DNA of 29,433 bases from a virus. Each line of letters starts with the position of its first letter. Position 1 is the stretch's first letter. Shown here piece after piece: positions 1 through 29,433 of the stretch. The notes beneath the pieces were generated by a model. It did no database searches, had not been told where the DNA came from, and was given only the letters and a program-made list of their open reading frames with translations. A program made the translations under genes and the position numbers. The DNA is taken from positions 1-29,433 of IMG/VR virus record IMGVR_UViG_3300014720_000125. One strand, written 5' to 3'.

Positions 1-119
1 CCCTGGAAAGCGGAGCTTGGTTTAATACCAATATAATTACAACTATTACTCTCGATGATATATTTGGTGACTTTGCTCAATACTCACGCTTTTCGCTATA
101 CGGATTGAGGTCTGCATAA
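1..119 (+). CDS. C-terminal end of a fibre/adhesin-like protein (type A, partial)
   Basis: The window opens inside a gene whose reading frame (codons starting at base 3) runs to a TAA at 117-119. The 38 visible residues end in RFSLYGLRSA. This closely matches the end of the protein at 3201-3854 (RFSLYGLRGVNA), and the next two genes match the two genes that follow 3201-3854. I therefore infer that this is the first member of a duplicated three-gene set. Its stop overlaps the next start as TAATG, which suggests translational coupling. The N-terminus is outside the window, so whether it carries the GGAWK repeats seen in the 3201 gene cannot be judged. The function is unknown, probably a virion surface or fibre component. 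Confidence 0.75.
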   Translation, partial: LESGAWFNTNIITTITLDDIFGDFAQYSRFSLYGLRSA

Positions 120-586
120 TGGCTACAGCGACTTATATAGCTTTGGCTAATCTAACGTTTACAGGCGATAGCTCAATAACTTTTTCTTCTATCCCTGCGA
201 CCTACCGAGACCTTGTTCTCATAGTTACTGCAACATCAACATCAAGCCAAACCTACTGTCGTGTAAATGGCGATGGCAATAATGGAAACTACTTCAATGT
301 TCAAATGCGTGGAAACTCAAGCGGTGCTCAGTCATCCTCTGACAACCCCTCAATTATTTATGTATTCCATGCTGACGGAGACAACGGCTCTGCCATTATG
401 CACTTTATGGATTACTCAGTAACAGACAAACACAAGACTGTTCTTGTTCGCTCTAATGCCGGAACTGGTGAGGTCGGTGCAATCGCAAGTAGGTGGGCAA
501 ACACAAACGCAATTACCTCTATTGAAATCTTCCCCAACAGCGCAACGATGGATGGGTCAGTTGCCCTTTACGGAATAGTGAGCTAA
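119..586 (+). CDS. Fibre/virion-surface-like protein, type B copy 1
   Basis: A 155-residue protein rich in Ser, Thr, Asn and Gly, with no signal peptide or membrane segment. It has the signature SIPATYRDLVL near residue 24, a central MDYSVTDKHKTVL segment around residue 97, and the C-terminal LYGIVS. The protein at 3847-4329 shares all three landmarks in the same order and is its paralogue. Proteins with a SIPxTYxDL start and an LYGI end recur in the structural regions of marine and freshwater phages. I know of no firm function, and a beta-rich, surface-exposed or receptor-contacting role is inferred. The start overlaps the upstream stop (TAATG), and the next gene begins 2 nt after its stop. 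Confidence 0.8.
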   Translation: MATATYIALANLTFTGDSSITFSSIPATYRDLVLIVTATSTSSQTYCRVNGDGNNGNYFNVQMRGNSSGAQSSSDNPSIIYVFHADGDNGSAIMHFMDYSVTDKHKTVLVRSNAGTGEVGAIASRWANTNAITSIEIFPNSATMDGSVALYGIVS

Positions 587-588
587 TT

Positions 589-1116
589 ATGAGTGCATGG
601 ACAGTAATAGACCACGAGGAAGTTCCCTCAACACAAGCAAGTATTGAATTTACTTCTATCCCCCAGACTTACACAGACTTGATTATTGTTGTGTCAGGTC
701 GCTCAAGCCACAGCGGGTCATTTGCTGACATAAAAGTTGGCCCAAATGGTTCATTCTCAAATTTGACTATTCGTAGATTATTCGGAACTGGCTCATCACC
801 TACTTCAGATAGTCCAACCTCTGAAGCTGCAATCGGTAATGCTGGTGGCTCAACATCAAGCACTTTTTCTAGCACTCAGATTTATATTCCAAATTACACA
901 TCTTCAAATGCAAAATCTATGAGCATTGAAAGTGTTGCTGAAAATAACGCTACATTGGGCTATACAAATATTACGGCGGTTGTGTGGAATCCATCTCCAC
1001 AGGCAGCTATTACAAGCATTACTCTGAGTTGGAACGCAGGTAGTTTCGTTCAATACAGCAGTGCCACGCTCTATGGCATCACCAAAGGCTCAAGCGGCGG
1101 CGTAACGGTAAGCTAA
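589..1116 (+). CDS. Fibre/virion-surface-like protein, type C copy 1
   Basis: A 175-residue Ser/Thr/Gly-rich protein. It carries SIPQTYTDLIIV near residue 24, an IPNYTSSNAKS segment near residue 100 and a C-terminal part ending YSSATLYGITKGSSGGVTVS. The gene at 4332-4856 has the matching landmarks (SIPGTYTDLMIV, IPNYAGSGNK, and the ending GSSGGVTVS), so the two are paralogues. The family is common in structural regions of uncultured aquatic phages and is usually annotated only as hypothetical or tail fibre. The function here is inferred. It follows the type B gene by 2 nt and precedes the glycine-rich gene by 4 nt, so it belongs to the same late transcript. No strong Shine-Dalgarno is visible, so translation probably relies on coupling. 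Confidence 0.8.
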   Translation: MSAWTVIDHEEVPSTQASIEFTSIPQTYTDLIIVVSGRSSHSGSFADIKVGPNGSFSNLTIRRLFGTGSSPTSDSPTSEAAIGNAGGSTSSTFSSTQIYIPNYTSSNAKSMSIESVAENNATLGYTNITAVVWNPSPQAAITSITLSWNAGSFVQYSSATLYGITKGSSGGVTVS

Positions 1117-1120
1117 GATC

Positions 1121-2098
1121 ATGACGACTAAATCTCTATTGCACTCAAGCCTTGAAGACAACCAGTACTACACGTCCATGTTGGCCGGGAATGCGGCGTA
1201 TGCGCCGCTTGAGATTCAGTATTTAGTCATCGGGGGTGGTGGTGGTGGTGGCTCAAATGTCGGTTCTGGGGCAGGTGCAGGGGGAATTTTTTATGCAACT
1301 AACCAATCTTTCACTATTGCCACCAATTACACAGTAACAGTCGGTGGTGGTGGTGCGGGAGGCGTATCTTCAGCAGATGGTAATCCCGGCATAGATTCAA
1401 GTTTTGGATCTCTCGCTGTTGGTTTAGGTGGCGGTAAGGGAGTCTCTTACGCAGTTCCCGGCAAAACAGGTGGCTCTGGGGGGTCAGGAGGTGGTGGCTC
1501 ATCTTCCAACGGTAGCCCGACAACTACTGGAGGAACATCAACGCAAAGTTCGACAGGTGGAACAGGTTACGGAAACAATGGTGGAACTGGTAGAGGTAAC
1601 GGCACCGCCAGCCCGGCGGGAAATGTTCCCGGCGGAGGTGGCGGAGCAGGAGCTGCTGGCACAAATAGAGCATCCGGAGATACCACTGGTGGGCCGGGCG
1701 GGGCTGGGACTAGCGACTTCAGCTCAATAGGTTCAATCACTTCATCTGGAGACAATGTTGCTGGAACTCGCTATTTTGCTGGTGGAGGCGGTGGCCCATC
1801 TAACGCAAGCACAACAGCATCACCCGGAGGGTCAGGGGGTGGGGGTGCTGGAGCAACTGTAGTAGGCGATACACCGACAAATGGAACTTCTGGAACTGGA
1901 AATACAGGAGGTGGAGGAGGAGGAGCGGTCAGCAGTGGCACTGGAGGAAGCGGAGGTTCGGGAATCGTCATTCTGAAGTATCCTAGTTCTTTTACTATCT
2001 CTGTCGGTGCTGGTTTGACTTCTACGACCTATACAGATGCAGGTTTCAAATACACTAAGTTCACCGCTGGCACAGGCAACATAAGTTGGGCAGCATAA
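1121..2098 (+). CDS. Glycine-rich adhesin-like structural protein
   Basis: A 325-residue protein. After about 30 ordinary residues it has the stretch QYLVIGGGGGG, then roughly 230 residues dominated by Gly, Ser, Thr and Asn with many GGGG and GGSGG runs. It closes with a compact segment, GIVILKYP followed by about 40 residues ending NISWAA. The pattern YLVIGGGGGG...GIVILKYP is typical of phage and bacterial glycine-rich domain proteins. In some tail-tip adhesins such runs form polyglycine II sandwiches, but that fold is an inference here. The coding DNA contains short GGT/GGA triplet runs (for example near 1232-1250), as expected from the composition. The stop overlaps the next start (TAATG). 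The protein is probably a fibre or adhesin exposed on the virion. Confidence 0.8.
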   Translation: MTTKSLLHSSLEDNQYYTSMLAGNAAYAPLEIQYLVIGGGGGGGSNVGSGAGAGGIFYATNQSFTIATNYTVTVGGGGAGGVSSADGNPGIDSSFGSLAVGLGGGKGVSYAVPGKTGGSGGSGGGGSSSNGSPTTTGGTSTQSSTGGTGYGNNGGTGRGNGTASPAGNVPGGGGGAGAAGTNRASGDTTGGPGGAGTSDFSSIGSITSSGDNVAGTRYFAGGGGGPSNASTTASPGGSGGGGAGATVVGDTPTNGTSGTGNTGGGGGGAVSSGTGGSGGSGIVILKYPSSFTISVGAGLTSTTYTDAGFKYTKFTAGTGNISWAA

Positions 2099-2487
2099 TG
2101 GCACACTACGCACTGTTAGATGAAAACAATGTTGTCACAAATGTCATCACAGGTGTCGATGAAAACATAACTCAAATTGATTTAGATGGCAGAATTGTGG
2201 GTGGAAGCTCTGAGGCATGGGAGCAGTTCTATGCAACAAGACCTTGGCTAAATGCAGCAAGTTGCAAGCGAACTTCCTACAACGGCAACATCCGCAAGAA
2301 CTTCGCAGGTATCGGTTATATCTATGACGAGGCTCGCGATGCCTTTATCCCTCCAAAGCCCTACCCAAGCTGGATTCTCGATGAGGACACCTGCCGATGG
2401 GAAGCACCAATCCCTTATCCCAATGACGGGCTGGGTTATTTTTGGGATGAAGAAGTTGGTGATTGGGCTCCGATCGTCTTCGAATGA
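2098..2487 (+). CDS. Conserved small phage structural-region protein (MAHYALLDENN type)
   Basis: A 129-residue protein starting MAHYALLDENNVVTNVITG. I place the start at the ATG of the TAATG overlap with the glycine-rich gene. An in-frame TTG 12 nt upstream is less convincing. The middle has SYNGNIRKNFAGIGYIYD and the second half is rich in Trp, Pro and acidic residues (PYPSWILDEDTCRWEAPIPYP). Proteins of this build are widespread in cyanophages, pelagiphages and other aquatic phages, usually close to fibre genes, and I know of no proven function. Some annotators call them tail fibre or fibre-assembly proteins. It ends just upstream of a candidate -10 motif at 2488-2493. Confidence 0.78.
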   Translation: MAHYALLDENNVVTNVITGVDENITQIDLDGRIVGGSSEAWEQFYATRPWLNAASCKRTSYNGNIRKNFAGIGYIYDEARDAFIPPKPYPSWILDEDTCRWEAPIPYPNDGLGYFWDEEVGDWAPIVFE

Positions 2488-2493
2488 TAGAAT
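2488..2493 (+). promoter_or_regulatory. Candidate -10 element TAGAAT before the 2519 gene
   Basis: TAGAAT, followed by AGA, lies right after the stop of the 2098 gene. The same TAGAATAGA string occurs at 4862-4870, and a one-base variant (TACAATAGA) at 19455-19463, each time just upstream of a gene. Transcription starting about 7 nt downstream would leave a short leader containing TAAGGA (2508-2513) before the ATG at 2519. No good -35 hexamer is visible, so the call rests on the repeated motif and its position. Confidence 0.35.
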
Positions 2494-2518
2494 AGATCCA
2501 AAACAAGTAAGGAAAAAC

Positions 2519-2770
2519 ATGTCAGACAGACCTACTAAGCTAGTCGTGGACTGCTCGCTACCAGAGGGGCACCCAGACAAGGTACAGATCATTCCTCTTA
2601 CAGACGAAGAGATCGCTGAGCGCGAGGCCCAGGCTGCCCAGGCTGCTGCTGAAGAGCTTGCTCGTCAAGAGGCTGCTGCTGCTAAAGAGGCACTAAAGGC
2701 ATCCGCTAAGGCAAAGCTTATTGCTGGCGAGCCACTAACCGCCGAAGAAGCAGACGTTCTAGTTCTCTAG
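2519..2770 (+). CDS. Small Ala/Glu-rich helical protein
   Basis: An 83-residue protein. I chose the ATG at 2519 because TAAGGA sits 5 nt upstream; the frame stays open further upstream, but there it runs through the previous gene. The N-terminus (DRPTKLVVDCSLPEGHPDKVQ) is followed by a long helix full of Ala, Glu and Lys (residues about 30-66). The C-terminal hook EPLTAEEADVLVL resembles the "LT.EE...L" ending of many small phage proteins in fibre regions. It is likely a coiled-coil accessory or structural protein, and its function is unknown. It sits between the MAHYALL-type gene and a fibre-like gene. Confidence 0.65.
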   Translation: MSDRPTKLVVDCSLPEGHPDKVQIIPLTDEEIAEREAQAAQAAAEELARQEAAAAKEALKASAKAKLIAGEPLTAEEADVLVL

Positions 2771-2789
2771 TTTTTGACAGGAGTCAATA

Positions 2790-3188
2790 ATGGCAATTAA
2801 TTTCCCAGATTCACCCACGCTCAACCAGCAGTTTACAGCAGCTGGTCGTACTTGGGAGTGGGATGGTTCTACGTGGATCAACGTCGGAACCGATATCGTC
2901 GTTGCCGATATCACGGACTTGACAGCCACGGCTACGGAAATCAATTACACCGATGGTGTGACTTCTGCAATCCAGACCCAGCTCAACGGCAAAGCTGCAA
3001 CTAGCCACACTCACATTATCGGAGATGTTACTAGCTTGCAGACTTCGCTTGACGGCAAGGTCGATGAAGTCAACGGCGCTGTGACCACAGCATCCACAAG
3101 CGCAACCGTTGTGCGAAACATAACACTCTCAACCGGCGACCCAACTGGCGGAGCAGACGGCGACGTTTGGCTTAAGTACACCGCCTAG
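2790..3188 (+). CDS. Short tail-fibre-like protein
   Basis: A 132-residue protein preceded by a good ribosome site (ACAGGAGT, about 6-8 nt before the ATG). The N-terminus INFPDSPTLNQQFTAAGRTW with WDGSTW is a motif I recognise from many phage fibre-type proteins. The middle, with LTATATEINYTDG and QTQLNGKAATSHTH, resembles the repeating shaft segments of tail fibres. The C-terminus (STGDPTGGADGDVWLKY) is a common end segment of short phage structural proteins. It is too short to be a full fibre and could be an adaptor or a small trimeric shaft. It lies between the small helical protein and the second A-B-C set. Confidence 0.72.
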   Translation: MAINFPDSPTLNQQFTAAGRTWEWDGSTWINVGTDIVVADITDLTATATEINYTDGVTSAIQTQLNGKAATSHTHIIGDVTSLQTSLDGKVDEVNGAVTTASTSATVVRNITLSTGDPTGGADGDVWLKYTA

Positions 3189-3200
3189 TTAGGAGAATAA

Positions 3201-3854
3201 ATGCCTGGGCACGTTAGAATAGGCGGTGCTTGGAAGACCGTAGGTTCTCCAAGCGTTAGAGTTGGTGGTAGCTGGAAGTCAGTAAGCGCTGGCTTTACTA
3301 GAGTCGGTGGCGCTTGGAAGCAGTGGTATACATCTGTTGTACCTGGCAACTTTGAGCTTATAGAAACCCAGACTATGGGCGGAAGCCAATCTTCACTTAC
3401 TTTTTCTAATATCAATTCCACCTACGGCACAACCTATCAACACCTACAAATTAGGTACACTGCTAGAAGTTCTAGGGCAAGCGCCGACCCAATGATTATT
3501 CAACTAAATGGAACGACCCAAACCAAAAGCGTTCATATGTATGGCGATGGTTCAAATGCAAATGATGGTAATGGTGGAGCTAGTTATGCAATTCTTTTTG
3601 CTATTGCCGGTGCAAATTTACCAAGCCAAGCATTCGGTGCTGGAATTATTGAAATCGTAGATCCATTTGAAACTACAAAATTTAAAACAATTCGCAGCTT
3701 TTCTAGCGCACCAACTGAGGCAGTCAGCATGGATACCGCTTTCTGGTCCACCACCTCGGCCGTAAACACAATACAATTGTCTACATTTAGTGGAACTAAT
3801 TTTGCTAATGGCTCTAGATTCTCACTTTACGGACTGAGGGGTGTAAATGCCTAG
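3201..3854 (+). CDS. Fibre/virion-surface-like protein, type A copy 2, with GGAWK repeats
   Basis: A 217-residue protein with a strong ribosome site (TTAGGAG) before the ATG. The first 45 residues contain three evenly spaced copies of the pattern [VT]R[IV]GG[AS]WK, 14 residues apart. Such repeats occur at the tips or N-termini of several phage fibre proteins. The remaining part is Ser/Thr/Asn-rich and probably beta-structured, ending GSRFSLYGLRGVNA. This ending matches that of the partial gene at 1-119. The last 8 nt overlap the start of the next gene. A structural or receptor-contacting role is inferred from composition and context. Confidence 0.78.
   Translation: MPGHVRIGGAWKTVGSPSVRVGGSWKSVSAGFTRVGGAWKQWYTSVVPGNFELIETQTMGGSQSSLTFSNINSTYGTTYQHLQIRYTARSSRASADPMIIQLNGTTQTKSVHMYGDGSNANDGNGGASYAILFAIAGANLPSQAFGAGIIEIVDPFETTKFKTIRSFSSAPTEAVSMDTAFWSTTSAVNTIQLSTFSGTNFANGSRFSLYGLRGVNA
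3213..3338 (+). repeat. Three tandem 42-bp repeats encoding [VT]R[IV]GG[AS]WK
   Basis: Units begin at 3213, 3255 and 3297. Each starts with an 8-residue core (VRIGGAWK, VRVGGSWK, TRVGGAWK) followed by 6 variable residues. The spacing is exactly 42 nt, while the DNA has drifted at many third positions. This is therefore a protein-level repeat and not a recent slippage product. Confidence 0.85.
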
Positions 3855-4329
3855 TGCAACATACACCGCATTAGCTAGCCATACGCTTAGTTCGACGGCC
3901 TCTACGGTGACTTTTGGCTCTATTCCAAATACCTATAGAGACTTAGTGGCAGTAATTAATATTCGAGGACTTACTGGCTCTCCCACTGCCAGAGGGGGGT
4001 ACATGCTTCTAAATGGTAGTGCATTATCGACTGTGTATGTGTCTTCTAGCGGTGGGAACAGTAATAGCGGAACAGATGGTTCGGACGGGATTGTTCCATT
4101 TGCAAATGGTCACGGTGTTTTTATTGTAAACATAATGGATTATTCTGCAACCGATAAGCATAAGACCGTTCTAACAAGAGCAAGTTCTCCGGCGGTTTCT
4201 TCTTGGTTTATTGGAAGTAGGTATGCTTCAACAAATGCCGTAACTTCCATAACTTTTTATGGACCAGATAATGGCTCAGACCAATTTGCGGTTGGCAGTA
4301 CTTTTACCCTCTATGGGATAGCGAGTTAA
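3847..4329 (+). CDS. Fibre/virion-surface-like protein, type B copy 2
   Basis: A 160-residue paralogue of the protein at 119-586. Both have ATY.ALA at the N-terminus, SIPxTYRDLV near residue 26, MDYSxTDKHKTVL in the middle, SRYASTNA/SRWANTNA after it, and the LYGI[AV]S end. The DNA has diverged strongly at third positions, so the duplication is old or the two copies were acquired separately. It starts 8 nt inside the end of the type A gene and ends 2 nt before the type C gene, the same arrangement as at 119-589. Function unknown. A beta-rich surface protein is inferred. Confidence 0.8.
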   Translation: MPSATYTALASHTLSSTASTVTFGSIPNTYRDLVAVINIRGLTGSPTARGGYMLLNGSALSTVYVSSSGGNSNSGTDGSDGIVPFANGHGVFIVNIMDYSATDKHKTVLTRASSPAVSSWFIGSRYASTNAVTSITFYGPDNGSDQFAVGSTFTLYGIAS

Positions 4330-4331
4330 CT

Positions 4332-4856
4332 ATGAGCGCCTTAACTGTTATTAGTCACACCGAACTTGCTTCAGCTTCTCAAATTCAATTAAATTCAATT
4401 CCAGGAACTTATACAGATTTAATGATAGTTGCATCTTTAAGACTTCCGACCGAAAATCCTTTTATTGGATTTAGATTAAATGGAATTTCTTCTGGAATAA
4501 CATTTTTAGCAATAGCCGGAGATGATGGTGGTGGCGGTCTTGGCGGATTTACCCGCACCGATGATTACATCGGCTCAATTATGCATGCTAATGCAACCCC
4601 AAATGCTTTTGGAACATTAACTGCTCGCATACCAAATTATGCTGGTTCTGGAAATAAGGTAGTTTCTTATGAACTATTTGGCGCAACTGCAAATACAACC
4701 TGTTTTACACAAGCTGGAGGAATAATGTACTCTACGTCTTCCCCAATAACATCAATTACAATTTACAACTGGGCTTCTAGCAATCTATCTCAGTACTCAT
4801 CAATTACTCTTTACGGAGTAACGGCCGGCTCCTCAGGCGGGGTCACGGTTAGCTAA
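4332..4856 (+). CDS. Fibre/virion-surface-like protein, type C copy 2
   Basis: A 174-residue paralogue of the protein at 589-1116. The shared landmarks are MSA.TVI.H at the start, SIPxTYTDL near residue 23, IPNY in the middle, and a C-terminal part with ITSITI/ITSITL, QYSS, TLYG and GSSGGVTVS. The middle differs (a Gly-rich loop DDGGGGLGGF around residue 62), so the copies may contact different partners. It is the last gene of the fibre-like block. The next gene begins the neck module and may have its own promoter at 4862-4867. Confidence 0.8.
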   Translation: MSALTVISHTELASASQIQLNSIPGTYTDLMIVASLRLPTENPFIGFRLNGISSGITFLAIAGDDGGGGLGGFTRTDDYIGSIMHANATPNAFGTLTARIPNYAGSGNKVVSYELFGATANTTCFTQAGGIMYSTSSPITSITIYNWASSNLSQYSSITLYGVTAGSSGGVTVS

Positions 4857-4861
4857 TAAGG

Positions 4862-4867
4862 TAGAAT
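4862..4867 (+). promoter_or_regulatory. Candidate -10 element TAGAAT, possible leaderless start
   Basis: TAGAAT is followed by exactly 6 nt (AGACTC) and then the ATG at 4874. With a normal -10 to start-site distance, transcription would begin at or very near the A of the ATG, giving a leaderless mRNA. Such mRNAs are common in Actinobacteria. A weak TAAGG lies 12-13 nt before the ATG, too far for an ideal ribosome site. No clear -35 is visible. The motif is shared with 2488 and 19455. Confidence 0.4.
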
Positions 4868-4873
4868 AGACTC

Positions 4874-5260
4874 ATGCCAGTCACTCCAGACGTAACGCCC
4901 CCAGACTACTCGACAGCTGTTGGGCAAGTTCGATTATTGATCCCAGATACAGAGCAACTTGGAGATACTCCAACCTATATCTTTAGCGATCCACAGATAT
5001 CTGCCTTTCTTGCGATGTATAGCAACAGCATTAAGAGGGCTGCCGCTCAAGCAAAGCTTGTTCTTGCTACAAGCGAAGCACTGATTAACAAAGTAATCAG
5101 GACCTATGACTTTCAAACAGATGGCGCTAAACTTGGCGCTGAACTTCGTGCCCAGGCGCAGGCACTTCAGGCGGAAGCCGATCGTGATGAACTTGATGAA
5201 TCAAGCGACACCTTCATAGTAACTGCACCTACCACGAAGTGGACCAATACTTGGCTTTAA
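4874..5260 (+). CDS. Head-tail connector / adaptor protein
   Basis: A 128-residue protein starting PVTPDVTPPDYSTAVGQVRLLIPDTE, with FSDPQISAFL near residue 37, a long helical segment (RAAAQAKLVLATSEALINKVI) and TDGAKLGAELRAQAQALQAEAD. The order "short N-terminus, GQVRLLIPDT, D..I..FL, Ala-rich helices, tDGAKLG..L" is typical of the head-tail adaptors of actinophages, the gp6/gp15-like connector family that forms the ring below the portal. It is followed directly by a stopper-like gene, an HK97-gp10-like gene and a tail terminator. That is the normal neck gene order and supports the call. Its 3' end overlaps the next gene by 22 nt. Confidence 0.7.
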   Translation: MPVTPDVTPPDYSTAVGQVRLLIPDTEQLGDTPTYIFSDPQISAFLAMYSNSIKRAAAQAKLVLATSEALINKVIRTYDFQTDGAKLGAELRAQAQALQAEADRDELDESSDTFIVTAPTTKWTNTWL

Positions 5261-5739
5261 ACTCTCGATCTGCCATTGATCCGAGATGGTATACCCATAA
5301 TCGGTCGATTGAGCAATCCCTAGAGCTTTGTAGCGTAGAAATATATAACCCCGCAAGTGCTAGCAGTACTTACGATGCTGCGACAAATACCTGGAGCGAT
5401 AACTCTGTAATTCTTTGGCAGGGCAAGGCAAGAATTCAACCTCGTTCCTCGACCGTGCGACTGGGCACAACGGGGAATGTATATACAGCGATCGACCCCG
5501 GTGCCAGCCAAATAATGGAAGTTCATATTGGGCTAAAGGAAAATCAACTAGCGGGGTCTAATGGCGATATGCCAGATTTGCGCCCGGGCCACAGAATGCT
5601 CATTACGGCCTCCCCTATTGACCCTGCTCTTTTAAACTTTGAGTTTGTTGTGCGTTCGGTACTAAACAGCTCTAACCCCTGGCACAGACTACTGCTATGT
5701 GAAGTAAATCAAGAATTGAATCCGAATAACAATGGCTAA
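5239..5739 (+). CDS. Head closure / stopper-like neck protein
   Basis: A 166-residue protein with a GTG start at 5239, 22 nt inside the adaptor gene. A TTG at 5251 is an alternative, and neither has a clear ribosome site. Key parts are RSIEQSLELCSVEIYNP near the N-terminus, ILWQGKARIQPR at about residue 58, and RPGHRMLITASPID at about 115. This "E...C.V......W.G.aRi.p" layout resembles the head-to-tail stopper proteins of actinophages, which close the DNA exit channel under the adaptor. The identification rests on this pattern and on the position between adaptor and gp10-like genes. It ends by overlapping the next start by 8 nt. Confidence 0.6.
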   Translation: MDQYLALNSRSAIDPRWYTHNRSIEQSLELCSVEIYNPASASSTYDAATNTWSDNSVILWQGKARIQPRSSTVRLGTTGNVYTAIDPGASQIMEVHIGLKENQLAGSNGDMPDLRPGHRMLITASPIDPALLNFEFVVRSVLNSSNPWHRLLLCEVNQELNPNNNG

Positions 5740-6262
5740 ACTTACATACAATATCAGCCTAAAGGGCTTGAATTTTCCTGCGCCAGGACAGAAGAAAAGA
5801 TTTCCGCATTTAGAAAAAATAGAACAAGACCTTCGTTCATCTTTGGGCATTGGACTACAGGCTGGCGAAGAGGCAATGAAGGATCGAATTCTTAATAGCC
5901 CGCCAACTGGTTCTCGCGTAGACGATGGTCGCCGCGTGGATACCTGGACTATGTATGACAGCATTGGAAGAAGCCAAGTTCGCGCAGAAAAAGTGCGGGA
6001 CAGAAGGCGGCGCAGGCCGGCAAAGTTTAGTTTTGGTTTTCCAGCTGATGAAAATGGTAACATAGCAGATGCTCCCGCAACCCCAACTAGCGGCCCAAGC
6101 GAAAACCCAAGATGGCGACAAGACCCAAATTACTTTGTAATGCAGGAATATGGAGATGAGTTATTTGACGTATCTTATCCGGGTATGTTCGCACAAGAAG
6201 AGGGTCAAAGAGCATTTATTTCCACTTTTGAAAATGAGATGAAAAGAAAGGGTTATAAATAA
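5732..6262 (+). CDS. HK97 gp10-like neck/tail-completion protein
   Basis: A 176-residue basic protein. An N-terminal helix (HLEKIEQDLRSSLGIGLQAGEEAMKDRIL, residues 26-54) leads to a region with PPTGSRVDDGRRVDTWTMYDSIG, an Arg-rich patch (RDRRRRRPAKF) and a C-terminal part (YFVMQEYGDELFDVSYPGMFAQ...). In gp10-family proteins an N-terminal helix, a "P..TG.L..S" loop and a "y...qE.Gt" segment occur in the same order. Here the matching pieces are TGSRVDD and YFVMQEYGD. It lies between the stopper and the tail terminator, as expected. It overlaps both neighbours (8 nt upstream, 1 nt downstream). Confidence 0.55.
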   Translation: MAKLTYNISLKGLNFPAPGQKKRFPHLEKIEQDLRSSLGIGLQAGEEAMKDRILNSPPTGSRVDDGRRVDTWTMYDSIGRSQVRAEKVRDRRRRRPAKFSFGFPADENGNIADAPATPTSGPSENPRWRQDPNYFVMQEYGDELFDVSYPGMFAQEEGQRAFISTFENEMKRKGYK

Positions 6263-6693
6263 TGAGCCTTTCGTTATTGCCAGTACAAGATCAAATCGTA
6301 ACTAAACTACAAGAGCTGCCTCAGTCGGTTTATGAAAATGGCGTTCCAGATGATGCGCAGCTAGAATACCAAAACGGCATTATGCTTCCGTTTATTGTGC
6401 CCTTCTTTGGTGGATTTGCGAGATCAAGCGATGGCAGGGGAATAGTATCTTCAAGAATGGATCTTGGAGAAAGCTATTGTATTGTTCAATGCGTTGGCCC
6501 AACTGAGCGATCATCGAGGCAGGTAGCCGATGCGGTTAGAGACAAGTTAACTGGATTTAAGCCAACTGATGCTGGGGAGCTAAGGCCAATAACAAACAGC
6601 AGAATTGTGTTGCCAGACTTCACTTCAAGACCCGCAAAGTATGTTGCTGAAGTTACTTTTAGGTATTCGGTAAACACAAATGTGGTATCATAA
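6262..6693 (+). CDS. Tail terminator-like protein
   Basis: A 143-residue protein whose ATG overlaps the preceding stop as TAATG. It starts with a helix (LLPVQDQIVTKLQEL). Next come a beta-rich middle with IMLPFIVPFFGG and SYCIVQCVGPTERSSRQVADAVRDKLTGF, and a final strand AKYVAEVTFRYSVNT. An "i...v...L...tdag" helix packed on a small sheet and a length near 140 match the tail terminators (lambda gpU-like) that cap the tail tube before head joining. Sequence similarity in this family is weak, so position just upstream of the major tail protein is the main support. Confidence 0.55.
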   Translation: MSLSLLPVQDQIVTKLQELPQSVYENGVPDDAQLEYQNGIMLPFIVPFFGGFARSSDGRGIVSSRMDLGESYCIVQCVGPTERSSRQVADAVRDKLTGFKPTDAGELRPITNSRIVLPDFTSRPAKYVAEVTFRYSVNTNVVS

Positions 6694-6714
6694 TAAAGAT
6701 TAGGAAGGACTTTT

Positions 6715-6936
6715 ATGGCTGTTGCTGCCAAGAATGTTCGCACAGGTAAGGTGTCAATTGTACCCGATCACTATATCGGACATCCGGTTTTGGGCAAAGA
6801 CCTCGTTTTAGAAACTGACGAGGCTCCGGCTGCACCAAAAAACAAAAAGAAGCAAGCTGAATTTTTCTCAAAGTGGGAAGACTCGGCTCGCACGGAACTA
6901 AAGGAGCAGCCAGCTCCAGAAACTACAGAGGAATAA
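6715..6936 (+). CDS. Small Lys/Glu-rich protein upstream of the major tail protein
   Basis: A 73-residue protein with a strong ribosome site (TAGGAAGGA, 6701-6709) about 5 nt before the ATG. It begins AVAAKNVRTGKVSIVPDHYIGHPVLG and ends with a charged, probably disordered tail (APKNKKKQAEFF, then KEQPAPETTEE). A short protein in this position, with a "tG.v..vp.h...hp.lg..l" core and a charged tail, is common in siphoviruses of Actinobacteria. I know of no proven function. It is likely co-expressed with the tail tube. Confidence 0.6.
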   Translation: MAVAAKNVRTGKVSIVPDHYIGHPVLGKDLVLETDEAPAAPKNKKKQAEFFSKWEDSARTELKEQPAPETTEE

Positions 6937-6940
6937 AACT

Positions 6941-8020
6941 ATGCCTACAAAAATGCTACGTCCAAACGTTGGTATTTATGTTGCAGCCTCAAATGCGTTT
7001 GCAAATTTCGCAGCTCCTACGCTGACCGAGATTACGGACGACACAAAGGTCTTCAACATTTCTCCAGCCGTTACTGACGACTACACCCTGAACATGACCG
7101 ACTCCGAGAGCGACAGCTCACTAGCGATTGTCGACAACGCAGACGTTCAGACCCCAACCTACCACAACTACGAAGCCTCTCTAGACGGCTTCCGTGACGA
7201 GAGCCTAAGCGCGACTTCTGTTTACAACAAGTTCCGCGACCTGTTCTCCACTCCAGATGTTAAGTACTACCTAGTCAAGAGAATTGGTAAGGCGCACGAC
7301 GCAGCCTTCGCAGCTGGCGACGAGATTAGCGTCTACGGCGTAAAGACCGACTTCCCAGTTGACATTGTTGGCGACAGCGAAATGATTCGCCTTGGCGCTC
7401 GCTTCCTAACCACTGGTGAAGTTGCTGTCAACGTAGCAGTTGGCGCTGGAACCGCAGGTTCTGGCCCAGAGCTTCGTGCAACTGTTGGAACCAAGTCAAC
7501 TTCAAACGGAAAGATTAAGGTTTACTGGGTTCCAGTATCCGCAATCTCCGGAACTGAAGATGACTTCGTTGCTGCTCCAGATGTATCCGACATCGCCGCA
7601 GGCGGAGTTGACCTAACCGAGGCTATCGCTTGGGACAGCTATGACCTGGGTGCAAACGACTCAAACAAGATCGACGACCGTGGCATTGTTGACACCGGAC
7701 AGGTTCAGTCTCGTGGATTTGCGCAGTTCAGTGGTTCTCTAATGTTCTTCCGTGGCATTACCTCGGAGAGCAGCGGAGCTTACTACAATGCTTATGAGAC
7801 ATTCAAGGCAGCAACTGACGGAAGCCGTCCAGTTGGATTCTTGGTAACTCGTATCAACGTTCCTACCAGCACCGCACTTGCTGCTACCCAAAAGGTTAAC
7901 GCTTTCAAGTTCATTGCAGATGCATTTATGGACAACACCGAGGGCGAAGACAGCGTGAAGTTTATGGTTAACTTCATGCCACAGGGTAAGCTCGGAGTAA
8001 ACGTAGCTGCCGTAGCGTAG
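6941..8020 (+). CDS. Major tail (tube) protein
   Basis: A 359-residue protein with AGAGGA upstream of the ATG. It is the best candidate for the tail tube subunit. It lies directly after the tail terminator and directly before the G/GT chaperone pair and the tape measure. It is followed by a strong intrinsic terminator, and its codon choice is clearly different from its neighbours. It uses mostly GAC, AAC, TTC, AAG and TAC, and reads GC-richer than flanking genes, as expected for a very highly expressed gene. It starts PTKMLRPNVGIYVAASNAF. The C-terminus (FMPQGKLGVNVAAVA) is compact. At 359 residues it is longer than minimal tube proteins, so residues about 165-240 could be an added outer domain (inference). 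Confidence 0.75.
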   Translation: MPTKMLRPNVGIYVAASNAFANFAAPTLTEITDDTKVFNISPAVTDDYTLNMTDSESDSSLAIVDNADVQTPTYHNYEASLDGFRDESLSATSVYNKFRDLFSTPDVKYYLVKRIGKAHDAAFAAGDEISVYGVKTDFPVDIVGDSEMIRLGARFLTTGEVAVNVAVGAGTAGSGPELRATVGTKSTSNGKIKVYWVPVSAISGTEDDFVAAPDVSDIAAGGVDLTEAIAWDSYDLGANDSNKIDDRGIVDTGQVQSRGFAQFSGSLMFFRGITSESSGAYYNAYETFKAATDGSRPVGFLVTRINVPTSTALAATQKVNAFKFIADAFMDNTEGEDSVKFMVNFMPQGKLGVNVAAVA

Positions 8021-8026
8021 TAAACC

Positions 8027-8071
8027 GGCTGGGGAGAAGTTTGCGCCCATTTTACTTCTCCCCGGCCTTTT
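8027..8071 (+). terminator. Strong intrinsic terminator after the major tail protein
   Basis: The left arm GGCTGGGGAGAAGT (8027-8040) pairs with the right arm ACTTCTCCCCGGCC (8054-8067) over 14 bp, with one G-U pair and a 13-nt loop. A TTTT tract follows at 8068-8071. It begins 6 nt after the major tail protein stop. It probably lowers transcription into the chaperone and tape measure genes, which are needed in far fewer copies. Confidence 0.88.
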
Positions 8072-8095
8072 AAAATGGGCGAGAATGGGCAAAAA

Positions 8096-8689
8096 ATGAG
8101 CGAAGAAAATATCCTGGAGGAAGCGGTCGAGCTAGTCAAAGAAGCTCAATCGCAAAAAGTTTTTAATCTAGCCGATGCCATTAAAGGCAGGGCGTATCCG
8201 ACCACATCTGTGCGGGTATTTCTAGACGATGAAAGTGCGCTAAAACTTTCTGACATAAATCAAAAATTAAACAAAGCCCCCTCGGAAGAGGAGATTAAAA
8301 AGCTTACAAAAGAAGCCGAGGGCCTTTCTAAGAAAATTATTCAAAGTGCTCTTGTTTTTGAAATGCGTGGAGTTGGTCAGGCGGCGATTGATGCTATCTC
8401 ACAAAAGCTAAACACAAAACACAAAATCGGCCCCACCGAGGTTGGAAGCAACAACTCTGACTGGCTTAGAGATTATGTTACAACACTTGTTGCGATGAAT
8501 ATTGTTTCTGTTACAAACGCAGATGGCGCTATTGACTCTTCTGAATTTGACTTTGATAAGGGAGATCAGCTTAGGCAAACCCTTGCTCCAAGCGAATGGG
8601 GGAAGCTAGTGGCTGGAATGCAGAAGCTAACCCTTGCTGGCGGATACTTCGATCAACTTACGGATGCCGGTTTTTTACCGAAGTCCTAA
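8096..8689 (+). CDS. Tail assembly chaperone, upstream (lambda gpG-like) product
   Basis: A 197-residue acidic, helical protein ending DQLTDAGFLPKS. I chose the ATG at 8096 (SEENILEEAVELVKEAQ); an in-frame ATG at 8075 would add 7 residues, and neither has a strong ribosome site. Tail assembly chaperones occupy exactly this slot between tube and tape measure genes. They are made as a short form and a longer frameshifted form that bind the tape measure protein during tail assembly. The 3' end contains the slippery heptamer at 8671-8677, which shifts some ribosomes into the frame of the next reading frame. The TAA stop is 10 nt past the slip site. Confidence 0.8.
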   Translation: MSEENILEEAVELVKEAQSQKVFNLADAIKGRAYPTTSVRVFLDDESALKLSDINQKLNKAPSEEEIKKLTKEAEGLSKKIIQSALVFEMRGVGQAAIDAISQKLNTKHKIGPTEVGSNNSDWLRDYVTTLVAMNIVSVTNADGAIDSSEFDFDKGDQLRQTLAPSEWGKLVAGMQKLTLAGGYFDQLTDAGFLPKS

Positions 8690-8730
8690 CCTGGTCTCAT
8701 AATCGCCCTTATGTGACCAAGGTTAGGGCT
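8671..8730 (+). promoter_or_regulatory. Programmed -1 ribosomal frameshift signal (slippery site plus hairpin)
   Basis: The heptamer T TTT TTA (8671-8677) is in the correct phase, with TTT and TTA being zero-frame codons (GGT TTT TTA). After a -1 slip the next codon is ACC at 8677. Four nucleotides downstream, 8682-8696 pairs with 8715-8730 to form a 15-bp stem with one G-U pair and a single-base bulge (A8719), around an 18-nt loop. The zero-frame stop lies inside the stem. This is the classic arrangement for a G/GT chaperone frameshift. Confidence 0.9.
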
Positions 8731-9111
8731 GCGATCGAAAATAAGATAAAGCCAACGGCAATTCTATTTCAAGAACAGCCGAGTGAGCCTTGGACAAAGT
8801 TTGACTTTTTGCTACTTGAGGCGTATCAGATGCTTCAAGATGAAACCTGCGCCCAATGTGGAAATCCAATTTGGATTTGCAGAAATGAGTTTGCGACAAA
8901 TATAGGTTTTAAGATAAAAGAGATTAAGTGCTTTGCAAGGGCTGAGCTAGAGCGCCACAACGAGCTGCAAGAAAAGAAGAACAGCAAGAAAAAAACTTAC
9001 GGCACACAAGAGGTGCCCCTACCCTACACCTACGACAATGGTGAGTTCCCCTCTAGGGCAAGCTATTTAGAAAACCTTTACAAGCAACACCTGGATTCAG
9101 ATGATGTATAA
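8677..9111 (+). CDS. Tail assembly chaperone, frameshift extension (gpT-like part)
   Basis: This part is read in the -1 frame relative to the 8096 gene. It adds 144 residues, beginning TEVLTWSHNRPYV, to give a fused protein of about 338 residues. The frame is open from 8596, but the bases before 8677 are better read in the upstream frame, and no convincing independent start with a ribosome site is present. The extension has a CAQCGNPIWIC segment (three Cys in a short span, possibly metal-binding), then a Lys-rich helix (ELERHNELQEKKNSKKKTYG) and PSRASYLENLYKQH at the end. In lambda the T part recruits the tube protein, and the same role is inferred here. Confidence 0.82.
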   Translation, partial: TEVLTWSHNRPYVTKVRAAIENKIKPTAILFQEQPSEPWTKFDFLLLEAYQMLQDETCAQCGNPIWICRNEFATNIGFKIKEIKCFARAELERHNELQEKKNSKKKTYGTQEVPLPYTYDNGEFPSRASYLENLYKQHLDSDDV

Positions 9112-9126
9112 TAATTTTATTATCAT
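9107..9126 (+). promoter_or_regulatory. Candidate TATAAT -10 within an AT-rich inverted repeat
   Basis: TATAAT at 9107-9112 overlaps the stop of the chaperone extension. It lies inside an inverted repeat (ATAATAA then TT then TTATTAT, 9110-9125, flanked by ATG and CAT). It could be a promoter for the tape measure gene or a weak hairpin between the two genes. No convincing -35 is seen at normal spacing. Confidence 0.25.
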
Positions 9127-9141
9127 TGATCTGGAGTCTGG

Positions 9142-12100
9142 TTGGCTGATAAAAATTATTCCGTAGAAATAAATGTAGGTCTTAATACTGATAAGGCCGA
9201 GCAAGACCTTGTAGATTTTAAAAAAGAACTCACCAAACTACTCTCTGGTGGTGGTGACCTTAAATTTGCCATTGGTGGCTACGGCTCTGGCGAAGACATC
9301 AATCAAAGAATTATTGACTCGCTAAAGAGGGGCAATAAAAAAGGAAATGAAAGAGTTGCCAAAGAAATTGCCGATGGCCTGGGCAATATCGAAGCAGAAG
9401 TTATCGATCTTGTAAAAGACAATGAAGGCAGCGTCAAGCGAGAGTTAAACGAGCTTGCTAGGCGCTACGCCAAAATGCTAGGCATAGATTTTGTTGAAAA
9501 TATAGCAGAGGCTTTGGGGGAACCCGACTTCGCTGTGCCGCTAGAGGGAATGTCGCCAAGAAGAAGGCAACAAGCAACGCAAGACTTTATGACTAGCGGT
9601 CAGCAAGTTATTTATAGTCCGGCTGCATTTATATCTGCTTTTGAAAAAATTGCTGCGCAATTTCCAGAAGCCCGCTTTGGTTCTGGTGCGCAAAGAGGAC
9701 TAGAGTTAGGATTGACTCGCGGCGCACTTAACCAGCCAGTATTTCAATCTGCAATTCCAGAGCTTACCGATGAAATGCTTAGCTCTTTTAAAAATCTTAT
9801 TCACAATGCTCTTGGTATGGAAAATGCAAGCGAAGTCGGTGAGTATCTAAGAAATAGAGCGCAAGTAGTTCTTGACGAAATCTTTGAACGTGGATTCAGG
9901 GCAAGAGAAGCAAGCTTTGCTTCTAGTCGTATTACTGAGGGCGAATATGATGCAGAAAATCTTGTTAGATATGCAGATGCCTCAGCAAGAAGAGCAATCG
10001 CAGAAGCTGAAGAAGAATTTGGTCTTGCCCTTGGAACGCTTGCTAGGCATATTCATACAGCTGGATCGCAATTTAAGGACCTTGAAACCCCTTATAAAAT
10101 TACACAAATTAACAACCTAATTGCAAAACTTAAAGACCAACAACCTCAAAGTGCATCTGCAGAACAAGAAATTAATGCGCTTAAAAAATTAATAATGGAT
10201 ATTACTCCAAATAGCGCAGAGGCCGGCCTTCAACTTATTGGCAAGGAAGCAAGAGACGCATTTAATGAGGGATTAGTGCAGGCGGGTAGGCTTGTATCAG
10301 ATCCGAATCAAATACGGGTCAATGTATTTGGTGATTACGAAGACATAGTTGGCACATTGATGTCAACGCCAACTAATGCTCCGGACATTATGGAGCAGGT
10401 ATTTCTAAATCCTGCAATTCTAGCAGCCGGTAAAGATGGCGTAAAGAATTTCTTTGAGGGACTCAGCAAACTCGTAGTTACAAGCGGAGAAGGGGCTGGT
10501 GGCCCTCAGCAAGGATTACAAGAACTAATCGCTTCTGGTCGCAAACTAACTGCCGGTTTTGACACCGAGTTTGTTGACAAGCTTTCTAGTGTTCTTACAG
10601 AAGCATCTGTGGTCATTAAAAATGATCTTGGAAAACTATATTCTGTATTTGACTTACTTCAGGCACCTCCAAGTTCCGAGGAAGAAATTCTTGGTCGGAC
10701 TCAGGTTGGTGCAAGAAGTAGAGCAGAACTACAAAAAAGGGCGCAGCAGCTCGGGTATGGCGAGCCCCTTGGCTCCGCTGAGGGTTTGCAAAATCTAAAA
10801 GACTATTACCCAAAGCTTAAGGCTTTAATTGATATTCTAAATCAAATTGCAGAAGCCGGCATTCCGCTTACCGGTGCAAATCTGCAAGGTGCTGACTTTA
10901 ATAGAATTGCTAAAGCAATTCAAAATGTTAATGAAGCAATATCTGGTAATAGATTAGATCTAGAGCCACTTCAGGCTCCGCGTGGTCCATACTCAAAAGC
11001 TACTTTACAGAAATACCCATCTGCATTTCCGCTAGGACTTCCAGATACTGGAAGCGTTCAAGATGTTCAGCGGATGATGAAAGAGGCAACGGGAGCCAAT
11101 GCTCAGGGCATAAGGGCCCTGGCAGAAGGCTCTAATAAAGTTGGTGATTTGCTTAAGGGTGTTGCTGACAGACTAGATGATGCAACAAGAAATCTTATTG
11201 AGTTTAATAAAAAGAACTTTAATATTTCTGGCATGCCGGCGCACACTGCGAGGGCTGATGCAGCTGCTGCTGCAATAATTTATGACGCTATTGAACCATT
11301 CTCTGGCCAGGGTCGCCCACCAAGTGATGGACTAGATGCGAGAAGAGTAAGCGGTATTCCAGAAGAGGGCTATGAGCCATTCTTAAATCAGCTTAAGGGA
11401 ATGAACTCTGTACTGTCGGATATGGCGGAAAAAGAAAAGGAGATTTTTCTAACAAGGCTACAGGGCTTTACTACTACTAAAGAACAGCTTGCAATCTACC
11501 ACAAGATTGAAGATGTTCAACAAGAGATTACCAAGATTGAAGCTAAGCGTCCATCTGAAGTTGTTAAAACCGGAAAACCCGATGACCCAAAGATTGGCAA
11601 GGCAACTGGAGAGCTAAGGGGCGATGCTGCAGCAAGGCGGGAAGTTCAAGCCCTTCAAGGGCTAATTATTTCATATCAAGAAGCCGGCGAGGCCAACGAA
11701 CGTAGATTTGCAGCTGCCATAAAATTCCAAATGCGCGAAGATGACTTTGCTGGTAAAAATTATCAACACGCAAGACAAAGAATTGACAGCTCCCTACAAG
11801 TAGAAAAAGCCGATCGCGCCCAGCGAGACGGAATTATTGCCGGTATCAAGGAACAGGTAGCTGCTGAAAAGAAACTTGAGTCTCAAAACAAGAGCCTGAT
11901 GAATACTTGGGTTACCGGTCGTTATGCTCTTTACGATGTTGGTAATGCCTATGAATCGGTTAGTCGTCAGCTGGCATTAGCTGCTCGAAGAATCTTTGAA
12001 GTAACTAATGCTTATCGTTCCTATGAAACTGCGTTTACCTCAGTTGAAAGAACCATTCCAACACTTGCCGCCTCTGTGGGCGGAGCCGCAGATGAAATGC

Positions 12101-15100
12101 GGTCACTTAAAGATGCCTTTATTGGGATGTCAGAGGAGATGCCTCTAAGCTTCGAGCAACTATCTCAGATTGCAACCCTCGGCGCTCAGATGGGTGTATC
12201 TGCATCTGGAATCGTTGAGTTTACTAAGACAGTTGCGCAATTCGCTGCAATCACAAACATTTCTGCAGAAACAGTCGCACAGAAGTTCGGTAGAATTGCA
12301 GAGCTTGCGGATGTTGACTATTCCCAAATGAACAATCTTGGCTCGGCTGTTGCATTTGCTGGTATCAACGCTGTTGCAACAGAAGCTGAAATCTTAACAC
12401 TTGCAGAATCAATTGCCGCAGTTTCCAATCAGGCTGGATTATTACCAGCTGAAATTATTGGTGTCTCGACTGCGCTTGCATCTATCGGTATTCAGGCCGA
12501 ACAGGCCCGTGGTGTATTTACTCGTGTGTTTGCTGATATTGATCGCGCCGTTTCTAAGGGCGGCAAAGAACTTGGTGCTTTTGCCGAAATTGCCGGAATG
12601 AGTGCAGATGAGTTCTCAAGTGCATGGGGAGAAGAGGGCGCATCTTACGATGTGCTCAGGGCGATACTTGGCGGGCTTGGCGCAACTGAAGACTTAACCA
12701 AAGCATTTGACTCATTAAATATTGTTGAAACTCGTGAAATTAACACACTCACAAGATTAGCTAAAAACTTAAATGTTGTAGATCAAGCAGTTTCTGATTC
12801 TAATACATCTTTTGAAACTGGCGCATTCTTGGGTTCTGCTTTTGAGAGAACCGTCGATAATCTTGATTCAAAGATTCAAGTTCTAAAAAATAACTTCATG
12901 GCACTCACGGAAGAACTTAGCGGTACTACTTCTGGGGCATTAATAGTTGTAATTGATATAGCAAATAATTTGCTATCAACGTTCAAAGAACTTGCAAAGA
13001 ATCCGTTCTACCAATTTGCCGCAAGTTTTGGTTTAGGACTTACGGGAATCGCGGCAGCAGCAACATTTACAATTGCCGGACTTACAAAACTCGTTGCGCA
13101 GATGTATGCGTTTAGGGTTGCTGCAATTAATACCGCAAATGATCCAACTGCAATTTCTGGATTTGCTTCTATGTTTAGGCAAATTACTGGCTGGGGCTCT
13201 GGATTAATTGAGATAAGAAAAGATCTTCAGAGCATATCTCCGGCAACAAAAGGAATTATTACGCCAGTAACACTATCACTTTTTGGAAATTTTGAAAAGA
13301 GTCAAAGAAAGCTCCTTGAGAATAATATTCTTTTGCTAGATTCTGAAAAGCTTGGCCTTGAAACAGCAAGACAACGCGCAGACAGTATTAACCAATTGTT
13401 GAAATTTAGGCAAGCAGAGATTGCTTCAATTGTTCAAAACACAGCAATGACTGAAGCCGAAAAAGCTGCTAGCTTAAGAAAAATTACAAGTGACAAAATC
13501 TATGTGACTACCACTGGCGAAATCATTCGTGGCAAGATAACGGAAACTGAAGCAAGAAGAAGAAATCTTATTGCAATCAACGCAGAATCTCAGGCTGCAG
13601 TAACTGCCCAAAGGGGAGTACAGTCTGCTGGTCGCGCTGGCGCTGCAAGCATCTTTCTTGGATTGGCAACTGGGCTTGGCGCAGTTCTATCGGTGGCAAC
13701 ACTTATCGGCACCGCAATAGGCTACATTGCTCAAGAAATTGAAAAAACAAAAATAAACATTCTTGAGTCTGGTGGCGGCGTTGCATCTCTTCGTGATGCT
13801 ATTAAACAAGACACCCAGGCGTTCCAAGCATTAACCCCAGAGCAGCAAAATGCGACTGATAAATTTATTACTTTTGAAAGACAAGTAAACGTATCTACTA
13901 CTGCTGTAGATGAAAACGCAAGGGCAATAGCAGCTGCAACTGGTACTGGCCAAGATTTTGTTGACGCAAATCAAAAAGTAACAGATTCGGTAGAAACTCA
14001 AACTTTTGCAATTGGACAAAATACTCGCGCATGGTTTGCAAATGCAATTATGCAAGATGAGAATATTCAGAAACTTCTTAAATCATATCCAAATTTCTTT
14101 AATGACATTAAACAATTTGGGCTTGATTTTGGTCAAATCCTAAATGACGTAATGTCTAATCCAGACATCAACATTAATACATATTTAGATGAGCAATTGA
14201 GCGAAACGGGCGGCAAAATAAGGGGCAGGCTTCAGCAAGTTAAGCAAGAAATGCAAGCATTAAGGCCAACTGGATATGGCCGGCTTAATACTGAACAGCA
14301 AAAACGATATGACCTTCTTGTTCAAGAAAATACAAAATTAGTTGATCAGGTAAATCTATTAGATAGAGCAGAAGAAGCAATCAGGAGTATTGCAAATGCC
14401 ATGAAGGCAGGGGCAACGGGCGCGGAGCTTTACAACTATATCAATGATGCGCTTGGTGTAATGCAAGAGCTTGGGGATGAGACTGATGAAACGACAGATG
14501 CAACGAATAATCTTGCCCAAGCCCTGCGTACTGTTCTTGATTATGCAAATGATCTTTCTGGAATCTTTAGCAGGGTTATTGAACTTGAGTTTGGCAAAGA
14601 GATGTCGGACGATGCAATTACCCGTGGCTGGAGAGAGATAACAAAATCTGCGCAATCCGCCAGAGATGCGATTGAAGATGCCAATAGGGAAATCAAAGAC
14701 CTAACAGCGGACAAATCAATTCTTGAGTATCAGCTCTCTGTTGCCGAGAGATATGGCGATGAGCTTCGTGCCGCCAAAATTCGGGCAGAACTGGCAAAAG
14801 TAAACAATCAAATAACTGATAGTGAAAAAGATTTGGCAGATGCTCAAGACAAAGCCTCTATGGGCCTAACCGGAAATACAGATGCCGCCCTCGAAAACAG
14901 GGCAGCCGTTCTTGGTATGGTCGGAGAGTATCAGCAGAGAATTGAAATGCTTGCTAAGCTTGGCCGCACGCCGAAACAGTTGGCCGGAGATATAGATGTT
15001 CTTAAAAAGCGCTTCCGCCAACAGGCTATCGCCGCCGGCTTTGCCGCTGAGGAAATTGACGAGTATACAGCACTCTTTGATCAATTTGGAATAGCTGTAG

Positions 15101-15846
15101 ATAAAACTCCTTATGATGTTGATATTAAAGTCAACTTGGGAATAAGCGCAGCAGAACAAGCCCTTAATGAGTTCTTGGCAAAAAACAGAGAAACAACTGT
15201 AGATGTCAAAGCAAATACGGACCCTGCAAAAGAAAAAATAGCAAGCATTACCGAAATGCAATGGAAGTTTAAAAACATTGTTGCAGACAGAATAGACACA
15301 AGCAAGGCCGAGGCCTATCTACAGCAATGGCTCAATAGGGGCAGAACCCTTAGCATGGCACTAACATTTGATTCGGCACAGATTGTTAGGGCACAAGCCA
15401 GCGCAATATACAAAGTATATACAGCATTAGCTGCGGTTAGATCGCCTCTTGCAGAATCTTATCGTGAACAATATTTAATTCTAAACAGAATTGCCAACGG
15501 CATGGCAACTGGTGGTTTTGTCAGCGGTCGGGGAACTGGAACCAGCGATAGCATTCCAGCAATGCTTTCTAATGGTGAATTTGTTGTACAGGCTCGTGCA
15601 GTTAAAACCTATGGTGTTGACTTCATGAATGCACTTAACCAGCAAAGAGTTCCAGTTATGTCTTCATCGGCGGGCGGTAGCCGCACTAGCCTTGGTGGAT
15701 CAACAATAGCTCAACTGTCTCCAGAAGATAGAGCATTGCTTCGTGCTGTTGTTAATAGGCCGGTTACACTATATGCAGACAATACAAAGATTGCTCAATC
15801 TGCAAATGCCGGTAATCAAGTTTTGAGCCAAAGAGGAAGTAAATAA
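9142..15846 (+). CDS. Tape measure protein
   Basis: A 2234-residue protein with a TTG start, set by CTGGAG 5 nt upstream and by the run ADKNYSVEINVGLNTDKAEQ. It is the longest gene here and directly follows the G/GT chaperones. Residues about 970-1240 match the minor-tail/tape-measure core of siphophages (SFEQLSQIATLGAQMGVSA, then ETVAQKFGRIAELADVD). Hydrophobic segments near residues 1292-1318 and 1500-1530 are typical of the membrane-active part. Near residue 2122 is the tape-measure ending GGFVSGRGTGTSDSIPAMLS. Long helical regions with DUF-like coiled coils lie between. At about 0.15 nm per residue it predicts a tail near 330 nm, which is long (inference). No peptidase or lysozyme domain is recognisable. 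Confidence 0.93.
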   Translation: MADKNYSVEINVGLNTDKAEQDLVDFKKELTKLLSGGGDLKFAIGGYGSGEDINQRIIDSLKRGNKKGNERVAKEIADGLGNIEAEVIDLVKDNEGSVKRELNELARRYAKMLGIDFVENIAEALGEPDFAVPLEGMSPRRRQQATQDFMTSGQQVIYSPAAFISAFEKIAAQFPEARFGSGAQRGLELGLTRGALNQPVFQSAIPELTDEMLSSFKNLIHNALGMENASEVGEYLRNRAQVVLDEIFERGFRAREASFASSRITEGEYDAENLVRYADASARRAIAEAEEEFGLALGTLARHIHTAGSQFKDLETPYKITQINNLIAKLKDQQPQSASAEQEINALKKLIMDITPNSAEAGLQLIGKEARDAFNEGLVQAGRLVSDPNQIRVNVFGDYEDIVGTLMSTPTNAPDIMEQVFLNPAILAAGKDGVKNFFEGLSKLVVTSGEGAGGPQQGLQELIASGRKLTAGFDTEFVDKLSSVLTEASVVIKNDLGKLYSVFDLLQAPPSSEEEILGRTQVGARSRAELQKRAQQLGYGEPLGSAEGLQNLKDYYPKLKALIDILNQIAEAGIPLTGANLQGADFNRIAKAIQNVNEAISGNRLDLEPLQAPRGPYSKATLQKYPSAFPLGLPDTGSVQDVQRMMKEATGANAQGIRALAEGSNKVGDLLKGVADRLDDATRNLIEFNKKNFNISGMPAHTARADAAAAAIIYDAIEPFSGQGRPPSDGLDARRVSGIPEEGYEPFLNQLKGMNSVLSDMAEKEKEIFLTRLQGFTTTKEQLAIYHKIEDVQQEITKIEAKRPSEVVKTGKPDDPKIGKATGELRGDAAARREVQALQGLIISYQEAGEANERRFAAAIKFQMREDDFAGKNYQHARQRIDSSLQVEKADRAQRDGIIAGIKEQVAAEKKLESQNKSLMNTWVTGRYALYDVGNAYESVSRQLALAARRIFEVTNAYRSYETAFTSVERTIPTLAASVGGAADEMRSLKDAFIGMSEEMPLSFEQLSQIATLGAQMGVSASGIVEFTKTVAQFAAITNISAETVAQKFGRIAELADVDYSQMNNLGSAVAFAGINAVATEAEILTLAESIAAVSNQAGLLPAEIIGVSTALASIGIQAEQARGVFTRVFADIDRAVSKGGKELGAFAEIAGMSADEFSSAWGEEGASYDVLRAILGGLGATEDLTKAFDSLNIVETREINTLTRLAKNLNVVDQAVSDSNTSFETGAFLGSAFERTVDNLDSKIQVLKNNFMALTEELSGTTSGALIVVIDIANNLLSTFKELAKNPFYQFAASFGLGLTGIAAAATFTIAGLTKLVAQMYAFRVAAINTANDPTAISGFASMFRQITGWGSGLIEIRKDLQSISPATKGIITPVTLSLFGNFEKSQRKLLENNILLLDSEKLGLETARQRADSINQLLKFRQAEIASIVQNTAMTEAEKAASLRKITSDKIYVTTTGEIIRGKITETEARRRNLIAINAESQAAVTAQRGVQSAGRAGAASIFLGLATGLGAVLSVATLIGTAIGYIAQEIEKTKINILESGGGVASLRDAIKQDTQAFQALTPEQQNATDKFITFERQVNVSTTAVDENARAIAAATGTGQDFVDANQKVTDSVETQTFAIGQNTRAWFANAIMQDENIQKLLKSYPNFFNDIKQFGLDFGQILNDVMSNPDININTYLDEQLSETGGKIRGRLQQVKQEMQALRPTGYGRLNTEQQKRYDLLVQENTKLVDQVNLLDRAEEAIRSIANAMKAGATGAELYNYINDALGVMQELGDETDETTDATNNLAQALRTVLDYANDLSGIFSRVIELEFGKEMSDDAITRGWREITKSAQSARDAIEDANREIKDLTADKSILEYQLSVAERYGDELRAAKIRAELAKVNNQITDSEKDLADAQDKASMGLTGNTDAALENRAAVLGMVGEYQQRIEMLAKLGRTPKQLAGDIDVLKKRFRQQAIAAGFAAEEIDEYTALFDQFGIAVDKTPYDVDIKVNLGISAAEQALNEFLAKNRETTVDVKANTDPAKEKIASITEMQWKFKNIVADRIDTSKAEAYLQQWLNRGRTLSMALTFDSAQIVRAQASAIYKVYTALAAVRSPLAESYREQYLILNRIANGMATGGFVSGRGTGTSDSIPAMLSNGEFVVQARAVKTYGVDFMNALNQQRVPVMSSSAGGSRTSLGGSTIAQLSPEDRALLRAVVNRPVTLYADNTKIAQSANAGNQVLSQRGSK

Positions 15847-16724
15847 TGCGTAAGGTCTATTTTGGAAACGCAAACAAGCAGGCTTGGATTCCGGCTCCAC
15901 AATCTGGAATGCAGGCCGAATCTGGCACACGTTTGATTGAAAATCAATTACTTAGCGGCAGGATGTCTATTACTCGATCTGGTGCAAACTCAAGGCGCTT
16001 TACGGCCTCTTGGATTGGTGGGCTAAACGAGCCAGGTATCGAAGATAGTCTCCACACAATTAAGGACTTTTATGATGGTGTTTATGGGGATGGTCCTTTT
16101 TATTGGAATGACCCATATGCTAGTGGTACCAATTTGCTACCACCACACTGGGCTGCCCCTGCGTTATCAAGGAATGACTGGCCGCAAATAGCATCATTTG
16201 AACCAACTGAATATCTAGCAACCGCAACCAATACGCTTAACTATCCGACATTTTCGGCAAGGTACAACATAACCGCAACGACGGAAGTTTCAAGCACTCG
16301 CAAGCTAACTTTAATTATTCCGCCCGATTATAATCTGCATTTTGGTTGGCATGGAGTTGTAACTTCTGGTCTGGCTAAAATGAGAATTACTAGATATGCA
16401 AGATCCAATGGGGCTGCAAGCAACGTTGATGCTGATGTAATTTCCGTGACTTCCAACAATAGAACCAATGTTTCTATAAACGGAGATACCTATTCTCGCG
16501 TGGAGATTTATCTTTACAAGCCAAATGGCGCAGCCTCAGACATAAGAATTAGCGGAATGATTGCACAGATCCTTCCGGATGGGACTTCTCCCGCGACTGG
16601 TGGCTTCCTCGGCGGAAGGGGAACATCCGCTCTTGAATTTGCTGCACCAGTAGCCCTTGAATACTATTCGGCCAACGTAAACAATGGACAGGTGGGTCTT
16701 AGCACTCAGTGGCAGGAAGTTTAA
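15846..16724 (+). CDS. Distal tail / minor tail protein (Dit-like)
   Basis: A 292-residue protein whose ATG overlaps the tape measure stop (TAATG). It starts RKVYFGNANKQAWIPAPQSGM, then SGRMSITRSGANSRRFTASWIGG, and a DFYDGVYGDGPFYWNDPYA segment near residue 75. In siphoviruses of Gram-positives the gene right after the tape measure is the distal tail protein that joins tube and tip. The pattern "...gp.yw.dP" is frequent in minor tail proteins of actinophages. The second half is beta-rich (TSNNRTNVSINGDTYSRVEIYLY) and could be a carbohydrate-binding or jelly-roll domain (inference). Confidence 0.6.
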   Translation: MRKVYFGNANKQAWIPAPQSGMQAESGTRLIENQLLSGRMSITRSGANSRRFTASWIGGLNEPGIEDSLHTIKDFYDGVYGDGPFYWNDPYASGTNLLPPHWAAPALSRNDWPQIASFEPTEYLATATNTLNYPTFSARYNITATTEVSSTRKLTLIIPPDYNLHFGWHGVVTSGLAKMRITRYARSNGAASNVDADVISVTSNNRTNVSINGDTYSRVEIYLYKPNGAASDIRISGMIAQILPDGTSPATGGFLGGRGTSALEFAAPVALEYYSANVNNGQVGLSTQWQEV

Positions 16725-18314
16725 ATGGCGACCAAGATAACAAATGCAACTGGTAGCGGAAGCATTCAAAATGATTCGCTAATTTCATTTAGTTATAGTG
16801 AGGATGTTACATCTTTAGAACCATCTAATCTGGATGGGGGAGTTGGTCAAGTTTCCATATCTGGCATTGTTGTAAAAGACGAAAAAATTGGAAACACACA
16901 CCCGGCAAGCAAGCTTTTAATTAACAATGACATCATTCTTACAGACAGTGTTTTCGGCTCTGTGCAATTTCAGGCAGACTCATTATCTGTGGGCAATGAA
17001 GTTGTTAGCATAACTGGTTCTACTATTCACGAAAGATTAAATGTAGATAAAACCGCTGGGCCACATGGCGGCACTGGTTCAACTCTTTGGACTGCAATTA
17101 CTTACTACTGTTCTTTAGTTGGCATTACTCCACAAATTAGCAGTGCACTCGAAGCTACCCTAGATGCAATTCCAGTGAACTTTATTGGCTGGCAGGGAAA
17201 TGTCTGGGAACACCTAAAAATGCTCTGCGCAGCTGTTTCAATAGATACATCCGGAAATATCGGTCTTGAAATGTATATTGATAATGATCAATTAGTTTTT
17301 AGGCAGGCGCTTACAACAAGCATTGATTTGACTGAATATTTAGAAGATGTGTCGTTATCAATTAACAGCACCGATACTGCTCAAAACATTGACATCATAA
17401 AGTATGAAACGCTATATGGCTCTAATCGCGTTATTGCAGTAGAGGATCGGGGCACACTGACCGCTGCTACTAGAAACGTAACAATCGACGATAGAATGCA
17501 GGTCGATCCGGGCGAGACGCTAATAAAAAGATTTAAGGTTAATGCATCGCTTGAAAGCGTTAATCAACCAACTCTAGTTTCTGCAATTAGCGAAGTTCCA
17601 TATCCCTTAACTGGCGGCTTTGGGGAATATGTAGTTGTTGGAAATGATGATCTACCAATTCAGCCATCTCAGTGGATCGATCAAGGCGGCAGCTTAACTG
17701 TATCTATTACAGAAAACCCAAATGAGATTGAGCTAATAATCGTTGCACCGCCAGCCCCGTCTTTGCCAACTGCTGACGATCCAACAGAGCTTACCCTTGC
17801 GCCTTATAAGATTGGAGTTGAGTCTTCTGGCGATGAAGACTATCCGGCTCTATACATAACTGGCACTGGTGTTTTCTTTGAGCGCAAAACAAAATCCTTT
17901 ATTACAGGCGCTTCTGATGAATATACTGCAAAAGAAAATGCCACAGAAATTGATAATCCATTTATGACAACCGACCATAACGTATCGACTCGTGGGGTTG
18001 CTGCAGCTCAGGCTCAATGCGGTCCGCAAATACTACTTAGCTTTTCTGTTTCTAATGGGGTTACCTTTGGGGATACAATTGGAAATGTCTTTAATTATGA
18101 AAGCAATAAGTATAGACTTTCGTCTATACAATTTTCAGACTCTGAAGTAGCGGTTGATGCCATCGGCTGTGCCAGAATTAGCGACTTTAACTCCAAGTGG
18201 ACTGGAAAAACTTTTACTAACTTTAAATCCATAGCACTTGATCCGACTCTCTATCCAACACAGGCTTTGACGTTTAATGAATTTTCAGTAATCCCATTAA
18301 TGGAGGCACAATAA
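16725..18314 (+). CDS. Tail tip / baseplate hub-like minor tail protein
   Basis: A 529-residue protein that starts immediately after the previous stop. It begins ATKITNATGSGSIQNDSLISFSYSEDV. It contains a TLWTAITYYCSLVGITPQ segment near residue 120 and GNVWEHLKMLCAAVSID near 183, a helix-turn layout typical of hub proteins that form the tail tip ring (gp27/Tal-like). Position after the distal tail protein and before the fibre fits the hub role. A proline-rich hinge (APPAPSLPTADDPTE) is seen near residue 343. I see no peptidase motif. The function is inferred mainly from synteny. It overlaps the next gene by one base (TAATG). Confidence 0.55.
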   Translation: MATKITNATGSGSIQNDSLISFSYSEDVTSLEPSNLDGGVGQVSISGIVVKDEKIGNTHPASKLLINNDIILTDSVFGSVQFQADSLSVGNEVVSITGSTIHERLNVDKTAGPHGGTGSTLWTAITYYCSLVGITPQISSALEATLDAIPVNFIGWQGNVWEHLKMLCAAVSIDTSGNIGLEMYIDNDQLVFRQALTTSIDLTEYLEDVSLSINSTDTAQNIDIIKYETLYGSNRVIAVEDRGTLTAATRNVTIDDRMQVDPGETLIKRFKVNASLESVNQPTLVSAISEVPYPLTGGFGEYVVVGNDDLPIQPSQWIDQGGSLTVSITENPNEIELIIVAPPAPSLPTADDPTELTLAPYKIGVESSGDEDYPALYITGTGVFFERKTKSFITGASDEYTAKENATEIDNPFMTTDHNVSTRGVAAAQAQCGPQILLSFSVSNGVTFGDTIGNVFNYESNKYRLSSIQFSDSEVAVDAIGCARISDFNSKWTGKTFTNFKSIALDPTLYPTQALTFNEFSVIPLMEAQ

Positions 18315-19462
18315 TGCAATGGTACAAAAACTACCTGGCTTCTGAGGTTCAGCCCTGGGCCAGGCAAGTCCAGAAAGAAATTGATAACGTTAAGGCAAAC
18401 TTCCAAAGCGCAGAAGTTAATAATGTAAAAAGAGACGATCAGCTTGCATCATCACTTCGTCAGGTTCAGAGCGCTGCAAATGCTGCCAGCGATGCTTCAA
18501 CGCAAGCTACTGCAGCCGCGGCACAGGCAAACACTGCAGCAACTAATGCACTCGCCGCCGCTAATACTGCAAACACATCTTTAAATGGGCTGGTTAGTTT
18601 AGGTACTGATGGCAGTAGCTACTCGGTTCATGGCGGTAACATAACGGCCAACACGATTACAGCAAATGAGATTAGTTCTGCATATGTATATGCGGGAAAT
18701 TTAAGTGCTGGTCAGATTACTAGCGGAAGTCTTAGCGCAGATCTTATTTCTGGTGGCACTATAGATGCAAGCAATATTTTTGGTGTGACAATTACTGCTA
18801 GTGAGATTACTGGTGGTTCAATAAATTCTAGCGGTACTTTTAGTACATCTTCTGGGGGAAGGACTACAACCCTTGGCAACGGAAATTTAAGTATTTCTGG
18901 ACCAGGGGGAACCGGCGGAATAAGTAGTCTAAGTGGTTATGGAATAGTTCTCCAATCTAGTAATGAAATTTTAGTAAGTGCAGCAAATGGAATTTCTGGT
19001 CCTAAATCAAGTTTTGACACCCATGAGGGTAATGGATTTGTAACAGTTAGGGATAACACTGTTTCTGGTAGCAGTTTTCCAGCTAACGTTTTTATATCTT
19101 CTGCAAATGGAAATATGGCTCGTAAAACAGATGCTTCTGAGCGTAGATTAAAAGAAAATATTGAAAATTTTGAATTTGATACTGATGCGTTTATATCCAT
19201 AAATCCAGTTACTTTTAACTATAAACGTGATGCAGTATCTACAGATGAGCAAGCAGAAGCTCTAAATGTTGGTTTTATTCTTGATGATTTTGAACAAGCT
19301 GGAATTTCAGATTTTTTAGTTTATCAAGCAGAGGGCGACAGCTTTAAACAGCTCAGATATGACCTTCTTGCTATTTATTTACACAAGGTTGTACAGACTC
19401 AAAATGAAAAAATTAAAACGCTAGAGGCCCGACTTGAGGCTCTAGAGAATACGGTACAATAG
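18314..19462 (+). CDS. Tail fibre with C-terminal S74 intramolecular chaperone
   Basis: A 382-residue protein. Residues about 20-95 form an Ala/Asn/Gln-rich coiled coil (SAANAASDASTQATAAAAQAN). Residues about 105-180 are repeats like "I.A..I..g.I" that fit a triple beta-helix shaft (ANTITANEISS, AGQITSGSLSADLI). From residue 272 the segment ASERRLKENIENF, then NPVTFNYK and a final coiled coil (EKIKTLEARLEALENTV), is the peptidase S74 domain of phage fibres and spikes. That domain helps trimer folding and then cleaves itself off before the Ser of the S-x-R-L-K motif, here Ser275. The mature fibre would be about 274 residues. It probably binds the host surface. Confidence 0.85.
   Translation: MQWYKNYLASEVQPWARQVQKEIDNVKANFQSAEVNNVKRDDQLASSLRQVQSAANAASDASTQATAAAAQANTAATNALAAANTANTSLNGLVSLGTDGSSYSVHGGNITANTITANEISSAYVYAGNLSAGQITSGSLSADLISGGTIDASNIFGVTITASEITGGSINSSGTFSTSSGGRTTTLGNGNLSISGPGGTGGISSLSGYGIVLQSSNEILVSAANGISGPKSSFDTHEGNGFVTVRDNTVSGSSFPANVFISSANGNMARKTDASERRLKENIENFEFDTDAFISINPVTFNYKRDAVSTDEQAEALNVGFILDDFEQAGISDFLVYQAEGDSFKQLRYDLLAIYLHKVVQTQNEKIKTLEARLEALENTVQ
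19455..19460 (+). promoter_or_regulatory. Candidate -10 element TACAAT, possible leaderless start
   Basis: TACAAT is followed by 6 nt (AGATAC) and the ATG at 19467, the same geometry as at 4862. A TTGAGG (19434-19439) lies 15 nt upstream and could be a poor -35. If active, it would drive the lectin-like gene and the lysis genes separately from the tail operon. Confidence 0.4.
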
Positions 19463-19466
19463 ATAC

Positions 19467-19832
19467 ATGGCAAATACTACTAAGGGCATAACCTACCCAA
19501 CTTCAAGCGATAGCATAGCTCCACTTGAAACACATTTTGCAAACCTTGCAAATAGTGCAGACAATGCTGGGGTGGTTTCTGGATCTTATAGTTTTACTGG
19601 GCCATCAGATACCTCTAGTCCAGTGAACATTGTCGTGCCCTATGGCGTAACTCTTTCAGGCAACCCAGTTGTCGTTTGCAATGTTCGTGGTGGGGCGGGT
19701 GCAAGTGGTTATGTTGCAACCATTTCCGGTACTACAACAACTACAAATTTCACGGCTCGTGTTCATAGACTTGCTGGTACTGGAGCTGACTCCGCATTGT
19801 TTATTGACTGGATAGCAAGCGACTACAGCTAA
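19467..19832 (+). CDS. Small H-type-lectin-like tail protein
   Basis: A 121-residue protein. The first 35 residues (ANTTKGITYPTSSDSIAPLETHFANLANSAD) are a common phage segment near fibre genes. Residues 38-121 have the layout of the H-type lectin sandwich: a strand with NPVVVCNV, then SGYVATISG, then TTTTNFTARVHRL and a final FIDWIAS. This resembles the "P.V.V ... vtttgFtv ... v.WiA" pattern of that family. Binding a sugar on the host surface is therefore plausible, but the match is by pattern only. It lies between the S74 fibre and the endolysin, a usual place for receptor-binding accessories. No ribosome site is seen, and a leaderless transcript from 19455 could explain that. Confidence 0.6.
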   Translation: MANTTKGITYPTSSDSIAPLETHFANLANSADNAGVVSGSYSFTGPSDTSSPVNIVVPYGVTLSGNPVVVCNVRGGAGASGYVATISGTTTTTNFTARVHRLAGTGADSALFIDWIASDYS

Positions 19833-19840
19833 AGGCGATT

Positions 19841-20392
19841 ATGACTTGGAAACTACCATTCCCAGATAAATATGTAACTGGTGAATTTGGCACTCGTAGT
19901 AAGTTCAGACTTGCTAACAATCTTGGACCCCATAGGGGTACTGACTGGTCGAAGCCAGAGGGGACAAAGATCCCGGCAATTACTAGCGGAACCGTCGTTC
20001 TCGTCCAGTACAGCAAAATGCTTGGATGGTGCCTTGTGCATACTGGCTGGGCAGAAAATAAGACTTGGCACATTGGGTACTCTCATCTTATGGAAGAGCC
20101 AAAATTAAAAGTGGGTGACAAAGTCAAGGTTGGTCAGACAATCGGATTGATGGGCTCCACCGGCACCGCTTCAAGCGGGCCTCATCTTCATGCCACCCTA
20201 GGAACTGGCCCAAAATCTATTTTTATTGGTAAGGTCTACGATTTGAAAGCTTTTATCAAAAAACAAGCCACAGAATCGTCTGAGAAGCCACAAAAGCCTA
20301 CCCCTAAGGAAAAGACCCCATCCAAGGGGTCAAAGCCCTCAAAACCCACTACAGCGGCTCCTAGGCCCAAAAGCCCTAAATCAGGGGGGTAA
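19841..20392 (+). CDS. Endolysin, M23-family metallopeptidase
   Basis: A 183-residue protein with AAAGG a few bases before the ATG. It is an LytM/M23 zinc peptidase. The Zn ligands are visible as His31 and Asp35 (HRGTD), then SHL around His82, and the HLH pair His115/His117 (GPHLHATLG). The helper loop KVKVGQTIGLMGSTG is also typical. The enzyme cuts peptide cross-links of peptidoglycan. There is no signal peptide, so it should need the holins encoded just downstream. After residue about 140 the protein becomes a Pro/Lys/Ser-rich tail (KPQKPTPKEKTPSKGSKPSK), probably a flexible or wall-associating tail with no recognised binding domain. Confidence 0.9.
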   Translation: MTWKLPFPDKYVTGEFGTRSKFRLANNLGPHRGTDWSKPEGTKIPAITSGTVVLVQYSKMLGWCLVHTGWAENKTWHIGYSHLMEEPKLKVGDKVKVGQTIGLMGSTGTASSGPHLHATLGTGPKSIFIGKVYDLKAFIKKQATESSEKPQKPTPKEKTPSKGSKPSKPTTAAPRPKSPKSGG

Positions 20393-20393
20393 G

Positions 20394-20624
20394 ATGGCCG
20401 GTCCGTCGTGGAAGCACAGAAGGCGCTTAATCTATGCAGCCTTTGCCCTAAGCGTGGGGATGATTGTTTTTGGTGCCGCTATTTATGCTAGTGACACCGA
20501 GGTTGCAGCTCAGTTAATTATTGGCGGAGTTGCATTAATATCCATAATACTCACAGCTTATACAGCCTTTGCGACTTTTGAGGATGTAAAATTGTGGAAG
20601 TCAGAAGATAGGAATGAAGAATGA
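20394..20624 (+). CDS. Holin-like membrane protein 1
   Basis: A 76-residue protein starting 1 nt after the endolysin stop, with a G-rich ribosome site inside the endolysin end. After a basic N-terminus (AGPSWKHRRR) it has two clear membrane segments (about residues 12-30 and 38-60) separated by a short SDTEVAA loop, and an acidic C-terminus (KLWKSEDRNEE). Size, two membrane segments and position next to the endolysin fit a holin. It resembles no family that I can name. It overlaps the next gene by 4 nt. Confidence 0.7.
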   Translation: MAGPSWKHRRRLIYAAFALSVGMIVFGAAIYASDTEVAAQLIIGGVALISIILTAYTAFATFEDVKLWKSEDRNEE

Positions 20625-20815
20625 CTCAAATTGATCCAGAGGTTCGTCGTTGGATTTACGGCGTAATTGCAGCAACCGTGCCACTACTTGTAATGGTTGG
20701 TTCACTAACCGATGAAGTTGCTCAGCAAGTTATGAATATCACAGCGGCCATTTTGGCAGTTGGTGGTTCTGCACTAGCAATTAGCAACGTTCCTGATGGG
20801 ACAAAGAAAAAGTAA
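20621..20815 (+). CDS. Holin-like membrane protein 2
   Basis: A 64-residue protein with AGGA 8 nt before its ATG. It begins TQIDPEVRRWIYGVIAATVPLLV, has a second hydrophobic stretch (MNITAAILAVGGSALAISNV), and ends in Lys (GTKKK). This "R.W.Yg..aa.vPLL ... aa...A.an.P" build is a common small holin-type protein in actinophages. Together with the preceding two-membrane-segment protein it could form a holin/antiholin pair (inference). Which one is the holin cannot be told from sequence. Confidence 0.72.
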   Translation: MTQIDPEVRRWIYGVIAATVPLLVMVGSLTDEVAQQVMNITAAILAVGGSALAISNVPDGTKKK

Positions 20816-20816
20816 A

Positions 20817-21068
20817 ATGTCAGACATGGCGAGAGACTTTACTGAAGTATTAGTAGCAATAGGGCGCATTGAGGAAGGCATCAAGGGATTGCGCGAATCT
20901 ATTGAAAGACTAGAAAAAAAGTCCGACGCACAAGATAACGAGATACAAGAAATGCAGCTTGAAATCAGGCAGCTTAAGACACAGCGGAGCACGGTTAGGG
21001 AGAACGTGGCTCTTGCTTTGTCAATTATGGCAGTTGCAATTACTGGTATTGCTAATCTTCCATGGTGA
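20817..21068 (+). CDS. XhlA-like coiled-coil membrane protein
   Basis: An 83-residue protein if it starts at the ATG at 20817 (1 nt after the previous stop); an in-frame ATG at 20796 would add 7 residues. Residues about 10-55 form a coiled coil (IGRIEEGIKGLRESIERLEKK, then EIQEMQLEIRQLK). The C-terminus has one membrane segment (VALALSIMAVAITGIANL). This layout is that of the XhlA/holin-accessory family. It is probably anchored in the inner membrane and helps endolysin release. It is the last late gene, and its 3' end overlaps the convergent gene at 21052-21330 by 17 nt. Confidence 0.7.
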   Translation: MSDMARDFTEVLVAIGRIEEGIKGLRESIERLEKKSDAQDNEIQEMQLEIRQLKTQRSTVRENVALALSIMAVAITGIANLPW

Positions 21069-21330
21069 GTCTAGCATTTGTCATTTCAGAATAAACCAAA
21101 CAAGTTTGACATTTTCTTTCTTTACAAACCCTATCACAATGATCACACTCAAAATGCGGAATTGATGGTTTATATTCCCCATCAACCCTAGTTATCTTTA
21201 ACGGGTTTTGACAGCTACAAATTAATGTTACCGTAAAAGCAAAACCGTTTTCATCATAATAAAAAATGGACGCGCTATCGTCTTCTTTTTTCTTTTTCTT
21301 TTTAAAAAATCTATCAAAGAGGCCAGACAT
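21052..21330 (-). CDS. Small Cys-rich, zinc-ribbon-like protein
   Basis: A 92-residue protein. The ATG at 21330 overlaps the stop of the exonuclease gene (TGATG). After a Lys-rich N-terminus (FDRFFKKKKKKEDD) there are seven Cys in pairs: C38/C40 (CSC), C62/C65 (CDHC), C69, C74/C77 (CQTC). The CxC and CxxC pairs fit a zinc-binding fold. The basic start suggests nucleic acid binding. It is the last gene of the minus-strand operon. The partner and function are unknown. Confidence 0.65.
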   Translation of the reverse strand: MSGLFDRFFKKKKKKEDDSASIFYYDENGFAFTVTLICSCQNPLKITRVDGEYKPSIPHFECDHCDRVCKERKCQTCLVYSEMTNARLTMED

Positions 21331-22064
21331 CAAATCCCCCTTGTGTCGCTGCTTCCCTCTGCTTTTTTGGACTTTTGCCATTTTCCGCAATCCGTGCACT
21401 GGAATCTCCTGTATTTGCCAGTCGAGCTGACTTCATAGCCCCTGCTTTGTAGTTTCTGTGATCCGCACACAACGCAACCAGTAGTAAGTTGGTCATAAAG
21501 TTTTCTGTTTGGATGATTGGGTATCCACGGCTTTAGCTTTTCATAAAGATCAACTAAAAGATTTACGTCCTGAATCTGGTACTTCTTCATCTCGCGCCAA
21601 GCAGACTTATCTCCAGCCATACACTTTACCCAAAGTTCAAAACCAGAGTGCTGTACTTTTGCTCCAACGCCAAGGGTTTGTGCAACATAATCAAGCTTGT
21701 TGCTAGGAAATTTAAACTGTGACTTAACGGCTAGCATCAAATCCATTTCCTTGTAGGGAGAGGGCGGTTTCATGCCAGCCTCAAGCAATTCACGCTTTAA
21801 GTGCTTTGAGTCAAAAGCTTTGGAATTCCAGCCCACAAGAACATCTGCCTCATCTAGAAGGCGGTGGATCTCTTTTAGCATTTCTTTTTTACCATCGTGA
21901 TGAACTGATTTAAAAATAACGCTTTTTTGACCATGCCAGCGAGCGCCGAAGCAAAGTATTTCCGTCGAGGACACAATTTGCCCAATGCTTATGTCTTGCT
22001 GATGAAGTCCCCAAACATAAGCAAGATTTGGGGTTGTTTCAATATCTAAATATAAAATTTTCAT
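21330..22064 (-). CDS. DnaQ-like 3'-5' exonuclease / RNase H-fold nuclease with C-terminal zinc ribbon
   Basis: A 244-residue protein. The acidic exonuclease motifs are in order: ExoI LYLDIETTP (Asp7, Glu9), ExoII LVGWNSKAFDSKHL (Asp85) and ExoIII KYQIQDVNLL (Asp166). They mark a DnaQ/RNase_H_2-type nuclease. The C-terminus has CVVCG ... CTDCG (C197, C200, C223, C226), a four-Cys zinc ribbon that may bind DNA. It probably degrades or proofreads DNA ends during phage replication. Most phage homologues that I know lack the added ribbon or have it as a separate gene. A likely ribosome site (AAAGGG) lies upstream. Confidence 0.85.
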   Translation of the reverse strand: MKILYLDIETTPNLAYVWGLHQQDISIGQIVSSTEILCFGARWHGQKSVIFKSVHHDGKKEMLKEIHRLLDEADVLVGWNSKAFDSKHLKRELLEAGMKPPSPYKEMDLMLAVKSQFKFPSNKLDYVAQTLGVGAKVQHSGFELWVKCMAGDKSAWREMKKYQIQDVNLLVDLYEKLKPWIPNHPNRKLYDQLTTGCVVCGSQKLQSRGYEVSSTGKYRRFQCTDCGKWQKSKKAEGSSDTRGI

Positions 22065-22084
22065 AGCGCCCTTTCGGGAAAAGA

Positions 22085-22696
22085 TCAGTCCAGCTTAACT
22101 CGGTTTACCCAAGTTCTACCAGCGTCACCGCCCCAAGCATCCCAAGCAACACGACCGGGAGATGGGTAACCCTTTTCTCCTGCGTTAAACCCAGTTGCCT
22201 TTTTGTCAACTGCGTGTCTTGCAAAGTACGATTTCATTCTGGCAACAGTATCACGACCAACTGATCCACCGGATGCAAGCTGTTGGGCGCGTCGCCTTCC
22301 GGTAGATGTAAATCCACCGCCAGCCTTGCCATCAGAAATCCACTTTAGGGCTCGCTTAGCCGCAGACTGCACACCGGATGGAATCTTGTAGCCGTCAGCC
22401 TCAACAAGTTTAAAAGCCTCATTAAGACTTCCTATCTTGCTAAGAGTCGAAAACTTGTGGCCAACTAGGGTCTCAGTTTCTTCCCAGCCCTCTGGCCCCT
22501 CTTTCCAAATTCTAATTAGAGCGGCCGGATCCTCAGCGCTTGCATTAATAGAAAAGTCCGAATCTGGCACGCCCAGGGTGCCGTCCTTCATAACGTGCTC
22601 AATGCGGCCACGAGCGGTACCACCGCTTGAGTTCCAACTTACAAAGTCGCCTTCTTTTAGGGCTTCTGGGGCGGCCTCTTTTACTTTCTTACGCAT
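22085..22696 (-). CDS. DUF2945-like protein with C-terminal WGGDAG domain
   Basis: A 203-residue protein (ATG at 22696, chosen because it overlaps the resolvase stop; an upstream start would add 9 residues). Residues about 14-66 (EGDFVSWNSSGGTARGRIEHV ... IRIWKEG) match the DUF2945/HVA1 TUDOR-like pattern. The C-terminus (YFARHAVDKKATGFNAGEKG, then PGRVAWDAWGGDAGRTW) is a segment that is also seen attached to phage head-maturation proteins and to many hypothetical proteins. The middle carries Gly-rich loops. Neither half has a known activity. The placement in a replication operon, instead of the head region, is noteworthy. Confidence 0.7.
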   Translation of the reverse strand: MRKKVKEAAPEALKEGDFVSWNSSGGTARGRIEHVMKDGTLGVPDSDFSINASAEDPAALIRIWKEGPEGWEETETLVGHKFSTLSKIGSLNEAFKLVEADGYKIPSGVQSAAKRALKWISDGKAGGGFTSTGRRRAQQLASGGSVGRDTVARMKSYFARHAVDKKATGFNAGEKGYPSPGRVAWDAWGGDAGRTWVNRVKLD

Positions 22697-23141
22697 TATC
22701 TTCTTTCGGCCAGGCCAACTCAATAGTCGGCAGGTGTCTAATACTTCTAAGATAGATTATAGCGTGCCTTATCGCATCATTTGCGTGGGGCCTTCCTCTT
22801 TGATACAAGCCAGCGCCCCTTAGCACATCATCGGAGCATAGGGGCTTTTGGGATGGGGATTGATAAATTGGCTTTACTGGGTTCCAATACTCTCCAGATT
22901 CAATGGCTCCAATAATATATACAGGGGTAAGGTCCGGAAACTTTACGCTGGGGCGAAGCACAAAGTCCTCACAGACAATTTGCGCCCAAGATCCCGCCCT
23001 AGCCCTGTACCAATCTAAAAATCCTGATAGCCCGCCCTCAACCTGCTCGGCATAAGATAGGATGGGTGGACTAGATAATTCATAATCTAGCTCAGCTAAA
23101 CCAGTTGTTCCCCCCGGATCAATCGCCAAAATTTTTGGCAT
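22689..23141 (-). CDS. RuvC-like Holliday junction resolvase
   Basis: A 150-residue protein with an RNase H fold. The metal-binding acidic residues are seen in order: Asp8 in ILAIDPGGTTGLA, Glu58 in IVCEDFVLRP, and Asp122 in PHANDAIRHAIIYL. That is the layout of RuvC-like resolvases of actinophages, which cut branched DNA before packaging and during recombination. It overlaps the next gene's start (22696) and lies inside the operon with Sak4, SSB-like and nuclease genes. A 7-bp inverted repeat, GCCAAAA-T-TTTTGGC (23125-23139), covers its first codons. Confidence 0.82.
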   Translation of the reverse strand: MPKILAIDPGGTTGLAELDYELSSPPILSYAEQVEGGLSGFLDWYRARAGSWAQIVCEDFVLRPSVKFPDLTPVYIIGAIESGEYWNPVKPIYQSPSQKPLCSDDVLRGAGLYQRGRPHANDAIRHAIIYLRSIRHLPTIELAWPKEDNA

Positions 23142-23349
23142 TTTTTCTACCCAGCTTCTCTTCTCGTAGAACTTCTATTTTTGATTCTGCCTCAGACAAC
23201 GCTTCCTGTGCTCTGTGACCGTCATAGGTGTCACGCAAGTTACTCAGAGCTGCCAATACTTCATCAAAAGTATCGCGTATTGCCTGTTTGTAGCCCTGAT
23301 TAAAAGCTAAAACACCTTGCTTAGCAATAATTTCCTGTAGGTCACTCAT
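23119..23349 (-). CDS. Small helical hypothetical protein
   Basis: A 76-residue protein with AAAGGATCAAG directly before its ATG (23349), so the start is well supported. It is almost entirely alpha-helical and charged (QEALSEAESKIEVLREEKLGRKN). It overlaps the resolvase start by 23 nt and the end of the membrane peptide gene by 8 nt. No family is recognised. Confidence 0.55.
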   Translation of the reverse strand: MSDLQEIIAKQGVLAFNQGYKQAIRDTFDEVLAALSNLRDTYDGHRAQEALSEAESKIEVLREEKLGRKNAKNFGD

Positions 23350-23431
23350 CTTGATCCTTTCTGATAATTGTTATAACTATGGCGGTTAGCAGGATGTTGA
23401 CCACTTGAAACATGAGAACATACTCAATCAT
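23342..23431 (-). CDS. 29-residue single-span membrane peptide
   Basis: A very short reading frame of 30 codons with its own ribosome site (AAAGGA, 8 nt before the ATG at 23431) and TGA at 23342-23344. Its sequence is one acidic start (MIEY) followed by a hydrophobic stretch (VLMFQVVNILLTAIVITII) and a charged end (RKDQDE). That is a single membrane-spanning peptide. It overlaps the HTH gene end by 8 nt and the next gene start by 8 nt, in the same close-packed style as the rest of the operon. Function unknown. Confidence 0.6.
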   Translation of the reverse strand: MIEYVLMFQVVNILLTAIVITIIRKDQDE

Positions 23432-23828
23432 TTCTGCTTTCCTTTATCTTTAGTTTTCTACTAATTGAAGACTGCGAAACCCCCGAGAGCCTCATAATCA
23501 TATTCTGGCTTGTACCCATTTCAATTGCTCTCTTTACTGCCTGATAATCAAAATCACCCATTGACTTTGTAAAGAGAATTTGCCTGAGCGTCTCTAGTGA
23601 CTCTGGCTCAAAAGATCCGCCAGTCTTATCTGTTTTATTTGTATAGGCTTTGATCTTTGAATGATTGACTCCAGATCCAAATATTTTTGCTATCTGCCTA
23701 TTGGAAAATAATCCGTAGCGCGAAAGCTCTGTAGTCTTATCGGCAATCTGTTTGTCAGAAAATGTTTTAGCATTTTCCCTAATCCAAATTGCAGTATTGA
23801 TTGCTTCTAATCTTTTTTCGTCGTTCAT
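23424..23828 (-). CDS. Helix-turn-helix DNA-binding protein
   Basis: A 134-residue basic protein whose ATG overlaps the primase stop by 4 nt (ATGA). Two helix-turn-helix-like segments are seen: FSNRQIAKIFGSGVNHSKIK near residue 42, and EMGTSQNMIMRLSGVSQSSIS near residue 102. The latter has the "T...i....gvs.stisr.L" pattern of recognition helices. It could be a transcription regulator of the phage or a replication accessory. No dimer or effector domain is recognised. It follows the primase directly in the operon. Confidence 0.65.
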   Translation of the reverse strand: MNDEKRLEAINTAIWIRENAKTFSDKQIADKTTELSRYGLFSNRQIAKIFGSGVNHSKIKAYTNKTDKTGGSFEPESLETLRQILFTKSMGDFDYQAVKRAIEMGTSQNMIMRLSGVSQSSISRKLKIKESRND

Positions 23829-26014
23829 ACCGTCTCCAAAAATCTTTTGCTTCCATCAATTACAATATTAATTCGAGCCTGAGAGTGAAGAGATTCGATC
23901 ATATCGTCGAACTCCCTCTTCTTCTTATCCCCAAACTTCTTAAATGCCTCTTCGTAGCGAATTCGGCCACCCTTTGCAACAATGAGTGCCTCTAACGAGT
24001 CAACATCTCTCTGCCAGTCTGAAGCAGATATTGCACTAGCCATTCTCACTAGATTTGCAAACCAGCCCTCCGCATAATGAATTGCGACCAGGACGTGCTT
24101 TAGCTCAACCCTTAGCGACCTCTCCTGCATAGCGAGTAGGATAGATATCTTCCAAACCGACAATGCAAGTCTCTGCCTTGATGGCTCGATTGATTCTTCG
24201 TGCTGATGTCCGCTTGTATATTCGCCCATATCCCATTTGAACTGATTGAACCGAGCTAGTGCCTCATCCGATAATAAAACCGGCACAGGTGGTTCTGGTG
24301 ATTGATTGAGCCACCATTGATAAGTTTCCAGCAGCGACCTGACAATCTCTTCCATCTCGACATCACGCCTAAAGCTGTCAGCAGAGCTAGCCTGAGAAAG
24401 GTCCTCTGATTCCCTTGTGCGCTCTGGGGCATCCGCTACAACATAGATAAACCTAGCCAAAAAGCCTGAGCGGAAGTAATCAGTAGTAAGAATCTCAGCA
24501 ACTTTACTCGTGATACCCATTAGATACATAATAAAGTTTGTCTCAGCCCTGTCGGTCTGAAGGGCTTTTATGCCAGTGTTCGCACCAGTGGAGCGAAGCA
24601 TTACTGGAACTTTTCCGTCATATAGTTCTGTGTATTGATCTGCGGCAGCTGACATATATGTCTTAGTTACAAACTCTTTGAACATACCCTGCACCTCGTC
24701 TCGGTGGAACATAGATGTCATTTTGTCTCGTCCCGCCAAGTGCTTGACCAATGCCTCACCAGTTGCATTGGAGCCGATGTCGATTTGGTATCCAATTTGA
24801 TTCTCAAAAGATGAGAGCATCTTTAGCATCAGCGCCCGACTGGTTGATTTTCTGCTACGAGTTGTTTCACCCAGTAGCATAAACCAAAGGTTTAGTCCCA
24901 TCTTTCCATACTTTGGAGCCGCCACACCCGCTGAGGAGAACACAGCAGACAAGAGGATAAAAGCACTTGCTACTTGATACTCAATCGCTCCATCAGTTTT
25001 CTTTTTAGCCCAAGCACAGTATCGGTCAATGAAGGTATGGGTCGAGCTGACTTTAGTCCGCTCTTCCGCGGATAAAAAGTCAATCTTCTTCTCTGGAGCT
25101 GGCTCAACATCTAGCGGCTCGATTGCTTGATTGATATCCCCTAAAGACTGTTGCGCTCTCTGAACCTCACGCCACAGATCGCCATCGGCATCCGCCCTCT
25201 TTGGTCTCGATGGGTGATGATATTTGTTGCATTTTGCATTTTTAGCAACCACAAAAACTTCTTCTGCAGATAGCCCCTGCCTAAAAAGCTCAAGCTCTAG
25301 CCTCCAAAGCATTCTGCTCATATCCGAATTCATATTCGGCTCTTCCATATACAGGGATAAGATTTCCCTATTGCTGGAAATTTTTGAAAGAACCTTTATT
25401 AGCTCTGGCGTTTGCTCGGGAAGCGGAAGGTTCGCCAACTCCGGAACGGCCTCAACGGAAACATCGGCATAAGTCTTTTCTATTTCATCAATCGAATACA
25501 CAACGCCAGTATTATTTGCGCTGACTCGAAATCGCTCTGGGTATTTTAGATTGCTAGTGCCAGCAACTCGAAGTAGCTTAGTCGGGTTCCAGCCAGAAAC
25601 ATCACAGCCCTGGTCTCTGTGTGCGTAGGCAATCTTTTTGGCAATTGTTGCAACCCTCTGCGGGTCTTGTTCGTTATCAAGGATCCAGTAACAGTGCCAT
25701 CTGTCCCTGGATGTCTCCACGGATATTGATGGCTCAAGTCTAAAGTTGCTCGGGTGACAGGTGTCGGCATCCGCATACACAACAGAAACAGCTTTAGCGT
25801 TTTCACGAATTCGTCTTTGTTCGTAAAACAGAATTGGTGAAAAGTAAACATCTTCCTCAGAGTATTTTTCGGCGTAGGCAGACATCTGCTCAAGCTCGTC
25901 TGGATAACTAAAGAACTTTTGAACTGTAGGAGTTGATTGGCTATCCTTTGTTACAAGCGTGGCGTAGCCAGCGGATGAGCCGAGAACTGACTCTAGGAAC
26001 TGCTCAATTGACAT
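23825..26014 (-). CDS. AEP primase fused to DUF3987 helicase-like ATPase
   Basis: A 729-residue protein. The ATG at 26014 is chosen for its strong GAGGAG site; an ATG 12 nt upstream has none. Residues 70-170 look like an archaeo-eukaryotic primase core: DAD (Asp82/Asp84 in VYADAD), RWHCYW (His107) and a later Asp-containing segment GCDVSGWNPTKLLRVAG. Residues about 310-640 match DUF3987: a nucleotide-binding loop LLGETTRSRKST (382-391, an Arg where a Gly is usual), a FHRDEVQG (Asp439/Glu440) Walker-B-like site and SGFLARF with a possible Arg finger. It would start DNA synthesis and unwind DNA at the fork. Similar fused primase-helicases occur in many phages. Confidence 0.82.
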   Translation of the reverse strand: MSIEQFLESVLGSSAGYATLVTKDSQSTPTVQKFFSYPDELEQMSAYAEKYSEEDVYFSPILFYEQRRIRENAKAVSVVYADADTCHPSNFRLEPSISVETSRDRWHCYWILDNEQDPQRVATIAKKIAYAHRDQGCDVSGWNPTKLLRVAGTSNLKYPERFRVSANNTGVVYSIDEIEKTYADVSVEAVPELANLPLPEQTPELIKVLSKISSNREILSLYMEEPNMNSDMSRMLWRLELELFRQGLSAEEVFVVAKNAKCNKYHHPSRPKRADADGDLWREVQRAQQSLGDINQAIEPLDVEPAPEKKIDFLSAEERTKVSSTHTFIDRYCAWAKKKTDGAIEYQVASAFILLSAVFSSAGVAAPKYGKMGLNLWFMLLGETTRSRKSTSRALMLKMLSSFENQIGYQIDIGSNATGEALVKHLAGRDKMTSMFHRDEVQGMFKEFVTKTYMSAAADQYTELYDGKVPVMLRSTGANTGIKALQTDRAETNFIMYLMGITSKVAEILTTDYFRSGFLARFIYVVADAPERTRESEDLSQASSADSFRRDVEMEEIVRSLLETYQWWLNQSPEPPVPVLLSDEALARFNQFKWDMGEYTSGHQHEESIEPSRQRLALSVWKISILLAMQERSLRVELKHVLVAIHYAEGWFANLVRMASAISASDWQRDVDSLEALIVAKGGRIRYEEAFKKFGDKKKREFDDMIESLHSQARINIVIDGSKRFLETV

Positions 26015-26039
26015 TTTTCTCCTCAAAAAAAGTGTCTAG

Positions 26040-26130
26040 TCCCCTTTCAGGAATCGAACCTGACATCGCCAAGGAGAGCCGGGCCGAGAGAAACAGAGAG
26101 AAAACCCGAAACGATGCACCAAGAAGGGGT
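26040..26130 (-). ncRNA. tRNA-like structured element (perfect T-arm, 6-bp acceptor-like helix, no D-arm)
   Basis: On the minus strand 26047-26063 form a perfect T-arm: 5-bp stem TCAGG/CCTGA with the loop TTCGATT, i.e. the exact B-box GGTTCGATTCC. The following AAGGGG pairs with CCCCTT at 26124-26129 to close a 91-nt element. Inside, CATCG (26112-26116) and CGATG (26064-26068) pair in 5 bp. No D-arm or anticodon loop with a U33 can be fitted, so it is not a normal tRNA, and no tmRNA tag sequence is seen. Just after the 3' end are CTA (instead of CCA) and later T7. It may be a tRNA-derived RNA, a tRNA relic, or an attP core made of a tRNA 3' end. Confidence 0.5.
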
Positions 26131-26133
26131 TGG

Positions 26134-26156
26134 TGAGCAGTTTATACTCTTGCTCA
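26134..26156. repeat. Inverted repeat TGAGCA...TGCTCA around a TATAAA-like box
   Basis: TGAGCA (26134-26139) and TGCTCA (26151-26156) are perfect 6-bp inverted repeats around 11 nt that read AGAGTATAAAC on the minus strand. Next to it, CACCAA/TTGGTG (26117-26122 and 26130-26135) forms another 6-bp hairpin with a 7-nt loop. The first repeat may be an operator over a promoter for the downstream tRNA-like element or primase gene. Both are within the 160-nt gap between the SSB-like and primase genes. Confidence 0.35.
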
Positions 26157-26174
26157 GGAGCGCCCATTAGGGAA

Positions 26175-26645
26175 CTACCAAGTGTCGCTATCGCCCTCAG
26201 TAGTCTTTTTTGCACCCATTGATTTTAAGAGAGCCTCTGGGGTGCTGGCAGGCTTAGTGAAACCTGCCACATTGTTTTCCTCGCCCTCAAGGCCAGGAAC
26301 GATTTTAACTTTTGCACCGATCGACATACCCATCAAGTCTTTGGTAGCAGGAACTGCAAACTTGCCGTCCTTCATATCAAAGCCAAGTGCCTCAAAAAAA
26401 GCCTGAGTCTTCCAGAATGCCTTGCCGGTGTAAAGTGGAACATAGGTGAACAGCCTACGATTTTCGTAATCACCCTCAGAAATTCTGAGCTGTAGTTTGA
26501 ACTGCGGCTTACCTGCGTTTTCTCCATTCTTGACCTCTAGGGTCTCAATGTCGAAGATGGTGGTGCTATAAGTTCCTGCTGGAATAAGTCCGTAATCAGA
26601 CTTTGGTGCTAAGTCTCCAGCGGAGATGTTGATGCTAATTGCCAT
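26175..26645 (-). CDS. DUF669-like / SSB-like single-strand DNA-binding protein
   Basis: A 156-residue protein with a perfect AAGGAGG ribosome site embedded in the end of the Sak4 gene. The layout (AGTYSTTIFDIETLEVKNGEN, then KPQFKLQLRISEGDYENRRLFTYVPLY, then AFWKTQAFFEALGFDM) matches the DUF669 family, an OB-fold-type protein often next to phage recombinases. The C-terminus GDSDTW is acidic with a terminal aromatic, like the interaction tip of SSB proteins. It probably coats single-stranded DNA and loads the Sak4-like partner encoded just upstream. Confidence 0.78.
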   Translation of the reverse strand: MAISINISAGDLAPKSDYGLIPAGTYSTTIFDIETLEVKNGENAGKPQFKLQLRISEGDYENRRLFTYVPLYTGKAFWKTQAFFEALGFDMKDGKFAVPATKDLMGMSIGAKVKIVPGLEGEENNVAGFTKPASTPEALLKSMGAKKTTEGDSDTW

Positions 26646-26647
26646 AA

Positions 26648-27373
26648 TTATTTTCCTCCTTCGGCAATCTTATCCATAATTTTTTTCATACTTGGATCGA
26701 CAAGCCGACCTGGCAACCCAAATCTGTTTCCAGACACAAGTCTGTCCGAGGACTGCATATACATTACTCGGTGAATCTCTCCATCGCCATCCGCCTCGGT
26801 TGTTAGGTAGGCAACAATGTCTGGCACAGATGGCAGAGTATTGCGGGCAGACCCGGGTAGCAGTGGGATTGTCTTTACCGCACCAGTCTGCTCATCCTTC
26901 TCATCGAGTGCGTGGGCAACGATTATTCCGAGAAACGGAGCAGCGTGGAGCTTTCGTGATAAATCCGTAATCCACTGCTTTAGGTCTCCATACTTACCGA
27001 ACTTGTTGTTTCGGTTTTCTGGCTTGTCACCAAAGACCCTCTCAGCTCTATCCATAGCCACGCCAAGGGTATCGATAATAACGGTCTTGTATTGGTGCTT
27101 TTGGTCGAGCAGTGCATTGATGGCGCTGTCGAACTTTTCGTGTGTATCACAAGCAACAACATCTACATCGGGCCAGTCGCGAGAAATGGCGGTAGATCCA
27201 CCCTCGGTATCTAGAACCAATACTGGAGACAAAGATGCAATCTGAGCGGCGCTCGCGGCAAACCAGCTCTTACCTCTCTTTGGGTCTCCATAAACCAAAA
27301 TTGAATTTGGCTTGTTGAGTTGTGCTGCTTTTTTGATGCCCTTCTCAAAGGGCAGTTTTGGAAAGTCAGTCAT
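26648..27373 (-). CDS. Sak4-like RecA-fold ATPase (single-strand annealing/recombination)
   Basis: A 241-residue single-domain RecA-fold ATPase with a perfect AAGGAGG ribosome site. Walker A is GDPKRGKS (residues 29-36), Walker B is VIID (98-101), and other core parts are LDTEGGSTAI (54-63) and a switch-like segment IIVAHALDE (about 149-157). This size and layout fit the Sak4 / AAA_24 phage recombination ATPases that anneal or exchange strands with SSB help. The neighbours (SSB-like gene downstream, PD-(D/E)XK nuclease upstream) agree with that. A RecA/RadA role is less likely because the N- and C-terminal domains are missing. Confidence 0.85.
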   Translation of the reverse strand: MTDFPKLPFEKGIKKAAQLNKPNSILVYGDPKRGKSWFAASAAQIASLSPVLVLDTEGGSTAISRDWPDVDVVACDTHEKFDSAINALLDQKHQYKTVIIDTLGVAMDRAERVFGDKPENRNNKFGKYGDLKQWITDLSRKLHAAPFLGIIVAHALDEKDEQTGAVKTIPLLPGSARNTLPSVPDIVAYLTTEADGDGEIHRVMYMQSSDRLVSGNRFGLPGRLVDPSMKKIMDKIAEGGK

Positions 27374-27668
27374 ATTTCCTCCTTGTTTGTGACTCTACCA
27401 CATCTAATCCCGCCATACGTAACGACACGACGAGTTTCTTGAATTTTTTTTCAATTTTTATTTGTCCAACAATTTCCCTAATTGCAAATGCTATCGAAAT
27501 GATGGCAGATATAAATAAGAAAATCTTTAGATAAAGGCTTGTAACCTCAAGACCTGCCAGCACAAAAAGTGCTGATTGAATAATTAGCCCAAGGCTAAGG
27601 CTGAGGGTCAAGAACCTTGCAATTGAAACAATGCTCTTCCCTTGCAAACTCTTCAAGATCTTTTCCAC
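27366..27668 (-). CDS. Small two-span membrane protein overlapping the nuclease gene
   Basis: A 100-residue protein with a GTG start at 27668 and the canonical AAGGAG 7 nt upstream, so the start is well supported although it lies 74 nt inside the nuclease gene. Two membrane segments are visible (about residues 19-40, FLTLSLSLGLIIQSALFVLAGL, and 45-63), then a basic helical tail (KIEKKFKKLVV). The end overlaps the Sak4 start by 8 nt. A membrane protein in the middle of a recombination operon is unusual. It might anchor the replisome or be a superinfection or host-takeover factor. The function is unknown. Confidence 0.65.
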   Translation of the reverse strand: MEKILKSLQGKSIVSIARFLTLSLSLGLIIQSALFVLAGLEVTSLYLKIFLFISAIISIAFAIREIVGQIKIEKKFKKLVVSLRMAGLDVVESQTRRKYD

Positions 27669-28311
27669 CCTGAATCTCCTTCCAAATTCTTTCTAGTCTG
27701 TGCCAAACACTTAGGGCAAACTCTTCATCGTAGTCAAAAGTCCAAGTCCAAAGGTCTGGGTCATAAGTTCCGTCGCGGTTGATAAATACTAGCGATGCCC
27801 CGTCGATAGGAATGTTGTTCTTGTTTAGTCCCCAAGCATAAACCTGCACCTGAGCGTAGTAGCGGCGAAGCGTGTAAGATGCCTCCGGGTCTTCCTTCTG
27901 CTCGAAGATAATAGCCTGTAGGGCTTTTGACTTCTTGCGGTTAGAAGTTTTCCAATCGATCAGGTGCTTGCTATTGATTAGGGCTAGGTCTGGCTTTGAC
28001 TTTATTTCGCCGTAGCCCTCTAGGTTGCCCAGTCTAATAGTTTGCTCAATGCTGGCAGACTTAAACTCTGGGAACAGGTCAAAGTCTGCTGTTGGTATGC
28101 GCTCTTCGAGATACTCGTGAACAGCAGTGCCAATCCTAGCGCCCATCCAATACTTGAATGGTGGCTGCTCAACTCCCTTTAGCTTGCTTGCGAGATGATA
28201 CTCACACGGATCGCTGAAGTCGCTTGCGCCCACTAGTTTTTGTGAGTCTCTTGAACTCGCTTGTTGAAACAAAGACAGTGCGAGTGTCTTCACTCTCGAA
28301 TCGGTAATCAT
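27595..28311 (-). CDS. Cas4/RecB-like PD-(D/E)XK exonuclease
   Basis: A 238-residue nuclease. The ATG at 28311 has GGGAG 4 nt upstream. The PD-(D/E)XK core is visible: GTAVHEYLEE with His65, KPDLAL with Asp108, LIDWKTS with Asp119 and Lys121, and the AQVQVYAWGL motif with Gln154. Cys residues Cys36 (DPCEYHL) near the N-terminus and CFNC (228-231) near the C-terminus recall the Fe-S cluster Cys of Cas4, but only three are seen, so a complete 4Fe-4S cluster is not assured. It probably resects DNA ends for the Sak4-like ATPase. Its first 110 nt overlap the preceding WhiB gene. Confidence 0.85.
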   Translation of the reverse strand: MITDSRVKTLALSLFQQASSRDSQKLVGASDFSDPCEYHLASKLKGVEQPPFKYWMGARIGTAVHEYLEERIPTADFDLFPEFKSASIEQTIRLGNLEGYGEIKSKPDLALINSKHLIDWKTSNRKKSKALQAIIFEQKEDPEASYTLRRYYAQVQVYAWGLNKNNIPIDGASLVFINRDGTYDPDLWTWTFDYDEEFALSVWHRLERIWKEIQGGKDLEEFAREEHCFNCKVLDPQP

Positions 28312-28540
28312 CTTGCTCCCTTGTTGGGGTCTTCCTTATCGTAAAGTCAACGCCACCCCAAATGCCGTTTTCCTCTTCGTTTGCAATTGCATAGTTTAGG
28401 CATTCTACCTGAACCGGACAAGTTTTGCAAATACTTTTTGCGTAAGCTCCCTGTCGTTCCATGTCAGGGAACCATAATTCTGGGTCAATCTGAGCGCAAA
28501 CTGCTTCTTTTTTCCAAGATAAATCTAGTTGAACTTTCAT
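28202..28540 (-). CDS. WhiB-like regulator 1
   Basis: A 112-residue protein. The four cluster-binding Cys are Cys15, Cys38, Cys41 and Cys47, arranged C-x22-CxxC-x5-C as in WhiB proteins, followed by the GIWGG turn (59-63). After it the tail is charged and basic (SGRKRLQRSV at the end), possibly DNA-binding. WhiB-like proteins bind a 4Fe-4S cluster and usually act on the sigma factor region 4; phage-borne versions can shut off or redirect host transcription. The ATG overlaps the next gene's stop (TAATG). The 3' end overlaps the nuclease gene by 110 nt. Confidence 0.9.
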   Translation of the reverse strand: MKVQLDLSWKKEAVCAQIDPELWFPDMERQGAYAKSICKTCPVQVECLNYAIANEEENGIWGGVDFTIRKTPTREQDDYRFESEDTRTVFVSTSEFKRLTKTSGRKRLQRSV

Positions 28541-28821
28541 TAGAATAACTCCTCTGGCTTTATACTAAATGAAACTCCACCCCAAACCCCATTTTGTTCG
28601 CCATTGGCGACTGCGAAATCGTAGCACTGCTTTAGCAGCGGGCATCCGTGGCAAATCTCTTCGCACTCATCTTCGGTTAGGAAGTCGGTGTCTGTGTAGA
28701 GATCTGGATTCGATATACACGGATAAATGGGATGCTCTTCCTGTTTTTTACAAAGCTCTTCCCAAGCCCTTCGGGCTTTAGGCAGTATGCCTAAATCTAT
28801 TCCTTCTTGACTTCTTGCCAT
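28540..28821 (-). CDS. WhiB-like regulator 2 (or WhiB-derived protein)
   Basis: A 93-residue protein and the second of the tandem WhiB pair. It has Cys35, Cys57, Cys60 and Cys66 (YPC ... CHGCPLLKQC) with the same C-x21-CxxC-x5-C layout, and the GVWGG turn at 78-82. There are two further Cys (24 and 53). It ends 11 residues after the turn, so it lacks the long basic tail of its neighbour. It may bind the cluster and the sigma factor but contact DNA poorly (inference). Both ends overlap neighbouring genes by one base (TAATG). Confidence 0.87.
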   Translation of the reverse strand: MARSQEGIDLGILPKARRAWEELCKKQEEHPIYPCISNPDLYTDTDFLTEDECEEICHGCPLLKQCYDFAVANGEQNGVWGGVSFSIKPEELF

Positions 28822-29433
28822 TACTGCTTCCTAGCCCTAAGACTTTCATTCATTTTTATTCTATCCCGCACAAGCCTAGAAAGTATGCCAAGATCGTAAG
28901 TGTCGTCCGCAACAATTTTATAGCTGACCACCGACTTTTTCTGCCCCCTTCGGTCTAATCGACCAGCGGCCTGCTCGTTGAGCAATCGGTTGTCATCCTC
29001 AGATAGCCAAACAACAATATTCGTGGCTTCCTGTAGTCCATCAGTTCCCTCTCCGATAGCCGCAATAACCGCCACAATGAACTGAATATCCCCTGCAATA
29101 AATTCCTCTAGTGCCTTGTCTCTTACTGGTTGAGACTTTTTGCCAGACCACTCGAATGCCGAGTAGCCCATCCCGATTAGCCTCTTAGTCGTGACCTCAG
29201 CAAACTTTTGTGAGTGGGTCAAGATCAACATCTGCTCACCCTCAGGATGGTCTTCAATAATTTGCAAAAGTTCCACCAGTTTTGTGGACTTGCAATCCTC
29301 AGCAAAAGTTACATCACCGGTCTCAGGGTCGATTGTTGGAACGCCCAGAGTAATTTGTCTTAGCCTTGTGCGAACCGCTACAGGAGCTTCTACCACAAGC
29401 GGATTATCTCCTAGCCAAACAAAAAGATCTTGC
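28821..29433 (-). CDS. SF2/SNF2-type DNA helicase, C-terminal part (partial)
   Basis: The frame stays open to the right edge of the window, so about 203 residues of the C-terminal part are visible (the first in-frame GTG at 29396 is not a real start). Motif V is seen as GEGTDGLQEATNIV and motif VI as QAAGRLDRRGQ. A sheet with ILTHSQKF (motif IV region) precedes them. The Q..GR..R.GQ form is typical of SNF2/RapA-like SF2 helicases. It is likely involved in replication or recombination. The ATPase half (motifs I-III) is outside the window. Confidence 0.85.
   Translation of the reverse strand, partial: QDLFVWLGDNPLVVEAPVAVRTRLRQITLGVPTIDPETGDVTFAEDCKSTKLVELLQIIEDHPEGEQMLILTHSQKFAEVTTKRLIGMGYSAFEWSGKKSQPVRDKALEEFIAGDIQFIVAVIAAIGEGTDGLQEATNIVVWLSEDDNRLLNEQAAGRLDRRGQKKSVVSYKIVADDTYDLGILSRLVRDRIKMNESLRARKQ

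Follow-up and report, generated by a model that had tools for sequence, protein, structure and literature searches.

D-armless tRNAs are known from mitochondria, and plant-virus tRNA-like structures with upstream pseudoknots sit at the 3' ends of RNA genomes. The element described here, a tRNA-like RNA (TLS), resembles the former in the short linker that replaces its D-arm and the latter in the succession of a pseudoknot and a tRNA-like fold. However, the TLS has no anticodon loop, its helix is longer than in the mitochondrial tRNAs and its loop is pyrimidine-rich; unlike the plant-virus structures, it lies between genes of a DNA phage and its sequence is unrelated to theirs. With tmRNA (RF00023) it has in common the acceptor, an unpaired GG linker, a long helix by the T-arm and an H-type pseudoknot, predicted to be in the same transcript, but it lacks a tag frame, its pseudoknot lies 5' of the acceptor and the family model gives no match in the window, which is the whole stretch of 29,433 nucleotides that we analysed. 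Among phages, mycobacteriophage DS6A encodes a TLD-only (CDS-less) tmRNA, a small RNA that amounts to little more than the tmRNA tRNA-like domain and has no tag frame (PMC4131195, PMC11915505). According to the same two papers, a TLD-only molecule, alanine-chargeable or not, strongly inhibits tmRNA, perhaps by SmpB titration (PMC4131195, PMC11915505, citing Mao et al. 2009). Like the DS6A RNA, the TLS is phage-encoded and small and has a tRNA-like domain without a tag frame. The DS6A RNA is nevertheless recognised as a tmRNA, whereas the TLS lacks an RF00023 match, the G3-U70 pair and UUCGAC, and carries in addition an anti-Shine-Dalgarno loop and a pseudoknot outside the tRNA-like domain.

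The TLS lies on the minus strand of the window, between an SSB-like gene and a DNA primase gene (Table 1). Along this strand, the SSB stop codon is followed by 13 nt, the pseudoknot, 3 nt, the TLS and 24 nt that contain the primase Shine-Dalgarno (SD) sequence and lead to the primase ATG. At the 5' end of the TLS, an unpaired A at 26130 precedes the acceptor strand CCCCTT, which starts at 26129. A WhiB-like gene is present in the window; together with the isolate phages that have tRNA-like RNAs at the same position, it points to a host that is probably actinobacterial.

Table 1. Features of the locus and of the mini-tmRNAs (coordinates of the window unless another record is named)
Feature	Position	Strand	Evidence or remark
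tRNA-like RNA (TLS), acceptor to C74, without D-arm	26039..26130	minus	R1 match 30.7 bits; covariation
H-type pseudoknot	26134..26161	minus	sole generic-pseudoknot match in window; S1 covaries
Pseudoknot parts: S1 GCTC/GAGT, L1 C, S2 TGAGCA/TGCTCA, L2 A, L3 ATAAAC	26134..26161	minus	
Acceptor stem, 5' strand CCCCTT	26124..26129	minus	pairs with 26041-26046
Linker CTTGGTG replacing the D-arm; GG at 26120-26119	26117..26123	minus	GG in 66/66
Inner arm	26064..26116	minus	helix CATCG (26116-26112) / CGATG (26068-26064)
Inner hairpin within the inner arm	CGGG 26108-26105 / CCCG 26083-26080	minus	
CTCCTT, anti-Shine-Dalgarno-like motif, loop region	26071..26076	minus	39/53 distinct loops, 5.5 expected
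T-arm TCAGG-TTCGATT-CCTGA	26047..26063	minus	stem 26063-26059 / 26051-26047, loop 26058-26052
Acceptor stem, 3' strand AAGGGG	26041..26046	minus	covariation alignment
Discriminator A73 and C74	26039..26040	minus	A73 64/66, C74 66/66
SSB-like gene, upstream	26175..26645	minus	weak match to PHROG single-strand DNA binding protein families; DUF669
DNA primase gene, downstream	23825..26014	minus	phrog_10514 DNA primase, E = 7.5e-162; ATG 26014-26012
Mini-tmRNAs	L016:4460-4542, L018:3406-3488, L019:4376-4458, L052:2105-2185, L047:2302-2384		near pseudoknot-TLS or tRNA genes

The first-pass annotation, made from this sequence alone, had proposed a tRNA-like RNA with an exact T-arm, a 6-bp acceptor-like pairing and a 5-bp inner helix. 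Read directly on the minus strand, the T-arm is indeed exact, with the 5-bp stem TCAGG/CCTGA around TTCGATT, and the pairings CCCCTT/AAGGGG and CATCG/CGATG are both present. Its further remarks also stand: the acceptor/T-arm stack counts 11 bp, the 3' end reads ACTA at the position of the NCCA of a tRNA, no tag frame is seen in the 92-nt TLS, and the D-arm and anticodon loop are absent from the window element and likewise from its aligned relatives. The pseudoknot, the conserved C74, the linker GG and the CTCCTT motif had escaped it. It had recommended running ARAGORN and Infernal, among others: on the window, ARAGORN found no tRNA, and Rfam gave no match to tRNA (RF00005) or tmRNA (RF00023) even at E ≤ 10. 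The stability of the fold did not differ significantly from that of shuffled sequences (z = +0.66). Since these three results are negative, the window sequence alone is indistinguishable from chance, and it is the relatives, rather than the single sequence, that confirm the element as a genuine D-armless tRNA-like RNA.

Relatives of the primase in viral contigs have a tRNA-like element in the matching gap, written in very different letters. We built a covariance model, R1, from 7 other phages, the window being excluded. The seed covered only the TLS, with the longest loops trimmed mid-loop, because MAFFT misaligned the pseudoknot when pseudoknot and TLS were taken together; the full set was aligned by R1. 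The model matches the window at 26039-26130 with 30.7 bits (E = 2.5e-4, 469 kb searched). It also matches 78 of 80 sources, which include dozens of uncultured relatives and were chosen mainly through the primase alignment, once in each, upstream of the primase and between the SSB-like and primase genes. Elements score 23-80 bits and a weaker second copy 19, as against 13-24 for true tRNA genes at these loci. When the whole records of 24 phages were scanned, one TLS per genome was found in the window's group and two in the record of L034, and the weaker matches included true tRNA genes and a mini-tmRNA. The second element of L034 (4915-4965) is compact and lies about 90 nt after the first, with acceptor GAATAG/CTATTC, a perfect helix ATCTAGA/TCTAGAT and the loop TTCCCCCA. 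Another D-armless tRNA-like element (L042:4256-4320, 22.9 bits with R1) was observed in an unrelated phage-like contig that has a DNA polymerase-like gene; it is located 3' of a strong promoter-like sequence and 5' of a small gene.

As an alignment made by R1 favours the modelled structure, shuffled and slid controls were used, the slid control also guarding against the ancestry that covariation counts share; the T-stem is set by the T-loop, independently of the fit. Among 66 distinct TLS sequences, 93.7% of the cells are base-paired compared with 63.0% after shuffling, and the covariation score is 0.790 compared with 0.220 in shuffled and 0.08-0.12 in slid controls. Cells with a double change number 409 (116 in the control), and 18 of the 19 pairs are altered on both sides in some sequence. 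In alignment A6, paired cells reach 93.6% in helix 1 (acceptor), 92.3% in helix 2 (inner) and 95.3% in helix 3 (T-stem). Compensatory changes across related phages, a check that the first-pass annotation had suggested, were found in all three helices; the inner helix CATCG/CGATG of the window, for instance, is CACCG/CGGTG in L037. The linker GG, the T-loop TTC(G/A)A and C74 occur in 66/66 sequences and A73 in 64/66, and position 75 may be any base, so that the 3' end, with C74 fixed and N75 free, is like that of tRNA genes without an encoded CCA. The acceptor, the T-arm, the GG/T-loop elbow and N73-C74 of a tRNA are all found in the TLS. Because the GG, the T-loop, A73 and C74 are near-invariant and the helices covary, we conclude from sequence comparison that selection maintains a tRNA elbow and a tRNA 3' end in the TLS, which has neither a D-arm nor an anticodon. 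The relatives' structure, the covariation and the conserved residues back the earlier suggestion of a novel tRNA-like RNA, and a search of the open-access literature returned no description of the TLS or of the pseudoknot.

Cultured phages have counterparts. In the Arthrobacter phages Amavida and Molivia, 'tRNA-OTHER' or tRNA-Gly genes with aberrant anticodon loops lie between SSB and primase; the Amigovirus 'tRNA-OTHER' elements share with the TLS its position and the same pseudoknot directly 5', but they retain the D-arm and their anticodon loop is aberrant. Microbacterium phage WaterT carries an unannotated pseudoknot and tRNA-like element (about L051:848-982, pairings read by eye); a hypothetical WaterT protein used as query in the viral scan gave no match. 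Unannotated tRNA-like folds missed by ARAGORN are also found just 5' of the primase in Lupine (L357 from 2235) and ASegato (L356 from 2101), with z-scores of -2.3 and -2.1, and Clavibacter phage CN1A has a 49-nt acceptor-plus-T-arm RNA with the 3' end ACCA. By this comparison, the SSB-primase position holds tRNA-like RNAs well beyond the window's group, not all of them D-armless. In Curtobacterium phage Yappy, an unannotated tRNA-like element (L049:2274-2363), with a sub-threshold tRNA-Sec match of 31.6 bits (threshold 47), adjoins on the upstream side a tRNA-Leu next to the primase.

The pseudoknot was found directly upstream of 62 of the 66 distinct TLS, compared with 7/78 for shuffled upstream sequence. 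A stricter generic pseudoknot scan gave 1 copy in the window, 17 across the loci collected at that stage and 0 in shuffled loci, and a pattern that fixes only stem S2 gave at least 120 stretches in viral contigs. Among the 118 distinct copies listed, S1, which the pattern does not select, is complementary at its 2nd and 3rd pairs in 118/118, where 58 and 46 would be expected; the commonest distance from the upstream stop codon is 5-11 nt. Copies of the form xxxC-CTGAGCA-N-Gxxx-NNAAAC-TGCTCA abound in unrelated phages as well as bacterial genomes (L052-L171, L197-L276), and the pseudoknot also precedes many tRNA genes. S1 has at least 3 bp in 67 of the 82 bacterial-genome matches; the carriers include Lactobacillaceae, Saccharibacteria, Nostoc, Patescibacteria and others, with up to 3 copies within a few kb. 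An Rfam search over the pseudoknot copies found no family that covers them. Because it is widespread in phages and bacteria, has a complementary S1 and belongs to no Rfam family, the pseudoknot is, on this comparison, a general element, to which a tRNA-like RNA has been coupled in these phages. It may act as a barrier to ribosomes after termination, or insulate tRNA genes that lie downstream of it. On the minus strand of L199 (Polynucleobacter MAG), near 655, a sequence resembling a hammerhead ribozyme, CTGATGAG...GGACGAA, is found at most about 40 nt downstream of a pseudoknot copy. In an Ignavibacteria chromosome (L265, at 1777, 3038 and 5924) and in L275, copies are interspersed with repeats, ATGGTTCAATTCAAA for example, that may form a CRISPR-like or other direct-repeat array.

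The loop between the strands of the inner helix is pyrimidine-rich. CTCCTT is present in 39 of 53 distinct loops, when shuffled loops would give 5.5 and reach 11 at most; it is absent in a few members (L327, L311), and in the window it occupies the 3' side of the internal loop, away from the tip. Compared with the 3' tail of 16S rRNA, the loops have a mean longest match of 7.4 nt, as against 5.2 for both shuffled and reversed loops; since reversed loops match the tail no better than shuffled ones, the motif has a direction. The loops of L018 and L016 contain an exact ACCTCCTTTC. The loop is more complementary to the primase SD region of its own phage than in permuted pairings (0/200); for the SSB SD region there is no such excess. 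Against the nearest relative with a different primase SD, however, the own pairing is better in 19 cases, worse in 13 and equal in 33, and since the excess shrinks in this way it largely reflects shared ancestry. The TLS ends at most 60 nt from the primase match in 26 of 65 phages; in some others it is more than 500 nt away, with tRNA genes between, so that pairing in cis with the primase SD is not obligatory. We consider it a good inference that the loop would pair with SD sites in general, rather than in a dedicated manner with the primase site.

Structure, conservation, the fixed position between SSB and primase genes and the orientation of the loop motif are what the comparison of relatives establishes. 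The TLS probably acts on translation, given that in most relatives its loop displays the sequence with which the ribosome finds its starts. We propose, with a probability of roughly 45%, that it is a co-transcribed small RNA, processed like a tRNA, whose loop pairs with SD sites to regulate translation. The scaffold consists of the H-type pseudoknot followed by the acceptor stem, the T-arm and the GG/T-loop elbow, with the D-arm reduced to a short linker. In place of the anticodon arm there is a longer helix, and CUCCUU, the anti-SD sequence of 16S rRNA, is usually exposed in its loop. The TLS would be transcribed with the SSB-like and primase genes and excised or marked by the enzymes that mature tRNAs, through RNase P cleavage, 3' processing and CCA addition. 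Its loop would pair with SD sites, probably that of the primase included, delaying or lowering translation; the TLS may also work in trans on other messages.

The main rival to this proposal, which we hold to be rather unlikely, is that the TLS mimics tmRNA: a tagless tRNA-like domain, bound to SmpB, to EF-Tu or to the stalled ribosome, would block host trans-translation. Its topology is identical to that of the tmRNA tRNA-like domain, with no D-stem and a long helix beside the T-arm, and the linkers UGGUUGAC or UGGAUUAC of relatives resemble the tmRNA sequences UGGUUUCGAC or UGGAUUCGAC. Moreover, true tagless mini-tmRNAs of 81-83 nt lie in the same gap of four uncultured phages (L016, L018, L019, L052) and of Stenotrophomonas virus Jojan60; they score 40.8-61.8 bits with RF00023 while about 300 model positions are missing, 2 of the 5 pass the curated threshold of 47, and the G3-U70 alanine mark is present in all. 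An apical CCGTATACGG palindrome is invariant on a variable helix in the mini-tmRNAs of L016, L018, L019 and L052. The DS6A RNA offers a precedent, being thought to block trans-translation, in line with the inhibition of tmRNA by TLD-only RNA (PMC4131195, PMC11915505), and by analogy the TLS may work like a TLD-only tmRNA. However, the window TLS gives no RF00023 match at E ≤ 10 (311 nt searched) and has no UUCGAC, the third acceptor pair is C-G or U-A instead of G3-U70 in all rows of A6, and mimicry leaves the conserved CUCCUU loop and the pseudoknot unexplained. The mini-tmRNA and the TLS are probably not redundant, because the four uncultured phages keep both. The tmRNA-like order noticed in the first-pass annotation thus survives as an order of parts (acceptor, no D-stem, long helix, T-arm), with four relatives having a tagless mini-tmRNA nearby, but not as a tmRNA identity of the window element, which has no family match, G3-U70, UUCGAC or tag frame.

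It is less probable still that the TLS is a mere processing mark, a tRNA-like substrate at which RNase P and 3' processing would part the SSB message from the primase message; the pseudoknot would then hold back ribosomes or nucleases, and the loop would be incidental. The constant position between two co-directed genes, the tRNA-like 3' end, the real or odd tRNA genes in the same gap of Amigovirus, Microbacterium and Curtobacterium phages and the pseudoknot before many tRNA genes would all agree with this, but neither the oriented CUCCUU motif nor the loss of the D-arm in every member of the group is accounted for. Even more doubtful is a role as decoy for ribonuclease toxins of phage defence whose targets are tRNAs or the anti-SD region of 16S rRNA. 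The loop does copy a sequence described as a hot spot of cleavage by mycobacterial toxins: beside the anti-SD sequence for RelE1, inside it for MazF6 (PMC12620021) and just before it for MazF11 (PMC12274833). The related phages Amavida and CN1A encode an RNA ligase and a polynucleotide kinase, that is, RNA repair. But no toxin is known for the host, and MazF11 requires CACCU, which is missing from most loops. The repair genes are located at 42440-44494 in Amavida (L358) and 5054-6998 in CN1A (L050), both phages having odd tRNA-like RNAs before the primase, an association that fits a defence against tRNA-cutting systems. Finally, the exact T-arm and acceptor-like 3' end of the window had also been read as a tRNA relic, or as an attP derived from the 3' half of a host tRNA. 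We reject both as extremely improbable. Covariation in every helix and the invariance of the elbow residues contradict a relic. What contradicts attP is that the acceptor and T-stem covary, that 17 related, possibly incomplete contigs have no tyrosine integrase (PF00589), when the control was positive in 14/14 genomes, and that the exact TLS 3' half is rare: just two viral records contain it, and one is a near-copy of the window's phage.

We therefore retain the SD-pairing small RNA as our preferred reading, and tentatively regard the TLS as a new family of phage small RNAs that shows the anti-SD sequence of the ribosome on a tRNA-like scaffold with a pseudoknot, as a tRNA-processed translational regulator or decoy. 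What the comparison brings to light is an RNA family that many uncultured phages have conserved, that Rfam lacks and that tRNA finders miss or mislabel; the stop-codon-proximal pseudoknot is a second, broader lead beyond it. As cultured Arthrobacter and Microbacterium phages have counterparts at the same position, the anti-SD and tmRNA-antagonist ideas can be put to the test. Should the TLS work like the DS6A RNA, phages would antagonise ribosome rescue commonly, and not just as a curiosity; should its loop work as an anti-SD sequence, translation initiation would be the target of an RNA shaped like a tRNA.
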